Below are positions 1-64,000 of a stretch of DNA of 64,000 nucleotides, one piece after another. This DNA comes from Haladaptatus halobius. Its GTDB lineage: Archaea; Halobacteriota; Halobacteria; Halobacteriales; Haladaptataceae. The number at the start of each line of letters is the position of its first letter. The first letter of the stretch is position 1. Location: the NCBI RefSeq assembly GCF_020618475.1, contig NZ_CP085340.1, positions 248,001-312,000 of the forward strand, in the 5' to 3' direction. Below the pieces are notes generated by a model. The model had not been told where the DNA came from, did not search any database, and saw only the letters and a program-made list of their open reading frames with translations. The position numbers and the translations under genes were made by a program.

Positions 1-20
1 TAGTATACCGCGACTGGCAT

Positions 21-425
21 GTGATGCTCCCCTGGGAGTTACTCGTGCTCGCACTATTGCCAATTCTTGTCCGCGGGCTGTTCGGGGACGCCCTGGGCAC
101 GTTCGCCTCCTACCTCGCGGTCGCGGGGTTGGCGCTGATCATCAGCGTGGAGCTTCATATGTTCACCTCGATGAAGGTCAGTTCCTGGTTTGCCGTCGTG
201 TTCGTCGTGTTGACGACGATGGCGTCGGCCGCGGCATGGGCGATCGTCCGGTGGAATCTCGACCGGCAGCTCGGTACTGGATTCCTCTCGACGAACGAGG
301 CGCTGATGAGCGAATTCGTCCGGGTTACGCTAGCTGGCCTCGCGGCCGGCATCTTGTTCGACGTGTACTTCAGGCGGCGCGACCGCCGGCTCTGGCGGAC
401 GATCAGACGGACGGTGGGACGATGA
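21..425 (+). CDS. small multi-pass membrane protein
   Basis: Unrecognised protein of 133-134 residues with about four hydrophobic segments (near residues 6-20, 31-45, 56-76 and 100-117) and a very basic tail (RRRDRRLWRTIRR), so it is probably an integral membrane protein with a cytoplasmic C-terminus. The start may be GTG at 21 or the next codon, ATG at 24. Its stop overlaps the start of the next gene in an ATGA, so the two are almost certainly co-translated, and the partner is also a membrane protein. The window edge lies 20 bases upstream, so promoter and upstream operon partners are unseen. Function unknown. Confidence 0.75.
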   Translation: MMLPWELLVLALLPILVRGLFGDALGTFASYLAVAGLALIISVELHMFTSMKVSSWFAVVFVVLTTMASAAAWAIVRWNLDRQLGTGFLSTNEALMSEFVRVTLAGLAAGILFDVYFRRRDRRLWRTIRRTVGR

Positions 426-1054
426 CCTTGCTACCCCGCCCTTCGATCCGAAACCAACGCCGCCTGACTCGGGGGATGCAGCTCATCTTGCTCGGGCTCG
501 TCAGCTACGGGCTGGTCGCTGGCCAGCCGAAGGCGATCATCAACGGCAGCATCGCGCTCCTAATTACGGCCTTGCCCGCGATACTGAAACGCAACTACGC
601 ACTTCCGCTGGATCCGTGGCTCGGGCTGTGGATCACGACCGCCGTGTTCCTGCACATACTCGGGGCGAGGGGCCTGTACGTCCATATCGTGTGGTGGGAC
701 CACCTCACTCACGCGATGTCTGCGTCCCTGATCGCCGGGGGCGGCTACACCGCCGCCCGGGCGATCGACCTCCACAGCGACGAGATCCACATCCCCCGCC
801 GGTTCGCGTTCGCCTACATCTTCATCGTGGTACTGGCGTTCGGGATCATCTGGGAACTGCTCGAGTTCGGTCTGGACTTCACGGCCGAGACGACGGGGCT
901 CACGATGCCCTTGGCACAACACGGTCTCAATGACACGATCCGCGATCTGATGTTCAACTCGGTAGGGGCACTCGTAGTGACGATCTTCGGTCAAGCTCAT
1001 CTCACCGATACCGCCGAAACCATCAGAGAGCGGTTCGCTCGTGACAGAACATAG
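422..1054 (+). CDS. DUF2238 (YjdF-like) membrane protein
   Basis: A 210-residue protein with about six hydrophobic segments. The ATG at 422 overlaps the stop of the preceding gene (ATGA), which is a better start than the much longer open frame beginning at 236. Two signatures recall the DUF2238/YjdF family of putative inner-membrane proteins: WWDHLTH in a central loop (about residues 91-97), and a D-T-x-x-D-L-x-x-N-x-x-G-A pattern (NDTIRDLMFNSVGA) before the last helix. The family has no established biochemical function. The conserved Asp/His residues in the membrane suggest metal or proton handling, but that is inference. Confidence 0.75.
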   Translation: MTLLPRPSIRNQRRLTRGMQLILLGLVSYGLVAGQPKAIINGSIALLITALPAILKRNYALPLDPWLGLWITTAVFLHILGARGLYVHIVWWDHLTHAMSASLIAGGGYTAARAIDLHSDEIHIPRRFAFAYIFIVVLAFGIIWELLEFGLDFTAETTGLTMPLAQHGLNDTIRDLMFNSVGALVVTIFGQAHLTDTAETIRERFARDRT

Positions 1055-1075
1055 CGTTACACGCAATCGAGCGGA

Positions 1076-1101
1076 AGCCCACGAGTTCACTCGTGGGGCT
1101 A
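1076..1101. repeat. hairpin resembling an IS200/IS605-type end
   Basis: An 8-bp perfect stem, CCCACGAG/CTCGTGGG, with a 4-base loop lies just after the stop of the DUF2238 gene. Flanking AGCCC and GGGGCT almost extend it. Haloarchaeal IS200/IS605 elements carry similar 'CCCACG...CGTGGG' hairpins near their ends. No transposase is adjacent, so it could be a solo end or a transcription terminator for the two upstream genes. Confidence 0.35.
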
Positions 1102-1248
1102 AGCGGACACAGCGGCCACAATCAATAGATGTAGGCCGACTAGAATCGTGTCGGGTAGTAGACTCAAGCGAGAAAATTGGGGTGAATTAGGTCGATCTCA
1201 TGAACGAATTCGTAAAAGAGTGCGAATGCATCTCCCGCCGCCCGCCGG

Positions 1249-1362
1249 TTAGTGGCGACGTATCGCGGGACGACTGGGTGCTGCGTGACACAGGTGCTCG
1301 AGTTCCTCATTGGTCAGCCAGACGTTGTATTCGTCTCGCTTGGCCGTGGCCTCTAATCGCAT
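1249..1362 (-). pseudogene. N-terminal stub of a haloarchaeal tyrosine integrase
   Basis: A 37-codon frame begins with ATG at 1362. It reads through residues like KRDEYNVWLTNEELEHL, the typical opening of haloarchaeal XerC/D-like (phage) integrases ('...EYxVWLTxxEl..L'), and then breaks into unrelated sequence and a stop at 1249. Intact members are over 300 residues, so only the N-terminal arm is left. A C-terminal stub of a similar enzyme lies at about 39.9 kb on the same strand. Whether both came from one gene cannot be decided here. Confidence 0.5.
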
Positions 1363-1443
1363 CACACTTGTTTAAGACTGATGTCGGCTACATGATTCGA
1401 ATGACCTCGACCGAGCGCAACTACCGGTTTTTCAACTTCGCGT

Positions 1444-1671
1444 TCACGTGCGTTTTGTAATGAGAGAGTGGTTTCCGACGAGCGGAGATGCTTCGAGTGC
1501 AGCGTCCAGTCCGTCGAACGATGGGCCTGTGACACGGATGAGGAACAGCAACGGGCCGGATTGGAGCTGTTCATCATCTTCGATTTGGACCGTAAGATCG
1601 GGCATAGCACCTGCCACGTCACTCAGCGGCAGTTGTGACGAGTGAAGCCGGAATTCGGCAGTAAGACTCAT
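1444..1671 (-). pseudogene. N-terminal fragment of a Bat/HTH-10 family regulator
   Basis: A 75-residue frame begins MSLTAEFRLHSSQLPL and contains IEDDEQLQSGPLLFLIRV. This pattern opens the large haloarchaeal family of bacterio-opsin-activator (Bat)-like regulators. Those proteins run to about 210-240 residues and end in an HTH_10 DNA-binding domain. Here the frame stops after the first 70 residues and no HTH follows, so this is a truncated relic. It lies about 80 bases from the integrase stub, which suggests that integration or excision removed the rest. Confidence 0.6.
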
Positions 1672-1826
1672 ACACTACTCGATAAGCGGAAAAGAGGTAA
1701 GACTCTATCGTGACGTATCATCTGGAACTGGCTGCCAATCCAAGCGATTATATTTAACCTAGTCGCCTACAGGATCCTGAGGCCGAGTGAATGAGATAGG
1801 GACATCGTTCCCCCGACTGTTCTCGG

Positions 1827-3764
1827 TTAACTCGGCTTGTAATCCTCGATCAACCCACCTTGAAGCACAATTTCGACCTGGCGCGGACTCAGGCTGTGCT
1901 CGGCCGTAAACGTCGAATCCTGCGTGGCGTTGCGCACCGTGACCTTGGAGTCTTCTTGCATTTCCTCGCGAATATCGGGCAGTTCGAGGGTATCGCCCTG
2001 GTCAATGCTGTCGTAGTCGCTTCGATCAGTGAACTCGAGCGGCACGATGCCGAAGTTCACAAGATTTTGCCAGTGGATGCGCGCGTAGCTGACGGCCAGT
2101 GCGGCCCGCATCCCCAGATAGTAGGGGGCCAAAGCCGCATGCTCGCGCGAACTCCCCTGCCCGTAGTTCGACCCACCGACGACCAGCCACGGCGCCCCTT
2201 CGTCCTGTGCTCGCTTGTAGAAGCCCTGCTCAACCTGGTCGAACACCCACTCGCTGATCCTCGGGATGTTCGACCGATAGGGGAGGACGTCCGAGCCGGC
2301 GGGCATGATCTCATCTGTCGAGATGTCGTCACCGACTTTCATCAACACGGGCCCGGTGATGGCGTCCGGAACACGTTCGAACTCCGGCAGTGATTTCACG
2401 TTAGGTCCCTTCTCCAGTTCGCCACCCGGGTTCACCGGCGGCGGACTCAGCGCCGATTCGTCCACGATAATCTCCTCGGGCTCAGTCCACTCCGGATACT
2501 CGATGCCGTGCGTTTCTTCGAGGGTGCGCGGGTCGGTGATCTCACCAGTGAGCGCACTCGCAGCCGCAGTCTCGGGACTGCACAGGAACACGCTATCCTC
2601 GCGGGTGCCGGTACGCCCTGGGAAGTTTCGTGGAACCGTTCGGAGGCTGTTGCGGCCGGACGCGGGTGCCTGGCCCATCCCGATACAGCCATTACACCCT
2701 GCTTGGTGGACGCGAGCGCCGCTCGCGTATAACTCACCGAGATGTCCCATCTCCGTCAAATTCTCCAGCATCTGCCGAGAGGTAGGGTTCACGTCGAAAC
2801 TGACCGCCGACGGAACGCGCTCCCCGTCCATGATCATCGCCGGCACTGCGAAATCCCGAAGCCCTGGGTTCGCGCTGGACCCGATGTACGACTGATAGAG
2901 GTCCTCACCCGCCACGTCTGCCACCGGAACGACGTTGCCGGGGCTGGACGGCTTGGCGATCAACGGGTCGATCTCGTCGAGGTGAATCGTCTCTGTCACG
3001 TGGTACTTGGCATCGTCGTCGGCGCGCAACTCCCGGAACGCGTCCTCGCGCTTCTGTTGGGCGAGGAACCGTCTCACGGCGTCGTCGGCCGGGAACACCG
3101 TGCTGGTCGCACCGAGCTCGGTCCCCATGTTAGCGATCACGTGGCGGTCCATCGCGGTCAGTGTGTCCAGCCCGGGGCCGTGATACTCGATAACGCGGCC
3201 GACGCCACCGTCGACGTCGTGGCGGCGCAACATCTCCAAAATCACGTCCTTGGCGCTACACCAGTCGGGCAGTTCGCCGCGCAACTCCACGCCCCAGACC
3301 TCCGGTGCGTTCACATGGTAGGGTTCGCCGGCCATCGCCATGGCGATGTCAAGGCCGCCGGAGCCGATTGCGAGCATCCCCATCGCACCCGCAGCTGGCG
3401 TGTGCGAGTCTGACCCCAGCAGCGTCTTGCCTGGCACGCCGAACCGCTCCTGGTGGACGGGGTGTGAAACCCCGTTTCCGGCAGGCGAGTACCAGACACC
3501 CCACTTCTCGCAGGCACTGTTCAAGAACAGATGGTCGTCGGGGTTCTTGTTGTCCTCCTGAATCAGGTTGTGGTCGACATACTGTGCGGAGAGCTCGCTT
3601 TCGAGGTGCTCGACGTTCATCGCCTCGAGTTCGAGCATCACCATCGTCCCGGTGGCGTCTTGCGTGAGCGTCTGATCGATCTCTATTGCGATCTCCTCGC
3701 CCGGCTCCATCTGGCCGTCGACGAGATGGTCCTCGATGAGCTTCTCGGTTACTGTTCCAGGCAT
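1827..3764 (-). CDS. acn: aconitate hydratase (aconitase)
   Basis: A 645-residue protein that interconverts citrate and isocitrate in the TCA cycle, in the cytoplasm. The ATG at 3764 (MPGTVTEKLIEDHL) matches the usual haloarchaeal aconitase N-terminus; the open frame continues 25 codons upstream but that part is not conserved-looking. Iron-sulfur ligands are visible: Cys in LNSACEK, and the pair in QAGCNGCIGMG. The substrate-binding stretch LGSDSHTPAAGAMGM and the C-terminal swivel-domain motif VVGGSNYGQGSSREHAAL are intact. Length and domain order are normal. It has no operon partner. It is the clearest core-metabolism gene in the window, which argues against the whole region being a plasmid or provirus. 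Confidence 0.95.
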   Translation of the reverse strand: MPGTVTEKLIEDHLVDGQMEPGEEIAIEIDQTLTQDATGTMVMLELEAMNVEHLESELSAQYVDHNLIQEDNKNPDDHLFLNSACEKWGVWYSPAGNGVSHPVHQERFGVPGKTLLGSDSHTPAAGAMGMLAIGSGGLDIAMAMAGEPYHVNAPEVWGVELRGELPDWCSAKDVILEMLRRHDVDGGVGRVIEYHGPGLDTLTAMDRHVIANMGTELGATSTVFPADDAVRRFLAQQKREDAFRELRADDDAKYHVTETIHLDEIDPLIAKPSSPGNVVPVADVAGEDLYQSYIGSSANPGLRDFAVPAMIMDGERVPSAVSFDVNPTSRQMLENLTEMGHLGELYASGARVHQAGCNGCIGMGQAPASGRNSLRTVPRNFPGRTGTREDSVFLCSPETAAASALTGEITDPRTLEETHGIEYPEWTEPEEIIVDESALSPPPVNPGGELEKGPNVKSLPEFERVPDAITGPVLMKVGDDISTDEIMPAGSDVLPYRSNIPRISEWVFDQVEQGFYKRAQDEGAPWLVVGGSNYGQGSSREHAALAPYYLGMRAALAVSYARIHWQNLVNFGIVPLEFTDRSDYDSIDQGDTLELPDIREEMQEDSKVTVRNATQDSTFTAEHSLSPRQVEIVLQGGLIEDYKPS

Positions 3765-4187
3765 GGGTAGAGAGACGGCCAGTGTCCCCTTTGTTCTTGT
3801 GACACACTTCCACACCACAATGTGAATGCCAACAGCCACCCGCGAGGGAGAAAACGATAGCAGTATCGAATGAGGACGCTGAGATGATTTAAGCTCGCTT
3901 CACAAACTCACCTATCAGATGTCTCATGTCGTCTACTATCATCCCCAAGCCGAGAACTTCTCGCTGAATTATAGCCTGGTCTCTCGAGCAGATCTACCCC
4001 CCGGCAAACAGATTCAGACGGCACAACGAGACTCATGGGTTATCCGTCTGAAACCCCCGTCTACGTCCTGTATAAGAGAGACACGGAAATCGGAGACGCG
4101 AACGAGATTGATTTCGAAAGGGAGTGATTTCACTCAAAACCAGGGTGAACGATCAGAGAAATATCTGATCTACCAGCTCTATCTGTA
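3765..4187. other. intergenic region, nothing recognised
   Basis: Promoter side of the aconitase gene followed by non-coding sequence. The one long plus-strand frame here (3919-4311) runs through a copy of the interspersed repeat, has no family resemblance and is judged spurious. Confidence 0.5.
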
Positions 4188-4277
4188 CCACGAACTCCAC
4201 ATAGATCGATACAAGGGTTCCGGGGTCAGTTCACTGTCGTATGTGGATTTAGGTGGTAGAGAATCGACTTCACGCGG
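4188..4277 (+). repeat. interspersed repeat, copy 1 (diverged)
   Basis: A diverged copy of the ~90-bp same-strand repeat: CGAACTCCACATAGATCGAT, then a GGTTCCGGGG core, then ATTTAGGTGG and GAATCGACTTCA. It ends 15 bases before the stop of the minus-strand gene at 4292. Confidence 0.6.
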
Positions 4278-4291
4278 ATTAGAGCGCCTAT

Positions 4292-4504
4292 TCACCAGAA
4301 TGACTTTCTGATTCGACTTCGATAATACCCTCTCACGAGAACTGCAAGGAAAAAGATCATCCCGATGAATATGAGTACCGTATCGAGATCGGAGCCATCT
4401 CGTACCAAATAGAATCGAAGGGATGCCAGAAGGAGGATGAGGCCAGCAAATCCGACGCTCTTCAGCCAACTTTTCGTCTTTGCTAAAAGATACAGAATAG
4501 TCAA
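4292..4504 (-). CDS. small two-helix membrane protein
   Basis: About 70 residues with two hydrophobic segments (SVGFAGLILLLASLRFYLV and DTVLIFIGMIFFLAVLV) and a basic tail. The chosen start is a TTG at 4504 whose bases overlap the TGA of the upstream membrane-protein frame (TTGA), as in translationally coupled pairs. The open frame extends to 4594 but antisense-like residues there make a longer start less likely. Function unknown; it probably belongs with its frameshifted neighbour. Confidence 0.5.
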   Translation of the reverse strand: MTILYLLAKTKSWLKSVGFAGLILLLASLRFYLVRDGSDLDTVLIFIGMIFFLAVLVRGYYRSRIRKSFW

Positions 4505-4976
4505 CGTGCTCCTAGTCGCGTTGCCAATTGATTGATAACGGTACCGGAGAGGTAGGCGAGTGTCCCGCCGATGACCGCAAATAGAAACCCCCACTTGACA
4601 CCATATTCAAGTCCCCCAAGTAACTCGGCACGAGCAGAGGTATAGCCGAAATCCATCATCCTTGGATGACTATATCGGGAGGCAATCACCCATTCGCCAC
4701 TGAGGTAGCCAATAAATGGTGGGAAAACAAACCACCAGAATCCGATTAGCCACAGCGAACCGATGGTCGGGCCGATTCCGGTACCCAACCATCCCGCAAC
4801 GACAGCAACTCTAAGTGCAACCGCAATCCAGCCGGCCGAGAGGTCAACATCCATTCCAAGCAGAAACCCGCCAGACGCGAGTACCAATAAAAGATCACCG
4901 GAACGATGATGGCACGTCGAGTGTGGGCATCACCGACAACGTGCTGCCAGAACCGACCATTTTCGTGGTGTTTCAT
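4501..4976 (-). pseudogene. frameshifted multi-pass membrane protein
   Basis: Two overlapping frames make one plausible protein. Frame one starts at ATG 4976 (MKHHENGRFWQHVVGDAHTR) and reads well to VPVIF near 4893. Frame two continues LVLASGGFLLGMDVDLSAGW through four hydrophobic segments to the stop at 4501. Joining them needs one extra base in the run ATCTTTTATTGG, so a single-base deletion next to a T run is the likely cause (or a sequencing error). Joined length would be about 158 residues. No family was recognised. Confidence 0.6.
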
Positions 4977-5067
4977 TATGATTATATTAGACAGTGATAT
5001 TAATAATTGTTTCGTGAAGGCAGTGAGACACATGTCCATGGAGTATTAAATCCCTGCACAGGTTTCC

Positions 5068-5126
5068 CTACGACCTGTGCATAGATCGATTGGGAGGTAC
5101 CGTGGTAGGTCTACTTCCACTTATTC
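5068..5126 (+). repeat. interspersed repeat, copy 2 (5' half)
   Basis: CGACCTGTGCATAGATCGAT, the GGTACC core and GTCTACTTCCACTTA match the family consensus. The 3' third (TTAGGCGGCAGAAAATCGGC) is missing. It lies between the start of the frameshifted membrane gene and the 3' end of the symporter gene. Confidence 0.75.
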
Positions 5127-5153
5127 GTGAATGAACACTACTAGACAAAAAAT

Positions 5154-6587
5154 TTATTCGACTGTGGGAGATATCTCGGTATCATTCAGCCACTGTTGGA
5201 GTTTCTCCCTGGCCGGCGGACCGGTAACGTAGCTCACCACGACGAAAGTGAGAAAGCTAGCTGCGAGCCCGTAGAGAATCGGGAGGTCGGAGCCAAACCC
5301 ATATAGACTCAGACTGGCGATGACGACAGTACCACTAACCAGGATTGAAGAAAGTGCGCCCTGCCAAGTCGCCCGCTTCCAGAAGAACGCGCCGAACACG
5401 GGCACGAATATACAGCCCGTGAGCAGGTCGTATGCAAGCACGAGCGCATCGACAACGTTTCCGATACGGACGGCCGCATAGATCATGACCAGGCCGAGTG
5501 CGACGATCAGCCCGCGGGAAACGGTCGTGTATGTCGCGTCAGAGGCATCGGGGGCGATAAAGCGCTTGTACACGTCGTTGGTTAGCAGAGTACTCGAAGC
5601 GAGGAGCGCGGAATCGGCCGTCGACATCATCGCCGAGACGAAACCGGCCAATATCAGGCCGGAGAGTCCGACGGGGATCACCCGAAGGATCATCCGAGGG
5701 AGCGCTAACTCCGGATCCTGGAGGTTGGGGAGCAACACGAGGGCCATCATGCCGAGGAATGCCGTCGTGACGCCGTAAACGATGGAGTAAACGCCTGCGA
5801 TAATCGTCCCGGTTCGCGCCACGTCGGCGTCCTTCGCCGTGAACACGCGTTGCCAAATGTCTTGGCCGATCATAATACCGAGCACGTACAGCAGGAAGTA
5901 GCCAGCGATGGTTCGCCATCCAATGGCCGTGACGCTGAAAAAAGAGGGATCGAGATCGGCGGCCAGCGTCGAAAAGCCGCCAATGGAATTGAGCCCGAAC
6001 GGCACCGCGAGGAAGAAAATGCCGACGGTCATGATGCACCACTGGACGAAGTCGGTGATCGTCACGGTAAGCATTCCACCGAGCGCCGTGTACGCAATCA
6101 CGATGATACCGGCAATGATGATCATCTGACTTTGATTGGTTCCGAAGAGTACGCTCAGAATTTTCCCGATCGCGATCGTCTGAGTAATCGCGATCGTAAG
6201 CGCGTACACGCCAGCGATCACGGCACCGATCGTGCCCGAGTACTTGTCAAAGCGCCGTTCGAGCACCCCGCCGAGCGAGAACGCACGGAGGTTGGCTAGC
6301 TTCGTCGATATCAAGATGCCGAGGACGATCGTTCCGATGCCGAGCGAGACGACTAACCAGGCTCCTGAGATTCCGTGCTGATAACCGAGTCCTCCGCCAC
6401 CAATCGTCGAAGCACCGCCGAGGATCACGGCGGACATGACTGGGATATACATCCAGATCGGGATGTTTCGTCCCGCGACCAGGTAGTCGTCCAAGGTGTC
6501 GGACTTTTTATATCCCCAATAGCCGATACCGACCATCCCAGCCATATACACGATGAGAATACCAATATCGATGCTAGATGCGACCAT
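5154..6587 (-). CDS. sodium:solute symporter (SSS family)
   Basis: A 477-residue protein from ATG 6587 (MVASSIDIGILIVYMAGMVG); an upstream in-frame ATG at 6626 adds a charged, unlikely leader. It has about 13 hydrophobic segments and SSS (TC 2.A.21) hallmarks: DDYLVAGRNIPIW after helix 1, GGASTIGGGGLGYQHG in helix 2, and SADSALLASSTLLTNDVYKRF near the sodium-site helix 8. It should import an organic solute with Na+. The next gene on the same strand encodes an agmatinase-family enzyme, so a guanidino compound such as agmatine or guanidinobutyrate is the likely substrate. That is inferred from context. Confidence 0.9.
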   Translation of the reverse strand: MVASSIDIGILIVYMAGMVGIGYWGYKKSDTLDDYLVAGRNIPIWMYIPVMSAVILGGASTIGGGGLGYQHGISGAWLVVSLGIGTIVLGILISTKLANLRAFSLGGVLERRFDKYSGTIGAVIAGVYALTIAITQTIAIGKILSVLFGTNQSQMIIIAGIIVIAYTALGGMLTVTITDFVQWCIMTVGIFFLAVPFGLNSIGGFSTLAADLDPSFFSVTAIGWRTIAGYFLLYVLGIMIGQDIWQRVFTAKDADVARTGTIIAGVYSIVYGVTTAFLGMMALVLLPNLQDPELALPRMILRVIPVGLSGLILAGFVSAMMSTADSALLASSTLLTNDVYKRFIAPDASDATYTTVSRGLIVALGLVMIYAAVRIGNVVDALVLAYDLLTGCIFVPVFGAFFWKRATWQGALSSILVSGTVVIASLSLYGFGSDLPILYGLAASFLTFVVVSYVTGPPAREKLQQWLNDTEISPTVE

Positions 6588-6787
6588 GGCACGTGATTGC
6601 CACCCTCTTGTCTTAAGAATTCGCACCTATACTCGACAAATACTTTCTACTAACACAATATATTCGTCCCGCGAGTTTTCAACATCGAGGTATCACAATG
6701 TCGATCCGCGAGTGGACGATCCCGTACTTCTCGTCGAAATTAAGGAGTCTGCACATGGGAGTGATTTATTGCAGTCATCGTATTCGC

Positions 6788-7804
6788 TCACTCGACGAAC
6801 TGTCGTTCGATAAGCGTGAGTAGGAGGTATGCCGCAAGCCGTTGCGTACCCTCGGTCGGATCGTACGTCGGAGCCACTTCCATCAGATCGACGGCTTCGA
6901 CCGCCTCGTGACCCCCGAGAATATCCATGATGGCGTGAGCCTCACGTGCGTCGAGTCCGCCTGGTTCAGGCGTTCCCGTTCCCGGTGCGACACTCGGATC
7001 GACCGAATCGATATCGAAGGTAACGTAGACTGCGTCTGTCTCCGCTGCCGCGGCTTCGATCGCATCCGTCGCAACTGCCTTGATGCCGCGTTCGCGAACG
7101 TCCCTCATCGTGTACAAATTAAGCCCAGTATCATCGGCGAACTCGAAGAAGTCTGGGCTCTCGTAACCGCGGATGCCGACCTGGCTTATATTCTCGTAGT
7201 CGCTGTACTCGGACTCTGCGATCAACCTCGTACTTGAGCCGTGAAAGTGCTTGCCGTAGATGGCGCTCTCTTCGGTAGTATCGGTGTGGGCATCTATCTG
7301 CACGAGTCCCACCGAATCGGCATCGCGACTGGCCGCGAAGCCACGAAATGCTGGAAAAGTACAGTAGTGGTCACCACCAATCATAAGTGGGAACACGTTC
7401 TCTGCTGCGGTCGCGATATGGGCGGTGATACTCTCGGCTGTGAGTTCGTAGTCCATCGGAAAGACCGGGATATCACCACAGTCAACGATGGATAACTGAG
7501 AATAATCGACCTGCGCTCCCGTATCCATATTTGTTAGTCCGCCTTTGTACCCTGAGAGGTATGCCCACCAACCACTAGCTTCGCGGACGGCCTGTGGGCC
7601 GTAGCGAGCGCCAGGCCGGTTGCTAACTGCACTGTCGTACGGCACACCTAGAACAGCAACATCAACATCGTCTTCGTCAGAGATATTCTCGACGTTCCCC
7701 GGCTCAGCTTTAAGGAACGTGTCGAATCCCGCGTACGGTAGTTCGACATCCGCCTCTGGATGGCTCTCTTTGAATGCGGCGGCATTCATTCGATTACGGC
7801 TCAT
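6788..7804 (-). CDS. agmatinase/arginase-family ureohydrolase
   Basis: A 338-residue Mn-dependent ureohydrolase. The three metal-binding motifs are complete: GGDH (143-146), DAHTD (171-175) with the HFHGS loop after it, and DIDSVDPSVAPG (264-275). The N-terminal stretch VLGVPYDSAVSNRPGARYGP is typical of the agmatinase/guanidinobutyrase/guanidinopropionase branch rather than of arginase. It would hydrolyse a guanidino compound to urea and an amine. It sits 200 bp upstream of the SSS symporter on the same strand, so import and hydrolysis are probably coupled. Exact substrate cannot be read from the sequence. Confidence 0.9.
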   Translation of the reverse strand: MSRNRMNAAAFKESHPEADVELPYAGFDTFLKAEPGNVENISDEDDVDVAVLGVPYDSAVSNRPGARYGPQAVREASGWWAYLSGYKGGLTNMDTGAQVDYSQLSIVDCGDIPVFPMDYELTAESITAHIATAAENVFPLMIGGDHYCTFPAFRGFAASRDADSVGLVQIDAHTDTTEESAIYGKHFHGSSTRLIAESEYSDYENISQVGIRGYESPDFFEFADDTGLNLYTMRDVRERGIKAVATDAIEAAAAETDAVYVTFDIDSVDPSVAPGTGTPEPGGLDAREAHAIMDILGGHEAVEAVDLMEVAPTYDPTEGTQRLAAYLLLTLIERQFVE

Positions 7805-8240
7805 TTCTCGATCACCGTCCGGGTGCTATTGCGTCCGTTCTCCGGCACCGTTCGTCTGTTTAAGCTGCTCAGTTGATTACTGGGTGAAAGTGCGTATTCG
7901 GTCGATTCGTGATTCGATAGTAGCTCTAACTGTTGACGTGACATTGACATTCCCTCGTACCGGCACGTAGGTTCCATCTGTGGGATGCGATAGCAAATAG
8001 GTAAACTTTTACCCATACTCCATCCGTCGTTTGCGTTCCAGGAACAGGATTGTAGCAGTGTCGTCTGCGATCTCACGAAATAATAAGCATTACCGACAAG
8101 ACGATGAAGAAAAATGCTATTTCCTGTCCAATAAGAAATCGCCGTGAATTCACTGGTGTGATTTCACCTATTGTATCATAGTTACAAACGGTACCGATGC
8201 TGAGAAAGGCCTCATGAAAAACCGGAGACAGATGAGTAGC
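7805..8240. other. upstream region of the ureohydrolase gene, no gene recognised
   Basis: The minus-strand frame 7801-8076 overlaps the ureohydrolase start and has no recognisable content. The frame 8073-8381 runs through a repeat copy and is also considered spurious. Confidence 0.4.
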
Positions 8241-8330
8241 GTTTGCCCATAGACCGATAAGAGGGGGTACTGGGGGTGGTTCACTTCCACTTATGAGGTT
8301 AGGCGGCAGAAAATCGGGTTCATGCTGATG
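8241..8330 (+). repeat. interspersed repeat, copy 3
   Basis: Nearly full-length: CCCATAGACCGAT, GGGGGTACTGGGGGT, GTTCACTTCCACTTATGAGG, TTAGGCGGCAGAAAATCGGG, TTCATGC. It has two extra bases in the G-rich centre. It ends 16 bases before the stop of the minus-strand gene at 8347. Confidence 0.8.
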
Positions 8331-8346
8331 AGAGAGCGTGAAGTTA

Positions 8347-8766
8347 TCATTCGCGTTCAAAGCCGTACCAAACCGCGGCATAGCTGAGAATCAGCGGCAC
8401 CAATTCAATGCGATAGGGGCAAGCAACAGCACATTGGTATGGTTCACTGGATAATTCAAGAGTAGGCCCGGTAACTGACCAGCGGAGAAAGACTTTGAGG
8501 TTGCTCCACGGGTCGTATCCTGGCGGCGTCGAACAGCCCATCGTAAGGCACCTTCCAGTACTCAATAAATCGAATGCCGCGATCACAAATAAGGAGCTGG
8601 CTGCGACGATAGCAAACGGATGTGCAACATCGATTGCCAGCACTGCATACCCGCCGGCAAAGACGATGGCAAGCACAACTATCCCAGCGAGGTAGATTCC
8701 GGGGGTTGGAATAACCTCAACGAAGGCGATTCCGAGGATCGAAGCAGTCACCCCAGCCCATACCAC
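8347..8766 (-). CDS. conserved-looking membrane protein
   Basis: A 139-residue protein with four hydrophobic segments (around residues 2-16, 22-45, 47-65 and 118-133) and one loop with two cysteines (GRCLTMGCSTPPGYDPW). It starts at ATG 8766 and has no operon partner. The loop with two Cys followed by a second pair (QCAVACPY) could form disulfides outside the cell or bind a metal, but no family was recognised and function is unknown. Confidence 0.65.
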   Translation of the reverse strand: MVWAGVTASILGIAFVEVIPTPGIYLAGIVVLAIVFAGGYAVLAIDVAHPFAIVAASSLFVIAAFDLLSTGRCLTMGCSTPPGYDPWSNLKVFLRWSVTGPTLELSSEPYQCAVACPYRIELVPLILSYAAVWYGFERE

Positions 8767-8855
8767 AATGACATGCTAGGAGGGAAACTGATGCCTCGAT
8801 CCCCTTGGCAGGTAACCCATATTTTACGATGAAACACTATTCAGTGATAAATCCG
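8767..8855. other. promoter side of the membrane-protein gene
   Basis: Short non-coding stretch; the TTTTACGATGAAACAC segment is AT-rich but no clear box was singled out. Confidence 0.3.
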
Positions 8856-8941
8856 CACTACGAACTGCGCATAGATCGAGTCGGGGGTCCCGTGGGAAGT
8901 CCACTTCCGCTTATGATTTCATAGAGAAATCGATTCCGGAT
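8856..8941 (+). repeat. interspersed repeat, copy 4
   Basis: One of the best 5' halves: CGAACTGCGCATAGATCGAG, TCGGGGGTCCCGTGGGAAGT, CCACTTCCGCTTATG. The 3' third is degenerate (AGAGAAATCGATTCCGG). It lies 90 bp upstream of the start of the 8347-8766 gene. Confidence 0.8.
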
Positions 8942-9055
8942 GTGAGTATAATAACTTGAGAAGATTGAGAGCACTCGTCGCTTTCCTTGTAATATAGTTG
9001 TATCCCTCAGCTTCTCATCTAGCGACATAATGAGAAGAATTCCCAATAATCATGA

Positions 9056-9112
9056 TTATAAAAATCTTATATTATAATATAAATATTTATATATATATAT
9101 ATATATAATTAG
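9056..9112. repeat. alternating AT tract
   Basis: About 55 bases made only of A and T apart from one C, with nine or more consecutive TA steps near 9090-9105. It stands out sharply from its surroundings. It lies about 210 bp upstream of the dioxygenase gene, so it is too far to be its TATA box. It may mark an easily melted site or a junction of foreign DNA. Confidence 0.7.
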
Positions 9113-9320
9113 AAGAATGATAAATACACGAGTAGTAAAAATAAATAGAGGGGAACAGTGGCACGGAATCATGGTGAAAACATTCTTCCGAGGTGTTCCA
9201 ATGTCAGTTTTCTACCAGTCTAACGCTACGACATCGCTGAATCGAATAAAACCTTAGAAACTCAACAGTCATATTAGTCGCATAATTTTTAAGTTGATAT
9301 GGTAAGTCTCCGAAATCAAG

Positions 9321-10229
9321 ATGCTGATAACCGACGAGATGCGCAAACAGTTCGAACGACAAGGATATACCATTATCAAGAAGGTTGTCCCCGAAAAGTA
9401 CTGTGATCGAGTAGTAAATGCGACGTGGGAATTTCTTGGTCATGATCCAGATGACCCAGACACATGGTACGAACCGCCCGACGGAATGGATGAATACTTC
9501 TCAGGAAGTGTTGGCGGAATGGTTGAGATGTACCATCATCAGTCAATGTGGGATACACGCCAGCATCCGCTTGTCTACCAAGCATTCGCCGAACTACTTG
9601 ATGAAGAAGAACTCTGGGTCAGCATCGATCGAGTGAACATGACTCCTCCGGGACGTGAGGAGTTCTCGGAATTAGATAACGAATTTATCCACTGGGACTT
9701 CGACCTTTCCGATGTTCCTGATCCGCGACCAGTTCCCAACGGCGTGCAGGGTGTGCTATACTTGGAGGATACAAACGCCAATCAAGGAGGGTTTCAGTGC
9801 GTCCCATCCATTTACGAAAAAATCGATGAGTATCGGAAGAATATACCGGATGACGCGGATCCGTATAGCCCTCAGGAAGTTGTCCCCGACCTCGATGACC
9901 ATGAAATCGTCAAGCCCGAGGGAGAGAAAGGTGACCTTCTTATCTGGGATCGACTACTTGCACACGGGAACGGGCGAAATCTAGCGGACAAACCTCGTCT
10001 TGCCCAGTATATCTTGATGGAGCCGGCAAAGTGGGGGAATGTCGCGGAGCGCGAGCGTAGGGTTGAGTCGTTCCAAAACCAAACAGTCCCAATGATCAAC
10101 GGTGAATCTCAGTTCCCTGGAGATCCGCGAGAGTACGAGGCAGAGGCGTTCGAGCAACCGACCCTGACACCACTCGGGCGGAAGCTTCTCGGTGTTGATC
10201 CGTGGAATGGCTGGCTCGCCAACAAATAA
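9321..10229 (+). CDS. phytanoyl-CoA dioxygenase (PhyH) family oxygenase
   Basis: A 302-residue Fe(II)/2-oxoglutarate-dependent oxygenase of the PhyH/EctD-like superfamily. The iron triad is visible: H124 and D126 in IHWDFD, and the distal H215 in LLAHGNGRN. R226 in KPRLAQY is placed to bind 2-oxoglutarate. The N-terminal LITDEMRKQFERQGYTIIKK matches the family. Members hydroxylate lipids, ectoine or small metabolites; nothing here fixes the substrate. It stands alone, with AT-rich sequence and TATTAGTCGCATAATTTTTAAG about 30-50 bases upstream as a likely promoter. Base composition is lower in GC than in the metabolic genes to its left, consistent with acquisition. Confidence 0.85.
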   Translation: MLITDEMRKQFERQGYTIIKKVVPEKYCDRVVNATWEFLGHDPDDPDTWYEPPDGMDEYFSGSVGGMVEMYHHQSMWDTRQHPLVYQAFAELLDEEELWVSIDRVNMTPPGREEFSELDNEFIHWDFDLSDVPDPRPVPNGVQGVLYLEDTNANQGGFQCVPSIYEKIDEYRKNIPDDADPYSPQEVVPDLDDHEIVKPEGEKGDLLIWDRLLAHGNGRNLADKPRLAQYILMEPAKWGNVAERERRVESFQNQTVPMINGESQFPGDPREYEAEAFEQPTLTPLGRKLLGVDPWNGWLANK

Positions 10230-10575
10230 GACGGTAGTGTTTGCTTCACTATTTGATTGAGTCAGTTGACGGTGGCAGTCATGTCAATAAACAAATTGGC
10301 TCTCTTTGTTGGCGGAGCTAGCGGGTGGCTGTCCATTTTTGCTGATGTTAGTGTTTTCCGTGGCAAGGAACCATTCGAAATCGATTGGAGCGAAAGCGGG
10401 CGGGTAGCATGGGTTATTTACCAATATGCAGTTTATACTCGCCCTCGGAGTGGCCGCTGCTGCCGTTTTGTTCATATTCGAATAGTGTTCTTTAGCTGCG
10501 CTCACCTAATCAACACCTAATGGTCGCCGTGTGAGGAACGAACCACACGTTTTGAGCCGTCACTGATTTTGAAGC
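10230..10575. other. intergenic; possible decayed small membrane protein
   Basis: A plus-strand frame from ATG 10281 begins MSINKLALFVGGASGWLSIF. In another frame, MQFILALGVAAAAVLFIFE ends at about 10489. Together they look like a two-helix protein broken by a frameshift, but there is no family support. Otherwise nothing was seen. Confidence 0.25.
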
Positions 10576-10662
10576 AGCGATCGCACATAGATTAGATTGG
10601 CACCCCCGGTGGATATCCACTTCCACTTAGAGCATTAGGCGGCAGGAGATTAGCTTCATGCA
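10576..10662 (+). repeat. interspersed repeat, copy 5
   Basis: CGCACATAGATTAGATTGG, CACCCCCGGTGG, TATCCACTTCCACTTA, TTAGGCGGCAGGAGATTAGC, TTCATGCAGC. Full-length but diverged in the centre. It lies 66 bp past the stop of the regulator at 10728. Confidence 0.75.
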
Positions 10663-10727
10663 GCTGGGTTGAGACAGAGTCTTCTCCGGTTCGGAACCGA
10701 TCCGTCGGATTCTGACGGCGACCGTAA

Positions 10728-11138
10728 CTATCGATTGGCAAGATGAACGTGGATGAGTCGGTTACATTCTTTCTCGTTGCAAACGGGGCAGACCTCATTC
10801 GCTGTGTTCTCAGATGCTTCGGCACGTGCACTAGCACTCTCAGAATCGGCATCAGCAGCGGCAAGAATGACACGTTCACCAGCATGCCCAAGATCATACC
10901 CGTCGTCAGTCTCATGGACAAACCGCTCACGAAGCTTTGAGAGGTGGTAATTGAAACGGCCAGTATCACGGATGCCGACCCGTTCACGGAGTTCCGAGAA
11001 CGTGAGTGGCTTCTCGGCAGTCGCTAGTGCACGCAGGATTGCAATGCGATGTTCGCTTGCGAGCGTGCTGAGTGCATCGACGGCAGTCTCACGAACACCA
11101 TCACTAGGCGCCTCAGAGGCGTGCTTTGTGGGATACAT
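10728..11138 (-). CDS. ArsR-like winged-helix regulator with C-terminal Zn motif
   Basis: A 136-residue protein from ATG 11138 (MYPTKHASEAPSDG). Residues ~20-85 form an ArsR-like winged helix: LSTLASEHRIAILRALATAE, then FSELRERVGIRDTGRFNYHL as the recognition region. A short C-terminal segment has CPVCNEKEC followed by LIHVH, a probable zinc site. Relatives with this HTH are often about 300 residues, so this may be a natural short form or a truncation. A second, partial copy lies at 40.3-40.6 kb and is almost identical over ~320 bp. Its target is unknown; the adjacent MFS exporter is the obvious candidate. Confidence 0.75.
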   Translation of the reverse strand: MYPTKHASEAPSDGVRETAVDALSTLASEHRIAILRALATAEKPLTFSELRERVGIRDTGRFNYHLSKLRERFVHETDDGYDLGHAGERVILAAADADSESASARAEASENTANEVCPVCNEKECNRLIHVHLANR

Positions 11139-11300
11139 AACTACCTGTCCAAGAGATGGTGTGACATACTTTTTGGAACTGATCAAAATCACGTCATAAT
11201 CTGCGTGGTGAATCGATCGCTTTGATTCTGCTTGGTAGTCTTCACTAGGAGAAACAGACGTCGAATTCTACGTTGAGTCACTTATTCTGACGGGTCTATC

Positions 11301-12572
11301 CTATTCACCGCCAAACGCGCCTGATGCCACGGTGGTTGGTGGTTCAAATCGACGAAGGGATGGGACGAGAAGCCAGTACATCGCCATCAGAAAAATACCA
11401 ATCCCACCTGCAACCATGACTGATTCACTGCTGATGTACTCTCCGAGCACACCGCCGCAGAGCAAGCCAGCAGGAACAACGATATTTGTTGCACTGCTGA
11501 TAACAGCTGTCACGCGACCAAGAAGTTCGTTCGGAATGGCCGTTTGCAAGACCGCAAGCACACAAACACTGTAGATGCCGATCGGGATGCGTGAGACAGT
11601 CAACAGGAGTATGGTGGGTACGCGCCCTGGAATTACGATTGCACCGAGCCAGAGGACGCTTGAACAGACGAACCCACCGATCGTGAGCCAGCCGAGTGGA
11701 AGATGATCAACCATCGACGCACTCACCGAACCGAGGACAACACCAATCGTGAGCCCTGCAAGCAACAAGCCATATGTCTCCGCTCCACCAATATGAGCGG
11801 CAAAGGCAGGTAAAATCGCCAGCGTCACGCCCATGAGAAAGTTGGCCATCAAGCTTGCAATCAGCATATGGCCAGCGACTGATTCTATTAACACTGTAAT
11901 GCCGTCGAGAAGTTCTGCTCGATACGTTGTGAGATCGAAATCAGTTGTCTCAGCCGTTCGATGTGGCACTGAAAGTATCCCAAAGCAAATCGCAGTCACA
12001 GCGAAGGTCCCCGCGTTCACAAGATAGAGGGAAACAGCACCGATGAATGCGATAAGGATGCCTGCCACGCCTTTGGCCGCTGCGTCAACGGCCTTTGTCG
12101 CGACAGAAAACACGGAATTTGCGCGGACAAGGCGTTCATCGTCGACGAGTCGAGGGAGTGTTGCCTGTTGGGCCGGTCCAGCAAAGAGATTGCTTATCGC
12201 CAGCAATGGCATCACCACCAACACTGCGTAGACATTCAGGTGATTGAGAAAGGCAGCCAGCGGGATCAGAAGGACGAGAATACCTTGGACGACCTCGGAC
12301 AGGAAAAGGACACGATCGAGTTGTGCTCGATCAACGAGCGGTCCAACGAGAAATTGGAGAATGCCTGGTGCTTGGGCGAGAAAGCCAGCGAGTCCTGTAT
12401 AGAATGTCGAGCCTGTGAGCTCGAACACGAGCCACATTGCCGCGACGTTATACAATCCATCACCGAGGATGCTGATCGTCCGGCCCGTGAGTAAATACCG
12501 AAATTGCTGGTTTTGCAAGACAGCAAGGCGCTGTCGAAGCGAATGGTGGCGATCAGATGCAACTGTCACCAT
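11301..12572 (-). CDS. MFS exporter (DHA3/EntS-like)
   Basis: A 423-residue, 12-helix major facilitator protein (start ATG 12572; GTG 12581 possible). The opening FRYLLTGRTISILGDGLYNV and VFELTGSTFYTGLAGFL match the MFS_3 'transmembrane secretion effector' group (DHA3). Those members export drugs, siderophores or other small molecules by proton antiport. It contains GPAQQATLPRLVDDERLVRA between helices 4 and 5, typical of the group. A paralogue lies at 48.0-49.3 kb. The ArsR-like gene downstream on the same strand could be its regulator, though the 160-bp gap argues for separate promoters. Confidence 0.85.
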   Translation of the reverse strand: MVTVASDRHHSLRQRLAVLQNQQFRYLLTGRTISILGDGLYNVAAMWLVFELTGSTFYTGLAGFLAQAPGILQFLVGPLVDRAQLDRVLFLSEVVQGILVLLIPLAAFLNHLNVYAVLVVMPLLAISNLFAGPAQQATLPRLVDDERLVRANSVFSVATKAVDAAAKGVAGILIAFIGAVSLYLVNAGTFAVTAICFGILSVPHRTAETTDFDLTTYRAELLDGITVLIESVAGHMLIASLMANFLMGVTLAILPAFAAHIGGAETYGLLLAGLTIGVVLGSVSASMVDHLPLGWLTIGGFVCSSVLWLGAIVIPGRVPTILLLTVSRIPIGIYSVCVLAVLQTAIPNELLGRVTAVISSATNIVVPAGLLCGGVLGEYISSESVMVAGGIGIFLMAMYWLLVPSLRRFEPPTTVASGAFGGE

Positions 12573-12858
12573 CGCAACCACCGATCACGAGGCCTACGGT
12601 ATTTCTGTGGCGTCGCCATTAATTTTCAGCCACGATAGTTGGGTGCTTGAACGTTCGGCGAACACTATTTCTGTAAAATTATTGAGATCTATTGAGAATC
12701 CGAACTTGCTCGAATTCGTTCGACGAGAGTATTGCAAACCACGCTGTCCGCATGCGCCAACATCTAAGGAAGGACAGAAATTGAACGAGATCATCCGGAT
12801 CCAGTACCGAGTACAGTTATAGGCATGAGTACCATCTTTAATCTGCTGCGGAGAGAAG

Positions 12859-14226
12859 ATGGATGAAATGGGAGTTCGTCTTCTCCACTATTCGGATGTT
12901 GAGAACGCCTACGATTCACCCGACCGAATCGGACGACTTGCCGGCACGATCCAGGCGCTTCGTGATGACACCACGCTGGTTCTCGGGACTGGTGATAATA
13001 CTGCGCCAGGAGTGCTAGCACTCGTCAGCGAAGGACGACAATCACTCGACTTCTTTACTGCAGTCACACCTGACGCAGAGACGTTCGGGAATCACGACTT
13101 TGACTTCGGGCCCAATATCACACAAGAACTCATTCACGACTCGCCTCAGGTCTGGCTCAGCGCAAACATCACTGATGGTGACGCCGCATTCGCGGAGGTT
13201 CCATCGACGCTTGTTATCGAACGTGCTGGGACACGAATAGGGCTCACGGGGGTGACTGATCCTGAGACTGCAGACATTCATTCCAACGCTGGGCTGACAA
13301 TCACTGATCCTGTCACCGCTGTTCAGGATGCGATCACGGCGCTTCAGGCAGAAGATATGGATCACATTGTGGTTCTCGCGCATCTTCGTGAAGAGTATGA
13401 ACGTGAAATCGCCGAATCAACACCTGTTGACGTGGTTCTTGGTGGGCACGTGCATTCAGAGCGGTGTGAGCATATTGCTGGTACAGTCCTGCTTCGTCCC
13501 GGTGCAACGGGTCGCTCCATCTGGGAGGTGAATTTGAGCGATCATATTACGACTACTTCGCATTCTGTCGCTGATGGCCCTCTTGATGAGCACGTTGCAA
13601 ACCGTCTTCGTGAGCGAATGGATGAGGCAGGGTTGACCGAGATGATTGCAACCGTCAAGGAGCCGATTCACCGTGACCAATACACTCGCTATGGAGGCGA
13701 GTGTCGTATCGCGAATTTTGTGACAGATGCGTATCGATGGGCGACTGGTGCAGATGTCAGTGTGGCCGATACGGGTGGAATTCGTGATGGCCCTCCACTT
13801 GCTGGTGAGGTAACGGTCGCAGATGTTATTGGCATCTCCCCATTTGAGGGCCAGCTCTATACGCTTGAAGTCAGCGGTGCCGAGATCCACACCCTCCTCG
13901 AGAACATGACCTGTCCCGAACACGCGCCACCAGAATTGCCATGGTGGGGGCACTTCAGTGGAATGCACGTCACCTGGGACCTACAGAATGAATCGGTTCA
14001 TCAAGTAACTGTGAATAGTAGAGTTCTCGATCCAAATCGAGAGTATACCGTTGCTGCGCCGGGGTTTGTCGTGCAGTGGGATGGTGAATTTTCGCCACTC
14101 TCAGACGAGCATGTGATTGATGAGTGGGGTATTCAATACGAAGCGCTGCTCGACTACGCTCATGAACATGGACTTACTCCTTGCATTGATGGTCGAATTA
14201 TCGCTGGTGAAGGTCACTCAGAGTAA
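12859..14226 (+). CDS. 5'-nucleotidase/UshA-like metallophosphoesterase
   Basis: A 455-residue protein with an N-terminal calcineurin-like phosphoesterase domain (HYSD at 10-13, GTGDN 43-47, GNHDFD 77-82, GGHVHSE near 200). A C-terminal 5'-nucleotidase domain follows (GGECRIANFVTDAYRWATGA, ADTGGIRDGP, GISPFEGQLYTLEV). It should hydrolyse nucleotides or related phosphoesters. Two oddities: there is no signal peptide, although UshA-type enzymes are usually exported; and the usual second metal His of 'D-x-H' is replaced (SDVEN instead of NDxHG). It may therefore have different metal use or an intracellular substrate. Monocistronic. Confidence 0.85.
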   Translation: MDEMGVRLLHYSDVENAYDSPDRIGRLAGTIQALRDDTTLVLGTGDNTAPGVLALVSEGRQSLDFFTAVTPDAETFGNHDFDFGPNITQELIHDSPQVWLSANITDGDAAFAEVPSTLVIERAGTRIGLTGVTDPETADIHSNAGLTITDPVTAVQDAITALQAEDMDHIVVLAHLREEYEREIAESTPVDVVLGGHVHSERCEHIAGTVLLRPGATGRSIWEVNLSDHITTTSHSVADGPLDEHVANRLRERMDEAGLTEMIATVKEPIHRDQYTRYGGECRIANFVTDAYRWATGADVSVADTGGIRDGPPLAGEVTVADVIGISPFEGQLYTLEVSGAEIHTLLENMTCPEHAPPELPWWGHFSGMHVTWDLQNESVHQVTVNSRVLDPNREYTVAAPGFVVQWDGEFSPLSDEHVIDEWGIQYEALLDYAHEHGLTPCIDGRIIAGEGHSE

Positions 14227-14265
14227 GTGTGAATCCAATAGTGGTCTGAGAGTACAGAGAGAATG

Positions 14266-14778
14266 TTATTTGGTTGACTGAACTCGTTCGACGACCCGTT
14301 GTGCTAGGTCACGTTCGAATACGTTTGATGGGAGTGTCGTAAACCACTCTGCATCAGTAATCGGCTCACCTGGTTCGCCAAGATCCTCCCCAATCTCGGG
14401 TGACGTAGGAGAGGCCGAGAACAGAACAACGTTGAATGACCGAGTTCGACCATTGCACTCAACCCGATTTTGTACCACTGCATACGGGCGTTGAGGGACA
14501 ATCTCAACGCCCGTTTCTTCTTTGGCCTCTCGAATAGCGGTCTCTGCAAGATCTTCACCAGGAATCACGGAACCACCAGGAAGCAGCCATGAACCGTCGT
14601 CTTCATGATATGCTAGGAGGATTCGATCATCGTCATCAAGGACGACCGTCGCGACGACCCACCCCGCGTTGAATGCTTCATTGTCGGCTAGGGCATCAAA
14701 GGTCGCAGTATCAACCTGCTCAGTAACCGTGTCCTCGATTAGATTTGAATATTGCTCTCGGGGATCGCTCACATTCAT
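14266..14778 (-). CDS. NUDIX hydrolase
   Basis: A 170-residue protein from ATG 14778. The Nudix box is canonical: GGSVIPGE followed by REAKEETGVEI, giving G-x5-E-x7-R-E-x2-E-E-x-G. About 60 extra residues precede the domain (SNLIEDTVTEQVDTATFDAL), an arrangement common in haloarchaeal NUDIX proteins. It should cleave a nucleoside diphosphate linked to another moiety; the substrate is not predictable. It is convergent with the 5'-nucleotidase-like gene, so the two are not one operon. Confidence 0.9.
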   Translation of the reverse strand: MNVSDPREQYSNLIEDTVTEQVDTATFDALADNEAFNAGWVVATVVLDDDDRILLAYHEDDGSWLLPGGSVIPGEDLAETAIREAKEETGVEIVPQRPYAVVQNRVECNGRTRSFNVVLFSASPTSPEIGEDLGEPGEPITDAEWFTTLPSNVFERDLAQRVVERVQSTK

Positions 14779-14900
14779 GTTCCTTCTCATTAGATGGGAC
14801 TAGATATTTAGTATGATTAGCTGCCTAAATATAGATCGGAATTGAATCTTATTGACGTTTCTCTTTCGAGGTTGGTAGCGAGGGGTGCCAATCGGCACGC

Positions 14901-15395
14901 CTACAGACCCCGGACGAGGATGACGTCATCAATTTCCTGCTCGGTGAGTTCGACTGTCCGTTCTTCGTGGACGTTGAACCCGTGTTTGTCATAGAATGAT
15001 CTCCCAACGTCGTTGTCCGCCATAACCGAGAGCCAGACTGATTCGTGGCCCGCCGCCCGAAAACTGTCGAACAATCGATTCAGGAGGTTCGTCCCGGCTC
15101 CCTTGCCCCAGTACTCCGGAAGGACGTAGATTCTCCCGACGACCGCATCAGCAGGCCCATCGTTACTCGGTTCTCCCTGAGCGAAGCCGACAACTTCGCC
15201 ATCATCGACAGCGAGGAACATCGGGGCGTCGTCGCGGTCAATGGATTCTGTAAGTGCGTCTCGATCGTACCACATGCCGAGGATTTCGTCGACTGCATCT
15301 TCTCCGATGAGATGGTCATGTGCTTGATGCCAGGATGTGCGAGCAACCCGTTGGACTGACTCGACGTCCTCAGCTGTGGCCTCACGGAACTCCAT
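14901..15395 (-). CDS. GNAT-family N-acetyltransferase
   Basis: A 164-residue acetyl-CoA-dependent acetyltransferase. It opens MEFREATAEDVESVQRVART and has the acetyl-CoA-binding motif A at VLPEYWGKGAGTNLLNRLF (Q/R-x-x-G-x-G/A variant G-K-G-A-G). Motif B follows in SFYDKHGFNVHEER. It is the first of four GNAT genes between 14.9 and 18.6 kb, which differ from one another and are not recent duplicates. The acyl acceptor is unknown. Confidence 0.85.
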   Translation of the reverse strand: MEFREATAEDVESVQRVARTSWHQAHDHLIGEDAVDEILGMWYDRDALTESIDRDDAPMFLAVDDGEVVGFAQGEPSNDGPADAVVGRIYVLPEYWGKGAGTNLLNRLFDSFRAAGHESVWLSVMADNDVGRSFYDKHGFNVHEERTVELTEQEIDDVILVRGL

Positions 15396-15498
15396 TCGAA
15401 TGGATACCAGGATCAAATTTATGAAGCTTATGCTGGCATGAACGATTTACTGATCCCTCCTTCCATACGTTGATGGGTCTGTAGCGCGTATTTGAGCT

Positions 15499-15675
15499 AT
15501 GTGTGGGCGAACTGCACTCTTCATCCAGCAACAAGACCTCGAAAACCGCTTCGACGCACGAGTCGTCACTGACGGCGGGTATACACCGCGATACAACATC
15601 GCGCCCGGTGAGCCATTAGAAGTCATTACGAATGAAGCGGTCGATGAGATCGACCAGTACCCCCTCCATGGCTGA
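15499..15675 (+). pseudogene. N-terminal fragment of an SRAP (YedK/HMCES-like) protein
   Basis: A 58-codon frame starts MCGRTALFIQQQDLE and contains RYNIAPGEPLEVITNEA. The SRAP family, which shields abasic sites in single-stranded DNA, begins with the same invariant Met-Cys pair (Cys2 forms the DNA crosslink) and has the same N-x-A-P motif. Intact proteins are about 220-240 residues. Here SRAP similarity ends at about 15660 and the sequence turns directly into the antisense of the beta-lactamase-like gene, so two broken genes meet at this point. Confidence 0.75.
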
Positions 15676-16567
15676 TCAGGGTGTCCGAGTCAAATGGTTC
15701 GATCTCCCACCCATAGCCGTAGGCACGTTCAGTTCCATCAATGAAGCGCTTGAGCGTGCCGATCGGTGTCCGCAATCGTTTCAGCGGTACACTGTTCAGG
15801 CTTGGATTGTCTCCCATATGTGCCTGCAAGAACGTTGCTAGCTCCGTGACGCTCGATAGTAACCCACCGGGGCCGTGAAGGAGAGGGTTTTCTGCCAGCG
15901 TAGCCTCTGTGAATCCGTCGTTCTCCGAGAAGTAAGGTGTCATCACATCGGCTGACTCCTCTTCGATGACGGAGCTGTCATAGGTCGATCGAGACATCCC
16001 AAGTGAGTCGAAGATCGTGCGTTCCACGAACGAGGGAAAATCCATTCCAGTTACAACCTCCACAAGACGGGCCAACACGGCATACCCGGAATTGTAGTAG
16101 ATGCACTGGTGGTAATCGGTCCTTCGTCGGTCAATCGTCCCATCAAGAAACGTGCGGAAATCATCCCATCCGTCGATTTCAGTGGCAATGAACGGGAGAT
16201 CATCCCTCGGCATGCCCGATGTATGTGAGAGTAACTGGTGGATGGAAATCGGATCCCCAGGTGCATCCTCGAAATAGGGAACGTATTCCGACACTGCGTC
16301 TTCGATATCGAGTTGATTTCGTTCATCAAGAACCAACGTTGCCAAAGCGGTCACCGATTTAGCAACGGAGCCGACAGCATAGAGGGTGTCTGCCGTCGCG
16401 GGCTTCTCGGTGTCTACGCTCCGCTGTCCGAAGCCTCGACGGACGATAATTTCGTCCTGATCAGTTACGGCAACGCTCGTCCCTGGACAGTTCGCGTCCT
16501 CGGACTACGTTTTGAACCGGCTCATAGCGGCATCGATTTTTTCCTGTGAAAGATCCCTCGGTGGCAT
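15655..16567 (-). pseudogene. beta-lactamase-like serine hydrolase, broken
   Basis: A class C beta-lactamase/penicillin-binding-protein-like hydrolase. The S-x-x-K nucleophile (GSVAKS) and the Y-x-N motif (YYNSGYA) are present. The likely start is ATG 16567 (MPPRDLSQEKIDAAMSRFKT), but a TAG at 16505-16507 interrupts the frame, so the catalytic Ser lies downstream of a stop. The 3' end is lost after HGGGTG, just past the third catalytic motif region, where it joins the SRAP fragment. About 300 of some 450 residues remain. The open part after the stop (from ATG 16354) lacks the nucleophile and should be inactive. Confidence 0.75.
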
Positions 16568-16676
16568 TGGTTACATCAACCGAGGTGCAAAACGACTAAA
16601 TAGTGTCGGTCAATTGACCTCAGTCGTCTCCTCTAGAAGAGAGCCTCGGCGTCGTATTTGTCGCCATAGTGTGGAA

Positions 16677-17132
16677 TCATACGTAAGAAAACCCAGTGTG
16701 AATATAAATACACCCCCTCGTTAGATTTCTTTCTCGATAACGTACCCCCCACCTGTCGTACTCTCGGTTCTCATAGTACTGGTGGATCTCCTCTTTCGCG
16801 AGTGGCGACGCCAATGCAACATACTCACAGTCGTTCTCGGTCGCCCACTGTTCAATGAACTGAATGAGCTCCGTTCCATAGCCTTCTTCTCTCCGGGGTT
16901 CATCGACAACGAGATCGTAGAGCCAGGCGTGGCGTCGATGATGGAGCAGTTCTCGTATTACAACACCCGCAACTCCAATAAGTTCGTCGTCAGCAAATCC
17001 GCCAAACAAGTGGTACTCTTCTTCGCCGGTCCACGCAACAATTTCGTCACGGTCACGGTCAGTCCATAGTTGTTGGAGGAGTGGGGCTGCCTCTTGGCGT
17101 TCACGCTCCTCTTCTAACATACGAATATCCAT
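16677..17132 (-). CDS. GNAT-family N-acetyltransferase with 3' frameshift
   Basis: The frame from ATG 17132 (MDIRMLEEEREREAAP-like start) encodes a GNAT fold with LYDLVVDEPRREEGYGTELI as acetyl-CoA motif A. The last 16 codons read VRYRERNLTRG and look foreign. Moving one base at the G6 run at 16745-16750 gives WGYVIEKEI and a stop at 16721, a typical GNAT ending. So a +1 G in a homopolymer probably extended the protein. The catalytic part is unaffected, and the product may still be active. Confidence 0.7.
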   Translation of the reverse strand: MDIRMLEEERERQEAAPLLQQLWTDRDRDEIVAWTGEEEYHLFGGFADDELIGVAGVVIRELLHHRRHAWLYDLVVDEPRREEGYGTELIQFIEQWATENDCEYVALASPLAKEEIHQYYENREYDRWGVRYRERNLTRGCIYIHTGFSYV

Positions 17133-17253
17133 ACACATTCGTATAGATAGGAACAGAAAAAAGTGAGCGGTAGTCGGTATCGATTTCCCTCTTAGAGATG
17201 GGTGAATGTTCGCTTCTGGATGGTACCATGGAAAACGGCCAGCATCCCTGGAA

Positions 17254-17817
17254 TCACGTGAAATCTGCGTCAGCGTTTATAGCATCTGGATCCCACTCAT
17301 CTGCAAGGATTCCGAAGTCATAGTAGCTCACATACTCACCATCGGAATAGAATTCGTCGCGCTGAAACCCTTCCTGTGTAAAGCCAAGCGAGTCCCAGAT
17401 TTGCTTTGAGGCAGCGTTCGATTCTTGGACGCATGCAATGAGTTTGTGGAGACGTAGTTGCTTGAATCCATAGTCGACAATGAGTGCCACAGCGTCTGTT
17501 CCGTAGCCGTTACCCCATTCGTCCGGTGTAATCCAGAGGCCGATTTCACTCTTCCCTCGTTGATAGTCAAGTGAGAACAACCAGATGAGACCGACTAGCG
17601 TCTGATCGACGCAGATGAGAAAGTAGATGCAGTCCTCACTCTCCGTAACTCGTTCTTCGAGCCACGTCTGCTGTTGTGCGTGATTTGAGGGAGTGTATCG
17701 GCCAACGTTATTGCGGATTCGAGGGTCGTTGAACCCTTCTTGTATGAACGCAAGATCTTCCTCTTCGACCGTGTGCAGGCTAAGTGAATCGCTACGGAGA
17801 TACACTGGACCGGGCAT
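17254..17817 (-). CDS. RimJ/RimL-type GNAT acetyltransferase
   Basis: A 187-residue protein of the ribosomal-protein-acetyltransferase-like GNAT branch. It has LRSDSLSLHTVEEEDLAFIQ at the start, IGLWITPDEWGNGYGTDAVA as motif A, and LHKLIACVQESNAASKQIWD as motif B. Members acetylate protein N-termini or small amines; the substrate is unknown. The 110-bp gap to the next GNAT suggests separate transcription. Confidence 0.85.
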   Translation of the reverse strand: MPGPVYLRSDSLSLHTVEEEDLAFIQEGFNDPRIRNNVGRYTPSNHAQQQTWLEERVTESEDCIYFLICVDQTLVGLIWLFSLDYQRGKSEIGLWITPDEWGNGYGTDAVALIVDYGFKQLRLHKLIACVQESNAASKQIWDSLGFTQEGFQRDEFYSDGEYVSYYDFGILADEWDPDAINADADFT

Positions 17818-17928
17818 TAGTGTCAGTAAATGATGACCGTTATTATATATCTCCGGTTTTCAGTAATCAATATAGAATCTATTTTCCAACTGAGCGGTCT
17901 GACCTGCTCAATACTACATACAGCGAAA

Positions 17929-18576
17929 CTACTTCTCAGCGAAATACTGTTCTTGCGTGATGGAGAAATGATGAGAATCAAGTGGCTCACCACCATCAGG
18001 AATCCGCCAATTTCGAAGGACTCCCGCGTAGTCCCCGCCGTGTGCCTCAATGAACTTCTCGATAGATCGGCGTGATCGTTCGTTTTCAACTGCACACTCA
18101 GCTTCGACGACCTCCAGGTCGAGATGCTGAAACGCAAGCTCTGACAGAGCATGGAAACAGTCGTCCGCATATTCACGTCCCCAAAACGGCTTGCGGAGGT
18201 ACACTGCAAGTTCACCAGCGCGGCGAGACCAATCGATTGCTAACTCTGTTTTCCCAGCGAATTCACCTGCTCTATCTTCGCCAGGTTGAGGCCGAACGAT
18301 ATAGTTCGCTGCGTCGCCATTGCGCCATTGCTCGCCAGCCTCTTTGAGGAGCGATTGTGTCTCGTGGAGCGAGGTATGCGGTGACCAGAGGACGTACTCG
18401 GTCGCTTCTTCGATGTTCTCTCCTTGTGCAAGGTGAGTATAGAGGGTTCGTATCGAATCGGTGTCCTTACACAGCCGTTCGAAACGGAGTCGAGTGGTTT
18501 CCATTTTCCGTGGAAATAGAGAATCCACAGAGAGGTTGGTCTCAAAGTCAATCTCATCATGCAAGGTGTCCGTCAT
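17929..18576 (-). CDS. RimJ/RimL-type GNAT acetyltransferase
   Basis: A 215-residue GNAT of the same broad branch: METTRLRFERLCKD after a 24-residue extension, then LAVYLRKPFWGREYADDCFH as the acetyl-CoA motif, and EVVEAECAVENERSRRSIEK as motif B. It is only distantly similar to its neighbour, so the cluster is a gathering of different GNATs rather than a tandem expansion. A further N-terminal stub of this type lies at 46.0-46.2 kb. Confidence 0.85.
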   Translation of the reverse strand: MTDTLHDEIDFETNLSVDSLFPRKMETTRLRFERLCKDTDSIRTLYTHLAQGENIEEATEYVLWSPHTSLHETQSLLKEAGEQWRNGDAANYIVRPQPGEDRAGEFAGKTELAIDWSRRAGELAVYLRKPFWGREYADDCFHALSELAFQHLDLEVVEAECAVENERSRRSIEKFIEAHGGDYAGVLRNWRIPDGGEPLDSHHFSITQEQYFAEK

Positions 18577-18715
18577 TGTGGGTAGGTACCAGGCACCACC
18601 CTATGATTGTTATTGACATACGATAGCGTGGCTCGATGAAAAAGACGCACCACAAAGCTAACGTTCACAGTCTATTCATGAGAAATTCAGCGCATGTACT
18701 GATTGTTGACTAGAG

Positions 18716-19021
18716 TTATTCTCCTGAAGAGGGACTGTCTTTCTCTTCGATTCGCTCACCGTATTTTACCAGAGATTGATCAAGTGCTTCACCCGCATTG
18801 ATATCAAGCGATTCTGCGACAGCGAGCAAGGAAAAGAGAACATCACCTATTTCGTCTGCTTCAACATCAAGCTGCTTCGGATGGTCACCATAATTGGTTG
18901 ATTCGGTCGCGTTTTTCGCCACTTCTCCGAGTTCAGAAACCAAATCAAGGAGTCGAAATTCCGGAGGTGTTTGCAGATCGTGCTCTGTAATAAACTCGGC
19001 TACTTTTTGCTGCTCTTCCAT
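18716..19021 (-). CDS. MazG-like nucleotide pyrophosphohydrolase
   Basis: A 101-residue protein from ATG 19021 (MEEQQKVAEFITEHDL). It has the all-alpha NTP-PPase metal motif ExxE...ExxD: LVSELGEVAKNA and VEADEIGDVLFSLLAVAESL. It should hydrolyse NTPs or dNTPs, including damaged ones, to monophosphates. Upstream of its start lies repeat copy 6. Monocistronic. Confidence 0.85.
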   Translation of the reverse strand: MEEQQKVAEFITEHDLQTPPEFRLLDLVSELGEVAKNATESTNYGDHPKQLDVEADEIGDVLFSLLAVAESLDINAGEALDQSLVKYGERIEEKDSPSSGE

Positions 19022-19065
19022 AACAACCACTCTCAGAGAATAGGCAAAATAGTGGTGAATTCGCA

Positions 19066-19140
19066 TCACGTGCTGCGCATAGATCGATAGCAGGGTCCCC
19101 CGGGGGTTGGTCACTTCCGTTTACGATATTAGCTAGTGGT
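19066..19140 (+). repeat. interspersed repeat, copy 6
   Basis: CGTGCTGCGCATAGATCGAT, GGGTCCCCCGGGGGTTGG, TCACTTCCGTTTACG, TTAGC. The 5' two thirds are clear, with a two-base insertion in the G/C centre. It lies 45 bp upstream of the MazG-like start, in antisense orientation to that gene. Confidence 0.75.
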
Positions 19141-19290
19141 CACGTTGGATTAGGAAAGGTTGCGCGTCTGTTCAAACGTGCAACGGCGTTTACCAGATTG
19201 CCTCTGACTCGAATTGAAGTGTAGCTCTAGCAATCACACCCTTCGTTATTCGGTACCGACTAACAAACCAGTTTTATTATATTTGGTAGT

Positions 19291-20016
19291 GTGTCACAGA
19301 TTGTGTCACGAGACGATCCCCTTGGTCACGCGATCCGCGACCACTACCACGGAGAGCAAGATGAACCGCTCATCGACCACGACGGCACCGAAACCCGTGA
19401 GCAGCCAATCGAGCAATTCTATTTCGGCGAGTTCGATCCCGAAAGCGACGCTGGTGCGTGGGAAGAATCCTGGCTCGACGGCCCACTGCTTGACATCGGG
19501 GCAGGAGCGGGCCGAGATACACTCTACTTCCAAGAGCAATTCGAGACAGTTGCGATCGAGATCAGCGAATATCTTGTCGAGACAATGCGCGACCGTGGGG
19601 TTCGGGATGTGCGCCACGTCGACATGTTCGAGCTGCGTGAGAACTTTGCTCGTGACCGATTTCAGTCAGCATACGCGTTTGGGACACAAGTCGGCCTCAC
19701 CAAATCGATGCCCGGGCTTCGAAAGTTCTTGGGCGATCTCGCATTCGTGACGACATCCGACGGAACCGCGTTGATACACGGCTACGATCCAGAGCAAGAC
19801 GCCACCACAGAAATTATTGGATACCGGGATGACCCGACACCGGGTCTTGCGTACCGCGTCTACCATACAGAGTACAAAAACGATAGAGAAACGCTCCTGT
19901 TCCGTCTATTCAGTCCTGACCGACTCCAAGAAGCAGCGGTCGGGACTGGATGGGAAGTGGTAGAGGTAAGATACGGATCTGAACGCACATACACTGCAGC
20001 ACTCGAAAAACTCTGA
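19291..20016 (+). CDS. class I SAM-dependent methyltransferase
   Basis: A 241-residue Rossmann methyltransferase from GTG 19291. Motif I is DIGAGAGRDT, preceded by GPLL and followed by FETVAIEIS, which supplies the acidic ribose-binding residue. An extended N-terminus mentions no extra domain. The acceptor is unknown. A 28-bp gap to the next plus-strand gene suggests co-transcription with the ParB-like protein. Confidence 0.85.
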   Translation: MSQIVSRDDPLGHAIRDHYHGEQDEPLIDHDGTETREQPIEQFYFGEFDPESDAGAWEESWLDGPLLDIGAGAGRDTLYFQEQFETVAIEISEYLVETMRDRGVRDVRHVDMFELRENFARDRFQSAYAFGTQVGLTKSMPGLRKFLGDLAFVTTSDGTALIHGYDPEQDATTEIIGYRDDPTPGLAYRVYHTEYKNDRETLLFRLFSPDRLQEAAVGTGWEVVEVRYGSERTYTAALEKL

Positions 20017-20044
20017 ATACTGCAAACGAACACACACTGACACA

Positions 20045-20434
20045 ATGGTTCGAACACTCCCGATTAAGACAGTGCGTCCGAGTCAGCTTTATCTCAGTAG
20101 TCAGAAGCTCGCTGCTGTCCTTGAGTGGTTTGATTTAGCCAATCCCTCATACGATCCACTTCTGATCGCAGAATATGACGGAAAGCTATATCTCCTTGAT
20201 GGGCATATGCGGGCTTTTGTCGCTTATCTCGGTGGAATCGAACAAGTACGAGTCACACAAGAACAGAGCATTCTCGAGCAGGAAGACAAGCAGGTATACC
20301 TCGAATGCTTTAGTTGGTGTGCAGATGCCGGACTTCGAACAATCAGTGATCTAAGCGGGCGTATCCTCAATCCAGAAGCGTATCAAAAGCTGTGGATTAA
20401 TCGGTGTCAGCGGGTAGTAGAGCGGCTTGAGTAG
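20045..20434 (+). CDS. ParB/Srx-fold small protein
   Basis: A 129-residue protein beginning MVRTLPIKTVRPSQLYLS. The core, LLIAEYDGKLYLLDGHMRAF, resembles the ParB/sulfiredoxin N-terminal fold ('x-DGHHRxxAA'), with GH at the usual catalytic or nucleotide-binding turn. There is no HTH, so it is not a partition protein. Stand-alone ParB-fold proteins may act as CTPases, nucleases or kinases, so no activity is assigned. It follows the methyltransferase by 28 bp. Confidence 0.65.
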   Translation: MVRTLPIKTVRPSQLYLSSQKLAAVLEWFDLANPSYDPLLIAEYDGKLYLLDGHMRAFVAYLGGIEQVRVTQEQSILEQEDKQVYLECFSWCADAGLRTISDLSGRILNPEAYQKLWINRCQRVVERLE

Positions 20435-20626
20435 ACCATAGATGAACGCGATCCGGTTTGCGACGATCACCCACCGAGCATGGCAGGAATAGATTTTGCG
20501 ACGGTGTTCGCGGCACTCGCAAACGTTGGGTGGTCTGGCACAGCGACGTTGGAAATTGGCACCGAGGATTACGACACGATCGCACTTGGAAAGCGCTACG
20601 TCAAGGAGCTACTTGATGCGATCTGA
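20435..20626 (+). pseudogene. C-terminal stub of a sugar phosphate isomerase/epimerase
   Basis: After a stop at 20432-20434 the sequence reads IDFATVFAALANVGWSGTAT, then LEIGTEDYDTIALGKRYVKEL and a stop at 20626. This is the typical ending of xylose-isomerase-like TIM-barrel proteins ('G..DF..v..aL...GY.G....E'). Only about 60 of some 270 residues remain. The in-frame ATG at 20480 is unlikely to be a real start. Confidence 0.6.
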
Positions 20627-20648
20627 ATCAGCCGATCAGGAGACGTGC

Positions 20649-21272
20649 CTAGGTATCAAGTTGGGTCGAGAAGAACACGACCTGCTCATCGTCCCCAGCG
20701 AACGTCTCGGTGATTTCCCACTCGTCTACGATAATCAAACCAGCGTTCCGTAACTGTTCTCGTGTGGCTTCTGCTCCAGCGATATTCCACTGCATCTCAA
20801 CACCAGTTCCGAGCCAATCAGAATTCGACCCACTCCATTCGTCCGGACGTTCGGCGAGGAGTAATCGTCCATTCGGACGCAAGACGCGCACAAACTCGTT
20901 GATGACCGCTTGATGCTCCTCCAGTGGAATGTGAATCAACGAGTGGTACGCTGTGATCGCATCAAACATACCGTCTTGGACTGGAAGATTCGTCATATCG
21001 CCTTGTATGAGCGACGCATGGGGAGCATTCTCTGTTGCTAAGTCCAGTTGTGAACGAGAAAAATCCAGCCCGGCTGCGATTGCCGATGCGTTCAGCTGGC
21101 GGAGGACTGGTGTTCCCTGTCCGCACCCAGCATCAAGAACACTCGCCGATTTCGGAAGCAGTCTGAGAAAGTGGTCGAGTATATCTTTTCCGCGACCCGC
21201 TTCAGACCGTTCCGCGGCGTATGTCTCTGCCAGGTCATCGTAACTGCGGCGAACGGTGTCCTTATCAACCAT
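20649..21272 (-). CDS. class I SAM-dependent methyltransferase
   Basis: A 207-residue Methyltransf_11/25-type enzyme: YDDLAETYAAERSEAGRG at the N-terminus, VLDAGCGQGTPVLRQL as motif I, GLDFSRSQLDLA as post-I, and FDAITAYHSLIHIPLEEHQA as motif II. Small-molecule methyltransferases of this type are common in haloarchaea. It is convergent with the isomerase stub and has no operon partner. Confidence 0.9.
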   Translation of the reverse strand: MVDKDTVRRSYDDLAETYAAERSEAGRGKDILDHFLRLLPKSASVLDAGCGQGTPVLRQLNASAIAAGLDFSRSQLDLATENAPHASLIQGDMTNLPVQDGMFDAITAYHSLIHIPLEEHQAVINEFVRVLRPNGRLLLAERPDEWSGSNSDWLGTGVEMQWNIAGAEATREQLRNAGLIIVDEWEITETFAGDDEQVVFFSTQLDT

Positions 21273-21405
21273 TTTTAAAATTTACTGATCCACAACTATT
21301 CAATTTTTTCATGGGAGTGTTCGATCCCATTTTCACTGATCGACAGTTCGCCCGTACCGAACAAATCCTTGCTCACGATTGGATGCAGTAGAGTCTGCGA
21401 TATAC

Positions 21406-21500
21406 GCACCACGACCTGCACAAAGACCAAGACAAGGATACTGGGGTGATTCCTACTTCCGCCTACCATTTACTACGGAAGAAAATCGGCTTCATACTGA
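21406..21500 (+). repeat. interspersed repeat, copy 7
   Basis: CACGACCTGCACAAAGACCA, AGGATACTGGGGTGATTCC, TACTTCCGCCTACC, then AGAAAATCGGCTTCATACTG. Full length with scattered changes and no indels. It ends about 40 bp before the stop of the gene at 21542. Confidence 0.75.
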
Positions 21501-21541
21501 ATAAATATGTCTGCTAACAGATGCTCACTCAAATATCAAAT

Positions 21542-22090
21542 CTATACTAGCGCCGCTGGTTCGCGCTTTTCTACGATAACTGGAATGTCTGTCGTATACT
21601 CCTTCCCTTTGAACATCAGCGTCACGGTCACGTGGTTGGGGAGTTTCGCCACGATCTCTTTCCGTGTCACAGCTGGTCCATTCGGGGCGGTCGAGACGTA
21701 TGGCTGTCCGTTTCCTCCCGTTCCAGACGAGATGTCCTCATGTGGACCAAAGTTTCCATTAATGTACTGCTGGACTTTCTCTGTCGCGATCGATCCACAT
21801 TCGAGTTCGGCCCACTGCTCGAACGGCAGTGTGGAATACTCGGCCGGCCCCTCGGAGTCCCGAGCGATTACGATTTGGACTTCATTCGATTTGGGGAGAT
21901 ACTTGACGTCCTCGCTTGCTACCGTTTTTCGTACGGTAAGCGGTTTGCCGGTCGCTTGGATGCCCGAGAGCGGGGAGAAAACGGAGGCGATTCGCGCCGT
22001 GGTGTATCCGTCCGACTGAGCCCCGACGAGACCGAGACTTATCGACGCGCCGCCCACTGCGAGGAGGTTCCGTCGTGAATACCGACCCAT
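21542..22090 (-). CDS. Tat-exported protein of unknown function
   Basis: A 182-residue protein with a Tat-like signal at the start (SRRNLLAVGGASISLGLVGA), so it is probably exported. The mature part is acidic and beta-rich. It contains TRKEIVAKLPNHVTVTLMFK and ends EYTTDIPVIVEKREPAALV. No family was recognised. A C-terminal fragment of a close paralogue survives at 30.95-31.11 kb. Monocistronic, with the AT-rich stretch CAAATAGTTATCTCATTTAC just upstream of its start. Confidence 0.75.
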   Translation of the reverse strand: MGRYSRRNLLAVGGASISLGLVGAQSDGYTTARIASVFSPLSGIQATGKPLTVRKTVASEDVKYLPKSNEVQIVIARDSEGPAEYSTLPFEQWAELECGSIATEKVQQYINGNFGPHEDISSGTGGNGQPYVSTAPNGPAVTRKEIVAKLPNHVTVTLMFKGKEYTTDIPVIVEKREPAALV

Positions 22091-22192
22091 AACAAATAGT
22101 TATCTCATTTACTATTAACTGTGTTGTTCACTTAAATTGTGATTTGACGGATCGCGGTGTCAAACAATAGCGACAGAAGTCGGCGATTAATA

Positions 22193-22284
22193 TCATCACG
22201 AACTTCGCATAGATCACCATGGTGGTTCCGTGGAGTGGCCAATTCTGCTTATGAGGTTATGGAGTAGAAATCGGCTTCGGGCGG
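22193..22284 (+). repeat. interspersed repeat, copy 8
   Basis: CACGAACTTCGCATAGATCA, GGTTCCGTGGAGTGGCC, AATTCTGCTTATGAGGTTAT, AGTAGAAATCGGCTTCGG. It keeps the spacing of the family and ends 15 bases before the stop of the gene at 22299. Confidence 0.75.
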
Positions 22285-22298
22285 ATAGAAGGCGTGAA

Positions 22299-22589
22299 CT
22301 ATGCAAGTTTTCCGTTGCCAGAGCGGCTTTTCTTGTAGGACCACAGTGCGACTGAACCATAGACACTGCCGAAACCGATGATGACTGCGGGTATAAGGAC
22401 GATCAGGGATGTTGGAGCGGCAGTTGGACTAATATCGAGACTCGTCGCAATGGTCCACCCAGTTGCTGCCATCACAAGACCAGCGGTGAAGAGGAGAACG
22501 AGATTGTGAATCGTAGTGAGCGACCACATTGCTTTCTTGCGAGAGTCGGCAACGAATCGTGAGGCAATTTGTTGAAGGAATCGTTTCAT
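22299..22589 (-). CDS. small two-helix membrane protein
   Basis: A 96-residue protein from ATG 22589 (MKRFLQQIASRFVADSRKKA), an amphipathic basic N-terminus followed by two transmembrane segments (LVLLFTAGLVMAATGWTIA and LIVLIPAVIIGFGSVYGSVA) and a basic tail. Function unknown. It is flanked by repeat copies on both sides (copy 8 downstream, copy 9 upstream). Confidence 0.65.
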   Translation of the reverse strand: MKRFLQQIASRFVADSRKKAMWSLTTIHNLVLLFTAGLVMAATGWTIATSLDISPTAAPTSLIVLIPAVIIGFGSVYGSVALWSYKKSRSGNGKLA

Positions 22590-22674
22590 AGTTGAATAAT
22601 CAAATGACAACACTATAACTCTTTGCTATTCCGGGATTGAATGGTAAAACAATTCGGGTGAAAGTGAGGAGAAA

Positions 22675-22765
22675 GCACTGCGCACAGATCAATTCGGGGG
22701 TACCGGGGGGAGCCCACTTCCGCTTACGGATTTAGGTGGAAGAAGATACGCTCTATACTGCTTGG
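22675..22765 (+). repeat. interspersed repeat, copy 9
   Basis: ACTGCGCACAGATCAATTCG, GGGGTACCGGGGGGAGCCC, ACTTCCGCTTACGG, ATTTAGGTGGAAGAAGATAC. It is close to the consensus, and CCGCTTA can pair with TAGGTGG through G-T wobbles. Confidence 0.8.
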
Positions 22766-22833
22766 GAGAGTGTATCTGCATTTCCTTCTGTCAAGAGCCG
22801 CTTTCCCCGCCAAATCGACGAGTGAATTCGTTT

Positions 22834-22850
22834 AACCTATAGGTTTAATA
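22834..22850 (+). promoter_or_regulatory. palindromic operator overlapping the TATA box of the ArsR operon
   Basis: AACCTATAGGTT is a perfect 12-bp palindrome (22834-22845), and its right arm runs into TTTAATATC, an archaeal TATA-like element about 26-30 bases before the ATG at 22876. ArsR-family dimers bind palindromes over promoters, so autorepression of this operon is the natural reading. Inference from position and symmetry. Confidence 0.55.
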
Positions 22851-22875
22851 TCTTCTGAACCGTATATTCGATTGG

Positions 22876-23214
22876 ATGGTTGAACAACAGGCGAATGACC
22901 TGGATCTCGATGTAATCTTCAAGGCATTAGCCCATCCGATCCGCCGGGAGATCCTCGAACAACTCGCCGATGGCCCCGAAAGTGTTGGTGAACTGGCCGA
23001 GCCACACGACGTCTCGCTGACGGCAGTCTCCAAACACCTACATGTGTTGGAGGATGCAGGCTTGCTCGATGTCGAGAAGGACGGCCGAGTTCGACGATGC
23101 CACCTTGATGCCGCGCCGCTGAGTGAAGCCTTTGGATGGCTGACTCGGTATCGCGTGCTCTGGGAGGACCGCTTCGACGCGTTGGCCGACCATCTGGAGC
23201 AAGAAGACCAATGA
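22876..23214 (+). CDS. ArsR-family repressor, first gene of the operon
   Basis: A 112-residue winged-helix protein: FKALAHPIRREILEQLADGP, VGELAEPHDVSLTAVSKHLH as the HTH, then VLEDAGLLDVEKDGRVRRCH as the wing. There are no cysteine pairs of the arsenic-sensing kind. It belongs to the ArsR group that is habitually linked to SRPBCC/AHSA1 genes. The stop overlaps the next ATG (ATGA). The palindrome over its own promoter suggests autoregulation. Confidence 0.9.
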   Translation: MVEQQANDLDLDVIFKALAHPIRREILEQLADGPESVGELAEPHDVSLTAVSKHLHVLEDAGLLDVEKDGRVRRCHLDAAPLSEAFGWLTRYRVLWEDRFDALADHLEQEDQ

Positions 23215-23714
23215 TAGATAACGCTGACAACCAGAGCAAATCGATGGACGAAACCACCACAAACGAAGACCGAAGCATTACCGTAACCCGCGTGATCGAG
23301 GCCCCACCAAACAGAGTCTACGAAGCCTTTGTCAACCCCGACGAACTCGCCACATGGCTCCCGCCGGAGGGATTCTCCGCCGAGATCCACGAATTTGACG
23401 CCACGGAGGGTGGAACCTTCCGCATGTCGTTCAACGCCGACATCGAAGAGTTGGAATCGTACGCCCATACGTTCCACGGGACATACGAGGAACTGTCCCC
23501 TGGCGAGCGAATCGTCTACACTGAGGAATTCGAGAGTGACGATCCCGGAATGGCCGGCGAGATGACGACCACGGTCACTTTCGAAGATGTTCCCGACGGG
23601 ACCGAAGTCACCGCTCGTCAAGCAGGGATTCCCGAGGCCATTTCGCCGGAGGATGCCAACGAAGGGTGGAATGACTCCCTCGAAAACCTCGCGGATATCG
23701 TCCAGGAGGCGTAA
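23211..23714 (+). CDS. SRPBCC (AHSA1/START-like) protein 1
   Basis: A 167-residue protein from the ATG overlapping the ArsR stop. The SRPBCC opening is ITVTRVIEAPPNRVYEAFVN and DELATWLPPEGF. The fold makes a deep hydrophobic pocket for a small ligand. In ArsR-SRPBCC pairs the product is thought to bind or handle the inducing compound, but the ligand is unknown. Its end is 2 bp from the next start. Confidence 0.9.
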   Translation: MIDNADNQSKSMDETTTNEDRSITVTRVIEAPPNRVYEAFVNPDELATWLPPEGFSAEIHEFDATEGGTFRMSFNADIEELESYAHTFHGTYEELSPGERIVYTEEFESDDPGMAGEMTTTVTFEDVPDGTEVTARQAGIPEAISPEDANEGWNDSLENLADIVQEA

Positions 23715-23716
23715 CC

Positions 23717-24307
23717 ATGAGCAACGTAGTATTCGATACCAGCATGTCGTTAGACGGGTTCATCACCGCAGCGAATCAGAGTCAGGAGGAGCCGTTAGGT
23801 GAGGGCGGACAGCAGCTGCACGCGTGGATGGAGGATGATCGTGGCCGTCAAATCCTCGAAGAAGCTAGCGGCGACCTGGGAGCGGTCATCGCGGGCCGCA
23901 AGACGTACGACGATTCTGTTCCATGGTGGGGATCGGATGGGCCGACCGGTCCTGCCCGCCGCCCGGTGTTCGTCGTCACACACGAATCGCCTTCAGACGT
24001 ACCTGAGGATAGCGTGTACACGTTCGTCACCGATGGCATTGAGAGCGCTCTCGAACAGGCGAAGGCAGCCGCAGGCGATCAGACTGTCAGCGTGATGGGT
24101 GGCGCGAATATCGGCCAGCAATACATCGCGGCTGGGCTGGTTGATGAGATCGGGATTCACCTCGTGCCAGTTCTCTTCGGAAGCGGTACTCGGATGTTTG
24201 AGAATCTGGGTGACGAGCACATCCAACTGGAAATCATCGACGTGACCGAATCCGCCTCAGCAATCCACATCCAGTTCCGTGTCAGCTTGAATGGAGACGA
24301 ACCATGA
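23717..24307 (+). CDS. DHFR-fold (RibD C-terminal-like) reductase 1
   Basis: A 196-residue dihydrofolate-reductase-fold protein: VVFDTSMSLDGFITAANQSQ, GAVIAGRKTYDDSVPWWG, and SVMGGANIGQQYIAAGLVDE, which covers the NADPH-binding glycine pair. This is the RibD_C/YyaP-like group of stand-alone reductases, most without known substrates. Its stop overlaps the next ATG. Confidence 0.9.
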   Translation: MSNVVFDTSMSLDGFITAANQSQEEPLGEGGQQLHAWMEDDRGRQILEEASGDLGAVIAGRKTYDDSVPWWGSDGPTGPARRPVFVVTHESPSDVPEDSVYTFVTDGIESALEQAKAAAGDQTVSVMGGANIGQQYIAAGLVDEIGIHLVPVLFGSGTRMFENLGDEHIQLEIIDVTESASAIHIQFRVSLNGDEP

Positions 24308-24873
24308 GGAAACTCATCGTCGAAAACAAGGTCACACTCGATGGGGTTTTCGATAAGCAAGCGGAGTGGCAGATGCAATTCTGGGAGGACCCCGATGAAC
24401 TGGTGCGCTACTCGAAAGACCACATCACCGAGTTCGACGCACTGCTGCTGGGACGCGTGACGTACCAGGGCCTAGCCGCCGTCTGGCCGTCCATGACGGA
24501 CGACGTGGGGTATGCTGACTGGATAAACAGCGTCCCCAAGCACGTCGCATCGACGACGTTAGATACGGACGAGATGGAGTGGAACGCACGCCTGATTACA
24601 GGGAACGTCACCGACGAAGTCGCCGCGCTGAAACGAGAGGACGGTCGGGACATCCTGATGGTCGGGAGTGGAGAGCTGCTAGAGACGTTGATGCAGCAGG
24701 ATCTGGTCGACGAGTATCGGCTGATGGTCCACCCCGTCGTCCAGGGCAGCGGTAAGCTCCTCTTCGAGGGCACAAACGAGCCAACGACGATGAGCCTCGT
24801 CGACACGGAGACGTTCAGCTCGGGCGTTGTCGTGCTCACCTACGAGCCGGCAGGGGAGGAGAACGACGAATGA
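24304..24873 (+). CDS. DHFR-fold (RibD C-terminal-like) reductase 2
   Basis: A 189-residue homologue of the preceding gene: KLIVENKVTLDGVFDKQAEW, DALLLGRVTYQGLAAVWPSM, and ILMVGSGELLETLMQQDLVD. The two share fold and motifs but are clearly diverged, so this is an old pair that could form a heterodimer. Overlaps its neighbours by 4 bp on both sides, which implies tight translational coupling. Confidence 0.9.
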   Translation: MRKLIVENKVTLDGVFDKQAEWQMQFWEDPDELVRYSKDHITEFDALLLGRVTYQGLAAVWPSMTDDVGYADWINSVPKHVASTTLDTDEMEWNARLITGNVTDEVAALKREDGRDILMVGSGELLETLMQQDLVDEYRLMVHPVVQGSGKLLFEGTNEPTTMSLVDTETFSSGVVVLTYEPAGEENDE

Positions 24874-25277
24874 GCGACGAGAATCAGCTGATTGTCCGGC
24901 GGACCTTCGACGCGCCCCGCGAGCGCGTATGGCAGGCATTCACGGATTCTGACGAACTGCCACAGTGGTTCGTTCCGGAGGGCATGGAGGCGGAGGTTCA
25001 CGCCCTTGAGCCCGAGCCCGGTGGCGCGTTCGCGGTGAGCTGGACGGATGGGGAGAACCGCATCGATAACGAGGGGACCTACGTTGAGGTAGTCGAGAAC
25101 GAGCGCCTTGTCGCGGTTGAGGAGACCATGGGAGGAGAGCTTCGTCTGGGCTATGAATTTCGGGAAGTCGACAACGGTACCGAGGTCATTATCACCCAAA
25201 ATTTCCCGGGTTCGGTACCCGACGGTGCCAGTGAGGGCTGGGCAGGCATGCTCGACACCTTAGCCGAGGTGCTCTAA
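24870..25277 (+). CDS. SRPBCC (AHSA1/START-like) protein 2
   Basis: A 135-residue second SRPBCC protein: LIVRRTFDAPRERVWQAFTD, ELPQWFVPEGMEAEVHALEP, and GWAGMLDTLAEVL at the end. It is shorter and distinct from SRPBCC 1. Two such pockets in one operon suggest two related ligands or a hetero-oligomer; inference. Confidence 0.9.
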   Translation: MSDENQLIVRRTFDAPRERVWQAFTDSDELPQWFVPEGMEAEVHALEPEPGGAFAVSWTDGENRIDNEGTYVEVVENERLVAVEETMGGELRLGYEFREVDNGTEVIITQNFPGSVPDGASEGWAGMLDTLAEVL

Positions 25278-25280
25278 GAA

Positions 25281-25718
25281 ATGAGCGCACGTATCACTGC
25301 CCCCGTTGAGACACCGGACGACGAATCAGCGCAGAGGAGACCCACCCTGTCCCATGCATTGTGGCTTAGTCAGGGGTTGCTCGCGCTCGTCTTTGTATTC
25401 GTAGGGAGCATGAAATTGATCACCCCGGTCGAGGTGATGCTGGCGTCGATGCCAGTCACGCTGCCAGGCCTGTTCGTGCGGTTCATCGGTATAGCCGAGG
25501 TACTCGGCGCGATCGGCCTGCTCCTCCCCGGGATCCTACACATTCGGGAAGGACTGACACCACTGGCCGCCGTCGGGCTGGTGATCATCATGAGTGGGGC
25601 GACGGTGCTCACGGTGGTGGGCATGGGTATTGGGCCAGCGCTGTTTCCAGTGGTGTTGGGGCTGCTCGCCGCGTTCGTCGCCTACGGCCGCTGGCGGCTG
25701 GCACCGCTCGGGGTCTGA
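25281..25718 (+). CDS. DoxX-family membrane protein
   Basis: A 145-residue four-helix membrane protein: LLALVFVFVGSMKLITPVEV, FIGIAEVLGAIGLLLPG, and two more helices ending in FVAYGRWRLAPLGV. DoxX-like proteins act with oxidoreductases at the membrane in several stress systems. It is last in the operon, 3 bp after SRPBCC 2, so membrane electron transfer linked to the two soluble reductases is plausible but unproven. Confidence 0.85.
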   Translation: MSARITAPVETPDDESAQRRPTLSHALWLSQGLLALVFVFVGSMKLITPVEVMLASMPVTLPGLFVRFIGIAEVLGAIGLLLPGILHIREGLTPLAAVGLVIIMSGATVLTVVGMGIGPALFPVVLGLLAAFVAYGRWRLAPLGV

Positions 25719-25853
25719 AGTCCAGTAGGTCAGTTCATCAATCGGCGGGGCGAAATCACATTAACTGATGCCCAGGTCGCCGCGCTGGACTTCAACGGCG
25801 ATGGTGAGCTGACGCTGGCGGATATTTCAGCTTACAAGAGGATGTATCGGTGA
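25719..25853 (+). pseudogene. dockerin-like calcium-binding fragment, in frame after DoxX
   Basis: Directly after the DoxX stop, and in the same frame, the sequence reads ITLTDAQVAALDFNGDGELT then LADISAYKRMYR and stops. D-F-N-G-D-G-x-L-T-x-x-D is a dockerin/EF-hand calcium loop of the kind that ends haloarchaeal surface proteins. About 43 codons, no start codon. Probably the tail of a lost exported protein; readthrough fusion to DoxX is formally possible. Confidence 0.5.
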
Positions 25854-25929
25854 ACCGCCTCGCGGTCAACCCCCCATGCACCGGTAGACAATCACCGCGA
25901 TCCTAACGAGGAGCTGTCACGCATATTTT

Positions 25930-25985
25930 CTCACGTACCTCCCGGGGGTGGTCCACTTCCGCTTATAGTCTAATCGACAGTGGTT
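25930..25985 (+). repeat. interspersed repeat, copy 10 (3' two thirds)
   Basis: TACCTCCCGGGGGTGGTCC, ACTTCCGCTTATAGTCTAAT, CGACAGTGG. The 5' ACTGCGCATAGATCGAT part is missing. The surrounding 25854-26160 holds no gene. Confidence 0.7.
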
Positions 25986-26160
25986 GATAGAACGTGTTGG
26001 ATTGTAATTTCGATGTATGAGGAATTTTGAGGGTGAAGATTTTGATGAGGCAACAGGCGTCGCTCACAAGTGAGAGCTAGAAAACAATCGGTTCCAGTAT
26101 GTCTCAGCTACCATACTTCTTGGTCTGTCCCCCTTATCTTGAGAGGGCGGTGAAAAACAG

Positions 26161-26385
26161 ATGGTGACAATCACGGATACCGAGGTCTATGGTCATTCTC
26201 GTGAGGTCATCGTCGAACTCCGGGGTGTCGATGCACATGATGAACCAGCAGTACACTCCTATCACTTCCGGAAAATCGATAATGACGTGCTTCGCTTACA
26301 AGATGAACTCGTTGATCGGCATCAAGAGTCAGTTGAGACGATCCTCACCGATGTAGGATATACGATTGAGTCGCTCACTCAATAG
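26161..26385 (+). CDS. small protein of unknown function
   Basis: A 74-residue acidic protein starting MVTITDTEVYGHSREVIVEL, with predicted beta strands first and a helix later (VLRLQDELVDRHQESVETIL). Codon use and charge are haloarchaeal. No family recognised and no operon partner. Confidence 0.5.
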   Translation: MVTITDTEVYGHSREVIVELRGVDAHDEPAVHSYHFRKIDNDVLRLQDELVDRHQESVETILTDVGYTIESLTQ

Positions 26386-26549
26386 TTGAATGGCGTTTTT
26401 TGACGTTGGTTGATGTGTTCCGTATAGATTAACCGCCAGTTGAGAACTTTTACTGCGCGTGATGATCTGAGCCCAGTCAATGCGGCTGATGGAGCAGCGA
26501 CGCGAGGAAAGCTCTCGGTGCTCTCAGTTTACTTATAGTCCATGGCAAA

Positions 26550-26866
26550 CTAAAGGAGCATTTTAATCTGGCCGTCATCACGATAGTACACGGTCTCACT
26601 CCGCTGGTCGTATTCGATAACACCGTGGTTAGCGAGCTGCGGCAGATGCGTGTGGACAAGCGCGGTTCGTGCGTGGTTAGGAGCTGTAACGTCGTTGATG
26701 TCCTTGTGAATGTGCTCAACCAATTCAGTGAGTTCATCGACGTCCGTCTCGTGCTCGACAAAATAGAGTAAGACGGCACGGCATTGGTATCAGCGAGCAG
26801 TTCGTAGACGGTATCGAGCTCAAGGCACGGGGTCGAGACGTGGTTGTTATTCGGTGGTGCAGTCAT
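26550..26866 (-). pseudogene. DUF7344-type winged-helix protein, frameshifted
   Basis: The first frame from ATG 26866 reads LELDTVYELLADTNA and then turns to nonsense. After a one-base shift at about 26785 it continues RAVLLYFVEHETDVDELTEL, ALVHTHLPQLANHGVIEYDQ, and ends GQIKMLL with a stop at 26550. The joined protein (about 104 residues) is a typical haloarchaeal DUF7344 winged helix. One C is missing in AATGCCGTGCCG. It lies 440 bp upstream of the CHAT gene, and the same domain type ends the gene at 29868. Confidence 0.75.
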
Positions 26867-27239
26867 TGGTCTGATGGCAATCGATGTGTGTCAGTCGCCC
26901 TCACCCTCACCGGAGTCGCCACAGCGAGGGGCTGCATCGGCGTGGACTTTTGTGCTCCGCGATCGTGTGGTATACAATCGCAGGCTCTATCGGGTTTGTG
27001 GCATCGCTACCGACAAACCCGCCGGAATCGACGGCTGACACTCAGCGAAAATACTCTGATATGCAACTCACGGTAGTAGACACACAGCACGTGCCATCCT
27101 CAGGCTTACGAGGATCATACAAACGCAATTGCCCGGCTGAAACCAAAAGACGATCCTAGATCCAATGTATGAGGGGTACTGCCACCGAGCAAAGTCGCGT
27201 CGTTACCAACAGATGATGACGCGACTCAGGACTGCGATA
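26867..27239. other. intergenic, no gene recognised
   Basis: Several overlapping short frames (for example 26840-27159) have no family resemblance. A 6-bp hairpin ATCCTC/GAGGAT is near 27100. Otherwise nothing was seen. Confidence 0.4.
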
Positions 27240-27303
27240 GCTTTTTACCCACTGTACATCATGAGTCCAGATAATCTCACCGAAAAGACTCCCAAAGGGA
27301 GTC
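27240..27303 (+). promoter_or_regulatory. TATA-like element and start-adjacent hairpin of the CHAT gene
   Basis: CTTTTTAC at 27241-27248 is a plausible TATA box. GACTCCC-AAA-GGGAGTC (27287-27303) is a perfect 7-bp hairpin that ends exactly at the base before the GTG start. Such a helix in the 5' leader would hinder initiation unless melted. A short out-of-frame reading from ATG 27261 overlaps the start and could act as a leader. Confidence 0.45.
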
Positions 27304-29328
27304 GTGAACATCGTGCTCACGTTTGAATCACACCCCAATTCTGGACTCACGATCGTCGACACTATCGAACGCCGTCGATACGTTCTCGATACGTCGACAT
27401 TAGTCGATCCTGAACCTGCAGACGAGGATCAGTTTTACTTTCCCGTCGATCGCGCCGTTCGAATTTCGACCAAACAACTGAACCTCGATCATCGAGCCGA
27501 CACTTTTATCCGGAACACGAGGGGTGAACTACTTTTGGAAGTGGATCCTGACATCGACACGGAGCTAGCCTCAGGAACATACTATATAGAAGTAAATGCC
27601 CCCGTCAAAGTGTACCTTCGAGTTGATGGGGCACTCTCAGTGCGGGCGACCATGGAGCGTGTCGTGTTCGAATTCGACACTTCTACCGTACTCGTCGGCG
27701 CTCGCTCGTATCATCACCATCCGGCGGCGACGGTGACGACGACGGCCGACCCGAAAGATGTACTGACGGCGTTGTCTGTGCTCTCGTCGGCATTGAAGAC
27801 CACGACGTGTGAACGGTCCTATCCAACACTCAGGGGCCATCCGCCAACCATCGAACTTGGTGACGAACTCCAGATCCCCGATGAGATAACTCGAGCGCAG
27901 ACCGGAATTCGATTTGAACTACCACTATCACTTCAAATGGCGTACGTCGCTGCGCCGCTGGCGTACTATCTCGGGGCAGAGATGGTTCCCGGCGACAGTC
28001 CACGACTCGTGGCAGACGGGTTCGAATACGGGTTTTCGAACACAACGGTCGAACAGGGGATAGAGCGCGTCCTCAAACAGACGTTCTTCCTCGACTGTCT
28101 TACTCGCACAGAGGGATACTACCAGGTAGACCTCTACGAACGCGAGCAGGCCGACCTTGAATTGGATTTCGAGGAGCTGTACGAGATGCCGATTACAGAG
28201 CAATTGCCGGCGTACCTCTCCGTTCCATTCGACCGTATCGAACCACTCTTGCCACAGTGGCCGCTTACTGCCCACGTGTCGCCCACCCCTGAGCAAGTCA
28301 CTGCGATCCCCTTTATTGTACACGACCTTGGTCTCATCCGAATGCCGCAATCGTCGCCCGCCTCGGCCGACGACATTGCTTCGTTCGTCTTGGAATCGTT
28401 TCTCGGAAGGACAAGGGGTGAATCGGATGAAAGTCCGACGTTCGTCCGTCCTGAACCAACAGACTCACTCGAACAAGCGTGGTTCACCGACCACGTTCCA
28501 CTTAATGCGACGAAGGCACTACCACAAGCATTTCGAAACAAGCTTGAACGCGAACCAAAAACCGGTGCTATCGATATCTCCGTCGTCTGCAACGACGCAG
28601 AAATGGCCGCTGACGAGCAGGTAGAACAGGCATATCGATCTCGTGACGAACTCGCCCTGGATGTGACCACTCACTATGACCTCTCAACAACTGAACTACG
28701 CACCGTTCTCGAATCCGACTTGGACTTTTTTCACTACGTTGGTCATATCGACGGGAATGGATTCCGGTGCCACGACGGCTGGCTTGATGCGACGACGCTA
28801 ACGAGCGTGGGGTTTCCTACCTTTCTGCTCAACGCTTGCCAATCGTACGACCAAGGAGTCGAACTCATCGAAGGAGGAGCAGTCGGTGGAGTTGTCACAT
28901 TCAGCGAGGTCGTGGATGATGGTGCTGCACGTCTAGGATACTCGATGGCGCGATTACTCAATCTAGGATTTCCGCTTCGAGTAGCACTCGCACTCGCTCG
29001 ACGCGAAAGCATCGTCGGGAGTCACTATATTGTCATCGGCGACGGGAGTGCTGATGTAGTACAAGTCGACCTAGGCGTTCCAATGATTTGTGATATTGAA
29101 CCTACGGGTGAACGCTATGACGTGACACTACTGACATACCCTTCTCGGGAGGGAAAAATTGGAACGATGGTCGATCCACTCATCGAGACGAACGACCACT
29201 ATTTTCTTGTGCCGGGATCGCTTCGAACATTTCGGCTTTCGGCAGAGGCAGTTCGTAATTATCTTCTGTGGTACCAGTTGCCAGTAAGAAAAGAAGGGCA
29301 ACTGATCTGGGACGACGATCCTCTATGA
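27304..29328 (+). CDS. CHAT-domain cysteine protease-like protein
   Basis: A 674-residue protein from GTG 27304. The C-terminal ~200 residues fit the CHAT domain (caspase/separase-type peptidase clan CD). The catalytic His481 is in FHYVGHIDGNG, followed by a strand and LTSVGFPTFLL. The catalytic Cys512 is in LNACQSYDQGVELIEGGAVG, followed by VVTFSEVV and an IGDGSADVVQ ending. The first ~450 residues are not recognised: they are beta-rich with acidic stretches, and there are no TPR repeats. In bacteria CHAT proteases cut partner proteins during signalling or antiviral death (for example Craspase). The small membrane peptide gene abutting its stop and the nearby RecA-fold/HTH gene may be partners. 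The substrate is unknown. Confidence 0.8.
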   Translation: MNIVLTFESHPNSGLTIVDTIERRRYVLDTSTLVDPEPADEDQFYFPVDRAVRISTKQLNLDHRADTFIRNTRGELLLEVDPDIDTELASGTYYIEVNAPVKVYLRVDGALSVRATMERVVFEFDTSTVLVGARSYHHHPAATVTTTADPKDVLTALSVLSSALKTTTCERSYPTLRGHPPTIELGDELQIPDEITRAQTGIRFELPLSLQMAYVAAPLAYYLGAEMVPGDSPRLVADGFEYGFSNTTVEQGIERVLKQTFFLDCLTRTEGYYQVDLYEREQADLELDFEELYEMPITEQLPAYLSVPFDRIEPLLPQWPLTAHVSPTPEQVTAIPFIVHDLGLIRMPQSSPASADDIASFVLESFLGRTRGESDESPTFVRPEPTDSLEQAWFTDHVPLNATKALPQAFRNKLEREPKTGAIDISVVCNDAEMAADEQVEQAYRSRDELALDVTTHYDLSTTELRTVLESDLDFFHYVGHIDGNGFRCHDGWLDATTLTSVGFPTFLLNACQSYDQGVELIEGGAVGGVVTFSEVVDDGAARLGYSMARLLNLGFPLRVALALARRESIVGSHYIVIGDGSADVVQVDLGVPMICDIEPTGERYDVTLLTYPSREGKIGTMVDPLIETNDHYFLVPGSLRTFRLSAEAVRNYLLWYQLPVRKEGQLIWDDDPL

Positions 29329-29460
29329 TTAAGGACCGTACACTGCTAATACACCTAACGCAGCGGATCCGGCCTGTGAAAGCAGCATCGTAGCCATGAA
29401 CAGGACGCCGATCATTCGGCGATTCTCTACTAGGTACGACTGGAACGAATTCTTCATCAT
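29329..29460 (-). CDS. 43-residue membrane peptide (DUF7503-like)
   Basis: From ATG 29460 (or ATG 29457) the minus strand encodes a basic N-terminus, MMKNSFQSYLVENRRMIG, then one hydrophobic helix (VLFMATMLLSQAGSAALGVL), and stops at 29329. Its TAA abuts the TGA of the CHAT gene with no base between. I recall similar tiny proteins ('...HPRVIGVLF...LLLSQAG...') as the haloarchaeal DUF7503 family, found beside CHAT/RecA-fold genes. That assignment is from memory. The helix followed by QAG and small residues could also be a cleavable signal. Confidence 0.7.
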   Translation of the reverse strand: MMKNSFQSYLVENRRMIGVLFMATMLLSQAGSAALGVLAVYGP

Positions 29461-29514
29461 CGAAACTGGTATCGACCTCCCTGTACTTTGGTATGAAGTG
29501 GTTGGACCAAACTA

Positions 29515-29545
29515 AACGTCGCCTACTGCTTGCGTAGGCGACGTT
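29515..29545. promoter_or_regulatory. strong 12-bp hairpin upstream of the membrane peptide gene
   Basis: AACGTCGCCTAC and GTAGGCGACGTT form a perfect 12-bp stem with a 7-base loop. It lies 55 bp before the membrane peptide start and 320 bp before the RecA-fold gene, inside the divergent promoter region. It could be an operator, an RNA element or a terminator for antisense transcripts. The minus-strand frame 29512-29886 that covers it is not considered a gene. Confidence 0.6.
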
Positions 29546-29867
29546 AATCTACGAGAAAGGACTGCATACTCCCAGTCACTATCGTTTGACGAGTATTGAA
29601 AAGTAGTCGTACATTCTAAATATTTTGAATCAAGACGGGGAATAGGTTTAATACTGATAACTTGTGTAGTAGCTGTTGTTCGAAATGAGGGGCCGAACTT
29701 TCGACCGTGATGGGATCCGAAGAGTAGCGTTCCCCTATCTCGCAAACGAAACCTCTTCGTTTGTGAACGAGCAGCTAGTATCAATACAGACCAAATTGAT
29801 GAATTATTATAAAGACACGTATGACCCACACCAGTCAATGCTATAGAGAACGAGGAGAGTACAGATC

Positions 29868-30785
29868 GTGACGGGAGGGAACTCACTTCCTCACTTCGAT
29901 CCCGGGAGCAGCATTCTTATTGATAATGCCCTGACCTCCCCAGATGCAGCCAAACCTGCGTTCGACCTCCTCTCACATCTTACACCGGACTCAATTGTTG
30001 CAGTTACGTACAACCAGTCAGCCGATACGTTCCTTCGACAGTGGCGGAGTCAAGTTGGAACGATTCCGAAGTTCGCTCGTGTCATCACTGTCGGCCGGTC
30101 GATGCGCTCGTCGGCGACTCAATTGAGTCAACAAAACATCGTCCGTCCCGTAAAACGCCTCGATGACCTAACGGGGGTGCAATCAGCAGTCGCTTCGGCG
30201 CTAGATAACGCAACTGACAAAACGGTACTCATTTTCGACTCACTTACCACGCCGCTTACACACGTCTCACCCACTGAGATGATCTCGTTTTTTAGCTTCC
30301 TCTCAAACCATCTTACTGATACCGAAGCAGTCGGATACTTCCACATCACCACTCGTGTTTCCGATGCTACCACGGTCGCGTCCATTCAATCACTCGCCGA
30401 CGCGATAGTCGAACGCGACGAGGATGATTGGCTCGTTCGGCCATCTGTTGAGTGGATTTCCGAATCTTTATCGGCCGACCTCCTGTTTGACGTCCTCCGT
30501 TCGAGACAACGCCGAGAGGTACTTCGATACCTGCTTCGCGCTACTGAACCCGTCTCGTTGGACGAATTGACCACTACCATCGCCAAACGTGAATCAGGTA
30601 AACAAACGATAAACAGAAACGAATACCGGAGATACTACATGAGCCTGTCTCAAAAACATCTCCCGAGACTGGATGACGTGGGTTTCATCGAGTACGATAG
30701 CCCGACATCCCGGATTTTGATTTCCAAGGCGGCGCAACATATTGAGCCATTTCTCACTCTCGCAGAGGAACTCAGTGAACGGTGA
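29868..30785 (+). CDS. RecA-fold (DUF7504-like) and winged-helix (DUF7344-like) protein
   Basis: A 305-residue protein from GTG 29868. Residues ~10-190 look like a RecA/KaiC-type fold without a P-loop: SSILIDNALTSPDAAKPAFD takes the place of Walker A, and KTVLIFDSLTTPLTHVSPTE resembles Walker B. Residues ~200-295 are a DUF7344-type winged helix (LFDVLRSRQRREVLRYLLRA, then HLPRLDDVGFIEYDSPTS). Such proteins are haloarchaeal and thought to be non-ATPase signalling or regulatory factors. TTATTATAAA at about 29807 is a possible TATA box. Proximity to the CHAT gene suggests a shared pathway. Confidence 0.75.
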   Translation: MTGGNSLPHFDPGSSILIDNALTSPDAAKPAFDLLSHLTPDSIVAVTYNQSADTFLRQWRSQVGTIPKFARVITVGRSMRSSATQLSQQNIVRPVKRLDDLTGVQSAVASALDNATDKTVLIFDSLTTPLTHVSPTEMISFFSFLSNHLTDTEAVGYFHITTRVSDATTVASIQSLADAIVERDEDDWLVRPSVEWISESLSADLLFDVLRSRQRREVLRYLLRATEPVSLDELTTTIAKRESGKQTINRNEYRRYYMSLSQKHLPRLDDVGFIEYDSPTSRILISKAAQHIEPFLTLAEELSER

Positions 30786-30951
30786 GTTCGTTGCCTGCTT
30801 GAATCTACCGTATTTATTGAAAATGCGACTAACACTTTTCAGCATTAGTGTTTCGACATAGAACTGGTATAACGAACGAAATCACAATCTCACTGTAAAA
30901 TACTACAGTACGGCACTGTCTAGATACCCTCCACAGGCGTTCGTCCGTTGA

Positions 30952-31113
30952 TTATTCGTCTCGACGGCTCTGACTGGGTCTGCGGTCACACGCAAGGAGA
31001 TGGTGGAGAAATTACCGACTCACGTGACTGTGACAATGGCGTTTGCAGATAAGGAGTACACCACCGATATTCCCGTCATCGTCAAGAAATACCAGGAAAT
31101 CCACCTAGCATAG
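30952..31113 (+). pseudogene. C-terminal fragment, paralogue of the Tat protein at 21.5 kb
   Basis: About 50 codons, STALTGSAVTRKEMVEKLPT, then VTVTMAFADKEYTTDIPVIV and a stop at 31113. They match the end of the exported protein at 21542-22090 (TRKEIVAKLPNHVTVTLMFK, EYTTDIPVIVEK). No start codon or signal peptide is left, and an in-frame TGA lies just upstream. It is a relic of a duplicated gene 9 kb away, in opposite orientation. Confidence 0.7.
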
Positions 31114-31269
31114 TCTTCAATGGGGCAGTGGTGATATTTACTGCCAGATTTACTATGGGATTAACCACATATGATCTATAGAAGATGACCAAACATGTTT
31201 ATCCATGCACCCAAGTATGAAGCATACCAGCCCTATGAGAAGGCAGTGAATTCCATCACGGTGTCAGCA

Positions 31270-31786
31270 ATGACCGACGAGAGTTCTCCCCCTAAAAGTG
31301 CATTCGCCGCGTCAGTGGATGGCTTGGATGAAGCATCCTACTTTCAGACGCTCGTCGAGAACACCTCGGATGCGATTCTCACGCTCGACGAAGAGAGCAC
31401 CATCGTCTTTGCGAACGCCGCGGTCGAGCGCCTTCTTGGGTATCAGCCGGACGAATTGGTTGGGCAGTCAGCAACCCAGATCATCCCCGAACGACTACGC
31501 CAGCGTCACATAACAGCACTCAACCATTATCTTGAAACAGACGAACGGAGCCTCGATTGGGACGGCATGGAACTCTCTGCTTTGCACAAGGTATGACCAG
31601 TATGAGCGTATTCTTATTGGTCTTCACCACCAACAGTTGCCAAAATTAGTTGGTGCTGGTATCATTCGCTACGATATTGATGCTGAAACGATTACTCTTT
31701 TAGAGACGGTTGACCAGCTGACGCCCTATCTCCAGCTTGCCATGCCTGATGATCTTGCCATGTCTGACGAGAGTGACGATACATAG
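31270..31786 (+). pseudogene. PAS-domain fragment fused out of frame to a winged-helix tail
   Basis: From ATG 31270, a PAS domain reads YFQTLVENTSDAILTLDEES, FANAAVERLLGYQPDELVGQ, and DWDGMELSALHK, and then stops at 31596. From about 31597, in another frame, the end of a DUF7344-type winged helix follows: YDQYERILIGLHHQQLPKLV, GAGIIRYDIDAETITLLETV, stop at 31786. A deletion joined two unrelated genes near 31590. Neither half is likely to work. Confidence 0.7.
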
Positions 31787-31880
31787 CTGGATATCCACCT
31801 GACTAGAGAGCTAAAAGCACTAACCATTATCTCTATTGAATTGAGGAGTTAGGTTCGAGCGCCAGAAAGTCGGCGATACG

Positions 31881-32335
31881 ATGTCTCATCACGGCACTAC
31901 ATCTTTGCATACGCACGATCTAGTGGCTCTTGGAGCAAGTCTAAGCGTCACAACACTCTCAGGCTGCACGCAGTTATCACGAGCACTTCCCGGGTGCAGC
32001 AATATGGACAGTACGGTCGTTGACCTTGCGTCTGTGTCGCTCTCCGATGAGCTGGTCTCACATATCTCTCCACTCGTATACACGGACCTTCAAACTGAAC
32101 ACCAACAAATCATCGAGAAGGCCAGCGGTGGTGGAAGGCACAGAGCTTGTCCCCAAAATCTGATGCGGTCCAATCTTTTGTTGACCTTGCGAAGAAACAC
32201 ATTGACCGGCAATGGGAGGATTACGGCGGTGAACCGGAAAATAACCCGGAGTATCTCCGCAACGCATGTCTCAGGCGTGAGAAGTCGTATTTCGAACTCG
32301 AAATCTATGTCGAAGATGTAATAATCGCGGGCTGA
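31881..32335 (+). pseudogene. frameshifted lipoprotein-like protein
   Basis: The frame from ATG 31881 has a hydrophobic stretch ending in a possible lipobox (VTTLSGC) and reads well to DLQTEHQQIIEKA near 32125. After at least two single-base shifts between 32120 and 32165, another frame continues SDAVQSFVDLAKKHIDRQWE, SYFELEIYVEDVIIAG, stop at 32335. Joined length would be about 150 residues. No family recognised. Confidence 0.6.
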
Positions 32336-32351
32336 TTGAACGATACATTCA

Positions 32352-32428
32352 CACCACGGACTGCGCACAAATCGATACGGGGGTACCGGGGTGATTCTAC
32401 TTCCGCTTATGGTCTAAGCGGCAGTAAG
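32352..32428 (+). repeat. interspersed repeat, copy 11
   Basis: CCACGGACTGCGCACAAATC, GATACGGGGGTACCGGGGTG, TACTTCCGCTTATGG, TCTAAGCGGCAGTAAG. In this copy CCGCTTA and TAAGCGG (32403-32421) form a perfect 7-bp hairpin with a 5-base loop. Confidence 0.8.
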
Positions 32429-32443
32429 TACCATTCAACTAGC

Positions 32444-32580
32444 TCTGGCCCTCGTGGCCCCAACATCGGTGACGCTGAACTCGATCACATTGCCGCTGTC
32501 TTTGAATGCAGCCAACGTACTCGCGGCCCCGAAGTTGATGCCTTTGAAACGGACTTCGCACACCCTTCTGCGATGCTAAC
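32444..32580 (+). pseudogene. N-terminal fragment of a DegT/DnrJ/EryC1 aminotransferase
   Basis: About 45 codons: SGPRGPNIGDAELDHIAAVF, then TRGPEVDAFETDFA. PLP-dependent sugar aminotransferases of the DegT family begin this way ('P..G..E...v..v..sg....G..v..FE..fA'). The rest (over 300 residues) is missing. Confidence 0.5.
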
Positions 32581-32786
32581 TATGCCTTTAGACATTTATT
32601 ACCACATCACTATAACATCTCAGCGGATAGTTCGTTACCAACAAGCCTAATTACGCTCTCTACGAAGAAAAATCTGTTAGATTCAGTCCAAGCATCTCAC
32701 TAGTTAGAGAAGTACTGCAATAGTGTCCCAAGAAAGTTAGCACGCTAATATGTGGCTGACCATCTGACTATCAGAAAATATTAAGC

Positions 32787-33002
32787 TTGGACATAGAGTT
32801 GTACAGTATAGTCACATGCAGATCACCATCGACGCGAATGGGGTTAAAAGAACGCACCTACGAGATGGATATGCCGCCCTGGAAGAACGAGATCGTGTAC
32901 CTTAAGGATAATATCTATAACGTTATGGGGGTGATTTGGCGAGAAACAGCCGATAGCGGTGGGTTAGAGCCAGTCGTTGAATTGCATCGGAGCTCTCTCT
33001 AG
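32787..33002 (+). CDS. possible small protein, uncertain
   Basis: A 71-codon frame whose second half, MPPWKNEIVYLKDNIYNVMG and VIWRETADSGGLEPVVELHR, looks protein-like (alternating hydrophobic strands). The first half does not, and the start is unclear; a different frame from ATG 32817 gives MQITIDANGVKRTHLRDGYA. Possibly another frameshifted gene. Confidence 0.3.
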   Translation: MDIELYSIVTCRSPSTRMGLKERTYEMDMPPWKNEIVYLKDNIYNVMGVIWRETADSGGLEPVVELHRSSL

Positions 33003-33144
33003 AAGAAAAGTAACCTAATTAATAATCCCACGGTAACACTGGATACCACATGAGCGCCTCAGTAGAAGTTTCGTGAAAACATGAACCATCGACGGTACTT
33101 ATTGAGACGTTCAGCATAGACAGAAGGTGGAGGACTGTACAGAC

Positions 33145-34662
33145 ATGAGTCTTGACACTGACCGCGATACCGATAGTCGCATATCAACCGACAAAGAGAC
33201 GATTCAGAGGTGGGCAGAGAAACACGAAGCAGTCCCAGTAGAGGACACTGCGAGCAGAGAAGAGACCGAGCGTTTCCACATCATCCCGGAAGAAAATGTG
33301 GGTGACGCACACAAACAAGTTGAGTGGGAATCGTTCTTCGAGATGCTAGAGGACTGGGGATACGTCGTGATCTATCACGACGAAGAGGGAGCCGAACCAT
33401 TTGAGGTCGTGAAGCGCAACAAGGCGATAGCCCACGTGGATGTGGACAGGGATGAATTTGAGGATCAGTTGCTGGCAGGAAATCCGGTAACGAGCACGGT
33501 CACGGAGACGACTGTCGTCGAAAGCGTTCTCGTTGAGGAGACGACGATCGAGAGCGAACTTGTAGAGCGTGAAATAATCGATCAGCGTGTACGCGACGTC
33601 GAGCTCATCGGACGTAAGTGTGCCAGCTGTAATTTGGTCGCAGACCCAGATATAGATGAGCAAGGGTGGTTCGACTTAGATCGATTCCTTGAGATGCACG
33701 ATGGAATGGGAGACGAATCTGGGCAGCCAACTACAGAGGAGTTTGCCGCTGACGAGATTCCGTATCGTCCCAGGATCGATGTTGAGGAGACTTGGTTGGT
33801 CACTCGTGAGCTTGTCGAGCAGTTCACAGTAGAGAGCCATATCGAGGACATGGAGATCAAAGAGTCCGACACAACAGAGGATCATGATCTTGACGTCAGT
33901 GGTCTCCACCGGAAAATCGCTGAAAGCGGACTCCTCGACGTCGACCGGTCACCGAACGAGGTCATGACAGAGTTCGACATCGAAAGTGAGATCGACAAAG
34001 ATGATCGAATCAGTACGCACTTCGAACGTGAACGGGTTGTCCAAGATGAAGTCGTCGACCGAAAGCGTCTCTACACCGATGTCACGGATGGTGATCTCTT
34101 AGAGATGGAAACCATTCGACGCAGGGACATCGAGACTGAGCTCGTCGGTGACGAGGAGTTCGTCGATGAACGAGACGAATCGACTGAAGCAGAAGAGCCA
34201 GAGGAGGAGGTGACGGAAGAGTCAGACAAAATGACTGATGCGGAAGGAGACGAACCAACTGAAAGGGAAGAGGGGGAAGACACACAAGAGCTAGAAGAGA
34301 CCGGGATTGGTGAACGAAACGACCCAACGGAAGCGGCAGAGGGGAAAGAGGTAGAAGAGCTAGAAGGGACGCAGGGGTCAGAGAGTAATGAGCAAGACGA
34401 AACGACAACTCCAGTCAGTCTTACTGACGACGAGATCGGCAAAACGGTCGTCAACGCGAGCGAAGAACCTATCGGAGAAATTACCGAGGTCGAAGCAACG
34501 GAAGCGAAGGTCTACGTTGACGCCCACCCGAGCATCACCGATCGGATTCGGACCAGATTCAACTGGGGCGACGGTGACCAAGGCGATCTCTCGGTCCAAG
34601 CCGATCAGATCGACCGCATCACCGACGAGCAGATCGAACTCAAGGAAAGGGAGGAACTCTAA
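33145..34662 (+). CDS. large acidic protein with CxxC motif and PRC-barrel-like end
   Basis: A 505-residue protein from ATG 33145. The N-terminal ~130 residues are globular (HIIPEENVGDAHKQVEWESF, WGYVVIYHDEEGAEPFEVVK). The middle has three repeats of charged beta-hairpins (VVESVLVEETTIESELVERE; LVTRELVEQFTVESHIEDME; FERERVVQDEVVDRKRLYTD), the first ending in a C159-x-x-C162 pair. Residues ~345-430 are almost only Glu, Asp and Thr. The C-terminus (IGKTVVNASEEPIGEITEVE, RIRTRFNWGD) resembles a PRC-barrel. Similar proteins with YsnF/PRC-like parts are linked to stress or envelope functions; this link is tentative. Monocistronic. Confidence 0.75.
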   Translation: MSLDTDRDTDSRISTDKETIQRWAEKHEAVPVEDTASREETERFHIIPEENVGDAHKQVEWESFFEMLEDWGYVVIYHDEEGAEPFEVVKRNKAIAHVDVDRDEFEDQLLAGNPVTSTVTETTVVESVLVEETTIESELVEREIIDQRVRDVELIGRKCASCNLVADPDIDEQGWFDLDRFLEMHDGMGDESGQPTTEEFAADEIPYRPRIDVEETWLVTRELVEQFTVESHIEDMEIKESDTTEDHDLDVSGLHRKIAESGLLDVDRSPNEVMTEFDIESEIDKDDRISTHFERERVVQDEVVDRKRLYTDVTDGDLLEMETIRRRDIETELVGDEEFVDERDESTEAEEPEEEVTEESDKMTDAEGDEPTEREEGEDTQELEETGIGERNDPTEAAEGKEVEELEGTQGSESNEQDETTTPVSLTDDEIGKTVVNASEEPIGEITEVEATEAKVYVDAHPSITDRIRTRFNWGDGDQGDLSVQADQIDRITDEQIELKEREEL

Positions 34663-35687
34663 TAAGATGGCAAGTCTTTGAAAGCGAAGTCGGAACCGCC
34701 ATTAACCACCTGCTGTTCATATTGGCATTCGCTCTCCGTGATGTCGTTCACTGTCTCTGGACAAATTTTTCGTTGATCTTGTAAGCCCGCTTCTAGGCGA
34801 GAGCATCGAGCTGACGTTATTCTGTTCTATTGTCACTCGCAAAAACGCTGAGTACAAAGTCTCATAAGAATCAGCGCTATTATCTTCAAAACAATCCATT
34901 ACACTGCTATCTGTGTAACGCACTCTGTTATCTGTTTCAACCCCCTATACAATATTCAGGGTCTGTACTTCGGGAGTTTATTCGTGACCGTTTCCGGCGA
35001 TGATAGCCATCTACTGACGCTATTTCTTGGTTGCACTGTCGACGCAGGGGGTGGCCGTTGATCTCGTCTTCTTCTCCTCCATCTTCACGGGGATTTCTGG
35101 CAGCAATCGGAGCACCGTACCTCGTGCGCGTCGTGCCAAATCAGGTCTGGCGCTATGTCATTCCGTTGCATGCGTTCACCATCGGCCCCCTCGGTGTGAC
35201 GATTGGGCTTGAGATCTAATACTCATAGTATAGTAGTCTCGTTAACAAACAAATGGAACTTCGTTTGATGAAGAGTGAGAAAGTACCTTGTACTCTTGAA
35301 CCATGTGTCTAAATATTTATCGACATTCCATTCTAAAGTGCAACTCCTTACTAGAGAAAATCTATGAATCATGAAGTATATGTTAGTGGGATAAGCTGTC
35401 CACATACCATCAGCCATTGTTCGGTTAGGAATGCGGCGCTACACGAGACAATAGTTATATCGGTAGAGCATTCCCGGTGATCGACTGAGGATCATCGAGT
35501 CACTCAATGAAATACAGACGTAGCGAACAAGAGTCGAGTTGAATTACTGAGATCACCAAAGTAGACGGAGTTGCCAATACAAGATGAATCGTCAACGGTG
35601 CTGTACTAGTAACACGGACTCGAATAATTTGAGTGGAGCGAGACCGATCTTACTCTACTTTGCAAGTCTAAAACTGTTCAAGACGCA
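34663..35687. other. gene-poor region with weak protein-like fragments
   Basis: A plus-strand stretch ending at 35219 reads FLAAIGAPYLVRVVPNQVWR, YVIPLHAFTIGPLGVTIGLE, and could be the tail of a TSUP-type (TauE/SafE) transporter. Near 34680 another short stretch reads GTAINHLLFILAFALRDVVH. Neither has a proper start. No confident gene was found. Confidence 0.35.
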
Positions 35688-35726
35688 GGACCGTCAGCAT
35701 AGCGGTGGCAACCGTGCTGACGGTCC
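35688..35726. repeat. 12-bp perfect inverted repeat with nested stem
   Basis: GGACCGTCAGCA and TGCTGACGGTCC pair perfectly; inside, CGGT-GGCA-ACCG forms a second 4-bp stem after a TAG bulge. It is the strongest fold in a 1.4-kb gene desert. It may be a terminator, an end of a lost element, or a small structured RNA. Confidence 0.6.
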
Positions 35727-36076
35727 ATCACGGATGTTTGCGATACGATGAGTATCACGTAGAGCACCGTAGTACGACCTGTCAGCTAGACAGGGCGGCG
35801 CTCACGTTCATCCAATGCCCGCTTCCAGTATTGTTATGCAGTGCCTTCGCTGAATCATCTCACGCGAATATACCAACCGTCGAGCGTCGAATCAGCGCAT
35901 TGGGAATCACTAACGAGAGCTCGGAGTCGGTTGACTTTGCTGCGACGGTGAGCTACAGATGGTGATACTATTCATGAATACTACGTGACCAGTTACCGAC
36001 TGTAACGCGGGTTTCGACATTCAAGAGGATGTTTCGGCCTCCGTGATCTTCGCTTTAGCCCGTGAACTCAGCTCGC
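35727..36076. other. intergenic, nothing recognised
   Basis: The frame 35705-35965 runs through the hairpin and has no family resemblance. Confidence 0.4.
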
Positions 36077-36262
36077 TTATTCGGAATCCGTGTCGTGGTC
36101 AATCTCCCGAATCCAATATCGGTTTTCCACACAAAAGCACTCACACTCGGGACAGACGTGCTGCTGCATTTGGAACTCCGTATGGCGGTTGAGACAGATG
36201 TAGTTTGATAGCCCTGGTGTGTCCGCCTCAGTAGCCCACCAGTCCGTTGGTATAAGCTCCAT
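36077..36262 (-). CDS. small zinc-finger-like protein
   Basis: A 61-residue protein, MELIPTDWWATEADTPGLSN, then YICLNRHTEFQMQQHVCPEC, and ending IREIDHDTDSE. C-x3-H and C-x2-C-x-C make a likely zinc ribbon. Tiny single-zinc-finger proteins are numerous in haloarchaea and affect fitness, biofilm or regulation. The overlapping frame at 36055-36273 is its shadow. Monocistronic. Confidence 0.7.
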   Translation of the reverse strand: MELIPTDWWATEADTPGLSNYICLNRHTEFQMQQHVCPECECFCVENRYWIREIDHDTDSE

Positions 36263-36848
36263 GGGAAGATCACTGAGAGAATTCCCGCTTAGTTTTAATA
36301 AATATATTCACCGTACTGTTTTCATTGCGACCGACTATCAACCGTATCCTCTTCTCTACGGTTCTCAAATGCCAAATGGGGAATCAGAAAACGAGGGATT
36401 TGACTTGCTCGGTTATTGAAATCCCAACTATAAGTTTCTCTCTCAACCCTCTCCGCTCGTGTCTTTCACCTCATAGGTCTACTTCCGCATACTCATCACC
36501 GACGGTCGAGATCTCGGCCATCCAATCATCAGAAAGCGAAAGAATAGCGTCTGGTTATTTAGTTAGTATAAAGCCCCCATCAAACTCGGTGATGGCACTG
36601 TGTTTAGTAGATAGTAGTCAAGATATGGATTAGACGAGTAGTCAAAACTATTTATGGGTGTTCATCTCTCAAGTCGATATGCATTTGTACTATCAACCTA
36701 TGATTGATATAGTCATATTTCTAGTAAATGATAACAAAAGTAGCGTTACCGACTAATTCATAACGATGCTAAAAGGCGCGATATTGCGATTGTAAGTGTC
36801 CAATATCCGCTGGCCAAAAACGCTATATATCTACCTATCTGAATATCC
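36263..36848. other. intergenic with a weak repeat remnant
   Basis: TCATAGGTCTACTTCCGCATAC near 36470 matches only the CTACTTCCGC core of the interspersed repeat. The frame 36325-36633 is not convincing. Sequence is AT-rich near 36640-36840, including the promoter side of the next small gene. Confidence 0.35.
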
Positions 36849-36860
36849 ATGCGGTCAACT

Positions 36861-36998
36861 ATGAGTGGAAACTTACCAAATCCTGAGAACGTCAGCGCCG
36901 ACGAGCTAGTCAACCTGATTCAAAACCTTCCCGAAGAAAAGCGCGAAAAGGTGCTTTCGCAGATCAGCGGCGATGTCGGTAGTAACCTGGGGATGTAG
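36861..36998 (+). CDS. 45-residue small protein
   Basis: MSGNLPNPENVSADELVNLI, QNLPEEKREKVLSQISGDVG, SNLGM, stop at 36998. An in-frame ATG at 36849 would add four residues. A helix-rich, acidic peptide with 'SADELVNLIQNLPEEKREKVL', like the start of a DUF for degradation adaptors, but no family is claimed. Support: good haloarchaeal codons, an AT-rich promoter region (CGCTATATATC at about 36820-36830), and a terminator-like hairpin with a T6 run ten bases after the stop. It is free-standing. Confidence 0.6.
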   Translation: MSGNLPNPENVSADELVNLIQNLPEEKREKVLSQISGDVGSNLGM

Positions 36999-37007
36999 TC
37001 GGTATCG

Positions 37008-37027
37008 AGCGAAAATCGCTGTTTTTT
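37008..37027 (+). terminator. hairpin plus T run after the small gene
   Basis: AGCGA-AAA-TCGCT followed by G and TTTTTT, ten bases downstream of the stop at 36998. Archaeal terminators need mainly the T run; the stem adds weight. Confidence 0.6.
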
Positions 37028-37495
37028 CACAGACGTTCCAAGCCAGAGATCCTGCCCTTCCCGGGGTGAGCGGAAGCCGATAACTCCTCAGCTTCGTTCA
37101 GTGATAAAAGCAACTGGCTAAACAAGCATTGGGGAAGCATGTGGGTTTGCCCGCTGGAAGCACGCCGTAATCCACTGTACCTGGTTCGAAGACAGCTACA
37201 TCTACCCTAAGATGATCGTCCGACGCTCACTGATGAATGCGGTATATACGTCTTAGGCTGTGATCCCGACGATCTTCCAACCGCCGCTGGATAACTGGGA
37301 TATACTTGGTAGTGATGTGCTCACACGGTGCGACCGTCCAAGCACAGACGTGAGACTGTGAATTTCAAGAATATATTCTACTGTTTGCCATCTCCAACGT
37401 CGAACGTATCTCCACAGCATTATGATCCTGACGCTGTACCCTCTTTCAACAAAGCACTGTGAACGGATTCCGTGAAAAACCGTTCACAGAGACTC
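37028..37495. other. intergenic with a possible transposase shred
   Basis: Near 37145-37255 one frame reads FARWKHAVIHCTWFEDSYIY and PKMIVRRSLMNAVYTS, vaguely like the start of a haloarchaeal IS transposase. Too short to assign. A 12-base inverted pair around the channel gene end (GAACGGATTCCGTGAAAAACCGTTCAC at about 37459-37487) may be its terminator. Confidence 0.3.
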
Positions 37496-38236
37496 TCAGT
37501 CGTCGTCGCTTGGTTGCGGACTCGGCGTGCCTTGCTGGGCGCTGCTCATCCAACCCTCGATGTGGTCGGCGACGTAGTCCCGTCCACCCCAACCAAATGC
37601 AACACCGACGCCGATGGCGATGGCCGCGGCGAATCCCCACGCGAGCGCTCGCGCGAAGACGTACAGGATGCCCACGTCGATGCCCATCGTGTCGAGACCG
37701 ATGACGATGGCGGTGAAGTACAGGAACATCCGGGTTCCCGTGGCGAACCACTGGGTGTACGCGGTGTGGGTCGCCGCGCGGGTTCGCATGATGGCGTCGC
37801 CGATGAAGTCGGCAACGACGAACCCAAGCACGATGACGAGCAGTCCGGCAATCAGCGCCGGAAGGTACGAGACGGCGGTCGCAATCCACTGCGATAGTGT
37901 TGCGATTGCGAGCACGTTCGCGGCGGCGAGAATCGCCAGGGCGTAGATAAACCATGCAGCGAGTTTGCCGAATGTCCCCGACACTGCACTTTCCGTTCCA
38001 CCGAGTATCCGCCCGAGCGGCGTGTTGAGGACCATTCTGTCGAGTTCGATTCGATCCGCGATTCTGCGGACGACTGCCGCTGCGGCGCGACCAATAATCC
38101 AACCGATGAGCAGGATGACGAGCGCACCGACAAGGCGCGGTAGGAGCGCGATGAACCCCGAGACGGGGTCTTGCAGCCATCCCGGAAGTCCACCGGCTTG
38201 TAAGATAGTGCTGGTAAAGATATCGTGTTGTATCAT
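37496..38236 (-). CDS. mechanosensitive-channel-like membrane protein
   Basis: A 246-residue protein with about five transmembrane segments: LPRLVGALVILLIGWIIGRA followed by basic AAAVVRRIADRIELDRMV, then YLPALIAGLLVIVLGFVVAD, typical of the 'conserved TM helix' (MscS/CmpX-like) family. It lacks the MscS beta domain and ends in an acidic tail (SPQPSDDD). Such proteins may sense envelope tension or osmotic change. Start ATG 38236; monocistronic. Confidence 0.8.
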   Translation of the reverse strand: MIQHDIFTSTILQAGGLPGWLQDPVSGFIALLPRLVGALVILLIGWIIGRAAAAVVRRIADRIELDRMVLNTPLGRILGGTESAVSGTFGKLAAWFIYALAILAAANVLAIATLSQWIATAVSYLPALIAGLLVIVLGFVVADFIGDAIMRTRAATHTAYTQWFATGTRMFLYFTAIVIGLDTMGIDVGILYVFARALAWGFAAAIAIGVGVAFGWGGRDYVADHIEGWMSSAQQGTPSPQPSDDD

Positions 38237-38933
38237 GGTTCGTTCTCCTTCATGGTGGTAGTTCGATTAAACTGTTGGACTACAGCCGGTTTGTTGTTGA
38301 CTGCCTATACAATGACCATAAACGAGTAATGGTGAATGAGTCGCCGTCCGCCGCTCTTAACACCTGCGCAACTTGATCGTCCAACGAATCATCCAAATCT
38401 ACCTCCATAGTTTGGCCAATATGAACAGGAAGAAAACACAGTATTAATACGAATTTGAGAATGGTAAGTTATTGACTGGTTCAATTTCAATCCTCCGTTT
38501 TTGACGCACCCTTACCTGTTAGATATGACAACGAGTAATATCTCTCTGACGGACTTCCAGAGGCGTTTGTTGCCATCTAATTACTCACTTTTAACACGTA
38601 TAACAGAGTATTGTCGATATTTTCACAATTACATACCTGCCGGTGTAACATATGTTGTGAATTCTTTCATACTTTGCAATAGCCTACAAAGATCGTTCAG
38701 CCACAATACTCCTCAACCCAAAATAGGACTAATTATCTCCTTAAATCACGGACTTTTATATTGATTTGAATCATTAAATGGTGCTCCTGGTAGTCAGAGA
38801 CGGATTATTTTATGGACGAGTAGTAACGCAGAGAACAGGGTTGCCAACTATACGGGTTCACTAAATCACCATATTTAGGATGAAATAGGGGAAGTATCTT
38901 CCTTTTATGAGATGGTAGTGCATTTTGCCGGTT
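38237..38933. other. intergenic; possible 42-residue peptide on the minus strand
   Basis: From ATG 38408 to a stop at 38280 the minus strand reads MEVDLDDSLDDQVAQVLRAA then DGDSFTITRLWSLYRQ. The opening resembles small haloarchaeal proteins with an acidic helix, but the evidence is weak. The remaining AT-rich 38410-38920 has no gene. Confidence 0.3.
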
Positions 38934-39719
38934 ATGACTCCACGTGAATACGTGAACTTCCTCGCAAACTCCTCCACACGACACCAGATACTACAAGAAA
39001 TCGCAGAGCAGCCGACTGCACCGAGGACATTGGCGTCCAAGTGTTCATGTTCACGGCCGACAGTCCATCGGGCACTCACCAAGTTCCAAGCATACGACTG
39101 GGTCGATGACCTCGAAGATGAATATCAGATCACATCGGTTGGAAGCCGGATCCTCCACCAGTATGACGCACTTCTTGAGACGCTGTCGATCGTGATGGAG
39201 TATCCGCAATTTTTCAATCAGCTTGGAGAGGAGGGAATGGGTATCCCACTCGAAGCCGTAGAGTCCGGCACAATTGTCACGGCCACTCCGAAGAATCCTC
39301 ATGCACCACATTCTCATTTCGCAGCACGGCTGCGAAATTTGCCGAGTGAGCAGTGTTATGTACTCGTGCCAATCGCTAGTCCAAGATTCATCGAAGCCGG
39401 TAAACCCCTTCTCCAATCAGGGACGACTCTGGAACTCGTGTATGATCAGTCAGTCATCGAAACGGCGAGTTCAGAGGACGCGACAGAGATGAGGGCTGAA
39501 CTCGAAAATGATCAGGTTTCACTTTACGTGTGCCCAGACTCGTTTTCGTTTGGCCTAGCGCTCTTTGATGAGCATGTTATTGTCGGAACACACGATGAGA
39601 ACGGACAATTCTCCGCCTGTCTCGAGAGTACTAACCCGGAACTGTACACCTGGGCAACGAACAAGTATACTGAATATCGAGAAGCCGCACATCAGATTGA
39701 CCCTTCAGAATTCTCCTGA
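38934..39719 (+). CDS. FilR1-type HTH transcriptional regulator
   Basis: A 261-residue protein; ATG 38934 (MTPREYVNFLANSSTRHQIL) is preferred over TTG 38925. The N-terminal winged helix is RTLASKCSCSRPTVHRALTK. The C-terminal ~170 residues match the 'methanogenesis regulatory protein FilR1' middle-domain type (LVPIASPRFIEAGKPLLQSG, LYVCPDSFSFGLALFDEHVI). This type is very common in haloarchaea and senses an unknown signal. No adjacent target gene is obvious. Confidence 0.8.
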   Translation: MTPREYVNFLANSSTRHQILQEIAEQPTAPRTLASKCSCSRPTVHRALTKFQAYDWVDDLEDEYQITSVGSRILHQYDALLETLSIVMEYPQFFNQLGEEGMGIPLEAVESGTIVTATPKNPHAPHSHFAARLRNLPSEQCYVLVPIASPRFIEAGKPLLQSGTTLELVYDQSVIETASSEDATEMRAELENDQVSLYVCPDSFSFGLALFDEHVIVGTHDENGQFSACLESTNPELYTWATNKYTEYREAAHQIDPSEFS

Positions 39720-39756
39720 AGCCCGTTCGTCAGAAGAGCCTTTGGTGATGGGTTAT

Positions 39757-39822
39757 ATGCTTCATGGAGAGCGGCGACCCGACCGATTCTACTTCCGCTT
39801 ACTGTCTTCTGGAGTAGTGATT
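39757..39822 (+). repeat. interspersed repeat, copy 12 (variant)
   Basis: TATGCTTCATGGAGAGCGGC, GACCCGACCGATTC, TACTTCCGCTTACTG. CTTCATG precedes the ACTTCCGCTTA core instead of following it, as in copy 14, which suggests a tandem ancestor. Confidence 0.6.
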
Positions 39823-39842
39823 CTCGGCCCTTGATTGGCCGC

Positions 39843-39998
39843 TCATAGTTCAACAGCGCTCATCGACGCAATGATATTCGTTTCTGTGGGTGCAGCGAGA
39901 TACGGCTCAATCGCATCATACGACGACCACCCGCCAAGAGCCATCACAATCCGCGGTGAGACGTTCTCCTCGACAAGGAGGTGGTTCGTCCAGAGTGA
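39843..39998 (-). pseudogene. C-terminal stub of a tyrosine integrase
   Basis: The minus strand reads TNHLLVEENVSPRIVMALGG, WSSYDAIEPYLAAPTETNII, ASMSAVEL and stops at 39843. This fits the end of XerC/D-like integrases: the 'H-x-L-L-x-x-G-V' stretch, the G-W-S-S region that replaces the usual LGH, and a Tyr six residues later in PYL as the possible nucleophile. The catalytic Arg-His part is missing. It lies on the same strand as the N-terminal stub at 1.3 kb. Confidence 0.6.
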
Positions 39999-40086
39999 GG
40001 TGGAGTATCTGGACGCACTCGCGGACTTGATATTCAAGTATCCGACGCACGACGACAGTCGTCACATAGGCAATGATCCGAGGTAA

Positions 40087-40275
40087 TCAGACTAGCCTCC
40101 GTACTTGTTTATCTACACTCGTGCCGATGGGTGTGTAGGCAATCGTCTCCACACGTCTTCCCTCGGCGTCACACCATGCCAGGAGTGTGGGGCGATTAAG
40201 GCGCATAAATGCATGATGAGGGGACAGACCTTCCGAAGTAAGATAGAGACCCAGGCGGTCCACGAACTGCGCATC
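40087..40275 (-). pseudogene. unidentified C-terminal fragment
   Basis: The minus strand reads FVDRLGLYLTSEGLSPHHAF, MRLNRPTLLAWCDAEGRRVE, TIAYTPIGTSVDKQVRRLV, stop at 40087. It is protein-like over 60 residues but not recognised. It is in frame with the regulator fragment upstream, separated by that gene's TAG. Its 5' edge carries ACGAACTGCGCA, the first bases of the interspersed repeat read on the plus strand (40262-40275). Confidence 0.45.
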
Positions 40276-40290
40276 TGACGGCGACCGTAA

Positions 40291-40596
40291 CTATCGATTG
40301 GTAAGATGAACGTGGATGAGTCGGTTACACTCCGTCTCATTACAAACGGGACAAACCTCATCCGCTGTGCTCTCAGGTGCTTCGGCACGTGCCCGAGCAA
40401 TCTCAGGATCGACATCAGAAGCTGCAAGAATGACACGTTCGCCAGCATGCCCGAGGTCATAGCCGTCGTCGGTTTCACGGACAAATCGCTCACGAAGCTT
40501 CGAGAGATGATAGTTGAAGCGGCCAGTATCGCGGATGCCAACCCGTTCACGGAGTTCCGAGAAGGTGAGTGGCTTCTCGGCCGTCGCTAATTGTAG
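40291..40596 (-). pseudogene. partial copy of the ArsR-like regulator
   Basis: Nearly identical to the regulator at 10728-11138 from ATAEKPLTFSELRERVGIRD to LIHVHLTNR, but the first ~35 residues, including half of the helix-turn-helix lead-in, are replaced by unrelated sequence beyond 40592. About 318 bp are shared, including the 16 bp after the stop. An open frame exists from ATG 40602, but the fold would lack its first helices. Confidence 0.75.
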
Positions 40597-40677
40597 TTCC
40601 AATACTATTAGTTGTTCGCAGCCTGTAGTTCTTCTCCCCCCTCACACTTTTTGTTTGTTTAGCGAGTTGTAGTAGCT

Positions 40678-42504
40678 GTGGCACTCGCTGAGTTGACGAC
40701 AGGAATGTTAGTTGTTGTTGCCATCATCGTCGCAGCGCTCGTGCTGTTTGCGACCGAGCCGGTGCCAATAGATATCACGGCGATCGGGGTCATGGTGGCG
40801 CTGATGGTGTTGGAGCCGTGGACACAAATCTCACCTGCCGAAGGCGTCTCTGGGCTTGCAAACACGGCGACAGTAACGGTGTTGGCAATGTTCATTTTGA
40901 GCGATGGCGTCCGCCGGACTGGCATCATCCAGCTGCTCGGCCAGCGAATCGCTACGATAACAGGCGATGACGAACGCAAGCAGTTGGGAGCGATCATCGG
41001 CGTCGTCGGGCCAATTTCAGGGTTTATTAACAACACTGCGGCGGTCGCCATCTTATTGCCGATGGTGACCGACATCGCGGATGAGGGAAAGATGTCTCCA
41101 TCGAAGTTGCTGTTGCCGTTGTCGTATGCCTCGATGTTCGGCGGGATGCTCACGCTCATTGGTACCTCGACAAATATCCTTGCCAGCGATATTGCCGCTC
41201 GTCTGGCCACTCAGCATCCCAGCCTGCACGCCTTCTCGATGTTTGAGTTTACCAAACTTGGCGTCGTCGTCTTCGCTTTCGGGACGCTGTATCTTTTGAC
41301 ACTGGGACGGTGGCTGGTTCCGGCGCGAATCAAGCCCCAGGAAGACCTGACCGAGGAGTTCCAGATAGCTATGTATCTCACCGAGGTCGTTGTCCACGAG
41401 GATTCTCCCATCGTCGGACAGACGGTCGAAGAAGCTATCGAGGAGTCTGACCTCGATGTGGACATCATCCAGCTGATCAGAAACGGCAACGTCTTCCTCG
41501 AACCGCTGGCTAGGAAGACTATCCGCCCTGGTGATGTGTTCGCAATTCGAACCGACCGCCGTACACTCGTCCAGTTGATGGGACTTGACGGTCTCGACTT
41601 GCTCCCAGAAGTGCGGGTCACCGAGGAGAGATTGGAAGCAGCGAGTGAGGGACAGAACCTCGTCGAGGTCATCATCAGTCCTGGTTCGTCGCTCGTCGGC
41701 GAGACGCTCGCGAGTACAAATTTCCGCGAGCACTACGATGCGACGGTGCTCGCGCTCCGCCGCGGGCCAGAGGTCATCCGTGAGCGCTTCGAACGAGTCG
41801 AGCTACAGGTCGGCGACACGCTGTTGATTCAGGCGACGACCAACAGTATCAGTCGTCTGGCCGCAAACCCCGCTTTTATCGTCGCACAGGAAGTCGACCG
41901 ACCAGAATTCCGCAAGTCAAAAATCCCACTCGCGATCGGCATCGTCGCGGCAGTTGTCTCTTTGGCGGCACTCGACGTCGTCCCGATTATGGTCTCAGCG
42001 CTCACCGGGACACTGGCTATGGTCGTGACTGGTGTGCTCAAGCCGACAGAGGTGTACGATGCAGTGCAATGGGACGTGATCTTCCTACTCGCAGGGGTCA
42101 TCCCGCTGGGAATCGCCATGGAGAAGACCGGGACGGCAACCCTGTTAGCAGATTTCGTGGTCGCTAGCGGGGATATTTTCCCACCACTTGCCGTGCTCGG
42201 ACTTTTCTATTTAGTGACAGCACTGTTAACGAACGTCATTAGCAACAATGCCAGTGTTGTTCTCATGATCCCAGTCGCCGTTGAGGCCGCTGTGCGACTC
42301 GACGCGAACGCGTTTGCGTTCGTGCTGGCGGTGACCTTCGCCGCGAGTACTGCCTTCATGACACCCATCGGCTATCAGACAAACCTCTTCGTTTACGGGC
42401 CAGGTGGCTACAAGTTCAGTGACTACCTCCGCGCTGGTGCGCTGTTGCAGTTATTGTTTACGGTTGTGACACCGCTGGGTATCGCACTCTTCTGGGGCGT
42501 CTAA
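40678..42504 (+). CDS. SLC13/DASS-type transporter with two RCK_C domains
   Basis: A 608-residue protein from GTG 40678. The transport halves carry the DASS hallmarks: GPISGFINNTAAVAILLPMV and LIGTSTNILASDIA in the first, and TNVISNNASVVLMIP and TPIGYQTNLFVYGPGGYKF in the second. Two RCK_C (TrkA-C) regulatory domains are inserted between them (about residues 215-375: VVVHEDSPIVGQTVEEAIEE, VIISPGSSLVGETLASTNFR). This SAC1-like layout is found in putative sulfate, dicarboxylate or arsenite carriers; the substrate is unknown. It has no operon partner. Confidence 0.9.
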   Translation: MALAELTTGMLVVVAIIVAALVLFATEPVPIDITAIGVMVALMVLEPWTQISPAEGVSGLANTATVTVLAMFILSDGVRRTGIIQLLGQRIATITGDDERKQLGAIIGVVGPISGFINNTAAVAILLPMVTDIADEGKMSPSKLLLPLSYASMFGGMLTLIGTSTNILASDIAARLATQHPSLHAFSMFEFTKLGVVVFAFGTLYLLTLGRWLVPARIKPQEDLTEEFQIAMYLTEVVVHEDSPIVGQTVEEAIEESDLDVDIIQLIRNGNVFLEPLARKTIRPGDVFAIRTDRRTLVQLMGLDGLDLLPEVRVTEERLEAASEGQNLVEVIISPGSSLVGETLASTNFREHYDATVLALRRGPEVIRERFERVELQVGDTLLIQATTNSISRLAANPAFIVAQEVDRPEFRKSKIPLAIGIVAAVVSLAALDVVPIMVSALTGTLAMVVTGVLKPTEVYDAVQWDVIFLLAGVIPLGIAMEKTGTATLLADFVVASGDIFPPLAVLGLFYLVTALLTNVISNNASVVLMIPVAVEAAVRLDANAFAFVLAVTFAASTAFMTPIGYQTNLFVYGPGGYKFSDYLRAGALLQLLFTVVTPLGIALFWGV

Positions 42505-42881
42505 GAGAAGAAATATTACGCAAAATTCAACCAACAAACCACCGAGTATTCTGTGGATGATCGACTCGCCTGATAAGACAGAAACTGACGGCGAAGAAAC
42601 GACCTTGGATTAAGATGATCAGGCCCAACAAGCGAGAGCGTCTTTGGAGCGACTCTTCTTACCGACCTCTCGCATCTGACTGCAGTCGCCCTGGGGTCGT
42701 TCACGGTGGGCGTAGTCTATTGGACGCTTGCACGGATGGAGGAGTGACGCTATCCCGCCGACACTAGCGGTTGTTAACACAATATCCCTTCTCACTGGTT
42801 ACAGTGAACGGAACTTCTAAAGGGATTGTGAACATACCTCACGATGTCGGGTCTTGCATCGACGTTCAGATATGCCCGACG
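42505..42881. other. intergenic with a short membrane-like stub
   Basis: A plus-strand tail reads LTAVALGSFTVGVVYWTLAR and stops at 42747, with no start. Probably the end of a lost membrane protein. Nothing else. Confidence 0.3.
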
Positions 42882-42927
42882 AACGTGGATCGCATGGTGT
42901 AGCCACACTACCTCTATCATCCACGTT
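42882..42927. repeat. paired hairpin repeat, unit A
   Basis: AACGTGGAT...ATCCACGTT, a perfect 9-bp inverted repeat with a 28-base loop containing CATGGTGTAG and CTACCTCTATC. It is preceded by CCCGAC. The same pattern recurs 155 bp downstream. Confidence 0.6.
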
Positions 42928-43035
42928 TCACAGCCATGAATGTGCATCGTTGTGGTCATATCCGTGAGCCAGAGTAGCTAAGTGAGTCACTCACACACTT
43001 CTAGTGTCGGGTAGGTTATAATTAGTTCACCCGAC

Positions 43036-43086
43036 GGACGTGGACTTCATGGTACCTAACACCTACCTCTATCACCTCCACGTTCC
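43036..43086. repeat. paired hairpin repeat, unit B
   Basis: CCCGACGGACGTGGA...TCCACGTTCC with a loop containing CATGGTACC and CTACCTCTATCA. It matches unit A in stem, loop motifs and flank (CCCGAC). Stem 7 bp plus near matches. Units A and B stand in direct repeat in an 800-bp gap. Confidence 0.6.
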
Positions 43087-43303
43087 GTGCAGTGTCATGC
43101 TCATTGGAGAGGCACATTCCTAATGTGAAAGAAAACATCATTGAGAACAACTGAAGTACTCCGAGAAACGACTCGTAATTCCTCGGGGGGACAGAAAGAC
43201 TATGATTTAAGCGCTGCTAATCCAACTATGGTTTCCCCCGCTGTTCCGACCCATTGCTTAGATCCCTCTCGACTAGATGAATACGACGAACACAGAGTGA
43301 TGA

Positions 43304-43894
43304 GTGAGCGATAACACCATGTGGCCTTGGGAACACGCTATCATCGGTTACATCGCGTTTTCACTCCTCGTCCATCTCGTTCTACGTCGGTCACCGACTG
43401 GACGAGAAGCAGTCGTTGTCGTGTTCGCATCGGTCTTTCCCGACATTATCGATAAACCACTAGCCTGGCAGTTCGGGATCTTCGAGTCAGGCTATGCACT
43501 AGGCCATTCAATCTTTTTCGCAGTGTCATTCTCCATTGCCGTTTTTCTCGTGACGACCTACTACCAGCGGGTGAATCTTGGCGGTGCATTTAGCCTCGGA
43601 TATCTCCTCCACTTGCCCTTTGACGTGATCCCAAAGTATATACAAGACGGCTCGCTACCAATCGCTATCCTACTCTGGCCACTCGAAAAGACGGAGTCAT
43701 CCTCTGAGGGGTTTTCTGAGATGTTTGTTTATTACTTCGCTGACTACATTTCTGAAATACTATCGGGTGAATTAAGAGGATATGTGATCGCGGTGATGGG
43801 GATGATAGCCTTCTGTATCCTGCTTTGGACGTACGATGGCATGCCAGGATTCAGAGAACCAATCACCTACGTCTGGAAACAAATATCAAGGTGA
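43304..43894 (+). CDS. DUF457-like membrane-bound hydrolase
   Basis: A 196-residue protein from GTG 43304 with about five membrane segments. WPWEHAIIGYIAFSLLVHLV, VFASVFPDIIDKPLAWQFGI and ALGHSIFFAVSF carry the H-x(n)-D-x-x-D and G-H-S motifs of the DUF457/YdjM 'LexA-binding, inner membrane-associated putative hydrolase' family. Members may cut lipid-linked substrates with a metal. Haloarchaea have several copies. Monocistronic. Confidence 0.8.
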   Translation: MSDNTMWPWEHAIIGYIAFSLLVHLVLRRSPTGREAVVVVFASVFPDIIDKPLAWQFGIFESGYALGHSIFFAVSFSIAVFLVTTYYQRVNLGGAFSLGYLLHLPFDVIPKYIQDGSLPIAILLWPLEKTESSSEGFSEMFVYYFADYISEILSGELRGYVIAVMGMIAFCILLWTYDGMPGFREPITYVWKQISR

Positions 43895-44032
43895 TTCAGC
43901 GTCATATCGTGCTTGGACAATGGTTCAAGCTACAGATGAGTAGGCAGTATTTGTGCGGGTAGTCTTGGTTTCAGAGGGCCCATAACAAACGGTGACGCTG
44001 CTGTTCTATCGCCTATACGAGAGTGATCACCG

Positions 44033-45373
44033 ATGACATCATCTCCTGATCCACCATCCCGCCGTCGAGTCCTCCAGCTTTCCGGCTCAGTCCTTGCCGG
44101 AATCTCCCTCGCAGGCTGTTCTGCCTCGCCGAAAACGGACAGCGAGGAGGAAACAACGACAACAACTACTGTGAAAGAACGGGCAAATCCTAATCAGCTA
44201 TCGTTGCAGAAACTAGGCCAAACACTCCCTTCAGGAAAGTCACCGCCAAGTGGTGGCTATTCAGAAACAGACGTTCGAGCTGACGGTCGCTATGCCGTTC
44301 TCGGTACCAAATGGGGCATCAGCGGTAGCTATCTCGTTGATATCAGTGATCCCACTTCCCTGAAACAGGTGCATTATCTGGAAAATTCGAACGATGCTCC
44401 GAACTTGGATGTCAAGTTCGACCACCGGAAGGGGTTGTACTACCGAGCAATCGAGGAAACGTGGTCCGGAAATTTCGAGATCGTCGACTACGGGTACGAT
44501 ACCGGAACGCCGACAAACCCGAAAGTCATTGGATCCGTCTCAAAGGGGAAGTCGCACAACGTGACCCCACACCCAACGAAGTCGGTTCTGTATACAGTCA
44601 ACTACGATACAAACACAAACGGATTTGATGTGTACGACGTCACTGATCCAACGGCCCCGCGTAAGCTGGGTGAGTATGGACCGCAAGGAGCGGGGCACGA
44701 TATCAACGTTGATCCTGAACGAGAGGTTCTCTGTTGTGCGTATCAGGCAGGCCAGTTCACCGGACTTGTCCTCTACGACGTGAGTAAACCACGAAAGCCA
44801 GTCGAAATTGGACGCTTTGATTATACAAAGAGAAAACCATACAGTGAAGCACGCGTTGGTGAGGAAGCATTTGGGGCTGCACATCACGGCCACTTCGATC
44901 CGCGACGCGATTTACTCGTCATCGGAGACGAGCGTCCAGATGGGGTGCCAGGTGGCAAACACATCTTTGATGTCGGGTGGAAGGATGGATCACTGAAAAA
45001 TCCCATCCCGATTGGGTTTACCATCTCGCCGAATGCTCGCCGCATGGAAAACGGAAACTACGCCGAACGCCTCGATTGGACTGGGCATCATTTCAACATT
45101 GTACCGTGGGGGGATGCAACGCTTATCGTCAGTGCCGATTGGCACGACGGTGTTGTCCTATACGATATTACCGACCCGACAAATCCGCATCCCATTGATC
45201 AGTATCCCACCGCCGACGGCGCGAATAAGATGACACCGAATGACAAAGTTGCACAGCTCGGCAAACCACCGATGGCGTGGAAAGCAGCGTATAATGCCGA
45301 CCGCGAACTCATCGTCGCGAGCGATTCATTCACTGGACTGTATACATTCGAACTGGCGGCTCAATCGCAGTAG
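44033..45373 (+). CDS. Tat-exported LVIVD-repeat lipoprotein
   Basis: A 446-residue protein. SRRRVLQLSGSVLAGISLAG-C29 is a Tat signal with a lipobox, then a Glu/Thr linker (EEETTTTTTVKE). The mature part is a beta-propeller of LVIVD-like repeats (YLVDISDPTSLKQVHYLE, DVYDVTDPTAPRKLGEYGPQ, VLYDITDPTNPHPIDQYP). Such lipid-anchored surface propellers probably bind proteins or polysaccharides. A related, non-lipidated copy lies at 55.9-57.2 kb. Confidence 0.85.
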   Translation: MTSSPDPPSRRRVLQLSGSVLAGISLAGCSASPKTDSEEETTTTTTVKERANPNQLSLQKLGQTLPSGKSPPSGGYSETDVRADGRYAVLGTKWGISGSYLVDISDPTSLKQVHYLENSNDAPNLDVKFDHRKGLYYRAIEETWSGNFEIVDYGYDTGTPTNPKVIGSVSKGKSHNVTPHPTKSVLYTVNYDTNTNGFDVYDVTDPTAPRKLGEYGPQGAGHDINVDPEREVLCCAYQAGQFTGLVLYDVSKPRKPVEIGRFDYTKRKPYSEARVGEEAFGAAHHGHFDPRRDLLVIGDERPDGVPGGKHIFDVGWKDGSLKNPIPIGFTISPNARRMENGNYAERLDWTGHHFNIVPWGDATLIVSADWHDGVVLYDITDPTNPHPIDQYPTADGANKMTPNDKVAQLGKPPMAWKAAYNADRELIVASDSFTGLYTFELAAQSQ

Positions 45374-45520
45374 TTCTCGCGAGGAAACAGTTGATTTACT
45401 CCAGAAGCTTGTTTTCTCTCCTTCCAAAGAGGAGTCGGCTTTGTCAAGCACGTTTTCCACTGGATAGATAGCACTGATTTAGCCGATTCCACTTCCATTC
45501 ACGGTGGAAAAATCAGTGAC

Positions 45521-45640
45521 CTATGTACTATCACTAGAGTCATAACCGAGTGCGGCGGCTACGTCCAAAAGGCCTGCGCCACTCAACGTTGAGCTTCGAG
45601 AGTCGCGCGCATATTTGCGTTCCTGGGCACGGTACGCACA
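45521..45640 (-). pseudogene. possible subtilase C-terminal shred
   Basis: The minus strand ends LSGAGLLDVAAALGYDSSDS plus T, like the close of a subtilisin-type protease domain ('GaGlvDa.aA'). In a neighbouring frame VRDAAAAVRTVPRNA could be the preceding helix. Too short to be sure. CCGATTCCACTTCCATTCACGG at 45482-45503 is a weak repeat remnant. Confidence 0.3.
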
Positions 45641-45779
45641 GCAGCAGCGGCATCGCGAACCCGACGTGGAGCACCCGATTCCCCACCCACCATCAGGCGC
45701 CCCTTCACGCTGAGGCGATGTTGAGCGACTCCCAGTAAGAGAGAAATACATCGGAAGCCTACCACCATCTTTCTCTTGT

Positions 45780-45935
45780 TTCAGAGACCATCTAATAATA
45801 TTTGATGCGGTCATTGGACCAACTGCGAGCGTCGCACTGAACGTGGTATCCGGTGGACGCTCGATCACACAAAAATATGTCGCGTTGTGAGCAATGCCAT
45901 ATTCATGGTTGACGTGGGTGGTCACTCCACCGCCC
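45780..45935 (+). pseudogene. fragment of an unknown protein, also present near 55.1 kb
   Basis: Reads IFDAVIGPTASVALNVVSGG, RSITQKYVAL, a stop, then AMPYSWLTWVV. About 70% of the bases match the minus strand of 55060-55200 (LDALIGKTAGVALNLVPSG in one frame, SITEKHVAL in another). Both copies are broken by different shifts, so an intact gene probably exists elsewhere. Family not recognised. Confidence 0.5.
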
Positions 45936-46037
45936 CCACGATTCTACTCCACACGGAATTCTGGGGTACGAACAGTTGCTTATAGGTAAGAATACTCTCG
46001 ATATGCGTCGGGTCTGATAGTGTCAGTGGCAGCTCCC

Positions 46038-46226
46038 TCATAGTAGCTCACTCACATAGTCGTATGTCTCTTTCACTGTTTGGTGAGGCGGTGAATCCCA
46101 ATATGTGAACATCTCTGCAGCATCGTCTCCATCACGGTACAGTTCGTGTAGAGCAAATACATCAACCAAGTCGTATGAGATTCGTTCGAGACGGAGTTGC
46201 TCCGTCTCAATCTGTTCGGGGAACAT
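46038..46226 (-). pseudogene. N-terminal stub of a RimJ-type GNAT
   Basis: MFPEQIETEQLRLERISYDL, then FTYWDSPPHQTVKETYDYVS and a stop after 62 residues. This matches the first quarter of the GNAT at 17929-18576 in pattern (KMETTRLRFERL, YVLWSPHTSLHET). The acetyl-CoA-binding half is missing. Confidence 0.65.
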
Positions 46227-46266
46227 GGAACCCTATTCGGGTTTGGGAGTATTCATTGTTAAGTAG

Positions 46267-46345
46267 TATCACGAATTGCGCACAGAATGATGCGGAGGTA
46301 TCGGGGGGAGTCCACTTCCGCTTATAGTCTAAACGATAGTGAGCC
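46267..46345 (+). repeat. interspersed repeat, copy 13
   Basis: CACGAATTGCGCACAGAATG, GCGGAGGTATCGGGGGGAGT, CCACTTCCGCTTATAGTCTA, AACGATAGTGAG. It ends 30 bp before the start of the EEP-family gene, in the same direction, so here it may overlap a promoter. Confidence 0.8.
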
Positions 46346-46376
46346 TCACAATCGAAAAACCACTCGAGCGGTCGAA

Positions 46377-47300
46377 ATGATAGGTAGCACAATCTTGATA
46401 CCGACGTCAGCAGTAACCGAAGGTGTGAATAAGACGGAGCTGACGCAACACAGTGGGTGTAATGAGGTCAGAGTTGCGACGCTCAATGTATTCGGTGCTC
46501 TAGACGATTGGCCGGCTCGCCGGGAGGTCATGGTACCCGGTTTCGAGGCGTTACGCCCGGATCTAGTAGCGTTGCAGGAGGTGGTTGCAACACCTGACTA
46601 CAATCAGGCCTATGATTTGTTGGGTGACGACTACCACATTGTACACCACAGCGAGCGGGAGTCGGACGGCCGGGGCATCTCGATCGCCAGTCGGTGGCCA
46701 ATCACGGATGTACATGAGCTCGCTCTGAAAGACGTGGCGTCGCGCCCGGCTGGGTTCGCCTGCTCTTCTATGATCGTCGAGGTACAGACGCCAGCCCCGA
46801 TTGGACGACTCCTGTTCGCGAACCATCTTCCGGACTGGCAGCTAACCCATGAGTACGAACGCGAACAACAGACTATCACTGCCGCTCGATTTATCGAGAA
46901 TCTGGTGGGTGACGAACGGGTGCATGTCGCGGTCGCCGGTGATCTGAACGCTACGCCAGATGCAGCCACGATCCGATTCTGGACAGGCAAGCAGTCGTTG
47001 GGTGATCTCAGTGTTTGTTACCGCGACGCTTGGGCAAGTACCTATCCTGACGAGCCCGGCCACACGTTTACGCCCGATAACTACCTGACTACGACCGGTG
47101 ATGGTGGTGACTGGGCTCTCGAACTCGGTCGGCGCATCGACTACATTCTCGTGCGCTGTACCGACCATGGCCCTACATTGGATATCACCGACTGTCAGCG
47201 TCTATTCGACCAAACTGTCGACGGCGTGTGGGCCAGCGACCACTTCGGCGTGACAGCCGATCTGTCGGCGACCACCCCCTCGGGGCGATCTGTGCCATGA
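46377..47300 (+). CDS. endonuclease/exonuclease/phosphatase (EEP) family protein
   Basis: A 307-residue protein; ATG 46377 is chosen because the longer frame (from 46287) would begin in the interspersed repeat. EEP active-site motifs: ATLNVFGALDDW, LVALQEVV (catalytic Glu), FANHLPDWQLTHEYEREQQT, VAGDLNATPDAATI, RIDYILVR and WASDHFGVTADL. It should cleave a phosphoester, as in sphingomyelinase-, nocturnin- or DNase-like members. No signal peptide. Substrate unknown. Confidence 0.85.
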   Translation: MIGSTILIPTSAVTEGVNKTELTQHSGCNEVRVATLNVFGALDDWPARREVMVPGFEALRPDLVALQEVVATPDYNQAYDLLGDDYHIVHHSERESDGRGISIASRWPITDVHELALKDVASRPAGFACSSMIVEVQTPAPIGRLLFANHLPDWQLTHEYEREQQTITAARFIENLVGDERVHVAVAGDLNATPDAATIRFWTGKQSLGDLSVCYRDAWASTYPDEPGHTFTPDNYLTTTGDGGDWALELGRRIDYILVRCTDHGPTLDITDCQRLFDQTVDGVWASDHFGVTADLSATTPSGRSVP

Positions 47301-47470
47301 ACACCTGGAGTTCCGGGTTACGACCCGCAAGAGAAGGGGCGAATTAGTTACTATCTGATACTAACCTACGAGTGCCCGATTGCTGTCTCTCCCCCCTTGA
47401 CTGAACCAATCAAATCATCCGTTTATACAGGGAGAAATACGGAAGCAAAGCGGTTGAGCGGTTCAACCAG
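47301..47470. other. intergenic, nothing recognised
   Basis: Short non-coding stretch before repeat copy 14. Confidence 0.3.
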
Positions 47471-47540
47471 ACGAAATCGGCTTCATGGAGGGCGGCGTCC
47501 CGGCTGTTTTCACTTCCGCTTAGTCATAAATGCGGCAGTA
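47471..47540 (+). repeat. interspersed repeat, copy 14 (variant)
   Basis: GACGAAATCGGCTTCATGGA, GGGCGGCGTCCCGGCTG, TTCACTTCCGCTTAG, AAATGCGGCAGTA. As in copy 12, AAATCGGCTTCATG comes before the ACTTCCGCTTA core. The stretch 47541-47840 holds no gene. Confidence 0.65.
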
Positions 47541-47841
47541 ACGAAGACACCACCACTTCCAGTGTAATCACCAGATAAAAGCGCTCTATCTGCCGGAAAC
47601 AGCCATCCGATAGTTGATAAAGTATATACCGCGATATAAAATTGAATCCCTGGAAGATGAGATTACACCCAGTATAGAGAGCCCAGAATGCACAATTTCA
47701 GCCGATTTAACCAATTCTGACCGTTTCAAACTGGAGTTTGAATGCTAATATTAGTTGGTAGTCCAACTTATTCAGGATTAAACGGCTTGTCGAGCGAGAG
47801 CTGTCGCTCAGTACCTAACATTCGCTCCTCAAAACACAGTT

Positions 47842-48009
47842 CTAGCCGATACCAGTTTGCTTCAGCAGTGTAAGAACCGTGTTTGCCGTCATAACAGGCG
47901 ATCGCTCATACTTGCCGGTCACTTCGATCTGTACCAGCAAATCAACAGCACGCCAAATCGAGTACAACAAGCACGCGAATGCAAAGTAGAAAAATCGCAA
48001 CTCAAAGTT
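47842..48009 (-). pseudogene. C-terminal remnant of a haloarchaeal ISH transposase
   Basis: Minus strand: LRFFYFAFACLLYSIWRAVD, LLVQIEVTGKYERSPVMTAN, TVLTLLKQTGIG, stop at 47842. This is the conserved tail of haloarchaeal DDE transposases with the 'GEYEHSPiVTAdntLTLLK' ending (IS4-like group; exact family not certain). Only 55 residues remain. It lies directly after the stop of the MFS gene. Confidence 0.75.
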
Positions 48010-48015
48010 CTTCGT

Positions 48016-49329
48016 TTACTCTGAGCTTCTCACTTGTGAGGACGACGTCTCACTTCTAACGAACTCCATCCGGTCAATGTTATCTACGGCCGGTAGACGG
48101 CGTAAGTGCGGACGAAGTGTAAAGAACAGACTGACGAACGCAAAGCTGAACGCAGCGACTGCCATCGTCGGAACGACCCCGAAGGTACTCCCTGCAATTC
48201 CACCGAGGAGCGACCCGAACGGCACCGTGAGAGTTGCTATGCTCGCATCAACAGACGTGACCCTGCCAAGGAGATCCTTAGGGGTGACCGTTTGTATGAG
48301 CGTCTGGCCCATCACGTTCGTGACACCCATCGGAACTCCTGTCAGAGCAAACAATACGACCGTCAGTGCCGGCCAAGGTGAGTAGACCGCGACGACCCAC
48401 ATGACGAATCCGATTCCGAGTCCGACGATTCGGACGGAGCCATACCTGATGTGGGTCAGTCGGGAGGCGACCAGCGCGCCGGTGAGCCCCCCGGCCCCGA
48501 TTGCCCCGAGTAAGGCTCCATAGAGTATCGAGCCACCACGAGCAGCTGCGAACCCTGGGAGAACAGCGAGCATCACACCGGTGCCGAAGTTGGTGACCGC
48601 TGTGGTGAGCATCATTTCGGTAAACACTGTCCCTCGAAGCCACTGCACTCCATCTCGGAGGTCAGACAGATACCCCGAGACATCGATTTCAGCCGCTTCG
48701 TCAGTCGTATCGGGAGGCCTGGGAACCCGGACACCGACGAACGAGAGGACCGCTACCACGAACGTGATCGAATCAAGAACGAACAGAGATACAGCTCCAA
48801 CCACGGCGATGAGGACTCCACCAAGCGCATCGAACACCATGTTCGTCCCTTGGTTAGCGAACGAAAACGCCGAATTGGCGCGTGTCAGTTGGCTCTTAGC
48901 AACGATTCGAGGGAGCGCCGCGTTCTGAGCGGGGTAGACGAACTGATTCAGGAACGAGAGGAGCGGGATTGTTACCAGAACCAGCCCGACAGAGAGGCGG
49001 TCGAAGTAGGCCGCGACAGGTATTGATAAAATGAGAACGGCCTGAATGAGTTGCGTCCAAACAAGGGTACGGATGAGCGGCCATCGGTCAACAAGTGGCC
49101 CAGACACGAACTGAAGTGCTGGCGGCAGGAGAAGTAACGCGCTAGCGAGACCGGTGTAAAAACTCGATCCCGTGAGGTCGTAGACAAGCCATGTTCCAGC
49201 GATCGTGTAAAGACTATCGCCAGCGTTCGTGACGAATCGCCCGAACAATAGTTGGAGGAAATCCCAGTTGTTCCAGAGAGAAGATGCGTCTGTGTTCGTG
49301 GCATCCGCTACGTCCTCTTGCTGGCTCAT
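48016..49329 (-). CDS. MFS exporter (DHA3/EntS-like), second copy
   Basis: A 437-residue paralogue of the exporter at 11.3 kb: FLQLLFGRFVTNAGDSLYTI, LTGSSFYTGLASALLLLPPA, FVYPAQNAALPRIVAKSQLT. Twelve membrane segments, MFS_3 group, presumed proton-driven export of a small molecule. Start ATG 49329 (GTG 49335 possible). The two copies are well diverged, so they are not a recent duplication. It ends against a transposase remnant. Confidence 0.85.
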   Translation of the reverse strand: MSQQEDVADATNTDASSLWNNWDFLQLLFGRFVTNAGDSLYTIAGTWLVYDLTGSSFYTGLASALLLLPPALQFVSGPLVDRWPLIRTLVWTQLIQAVLILSIPVAAYFDRLSVGLVLVTIPLLSFLNQFVYPAQNAALPRIVAKSQLTRANSAFSFANQGTNMVFDALGGVLIAVVGAVSLFVLDSITFVVAVLSFVGVRVPRPPDTTDEAAEIDVSGYLSDLRDGVQWLRGTVFTEMMLTTAVTNFGTGVMLAVLPGFAAARGGSILYGALLGAIGAGGLTGALVASRLTHIRYGSVRIVGLGIGFVMWVVAVYSPWPALTVVLFALTGVPMGVTNVMGQTLIQTVTPKDLLGRVTSVDASIATLTVPFGSLLGGIAGSTFGVVPTMAVAAFSFAFVSLFFTLRPHLRRLPAVDNIDRMEFVRSETSSSQVRSSE

Positions 49330-49335
49330 ACCCAC

Positions 49336-49992
49336 GTCCCCGATGAGGTGTGCGTCTTCTGACTGTCGACGGCTCCTAGCGATATCTCCCAGTCACTGAG
49401 ATCGAGGATACAGTTCTGAGCGTTGAGAGAGACGACTGCCGGTTGTCTATCGAGCGGTGCTGGTTCGGGGTGCGAACCGATTCGCTTTCGAGTGGGCTTC
49501 TGGCCGCTGTAGACCAGAGACCCAGCGACTGTGTGCATTTGTGTTGATGTTCATTGTTGAGGAAGTGCGACTACGGAACCCGTAGTGAGGTGAGGCGACC
49601 CGAGTGCTGCTGCTACGCGATGGTCGCTATACGGTCGCGATTATCGCAACAAGAGGAATGAACGGACGAGCAGCCAAATGGGTCATGCGAGGGAGTTGAA
49701 TCAGTTCACGTAGATTAAGGACTTATATGTACCGGCTGAGTGCAGTCGCGACGATCACACTCATGCGTTGAGCACGCCGGTCGCAACTTCCATCACTGCT
49801 TGGGAGTTGAGACTACAGCGGGTTCAACGGGTCTGTGATGCGTGATTTTGAACGAATTGGTGAATAGGAACTGCTTCAGATCAACCCTCAAACAGTCCTT
49901 TTTGCTCACTAACAACTACTTCGGTTGTTTCCCGAGATTACTGCCAGTGTTGCTACTCAGCAAATCGGCGTTCGCCCGGAGTGAGCAGTTTT
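49336..49992. other. intergenic, IS-derived debris likely
   Basis: GCGTTGAGCACGCCGGTCGC near 49766 recurs as GCGTTGAGCACGCCAGTCTC near 51438, both between IS remnants, so it is probably an IS-linked non-coding piece. The frames 49326-49538 and 49842-50027 are not convincing genes. Confidence 0.4.
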
Positions 49993-50092
49993 CTACCCGA
50001 TTTCGGTCTGCCTTTTCAGCAGCGTGAGTGTGTTGTCGGCCATCACGATCGGCGAGTGCTCGTACTCGCCAGCCATAGCGGCTTGTATGAAC
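49993..50092 (-). pseudogene. second ISH transposase C-terminal remnant
   Basis: Minus strand: MAGEYEHSPIVMADNTLTLL, KRQTEIG, stop at 49993. Same transposase tail as at 47.85 kb, from a different element copy, reduced to about 33 residues. Confidence 0.7.
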
Positions 50093-50364
50093 AAGATAAA
50101 AATATGAGAGGCGAAATGACTAAGTATTGACCAACGGATCTCTGAATATGGTATCCGTTTCCTATCTCATGCGGTGGCTGACTTTCTGGGAAGCGGACAG
50201 TGCCAGTAACGCGGTTTTCCGAGCGTCACTCGGCTAATCGGGTGCGGGCGCTTCCTTCGCTTCTTTGGCTTGCACTACGTGCTGAGTACCTCATAACCCA
50301 CAAACCATGATACAAACTACCGACGCGATCGAAGTATCGGCACATTGTTTGAAAGAGATCACGA

Positions 50365-51273
50365 ATGACTGACAATCACCACGACAGAGAAGGTCAAACA
50401 GCAGATAGTGATCACCGCTACCCGGAAATCCATCCCAAGCGGTACTATGACGATCTGCACGAAGATGAATGGGAACGACTCAACTCGGGAGCAAAAGCCC
50501 GTTTGGAGTTCGAAAATACCGTCGACTATTTAGAGTCACATCTCCCCGATAAGGGGCACATTCTCGATGCTGGTGGCGCTGCTGGTAGGTATGCTATCTG
50601 GCTGGCAGAGCGGGGATACAACGTGACCCTCACGGATATCAGCAACGCACAACTCGATCTCGCTCGGAAGAAGGTTGCTGAACATGGCGTCGCTGAACAG
50701 GTAACCGTCAAGTATGGCGATATTCGGGATCTACCCTTTGACGAGAGAAGATTTGATGCAGTGTGCTGTCTCGGTGGCCCGCTTTCGCACGTTATCGATC
50801 CGGCAGAGCGACAGTGTGCTGTCCGTGAACTGTCCCGTGTTGCCACCGTGGATGCCCCTGTTTTCGTCTCCGTGATGGGCTTCATCGCGGTTGTCGAGCG
50901 GATGATGCAGGTCGCACCAGAATTCGAGCAAGGTGTTCGTCAACTCCCTGATCTCCTGGATTCACAGACGTATTCGGCCGATCTCCTCGCTGCGACAGAT
51001 GTCGAGGATCCAACGTTCGTCGAGTGTCATTTCTTCCGGGCAGATGAACTTCGACAACTCCTCTCGAAGAATGGGTTCTCTGTCGTGGCGATCGCAGGGC
51101 TAGAGGGTGTTGCATCAAACTTCGAGCAGCCACTTGAGGATGCTTCCGACGAGGCACTTACATATATCCGTGAGATTGTCCGGGAGCGCTCCTTTCGGGA
51201 AGACCCGACTGTAGCAGATATGTCAAATCATATCTTGGCAGTCGTCTACGCAACCGAGGATAGTCAACCATAA
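50365..51273 (+). CDS. class I SAM-dependent methyltransferase
   Basis: A 302-residue enzyme: KARLEFENTVDYLESHLPDK, HILDAGGAAGRYAIWLAERG as motif I, VTLTDISNAQLDLARKK as post-I, and FDAVCCLGGPLSHVIDP as motif II. The second half has an extra substrate-binding lid. Acceptor unknown. It is preceded by 270 bp without a gene and stands alone. Confidence 0.9.
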   Translation: MTDNHHDREGQTADSDHRYPEIHPKRYYDDLHEDEWERLNSGAKARLEFENTVDYLESHLPDKGHILDAGGAAGRYAIWLAERGYNVTLTDISNAQLDLARKKVAEHGVAEQVTVKYGDIRDLPFDERRFDAVCCLGGPLSHVIDPAERQCAVRELSRVATVDAPVFVSVMGFIAVVERMMQVAPEFEQGVRQLPDLLDSQTYSADLLAATDVEDPTFVECHFFRADELRQLLSKNGFSVVAIAGLEGVASNFEQPLEDASDEALTYIREIVRERSFREDPTVADMSNHILAVVYATEDSQP

Positions 51274-51492
51274 GACTGGATAGCAGATCAGAGAAACTGG
51301 AAATCTCGATTTTTCTTTACAGACTGAAGATGAGTCTCCAGAGCTACAAATGGCTATAAGTTCGCAGGAATGCTGAGCGGCTATTTCGACTGTTGAAGGG
51401 CGTGTTACGAAAACAACAAACGATGCACCTACTGTGCGTTGAGCACGCCAGTCTCAACTTCTGATGGTATGAATGGCTATTAGTGGAGTAGA

Positions 51493-51942
51493 CTATTCTA
51501 CGGGTTGGAGTGATTCCATCGGCTCCGTGAGACGGCCATACACATATCGTGCACCTATTCCAACAATGAAGGCTGTTGATCCGATGACGACGGTGTAAAG
51601 CCCGACAGAAAGAAGGAAAGTATTGATCGCCCCGATTATTGTTGGTTCTCGGCCGAGTGGCGCATCCGTGAGCGCAAATGAAAGGGTGAATGGGAGCAAT
51701 CCAGACCCAGCAAGAAACCAGCTCAGAAGGACTCCACCATTGAGATAAGCGTTCACCGCGGCACTGCTAAACGTGACGACAACGAGTAATTGAAAGTAAT
51801 GTGTACTCGAAAGCCAGTGGCCAATAGGCGTGTAGATAAGTACTGCAAACAGAAGTGCGATCACCAGACCAACACCTAAGAAACCAGCCGACACACGGAG
51901 ATCCCGACCAAATAGAAATGTGTACACACGAGCTTCTACCAT
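51493..51942 (-). CDS. membrane protein of unknown function
   Basis: A 149-residue protein with four hydrophobic segments (about residues 17-40, 47-63, 69-87 and 103-130). No charged or catalytic motif stands out, and no family was recognised. Start ATG 51942. The downstream 51274-51492 holds the second copy of the IS-linked TTGAGCACGCC piece. Confidence 0.65.
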   Translation of the reverse strand: MVEARVYTFLFGRDLRVSAGFLGVGLVIALLFAVLIYTPIGHWLSSTHYFQLLVVVTFSSAAVNAYLNGGVLLSWFLAGSGLLPFTLSFALTDAPLGREPTIIGAINTFLLSVGLYTVVIGSTAFIVGIGARYVYGRLTEPMESLQPVE

Positions 51943-52284
51943 GAGTACATAATATTAGTTCAATAACATAAGCTTTCTCTGCTCCGTAAGTTCTACGTAC
52001 GTCACTAAAACAGACTTACTCGCAATTACTCTTTGAGCTGATTTGAGAAGATCACATACATTGAGAGCATCAGTCTCAACTCCTAACCACTAGTAAAGAG
52101 GAGACTACCGTCGGTATAGAGGCCGCAAGACGCACGATTTCGACTGATCCACCGATCTGCAACCATCTCAAACCGGAGTTCAGAAGCCAATTCTATTTAG
52201 TATTCTAACTCTTCCACGGTTTGAGGACTGTTTGAGCCAAAGATATCGCTCATCCACGGGCGTTCACTGTGTTATCCGACGGTT
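51943..52284. other. intergenic, possible IS debris
   Basis: TTTCGACTGATCCACCGATC near 52138 resembles TTTCAGCCGATTTAACCAAT near 47695, and both are followed by TTTCAAACTGGAGTT/CTCAAACCGGAGTT. Probably shared remains of one element. No gene. Confidence 0.4.
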
Positions 52285-52488
52285 TCAGCGAACCTTGTCC
52301 GGGGCGTACGCGAGATACACAATGAGGGCGCCCAATACCACAGCTATAAGCGCCGCGTAAATGCCAAAAGGCACCCTTTCACTTCTCTCTATTACGTACT
52401 GGCCTATCCACAGACCGATACCAGTGATTAGGAGGCCAAATATCCCGAGTAGGATGCGAGCCTGCACGTAGCTACTTGATTGGTTCAT
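52285..52488 (-). CDS. small two-helix membrane protein
   Basis: A 67-residue protein: ARILLGIFGLLITGIGLWIG, then ERVPFGIYAALIAVVLGALI, and a basic end APDKVR. Two transmembrane helices with a short charged loop. Function unknown; starts at ATG 52488. Confidence 0.6.
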   Translation of the reverse strand: MNQSSSYVQARILLGIFGLLITGIGLWIGQYVIERSERVPFGIYAALIAVVLGALIVYLAYAPDKVR

Positions 52489-52900
52489 AAACTACATTCG
52501 TGACAAAGACTAATATCTGTTAATCCTAGTCTCGAAACCTCTATCCCACCAATTCCCGCTGATGATGCACAAGGGATCACCTGTGCGCTTTCCCACTAGT
52601 GGCAAGTCGCCAAGAATCGCTTCGTAGTTCCTGGCTTGGAAAGGGGCTGTGCATTGAGTGTGGTGATTTCAACTTTTGTGAAGGTGGGAGAGGTGGAAAG
52701 GGGTAAGGAACAACCGGTCTGCGCGTTAGTACTACATGCTAACCTTGAAAGCAGGGGCGAAATTCCCCGCCCTTCGAGCTTACGCCGGCCCGATAAGGCC
52801 AGCACCCCAACGCACACACACCCTCCCTATAGGCTTTGTGCTGATGGATGACGTGCGTCTGACTGAACACTAAGCGGTGACAGCGTAATACAGCACTCCA
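52489..52900. other. intergenic, nothing convincing
   Basis: Frames on both strands (52596-52851) mirror each other and resemble no family. The 3' end is the promoter side of the coiled-coil gene. Confidence 0.4.
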
Positions 52901-53290
52901 ATGAAGGGTTTCAGCATCAGATTCCCGGAGGATGAACTCGAAACGCTGGATGCGGAAGCTGACGAGCAAAATCTGTCCCGGTCAGAATACGTACGTGAAC
53001 TGTTCCGTAACCGCGACGGTGACAGCGACGAACTCGCCGAGTTACGAGACGAACTGGAGCGGTTACGTGAGAAACACAAGCAATTACAAGACGAATACGA
53101 GCGGTCACAGAACGAACGTGAGCGACTGAATCGGAAGCTCACAGCCGCGTTGGAACTCAAAGAGGAGAACGATGAACTAGTTGAGTACGTTGAACACGAG
53201 CGAGAGGTCCAGAAGCGTCGCGAACACTCCCCGATATGGACTCGTGCAAAGTGGTGGGTACTCGGTCGTCCGGAAAAAAGCGCGGACTGA
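52901..53290 (+). CDS. ribbon-helix-helix protein with long coiled coil
   Basis: A 129-residue protein. Residues 1-33 are a ribbon-helix-helix DNA-binding domain (FSIRFPEDELETLDAEADEQ, NLSRSEYVRELF). Residues ~40-105 are a charged heptad coiled coil (ELAELRDELERLREKHKQLQ), then a Trp-rich basic patch (WTRAKWWVLGRP). Proteins with this plan are frequent on haloarchaeal plasmids and pleomorphic viruses and probably bind DNA as dimers. A shorter relative follows at 53477. Confidence 0.8.
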   Translation: MKGFSIRFPEDELETLDAEADEQNLSRSEYVRELFRNRDGDSDELAELRDELERLREKHKQLQDEYERSQNERERLNRKLTAALELKEENDELVEYVEHEREVQKRREHSPIWTRAKWWVLGRPEKSAD

Positions 53291-53428
53291 CGACAACACG
53301 GATTCCTCTCCAACAAAAAGGATAATAAATCTGGTGGTGATGGTCATTGCCAGTCAGTTGATACTTTCGAGTCGAGCCCGTTGGGTGGGAGCAGATTGCG
53401 AAATCCCTGATGGGACAATAAGAAGGAG

Positions 53429-53458
53429 ACCGGTGCAGCGGCGCGGCACCGGTTTATA
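53429..53458 (+). promoter_or_regulatory. palindrome next to a TATA box
   Basis: ACCGGTGC-(8)-GCACCGGT is a perfect 8-bp inverted repeat (53429-53452). Its right arm touches TTTATAC (53453-53458), a TATA box about 20-25 bp before the ATG at 53477. The upstream gene encodes a ribbon-helix-helix protein, a class that binds such palindromes, so repression of this promoter is a reasonable inference. Confidence 0.55.
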
Positions 53459-53476
53459 CATAGCTAATCAAATAAC

Positions 53477-53680
53477 ATGAATTTAAGTGCGAAGATAATT
53501 TTAATCCTCAAATTTCAAACCGAACTCGATCGGGTTCATCGTGAGAAACGCCACGTGCTCGCCCAGCGCGAGGAGAACCAAGAACTCAAACGCTACGTCG
53601 AAGACGAACTCACATGGCGTGAGCAACCACTAGCGACACGGTTGCGGTGGTGGATCTTCGGTAAAGAGGGGAGTGAGTGA
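53477..53680 (+). CDS. small coiled-coil protein, partial relative of the preceding gene
   Basis: A 67-residue protein: a short hydrophobic N-terminus (MNLSAKIILILKFQTELDRV), a coiled coil (REENQELKRYVEDELTW), then RLRWWIFGKEGSE. The last 40 residues parallel the end of the ribbon-helix-helix protein (EENDELVEYVEHER, AKWWVLGRPE). The DNA-binding domain is missing, so it could dimerise with the full-length protein and tune it. Near-leaderless promoter. Confidence 0.6.
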   Translation: MNLSAKIILILKFQTELDRVHREKRHVLAQREENQELKRYVEDELTWREQPLATRLRWWIFGKEGSE

Positions 53681-54446
53681 CGCCCGCTGTCAGACGCACG
53701 TGCGACTTGTTTCGTGTGGAGAGTTCACACGCAGACTGCACTGAGTTCGCCTGCAACCATGCCCGATTCGATCGGCTCACGTCTTCAGTTGAACATCCTC
53801 ACCCCACCGTTCCCTGTAGAACCGAGAAAAATGCGGTAGCTGCTCGCACGTGGAACGAAAAGCCTATGGGACGGATCTTCATCAGCCAGAAATGGTCCTC
53901 GATCAACACGCTCCCCCCATCCCTTCCCTCTGTTCCCCTTAACTGCTTTACAGAGGATTGCGCAAGCGGGGCTGTGTAGGCGAGCGTCGATGTGTGTGTC
54001 TCCGCGCTCCCTCTCCCGGGACGCTCGCCGTTTTCCCCAATGCATGTACCGCGTATTATTATGCGCTTGATTAAGTAGAGTAATCTATGCTTATAAGCAG
54101 AAGAAAACCGATAATAGCAAAAAGACAATTCCACGATGCTAGTCGTGTTAGATGCCTGTACGACGTATTTCGAGTAGAACACCTACAATGAGAAGACAAA
54201 TACTGCGTTTCGCTACACGGGGATAAGCCTCGCCGATAGAGTGCTGAGTGACAGAGGTGCTGATGGCTAGTATAGTATTCTAACTTTGAATTCCGATGTA
54301 CCTTTTTGGCTCTGTTAAAATCATTACCGGATGACAAGAGGAGCGTGCTGCATACAGAGGATAAATCCACCTTGGCGAACCTGTGCTATCGTAGTCCGCG
54401 GTATCTTTATACGCCCACAAATCCTACATTATAATTGGTGTAGAAT
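53681..54446. other. intergenic, no gene recognised
   Basis: Frames 53677-53979 (+) and 53785-54182 (-) overlap and have no family signal. AT-rich sequence with TTTATACG at about 54404-54411 is the likely promoter side of the next gene. Confidence 0.4.
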
Positions 54447-54746
54447 ATGACGTACCTACTTGGAAAAGCCTCTGTGGAGGACTTCAAGGCGTGGAAATCG
54501 GCGTTCGAACGGTTCGATTCCTTCCGTACTGACCATGGACAACAGGGGTATCAGGTCTTTCAGAGTGTGGACGATCCAACTGAGATCGTCGTCCTCTTCG
54601 AATGGGCTGATGACGAAGACCCTCGTGCGTTCTTCGCGTCCGAGGAGATGCGTGAGCGATTGGCAGAGGCAGGCGTGAAGGGGCGCCCCGAAATGACCGA
54701 GCTTGAGTTTATCGATCAGAGGTCAGCTCAGCACCCGTCTGCGTAA
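54447..54746 (+). CDS. dimeric alpha/beta-barrel (ABM/cyclase-like) protein
   Basis: A 99-residue protein: YLLGKASVEDFKAWKSAFER, FQSVDDPTEIVVLFEWADDE, ARAFFASEEMRERLAEAGV-like end. The alternating strand-helix pattern and length fit the stand-alone dimeric ferredoxin-like barrel family (antibiotic-biosynthesis-monooxygenase-like), which are often small-molecule binding or quality-control proteins. No catalytic residue can be named. Monocistronic. Confidence 0.75.
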   Translation: MTYLLGKASVEDFKAWKSAFERFDSFRTDHGQQGYQVFQSVDDPTEIVVLFEWADDEDPRAFFASEEMRERLAEAGVKGRPEMTELEFIDQRSAQHPSA

Positions 54747-54919
54747 ATCCACAGACGGATGCACCTGCCTTCTCGTTCGACGGTAGCATCACTGTCCGTT
54801 TAGTGTTTTTAATCGGTGAGAGTTTCTCCAGGAACTATTTACGCGTTGTATCACTTGCACACGTGCTGAAACCCATCACTATCTGAGGATTTCAACAAAG
54901 CCACCGTTTTCACAAAATA

Positions 54920-55022
54920 CGAACGGGGGTGGTATCGAACCACCGGGGCCACGACGTGGCCGCCATCAACTATGCGAGAACCGCCACATATGATGGTGCT
55001 TCTACCAACAAGCAACCCGTTC
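54920..55022 (-). ncRNA. tRNA-like cloverleaf, anticodon not assignable
   Basis: Read on the minus strand, four tRNA arms are complete: acceptor GAACGGG/CCCGTTC (7 bp, perfect); TT at positions 8-9; D arm GCTT-GTTGGTAG-AAGC; T arm GGTGG-TTCGATA-CCACC (5 bp with canonical loop). The anticodon stem CCATC/GATGG is perfect but encloses 24 bases instead of 7 (TATG and CATA inside can pair), and a long variable arm GGCCAC-GTC-GTGGCC follows. The extra loop could be an intron. No standard anticodon with U33 can be named, and A14/A21 are G. CCA is not encoded; discriminator G. Either an odd or decayed tRNA or a tRNA mimic. Confidence 0.6.
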
Positions 55023-55059
55023 TCGTCTGGAAATCCCCCGAGAGGCGGAACCGTAGGAG

Positions 55060-55200
55060 AGCGGTGGAGTGGCTCCCCCACGCTAACCATGACTATTGGA
55101 CCAGTCGTAACGCGACGTGCTTCTCTGTGATCGAGGCGTCCACTGGGGACTAAGTTCAGTGCGACGCCCGCAGTTTTTCCAATGAGCGCGTCGAGTATTG
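55060..55200 (-). pseudogene. fragment of an unknown protein, second copy
   Basis: The minus strand resembles the plus strand at 45780-45935 over about 140 bp. It reads LDALIGKTAGVALNLVPSG in one frame and SITEKHVAL in the next, so a frameshift splits it. It lies just upstream of the tRNA-like element on the same strand. Confidence 0.5.
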
Positions 55201-55385
55201 TTATAGAGTGCCTGAAAGTGAAACAAAAATAACGAGTGACCCCCGTGATCCCACAAGAGATCCCGCTCCTTCGGGGGTCAAGCAGCTTTTTCGCAGACGC
55301 TATCGTGATTACTCTCACCCAACCCACCACGAACGGTTACCGCTGTTTAACTGTGAACTGCTTGTCGTATAGCCGGAAGTTCACC

Positions 55386-55622
55386 ATGAGCGCACTCAAA
55401 GTACTCATCGCACTCGCGGTCGCCGTGACCATGGTCAGTGGCGTGACTGCCGCAGACGATGGCGGTGACGCGGTTGCCATACAGTCGAACGACCAAAGCA
55501 ATTCAAACGCCCAAGTCGGCAGTGCAAGCGCCGAAAATTCCGCCGAGCAAGAGCAGTCACAAGAAATTGACCTTGATATAGACTTCCTCGATGATGGGAG
55601 AGATGTCGGTGGCAGGGGATAA
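55386..55622 (+). CDS. small exported acidic protein
   Basis: A 78-residue protein from ATG 55386. A Sec-type signal (MSALKVLIALAVAVTMVSGV-TAA) is followed by an acidic, Gln/Asn/Ser-rich mature part (NDQSNSNAQVGSASAENSAE, LDIDFLDDGRDVGGRG). No cysteines and no family; it could be a halocin-like peptide or cell-surface material, which is speculation. The longer frame from 55236 would bury the signal and is rejected. Confidence 0.65.
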   Translation: MSALKVLIALAVAVTMVSGVTAADDGGDAVAIQSNDQSNSNAQVGSASAENSAEQEQSQEIDLDIDFLDDGRDVGGRG

Positions 55623-55864
55623 TCACGGCTAACGATTTCCTGCGAAGCAGGTGAAGCACCCGGCCGGACTATCGCCCCAGAGGTCGCTCTTCGGGAGTGA
55701 TCATCTTGGTGGTTAGTATTCCGTACTAACCTACGACGGTTCGAAAACGTCCACCTCAATACCGAGCGCGTTGCTCGCGACGTCCTCGCCGAACAGATAC
55801 GTCTCCTAGTCATCGCGCTGGTGAACCTCGTCGAGACACGGCTGGCACAGTTACAACTAGGTGG

Positions 55865-57235
55865 CTATAGCGGCTTTTCCATCGTCGAGGAGAACACCTC
55901 GCGGAAGCTGAGGTGGGTAGTTTCGTCCGTTGATTTGGTTGTATTGCTTGGGGTCTTATGCGACCCGCTGTTGAGTTCGAGCACTACAACTCCTTTGCCG
56001 ATGTCGCTGCCGACCGTGTAGTAGGTTTCGCCCTGCTCGTCTGCAAGGTTTTCGGCCGTCCAAAACGCGATGCCATCGGGTGCGAAGGCCGCCAGTTCTG
56101 TGGGGTTCGTGCAATCCGAGATGTCGTAGGCCCGGATACCACCCTGGTAGAAGCTTGAGAACAGCTTCGTTTCCGTCACATCGAAGTTGTGTGAGGTGAG
56201 CAACGCATCATTGGGCTGGTTCGGCGCGGGAATGTACGCGATGTGTTCCTTGGTTGGCGTCGCCTGCGAACGGCTTCCACTGTCCCCATAGATGGCCATG
56301 CCCCCGTCCGCGATGGTCGCCACGTCGTTCGTGTCGAACACTCGAATTCCGCCGTGATCACCCGGGATCACTGTGACTTCGTTGGGCCCAGGGAACGTCT
56401 CTGCGCCAACGAACGTGTAATCGCCGCTCGGCGTCGGCTGGACGTAGTGGGCATTCGTCTTCTCTCCGCCGATGTACCGCTGATAGAGTTCGACGGTCCC
56501 GTCGGGTTTCATGTCTGCCTTCTCGGCCGCACCGAAGTGGGCGACCGCCCGCGGATTTCGCTTGGTGGTGACGTCGACGACCACTACCCCAGCATCCCAA
56601 TAGCAGAGATACGCGAGGCCGTCCTGGACGAAGATATCGTGGATGGGGTTGATCCCTGCCTTGGCCATATCCGGTTGGACGTCACGAAGCATCCACGCAC
56701 CGCGTGACCCACGCTCTTTTCCTTCGAGGCTCGTCGGGTTCGTCGGATCACTGATGTCGACGATGACCATCCGAGAGTGTCCGAAGTCATCGTTGATACA
56801 GAGGTATGCATAGTCGCCCTCGATGAAGTGGTTGTGGACGTGACTCGCGGCGCTATAAAACGATAGGAATTCCGGGTTGGCAGGATCGTTCACGTCGAAG
56901 AAGCTTACGCCGCCCTGCCCGCTGTTGGCCGTCAACCCTGCAACATCGCCATCGACTTTTACGTCTGCTGTGTCACCCGCGTGGTCGCCCTCGACCCGGG
57001 CGCGCGTCTTCGGAAGCGTCGGCTCTCTCAGGTCGACCGTCGTGATCGCCCCGGCCGTTGCAACGTAGGCCCACTGGCCTTGGACGACTGCCTCCTCAGC
57101 GCCGGGAGCCGGTCCCGTCCCAACGAATTCGTAGTTATCGTATGTCGTCTCCGCTGCAACTGCACGTGCCGCGAGTGCGGTACTTCCCACTGCGATGCCG
57201 GTCGTCTTGATGAACTCGCGTCGGTCGAATGTCAT
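55865..57235 (-). CDS. Tat-exported LVIVD-repeat protein
   Basis: A 456-residue protein with Tat signal FDRREFIKTTGIAVGSTALA. LVIVD-like propeller repeats are clear: AITTVDLREPTLPKTRARVE, VSFFDVNDPANPEFLSFYSA, MVIVDISDPTNPTSLEGKER, VVVVDVTTKRNPRAVAHFGA, IRAYDISDCTNPTELAAFAP. Many conserved His (SAASHVHNHFIEG, INPIHDIFVQD) could bind metal. It is probably a cell-surface or secreted propeller. It is 30 bp downstream of the subtilase gene on the same strand, so co-transcription of protease and propeller is likely. Confidence 0.85.
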   Translation of the reverse strand: MTFDRREFIKTTGIAVGSTALAARAVAAETTYDNYEFVGTGPAPGAEEAVVQGQWAYVATAGAITTVDLREPTLPKTRARVEGDHAGDTADVKVDGDVAGLTANSGQGGVSFFDVNDPANPEFLSFYSAASHVHNHFIEGDYAYLCINDDFGHSRMVIVDISDPTNPTSLEGKERGSRGAWMLRDVQPDMAKAGINPIHDIFVQDGLAYLCYWDAGVVVVDVTTKRNPRAVAHFGAAEKADMKPDGTVELYQRYIGGEKTNAHYVQPTPSGDYTFVGAETFPGPNEVTVIPGDHGGIRVFDTNDVATIADGGMAIYGDSGSRSQATPTKEHIAYIPAPNQPNDALLTSHNFDVTETKLFSSFYQGGIRAYDISDCTNPTELAAFAPDGIAFWTAENLADEQGETYYTVGSDIGKGVVVLELNSGSHKTPSNTTKSTDETTHLSFREVFSSTMEKPL

Positions 57236-57264
57236 TGGTGGTATCGGTATCGGTTGAATCGTCG

Positions 57265-58818
57265 TCAGTTGCTGATGATCGAGTCACTCGCTTCCGCGAA
57301 CGTCGCCCAATCGCCCGTCTCGGCCCGCTCGGCTGCAGCGACGGCGTCGACGAATCCGGTCCCGATGTTGATGGCTGTGTATTGATCGGGATGGTATTTC
57401 GTCGCGGTCGCCTCGACCGTGTTGATCACGTCTATCGGGTTGGGTGCGCCGGCGTTGTTCTGCTGGTAGGCGTCGATGATGAGCGTCACACACCCTGCTG
57501 TCACCGGACAAGACATGCTCGTGCCACTGATTTTCCCGTACCAGAGTTCACCGTCCTGTTCGTTCGGATCACCCAGACTGGGATAGGCCTGCAGCGCGTC
57601 GGCTGGCGAGAGCGTGCTCATCACGAGATTGCCGGGTGCGCCGACGTCGTTACGATAGACGCCATAGGGTCGTGACGGTTCCTCGGCACTCTCGTAGTTG
57701 TAAATATCTTTGATGTTTTCTAGTGCCGTCTGGCGGTCATAGTTCGAGGGACCATCGAAGTCACGCGGTCGTCCACGCGAGGAGAACTCCGTCACGCGGC
57801 GATTGGTCTCGGGGGTCGTTTCGTCGAACGTCGCGGCGACGCCGATCGTGTAGGGGAGTTTGGCGTGTTGGCTGAGCGTCTTCTCGCCAGGACCACTGTT
57901 ACCCGCCGAGAATAGCGGAATGATCCCTTCCTGAAACGCGTACCACGCCGCGACGTTGACCGGTTCGTGCGGGTCGACGTCTTTGCCGTCCGTAACCGGC
58001 CCGTAGGAGTTCGAGACGACCTGAATATCAGTCTCTCCGTTTCGCTTACGTTCGATCAGGTGATCCCACGCTGAGACGACGTAGACCAGCAATAGTGTGG
58101 CTCCGATACTGTAAACAGTGAGGTCGGCGTCGGGAGCCATACCCTTGTATTGGCCATCACTCTGAGTACCGTCGGCAGCGATGCTCCCGCCGGTGTGGGT
58201 GCCATGACCGTTCTCGTCGGTATCGGCTGGCTTGACGTTTTCCCACGTGTACGGCTCGTCTTGCGCTTTGGGGACGCCAACGAACTGCCAGTTTGCCTGG
58301 AGATTGTTCACGAGGTCGGGATGATCGCCGTCAGTGCCAGTATCAAGGACGGCAGCGTGGACGGACTTACCAGTGTAGGGCCGATTCAGCCCGGTACCGT
58401 CTTGGACGGATTTAGCTCTAGTTAATTCGCGCGCATCGTCGTTATGCCACTTCAGTTCTTTGTTCGCGTATACACCCTGAACGCTCGGCCAGGTGGCGAC
58501 GGTTCGGATCTGCTCGCTGGTCAGCACTACAACCCCGATCGGGAGGACATTGAACTGGTGGAACCCATCGACGGCGAGCGTTCCGAGCTTGTCGACATCG
58601 TCGTTACGCTGGAAGACGACCAGCGCCTCGTGTTCCGCGCTAGCGTCGCTCAGGTCGAACGTGTCGTCGATGGTCGCCGAGGTGCTGGTGGTGGCCATAG
58701 CCGTCCCGCTGAACGACGCGACTGCTGTGCCGGTACCGACCGTCTTCAGGAACGTGCGTCTATTCCATCGACTGGTGGGTTTCTGGTCGGTCGTCGGAGA
58801 GTCTGTCTGTTTCGTCAT
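57265..58818 (-). CDS. Tat-exported subtilase (S8), 517 residues
   Basis: Start ATG 58818. The Tat signal is NRRTFLKTVGTGTAVASFSG, followed by an I9-like propeptide (ALVVFQRNDDVDKLGTLAVD). The catalytic triad is Asp159 (AAVLDTGTDGDHPDL), His205 (ENGHGTHTGGSIA) and Ser434 (SGTSMSCPVTAG), with the oxyanion Asn in SAGNSGPGE. It is a halolysin-like secreted protease without the C-terminal PPC extension. It shares an operon-like arrangement with the second subtilase upstream (43 bp away) and the LVIVD protein downstream. Confidence 0.9.
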   Translation of the reverse strand: MTKQTDSPTTDQKPTSRWNRRTFLKTVGTGTAVASFSGTAMATTSTSATIDDTFDLSDASAEHEALVVFQRNDDVDKLGTLAVDGFHQFNVLPIGVVVLTSEQIRTVATWPSVQGVYANKELKWHNDDARELTRAKSVQDGTGLNRPYTGKSVHAAVLDTGTDGDHPDLVNNLQANWQFVGVPKAQDEPYTWENVKPADTDENGHGTHTGGSIAADGTQSDGQYKGMAPDADLTVYSIGATLLLVYVVSAWDHLIERKRNGETDIQVVSNSYGPVTDGKDVDPHEPVNVAAWYAFQEGIIPLFSAGNSGPGEKTLSQHAKLPYTIGVAATFDETTPETNRRVTEFSSRGRPRDFDGPSNYDRQTALENIKDIYNYESAEEPSRPYGVYRNDVGAPGNLVMSTLSPADALQAYPSLGDPNEQDGELWYGKISGTSMSCPVTAGCVTLIIDAYQQNNAGAPNPIDVINTVEATATKYHPDQYTAINIGTGFVDAVAAAERAETGDWATFAEASDSIISN

Positions 58819-58861
58819 GATCTTGATTGGATTGGTGGTGTGGTTGTGAGTCGTGTTCAGC

Positions 58862-61420
58862 TCAAACGTTCGTATCCTCGCCAACGACGGCGTTCGTTTC
58901 GGAGGTGCCACTTACCGCTATCCACTGGCGGTCGCTCCGTGTTTTGTCGACGTCGGTGGTGACCTCTACGGGTCCGAACTCGTAGTCGCCGGTCTGGCTC
59001 GGTGCTTCTGCGAAGTAGGTGTAACTGTGGTTGGTTGTGGCATCCTCCCCGTTCGTGACACCGTCGCCGTTCCGGTCGAAGTAGACGAAGTTGGATAGGC
59101 CGTCGGGTGCGGGGACGACTTTCGACACGTCGCTTGGCTCTTCGAGCACGTCCCATTCGCGCGGAACTCGATCCCGCACGATGATAGGCGTATCCGCGTG
59201 AATCTCGATATCGATTTGGTCGGTCTGGCCTGCCGTGAAGGCCGAGCCGTCGTCCGTCCGGGTTCCGCGGACAATCAGATCCATCACAGTTTCGACCGAG
59301 AGGTCGACGTGCGCCTGGACGTCGAAGCTATTGAACACGCCGGGAACGTCGACCAATTTTGCGGCCACGTAGTACGTCCCCCCATCGGTAATTTCACCCT
59401 CGTCATTCGTTTCAACCGCCGTGAACTGTACCGACGCGTTCCCTTCGATCCCCTGCTCCTTTGCAACGATGTTCGGCTCGCCGTGTTCACTCGGATGTTC
59501 AGCGTCGTAGACGAACAAATCGATGTGTGGATTGCCCTTCGCTGCGGCCTTGTTCCCGCCAGAGAGGTGGCTGAAGGTGACACTCACCTCCAGCACGCTC
59601 GGATCCGGCGTGACGTAACCCGCGACCGCTCGGGAGTCGTCGGGGATGTAGAGTCCGACGGTCTCGGCGGTCGTTCCTGACAGCTCGCGTGAGACAGCGT
59701 CGACTGCTGTGTCGGGATTCACCCGCCCGTAGCCCTCGTACGGATCTCGGCCACCGAAATCGTATGTCGGAGTGTGTGCCTTGTGATAGGGGGCGGCAGT
59801 GAACGCCGTCTCGCTCGCGGTTGCCAACAATACCTGTTTGAGGCGCATCACATCGTCGAACGTCATCTCAGCGGGCTCTGGCAGTGCGATCGAAGCCGGT
59901 GCATCGACCTCCATCGCCTCCGCAATCAGGCCAACGGTGCCATTTGTGTATGGACTTGCCATCGATGTACCCGCTTTCTCGATATAATCGCGGACGGGCG
60001 GCTGTTCGCTTTCTGGTTGACTCGGATCACCATTTTTCGCCGCATTGATGAGGTCGGTCGTCGCTCCGCCCGGTGCAGTCACATCGGGCTTTAAATAGTA
60101 GTTGAGTTCGTCCTCGTCGACAGCGCCGAGGCCGCCGCTTGAGTAGTCAACGATTCCATCGAAGGGGCCAGTTGCAACGACCGACACAGCCTCATCTGCG
60201 ACCGCGGGTGCGCTATTGCCGTTCGCGGGCGTGTTGCTATTCCCCGCAGCCGCGACGGTGAGGATTCCACAGTCGGCCATCTGCCGAATCGCCTCAACGG
60301 TTGTCGAAAGGGTACCGCCAACGGCACCGATCGGAGCTCCACCCAGATATCCCCAGGACATATTGATCGAGCGGAGGTTGAACGTTTGAGCGAACCAATC
60401 GGCGTTCGCTCCTAGATCGAGCGTTGGATCGCTTAGTCCACCGAGACCAACGAGCCCCTGATTCGGAGCAACGCCACTATGCAGCGATCTGCTGCCAGTC
60501 GCTGTGCGATCGCCGGTCGTAGTCTGTGGATCATGGAATGCTCCGACACTGACCCGGTTCACGCGTCCTGTCGCGGCTGTCTCACCCGTTTTGGGTCGGA
60601 TGTAGACGGTATAGGTTGCTATACCAGACTGGTGAACGGTTGGCGTTTCGGCGATAATGTTGCTGCCATCGAGCCCTTTGTCATCGATGACAGTTGCGTC
60701 GCTTTCATGAAAGTCGGTTTTATCAAGCGTCCGTCCGTCAGGGCCCTCAATAACGAGCCCGATAAACTCACCGTACGCACTACCGAAAACACCCGTTCCA
60801 GCCTCCGCTTCAACCTCGTATGAGAGGAGATCGCCGGCAGCAAGGATTGCGTGCGGTTCATCCTCTTGGATGGTTTCGGGATCGATTGTACTTGCACGGC
60901 CACTACCGGCCATAATAGAGGAAACGTGCGACCCGTGTCCGTTCTGGTCGCGAGGTTCGCCTTCGAGATCGCCGTAACTATCGTTTGCGTCATACCAGCC
61001 GAGAACTTTTGATGTTTGCGGGGTGATAGTATCCGGATCAACATCCGCAAACGGGTCGTCACCTCCTTTGAGGAACGGGTCACCCCACGGATGTTGGTGC
61101 TGACCGTCCCCATCGGGATCCTTATTCCCGAAACCAACGAGGATCCCGTTCCACGGACCGAGATCCGGATGGCGTGCGTCGATCCCCGTATCGGTAAAAC
61201 CGATCGTCCGGTCGGCACGCCCACGATAGCCGCGCTCCCACACCTTGCTCGCCTCCCATACACGCCAATTGAGGAACGGTTCGTTCACACGTGTTGCACC
61301 GACCGTGTTCGCCGTTGCCCCAGCACCAACAACTCCAGTCCCTGCGATTATACCGGCGCTTTTCAGCAGCGTGCGCCGAGAAACCCTTGCGTCGTCTTCG
61401 TTTATCGAATGTTTGTTCAT
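58862..61420 (-). CDS. Tat-exported large subtilase (S8), 852 residues
   Basis: Start ATG 61420 (MNKHSINEDDARVSRRTLLK; Tat signal). The triad is Asp77 (GFTDTGIDARHPDL), His162 (QNGHGSHVSSIMAG) and Ser486 (GTSMASPYTNGTVG). It has no I9 propeptide, since Asp77 follows the signal closely. A ~125-residue insertion lies between His and Ser, and a ~330-residue beta-rich C-terminal extension follows (LEVSVTFSHLSGGNKAAAKG, DVQAHVDLSVETVMDLIVRG), plausibly a P-domain-like or binding module. First gene of the presumed three-gene export operon (subtilase, subtilase, LVIVD). Confidence 0.9.
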   Translation of the reverse strand: MNKHSINEDDARVSRRTLLKSAGIIAGTGVVGAGATANTVGATRVNEPFLNWRVWEASKVWERGYRGRADRTIGFTDTGIDARHPDLGPWNGILVGFGNKDPDGDGQHQHPWGDPFLKGGDDPFADVDPDTITPQTSKVLGWYDANDSYGDLEGEPRDQNGHGSHVSSIMAGSGRASTIDPETIQEDEPHAILAAGDLLSYEVEAEAGTGVFGSAYGEFIGLVIEGPDGRTLDKTDFHESDATVIDDKGLDGSNIIAETPTVHQSGIATYTVYIRPKTGETAATGRVNRVSVGAFHDPQTTTGDRTATGSRSLHSGVAPNQGLVGLGGLSDPTLDLGANADWFAQTFNLRSINMSWGYLGGAPIGAVGGTLSTTVEAIRQMADCGILTVAAAGNSNTPANGNSAPAVADEAVSVVATGPFDGIVDYSSGGLGAVDEDELNYYLKPDVTAPGGATTDLINAAKNGDPSQPESEQPPVRDYIEKAGTSMASPYTNGTVGLIAEAMEVDAPASIALPEPAEMTFDDVMRLKQVLLATASETAFTAAPYHKAHTPTYDFGGRDPYEGYGRVNPDTAVDAVSRELSGTTAETVGLYIPDDSRAVAGYVTPDPSVLEVSVTFSHLSGGNKAAAKGNPHIDLFVYDAEHPSEHGEPNIVAKEQGIEGNASVQFTAVETNDEGEITDGGTYYVAAKLVDVPGVFNSFDVQAHVDLSVETVMDLIVRGTRTDDGSAFTAGQTDQIDIEIHADTPIIVRDRVPREWDVLEEPSDVSKVVPAPDGLSNFVYFDRNGDGVTNGEDATTNHSYTYFAEAPSQTGDYEFGPVEVTTDVDKTRSDRQWIAVSGTSETNAVVGEDTNV

Positions 61421-61707
61421 TATTGAATCGACACATCTACGTAGTTTGCAACAGTGAAAGAAGGTTCTGACAAAACCATCCAAACGTGAGAGAAACACTC
61501 TATCAATTTCATCCCGAATCTCGGTTTTGGGACGGTCAGCCGTACCCGCGTTTTCGAAGTGGGGAGACCGATTCTAAACGCACCGAAGTAGCGGAAATTC
61601 AACTCATCGAGCTGAAATAAACATCTCTTCAGCTGCTGTAGTATTAGTTGTATATTTACATAACGCTTTTTAATTCACTGGATAATTTGGATTCAGTGAG
61701 GCTCTTC
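61421..61707. other. divergent promoter region of the secretion island
   Basis: The gap between the large subtilase (minus) and the alpha/beta hydrolase (plus). TATATTTACATAACGCTTTTTA (about 61650-61671) contains TATA-like boxes suited to the plus-strand gene. Shared control of both exported units is possible. Confidence 0.4.
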
Positions 61708-64000
61708 ATGTCCGAAGACTCGACTTCCGACGACGGTGACGATAGAAACTTGCCAGGTACCACCTCTCGGCGAAGGCTTCTGAAGGCTACTAGCTTCATC
61801 GCCGGAGCAGGAACGTTCGGCCTTGGATCCACCGGCTCAATGGCGCGGGCTGCGGGGAAGGACAGTGCCGATAGTCAGCCACAACGCCACAACCCCGGGG
61901 AGAAGGGTGGATCCCCTTTGCCCGGTCCGCCGGTTCTGTACGAGCCCCTAGCTAGCGCTCCCCAACTCGAGAACACGGGGAACTGGGAGGCTGATCCACT
62001 AATGGTTTCAGGAGCTGACGCGTACGTTAATGGCGAGTACCTGTTTCAAGATTTTGTCTATGACGATTTCGGAGCCAACACCGCAGCTGCGCCGGAACCA
62101 CCGTCACCCCACCCAGACCACCACGATTTCGGACCGATGACCGGCGATATAGTCTCTCCGACCGATCCAGTTTATGCGAACAATGCGGCAGATCTCCTTG
62201 AGTTTCGGACGCGAACGACCGACGTCGGCGTCGCCTACCGTATCACGCTCAACACGATGCAAGCGCCTGATCTCGCTGGTATCGCCATCGGAATTGATAG
62301 GGATACGGAAGGCGGTCAAACTGACTGGGGGTACGGCCTCGGCGATCTCGGTGCACCGGCTGATCACGTGCTCGTCACCTGGGGGACAGGCGCCGAACTT
62401 GACGGTAAACCCCTTGCCGACAATCGTGTGAGCGTCGATACCCGACGCAACCAGATCGAATTGGAGGTACCCCTTAATCCCGACGAGGTGACTTGGCGCC
62501 ACTATCTTGTCGTCGGGCTATTTGACACTGAGAAGAAGCAGTTCAAGCAGATTCAAGAACAACCGACCAAGGATCAGCCTGGCGGTGCCCACGGACAGAA
62601 CCCGCCACCTGTATTCAATGTTGGCTTCCGTTATTACGACCAAGAACCGCTAGGGGCGACAAACACCGAACCAGGCCAGGCTGGCCGTGAGTTCGACCAA
62701 ACGCTCCGCGAACGAACCGGATCGCGGGGTATTGGTTACGGTCACTGGCGCGAGGATGCCCAGGCTCGTGCGCTGGCTGGGCGCAACATCTCGGAGTTCC
62801 ATACTGAGATCGACTTTGGGAAGCTTCGAGCAGGAACGACTGAACGGAACGTCCCCCAGACCGGATACATCAACCGGTTGTACGCTTCTCATCATGACCT
62901 GGGTGAAGGCATCGGCCCATACACGACTGAATCCGGTGATGATAGCAACGGTGAGGACGTTCTTCGAGGACAGATCATCCCGTACTCGGTGTACGTTCCC
63001 GAGAGCTACGATGGAAGTCAGACCCCTTTCCATATTCATCTCCACTCACTGTCCGGCGGTTACAACCAATACGCTGCATGGACTCCAGATTTCATCCGCC
63101 AGGTAGGCGAACAGCATGAAACCATCATCATGACAACGACAGGTCGCGGACCGGGCGTGCCATATCGCGATCAAGCCGAACTCGATCTATTCGAAGCCTG
63201 GGCCGACGCCGCCGCTCACTACAACATCGATTTTGATCACGTGACCCTTGGTGGCTACTCGATGGGCGGAATTGGGACTCACCAGATTGCCTCGAAGTGG
63301 CCCGACCTATTCGCCTGCGCATTTCCCATCGTTGGGTCGATCGGCGGTGAGAACACCGACCGCGTGGCGGGCGACGACCTCTACACGAACAACGAGTTGA
63401 TCGCGGTCAACCAGCGCCATGTTCCACTATTGATGTGGCAAGGGACTACCGACGAACTCGTGCCGTATCCACTCGTTCTAAAATACGAACAACACCTCAA
63501 TGACCTTGGGCTGCGTCACGAACTCGATACCTTTCCCGGCTACGACCACCTGGCTTTCGGCTACCGCGATGAATGGGGTCCGGCAGCGGCATTCCTTGAA
63601 GGTGCGACGGTCACACGAACCCCGCCGCGGATTACCTACCGCCGCGTGCCGCAACTCGACAACGACGATCTCGGGCTGATTCATGACCACGTCTACTGGA
63701 TCTCAGATATCGTGGTCGGCGACGGAACTGACAACGGACTTGTTGACGTTCGCTCACTGGGGTTCGGCGAGGCTGAACCGATTGTCCAGCGGTACCGTCG
63801 AGAGGGAACCAACCCTGCACCACACGTCAAGCGCGGTATCGAATGGAAGGAGCCAGTGATTGACCCCCAGCCACAGAATGCGCTCAATCTCGACCTTACG
63901 GACATAGAGAGTGTAACCATCTGGGTTGAGGAGGCGAACCTCGACGCCAGCGAGCCGATTCGGCTCGTCGTTGACTCCAACCGCGCAGTAACGCTCACAT
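61708..64000 (+). CDS. Tat-exported alpha/beta hydrolase with glucodextranase-like module, 3' truncated by window
   Basis: ATG 61708; at least 764 codons, running off the window. The Tat signal is SRRRLLKATSFIAGAGTFGL. Residues ~50-230 resemble the membrane-anchored C-terminal domain of glucodextranase-type enzymes (DGPMTGDIV-like start, GIAIGIDRDTEGGQTDWGYG, RRNQIELEVPLNPDE). A prolyl-oligopeptidase-like hydrolase follows, with Ser518 (GGYSMGGIG), Asp582 (GTTDELVP) and His614 (GYDHLAFGY). It is probably a secreted peptidase or esterase. Divergent from the subtilase operon, it adds to the extracellular degradation island. Confidence 0.9.
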   Translation, partial: MSEDSTSDDGDDRNLPGTTSRRRLLKATSFIAGAGTFGLGSTGSMARAAGKDSADSQPQRHNPGEKGGSPLPGPPVLYEPLASAPQLENTGNWEADPLMVSGADAYVNGEYLFQDFVYDDFGANTAAAPEPPSPHPDHHDFGPMTGDIVSPTDPVYANNAADLLEFRTRTTDVGVAYRITLNTMQAPDLAGIAIGIDRDTEGGQTDWGYGLGDLGAPADHVLVTWGTGAELDGKPLADNRVSVDTRRNQIELEVPLNPDEVTWRHYLVVGLFDTEKKQFKQIQEQPTKDQPGGAHGQNPPPVFNVGFRYYDQEPLGATNTEPGQAGREFDQTLRERTGSRGIGYGHWREDAQARALAGRNISEFHTEIDFGKLRAGTTERNVPQTGYINRLYASHHDLGEGIGPYTTESGDDSNGEDVLRGQIIPYSVYVPESYDGSQTPFHIHLHSLSGGYNQYAAWTPDFIRQVGEQHETIIMTTTGRGPGVPYRDQAELDLFEAWADAAAHYNIDFDHVTLGGYSMGGIGTHQIASKWPDLFACAFPIVGSIGGENTDRVAGDDLYTNNELIAVNQRHVPLLMWQGTTDELVPYPLVLKYEQHLNDLGLRHELDTFPGYDHLAFGYRDEWGPAAAFLEGATVTRTPPRITYRRVPQLDNDDLGLIHDHVYWISDIVVGDGTDNGLVDVRSLGFGEAEPIVQRYRREGTNPAPHVKRGIEWKEPVIDPQPQNALNLDLTDIESVTIWVEEANLDASEPIRLVVDSNRAVTLT

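Follow-up and report, generated by a model that had tools for sequence, protein, structure and literature searches.

A diverged CHAT-like protease and small convergent partners with a conserved Gly-Pro tail point to a protease-and-partner module in haloarchaea

Results

Gene content of the locus

The locus lies in a 64,000-nt stretch of the Haladaptatus halobius genome (hereafter the window; contig NZ_CP085340.1, positions 248,001 to 312,000) and contains the following features.

26477-26866, minus strand: probable broken DUF7344 winged-helix gene, recognisable in its C-terminal half (26550-26723)
27304-29328, plus strand: CHAT-like cysteine protease ORF, 674 aa, GTG start
28744-28746, plus strand: codon of H481 in the CHAT ORF, motif YVGHIDG
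28837-28839, plus strand: codon of C512 in the CHAT ORF, motif LNACQS
29329-29460, minus strand: 43-aa partner peptide, DUF7503, single hydrophobic helix, tail AVYGP
29868-30785, plus strand: DUF7504 plus DUF7344 winged-helix protein, 305 aa, Pfam matches

The stop codons of the CHAT and DUF7503 ORFs abut on opposite strands with a gap of 0; these touching stops and the three ORFs of 674, 43 and 305 aa were as described in the original prediction, which also placed a frameshifted DUF7344 gene upstream. At that position, a 57-aa minus-strand ORF (26550-26723) matched the Pfam DUF7344 profile with E 1.4e-9, restricted to positions 44-75 of 76, and the remainder of 26477-26866 seems by eye to be shifted to another frame. 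A tblastn search of this region with four intact neighbours of the DUF7344 type, taken from sister loci, found no significant match and did not confirm the frameshift; a broken DUF7344 gene is therefore probable but unproven. No known RNA family reached the gathering threshold in the window.

The CHAT-like protease

No Pfam, NCBIfam or PADLOC model matched the CHAT ORF of the window alone (PF12770: 0 matches up to E 10), and we therefore assigned it through its relatives and through profile-profile comparison. Across a 73-row alignment of CHAT homologues, H477, G480, H481, N510, C512 and S514 are invariant, and PF12770 was the commonest family match (24/73, weak, best E 0.0015; next family 4/73). 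Comparison of the C-terminal 290 residues with 20 authentic CHAT domains by hhalign gave a probability of 96.9 (E 1.9e-10, 151 columns) with the His and Cys in register, versus 0.1 for the N-terminal part and a range of 0.1-0.2 for the N-terminus and DUF7504 controls. These results bear out the H481/C512 dyad proposed earlier and, judged by these alignments, the 674-aa protein is a diverged, presumably caspase-like CHAT-type cysteine protease. Because the best PF12770 score in its own genome (15.1 bits) lies below the Pfam cut-off of 24, which is a curation threshold and not a biological trait, we call it CHAT-like, from a diverged branch. Residues 1-384 matched no known domain, sequence searches up to E 10 returned no relative of solved structure, and the enzyme shows no evident membrane segment. 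CHAT was found in 46 of the 53 Halobacteriales genomes sampled; the window's own genome has 15 CHAT loci, 3 of them broken.

The DUF7504 protein

The 305-aa protein scored above the Pfam cut-offs for DUF7504 (PF24336; 60.6 bits, cut-off 27) and for DUF7344 (PF24035; 81.8 bits, cut-off 27.8), the latter confirming the predicted winged helix, which is present in only 2 of 24 aligned DUF7504 members (the window's and that of L025). KaiC was the best solved-structure match of the DUF7504 profile, a weak one at E 0.008, and a few members matched Elong_Iki1 (2/24, best E 3e-5) or PAXNEB (3/24, best 2e-4), resembling Elongator Elp4-6. Elp4-6 have a RecA fold without a P-loop. No Walker A motif or P-loop was seen by eye in DUF7504 either, and the anticipated P-loop-less RecA/KaiC-like partner thus holds at the sequence level. 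Unlike KaiC and Elp4-6, DUF7504 is often linked to CHAT. It occupies at least four positions around the CHAT-peptide pair, lying on the same side as in the window in relatives L025, L050, L052, L053 and L054, and in most linked cases CHAT is just downstream of it. DUF7504 may be a KaiC-like, P-loop-less regulator of CHAT.

The DUF7503 peptide and its pairing with CHAT

The 43-aa ORF also scored above the Pfam cut-off for its family, DUF7503 (PF24335; 51.1 bits, cut-off 27). Family-wide pN and pS of 0.11 and 0.46 (26 independent pairs) rule out a spurious ORF and argue that it encodes a real protein. DUF7503 peptides have a median length of 44 aa and a helix in which particular positions are strongly conserved (G in 70/70 rows, F in 69/70). 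The C-terminus is GP in 61 of 70 relatives and lacks GP in 9; according to column entropies, variable residues directly precede this almost invariant GP, and tails differ among paralogues within one genome. The window's peptide has RR at a position where 68/70 have PR or PK. AT-rich, promoter-like sequence was noticed by eye upstream of many peptide genes, not those of the window's own subfamily. Beneath 6 of 10 plasmid matches no feature was listed, the gene table being incomplete.

Among the DUF7503 matches listed for 41 other genomes, 49 of 50 lie convergently beside a CHAT end, an arrangement that is therefore beyond chance. The stop codons are within 5 nt or overlap in 40 of 70 CHAT-DUF7503 pairs; among 17 ordinary convergent pairs from two stretches of Halorussus plasmid with an incomplete gene table, this holds for 1. 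The gaps of CHAT-DUF7503 pairs drift to 109 nt and were once 206 and once 2666. Both counts exclude chance adjacency. Seen from the CHAT side, the pairing depends on the subfamily and is far from universal: of 143 CHATs listed for the window's family, 89 are paired with DUF7503 in convergent orientation and none with DUF7503 on its own strand. The peptide accompanies all 30 listed CHATs that most resemble the window's and is missing beside 54, among them 22 of the 23 that resemble it least. Only in one rearranged locus among the pairs examined did the peptide gene lie beside CHAT on its strand.

Recurrence of the three genes in other genomes had been set beforehand as a test of the prediction, and the prediction withstood it: of 45 CHAT loci 40 contained DUF7503 and 29 DUF7504. 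Both DUF7503 and DUF7504 also gave matches in Haloferax volcanii. Across 53 Halobacteriales genomes, CHAT and peptide were found together in 44, neither in 7, the peptide only in 0 and CHAT only in 2, one of the latter having only a sister-clade CHAT and the other only a broken CHAT. Within the window's clade in its own genome, the peptide accompanies 11 of 11 intact CHAT copies, while an intact peptide is found at 0 of 3 broken copies. No peptide was found at L048, a locus with an intact CHAT of the window's clade. Tail-to-tail linkage, matching presence and absence and joint loss in broken copies support the earlier suggestion that enzyme and peptide act together. Protein-protein action by itself does not account for so strictly convergent an orientation.

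A Gly-Pro tail shared by different convergent partners

What is new is that CHATs lacking DUF7503 frequently have a different small ORF in convergent orientation that ends in Gly-Pro-stop. Such a frame is present at 18 of 37 sister-clade CHAT 3' ends versus 0.9 expected (null rate, 14 of 2747 frames), and at 19 of 42 ends when L048 and four outgroup loci are included. A second sample, comprising 20 CHATs of the family that lack DUF7503, yielded 9 with a Gly-Pro partner, against 0 of 225 far frames. No such partner was found at 19 of the 37 sister-clade ends and in 11 of the 20 of the second sample, and the frames at L173, L203, L215 and outgroup L152 look like chance.

One partner type conserves only its last nine residues, KRVSTYGGP. 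In the helix-free type, pS and pN are 0.59 and 0.11 for the last 9 codons and 0.77 and 0.71 for codons 13-38 from the end. Type B partners are mostly non-hydrophobic, and most have a basic residue directly before VSTYGGP or its variants. Since the partners of other CHATs differ in sequence, one type being helix-free, and yet share the Gly-Pro tail, the common feature is the tail and not a membrane helix. The original prediction, centred on a membrane peptide, needs to be amended in this respect. A conserved C-terminal tail in otherwise different small proteins points to an undescribed protease-and-partner module.

Gly-Pro before the stop codon is known from the arrest peptide SecM; an arrest-peptide reading is not favoured here because the partners differ in the part that precedes the tail. 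We also asked whether the CHAT active site co-varies with loss of Gly-Pro. A511G looked promising and was dropped as confounded by ancestry, since it also occurs with Gly-Pro tails; changes at G486 are not evidence because all fall within one clade.

Comparison with defence systems and the literature

We compared 100 of 179 flanking gene calls, a set leaving out the window's own neighbours and L114-L120, with PADLOC models. Four models (Csa3/CARF) were matched by one protein each at E<=1e-5, and no type III-E effector or linked Cas7-11/CRISPR gene was detected among these 100 proteins, whose Pfam families were mostly unrelated metabolic or regulatory ones. The CHAT, DUF7503 and DUF7504 proteins matched 0 PADLOC families up to E 1. 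No relatives were found in phage records or IMG/VR, and a viral origin was rejected on that ground. In view of these missing defence-island, viral and RNA-family signals, the antiviral function suggested in the original prediction is unsupported.

In the openly licensed (CC0, CC BY, CC BY-SA) PMC literature, we found no paper naming DUF7503, DUF7504, DUF7344 or DUF7090, none combining "CHAT domain" with haloarchaea or Haloferax, and no description of the DUF7503/DUF7504 pairing with CHAT or of the shared tail. Haloarchaeal CHAT is absent from the titles and abstract openings of articles on small proteomes, gasdermins and fungi (reviews), Craspase and quorum sensing, and the part of PMC10869688 consulted, on cell shape, is unrelated to the CHAT module.

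Discussion

CHAT proteases are switches of immunity and cell fate, and to our knowledge few of their targets have been identified. The closest parallel to the haloarchaeal genes is Craspase (CASP) of CRISPR type III-E, likewise a CHAT protease (the TPR-CHAT protein Csx29) with a genetically linked partner, Csx30. According to excerpts of PMC10028731 and PMC11106740, the CHAT part of Csx29 recognises Csx30 via its C-terminal region, the cut site lacks conservation, and no cross-reaction was seen between the two orthologous pairs tested. The haloarchaeal loci differ in that no type III-E effector was detected in the 100 flanking proteins, the N-terminus of the CHAT protein matches no model, and the partners are convergent and mostly ~38-60 aa, whereas Csx30 of D. 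ishimotonii has 565 aa.

We propose, at what we judge an even chance of being correct, a protease-plus-dedicated-partner module in which CHAT recognises a small convergent partner by its tail and cleaves it. CHAT homology, the reality of the peptide, tail-to-tail pairing, the Gly-Pro tail across different partners and joint loss provide its sequence-level support; docking, cleavage, the direction of regulation and the physiological output we infer. By analogy with Csx30, which docks by its C-terminal part, the tail (..G-P-COOH) would dock the partner on CHAT, which would cut the partner or be regulated by it. DUF7504 would probably regulate CHAT, and activated CHAT would cleave upstream of the tail and thereby free or silence the partner. 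This partner would be a peptide with a membrane helix in DUF7503 and its remote relatives, but a soluble one in one of the sister types. Several such units could act side by side in one cell if each paralogue has its own tail. The basic N-side of DUF7503 counts against this model: it suggests an N-in/C-out orientation, which would place the tail outside the cell, beyond a cytosolic CHAT.

The same linkage and tail evidence would fit a role of the peptide as regulatory subunit or membrane tether, with its tail switching or placing the enzyme from the CHAT surface while the real targets lie elsewhere. We consider this somewhat unlikely: the conservation of the DUF7503 helix exceeds what a cut-off leader needs and speaks for it, but the poorly conserved type B body upstream of the tail would be odd for a constitutive subunit, and in the pairs examined the peptide gene, barring the rearranged locus, never lies beside CHAT on its strand. 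That helix conservation likewise exceeds the needs of a mere export signal, and so weighs against DUF7503 as a secreted peptide-signal precursor, with a signal-peptide-like helix, an AxA-like site and a variable mature tail of ~6-9 residues ending in GP, which CHAT and DUF7504 would sense or process. The short length, the variable residues before GP, the different tails of paralogues and the basic residue in type B partners favour such a precursor; most type B partners are not hydrophobic, however, and no receptor was identified, and we regard a secreted signal as distinctly improbable.

Orientation is nearly invariant even though DUF7504 moves around the pair, and the stops are far closer than in the ordinary convergent pairs of the two incompletely annotated Halorussus stretches. 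Both observations, and the promoter-like sequence seen by eye before many peptide genes outside the window's subfamily, would suit a device in which the 3' ends of CHAT and peptide transcripts overlap and bring about mutual silencing, in the manner of an excludon or of a type I toxin-antitoxin system with the small hydrophobic peptide as toxin. Type I systems similarly combine a very small protein of one helix with a gene that lies at its end on the opposite strand, but here that gene encodes a 674-aa protease, not a small RNA, and the helix-free partners offer no hydrophobic toxin. As antisense control would not preserve a C-terminal tail at the protein level and some gaps are wide, we rate this device as low as the secreted signal. 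Least probable is an antiviral defence unit. Multiple copies, of which 3 of 15 are broken, recall fast-turnover immune loci, and CHAT proteases occur in CRISPR type III-E (excerpt of PMC10028731); the sparse flanking PADLOC matches, the absence of a PADLOC model for any of the three proteins and the presence of CHAT in most Halobacteriales sampled argue against it.

As an extension of the protease-plus-dedicated-partner module, which we offer as an unlikely but consequential possibility, archaeal cells might contain protease-relay channels: each CHAT would have its own micro-protein, and the Gly-Pro tail would be a transferable docking code, kept while helix and soluble bodies are exchanged. 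As many as a dozen proteolytic signals might then run in parallel in one cell, insulated from one another, with the KaiC-like protein that lacks a P-loop sensing the input and the antiparallel gene layout serving as built-in on/off coupling.

Our findings imply that members of a large haloarchaeal CHAT family have a candidate target or ligand encoded beside them, in micro-genes that annotation often misses, as the plasmid matches in an incomplete gene table illustrate. The nearly fixed tail-to-tail layout would allow selection on gene orientation to be tested, and the conserved tail narrows the question of CHAT recognition to a single peptide-binding or cleavage assay.

The CHAT unit and its protease

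ORF reading of the window bore out the three genes of the original prediction, including the contact between the stop codons of CHAT and the 43-aa ORF:

27304-29328, plus strand: CHAT ORF (ORF reading)
29329-29460, minus strand: DUF7503 peptide, 43-aa ORF (Pfam)
29868-30785, plus strand: DUF7504 + DUF7344 protein, 305 aa (Pfam)

A frameshifted DUF7344 gene had also been described upstream. Its second half alone was recognisable in one frame by Pfam search, and the gene has likely changed frame, judged by eye; this change was not confirmed by tblastn, for which four intact neighbours from sister loci served as queries. Elsewhere in the window, a short frame without a clear start (25734-25853, plus strand) resembles by eye a dockerin repeat (LDFNGDGELTLADISAYKRM), and 33127-34662 (plus strand) encodes an acidic, repeat-rich 511-aa protein with no Pfam match over the cut-off.

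As a single sequence, the CHAT protein matched none of the Pfam, NCBIfam and PADLOC models. PF12770 was matched weakly by 24 of 73 homologues (best E 0.0015), the next family by 4 of 73. We then used profile-profile comparison with 20 authentic CHAT domains, found with PF12770 in other genomes. The C-terminal 290 residues gave a probability of 96.9 (E 1.9e-10) with His aligned on His and Cys on Cys, while control profiles made from the N-terminal part of CHAT and from the DUF7504 alignment gave 0.1-0.2. The alignment of 73 rows shows no variation at H477, G480, H481, N510, C512 or S514. The profile match and the invariant His and Cys argue for the predicted CHAT assignment. NCBI names for plasmid relatives include one 'CHAT domain-containing protein' and one 'caspase family protein', nearly all the rest being 'hypothetical'.

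Distribution and tail-to-tail pairing

The unit is widespread. The genome of the window (7.28 Mb, 9 contigs) carries 15 CHAT loci, 12 intact and 3 broken; 11 of the intact copies fall into the window's clade on the tree and one into a sister clade. CHAT relatives and DUF7503 were each found in 28 of 28 genomes of the window's family, and DUF7503 in 120 of 145 genomes sampled across the class. The CHAT profile matched 50 of 294 genomes of the phylum, comprising 46 of 53 Halobacteriales and four genomes from one other family. Among the 53 Halobacteriales examined with both the CHAT and the DUF7503 profile, 44 have both CHAT and peptide, 7 neither, none the peptide alone and 2 CHAT alone; one of the latter two holds just a sister-clade CHAT (genome G029), the other just a broken gene (G074). 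In another family of the phylum, one distant CHAT per genome (loci L151-L154 in G177, G186, G195 and G204) forms the tree outgroup, and neither DUF7503 nor another convincing partner peptide was found at these four loci.

Within the 41 genomes examined for both the DUF7503 and the CHAT profile, 49 of the 50 peptide matches listed lie convergent directly behind a CHAT 3' end; in the sole exception (G075), the peptide is reversed and a 321-aa ORF without assigned family lies in between. The two stops overlap or are at most 5 nt apart in 40 of 70 pairs (exactly 0 in 17; median 2), as against 1 of 17 ordinary convergent pairs at ≤5 nt (median 60) in two 50-kb Halorussus plasmid stretches; an incomplete gene table for the plasmids and the relatedness of the 70 pairs make the Fisher p of 9e-5 a guide only. 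DUF7503 is under purifying selection as a protein (pS 0.46, pN 0.11; 26 independent pairs), and its sequences indicate that the micro-gene is real. At L192 (G039), tandem DUF7503 genes (~1035-1160 and 1172-1300) with equal score and identical C-terminal ends stand beside one CHAT, the second overlapping the CHAT stop.

In Natronobiforma cellulositropha (L040, 70-6034 and beyond), behind each of two successive CHAT genes stands a convergent DUF7503-like peptide; only a richer profile revealed the second of these peptides. At several of the loci L060-L067, an AT-rich conserved block (AATATAGAATATTTTATA-like, then ATAGCTATTA) was noticed by eye 5' of the DUF7503 gene, possibly a promoter and regulator site.

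From the CHAT side, pairing is not universal. A convergent DUF7503 lies within 400 nt of 89 of the 143 near-full-length CHATs listed for the family, and a same-strand one near none; by falling similarity to the window's CHAT, the listed proteins are paired in 30/30, 26/30, 20/30, 12/30 and 1/23 cases. Counted in reverse, at least 89 of 130 listed peptides lie beside a listed CHAT. In the window's genome, each of the 11 intact copies from the window's clade is accompanied by DUF7503, in one case at a distance of 2.7 kb; two of the three broken copies are without it and the third has a truncated peptide. At the Halosimplex locus L048, whose CHAT is intact and belongs to the window's clade, the peptide was looked for and not found. 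For CHATs at which no partner was found, one may lie elsewhere or be absent altogether.

A C-terminal Gly-Pro tail on different partners

In DUF7503, the N-terminus is variable and is followed by a basic step (P-R/K in 68 of 70; R-R in the window copy) and a hydrophobic helix; after another variable stretch, 61 of 70 peptides end in GP. Seven of the nine peptides without GP belong to one CHAT clade (L026-L029, L040, L041, L049), which also contains L035 with GP; the others are the broken L037 and L068.

The sister CHAT clade of the tree is without DUF7503. In this clade, 37 3' ends (17 by tree placement, 20 by score) were examined for minus-strand frames of at least 20 codons, -60 to +300 nt from the CHAT stop, that end in Gly-Pro-stop (GP* frames), and 18 have a convergent one. 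Elsewhere in the loci 14 of 2747 frames end in GP, so that 0.9 would be expected among the 174 near frames. Adding L048 and four outgroup loci gives 19 of 42 ends, with a binomial p of 3e-18 that is overstated because the loci are mutually related. The GP* frames at L152 (outgroup) and L173 look like chance. Three sister-clade loci (L174, L175, L181) have a common conserved downstream sequence (CCCCAGAAGTTGTC), which is not a GP tail, and may have another convergent neighbour.

Type B partners, at 11 different loci and the near-twin L157, have no similar body and mostly no hydrophobic helix. Their end is retained, mostly as [AS]-K-[RG]-[VI]-S-[ST]-Y-[GSR]-G-P. The last nine codons show pS 0.59 and pN 0.11 (55 pairs), codons 13-38 from the end are near saturation in an ungapped comparison (pS 0.77, pN 0.71), and the whole ORF is weakly constrained among close relatives (pS 0.34-0.41, pN 0.19-0.21). 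Third positions and the stop codon vary, which places the constraint at the level of the protein rather than of a DNA element. On the tree, type B rows form one CHAT subclade (9/9, support 99). Type C partners (L038, L160, L166, L185, L186) mostly combine a step of HPR or NPR type with a hydrophobic stretch and a TGP or AGP end; they may be distant DUF7503 members, since two of them narrowly miss a DUF7503 match (E 0.11 and 0.14). L167 is type C-like, its end not being GP.

A second, independent sample consisted of 20 of the 54 family CHATs without DUF7503 among those listed. Nine have a convergent GP* frame and 11 do not; none of 225 more distant frames ends this way. Among the nine, seven abut the CHAT stop or overlap it (gap -4 or 1), and these encode a step resembling HPR/HPK/HPW or RPK, with a hydrophobic stretch and a GP end. 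In five (L205, L206, L208, L209, L212), C-x-x-C directly precedes the tail and the partner stop overlaps the CHAT stop by 4 nt; their sequences suggest a further partner type. The remaining two (L203, L215) look like chance. By eye, a convergent open frame 30-43 nt off at L214 and L215, whose CHATs are without a GP partner, resembles a thioredoxin end.

As judged from these sequences, the C-terminal GP tail is the element common to different partners. The original observation is confirmed, and its interpretation, supported in part, shifts to this tail.

Neighbouring genes and the defence question

The predicted recurrence of the unit was found at 45 CHAT loci with wide flanks, where DUF7503 occurs in 40 and DUF7504 in 29 (30 counting L045); no further family recurs in more than five. 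DUF7504 lies mostly directly upstream on the CHAT strand. At L106 and L107 it is divergent; in the window and at L025, L117 and L119 it shares the CHAT strand but lies beyond the peptide, and at L120 it is on the peptide strand. It usually ends ~25 residues past the RecA-like domain; of 24 aligned members, two (from the window and L025) were found to bear a DUF7344 winged helix. The DUF7504 profile is nearest KaiC (E 0.008), Elong_Iki1 and PAXNEB are matched by a few members, and no Walker A motif was seen by eye in the alignment, which supports, at the sequence level only, the P-loop-less RecA fold proposed earlier. A DUF7344-type winged-helix gene of ~124 aa adjoins the unit at L026, L027, L028, L029 and L035, divergent from DUF7504 in four of the five. 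Pfam found DUF7344 in 5 of 100 flanking proteins scanned.

The multi-copy state and the broken copies would suit an immune family, as in the antiviral role initially proposed, but nothing positive supports it. A set of 100 flanking proteins, chosen from 179, yielded one match to each of four Csa3/CARF-type PADLOC models at E≤1e-5, Pfam returned scattered metabolic and regulatory families, and no relatives were found in the phage records and viral contigs searched.

Proposed recognition of the tail

We infer, as the simplest reading, that CHAT recognises its partner's tail. The predicted topology of DUF7503, basic side in and tail out, would argue against contact with a cytosolic CHAT; the peptide may be bound by CHAT prior to membrane insertion, or its tail may instead be exported as a signal. 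Since the placement of DUF7504 is free and that of the peptide is not, the almost constant antiparallel layout needs a further reason, for which overlapping CHAT and peptide transcripts are the obvious candidate.

Docking of a CHAT partner via its C-terminal part, as we propose here, has a likeness in Craspase. According to two reports (PMC10028731, PMC11106740), Csx30 uses its C-terminal part to dock on the CHAT of Csx29 and is no longer cleaved once its last 20 residues are removed; the cut site varies among orthologues, and two tested Csx29/Csx30 pairs do not cross-react. With tail recognition of this kind, the haloarchaeal CHAT would bind the tail and then cut its partner farther inside; alternatively, it would be switched by the bound tail.
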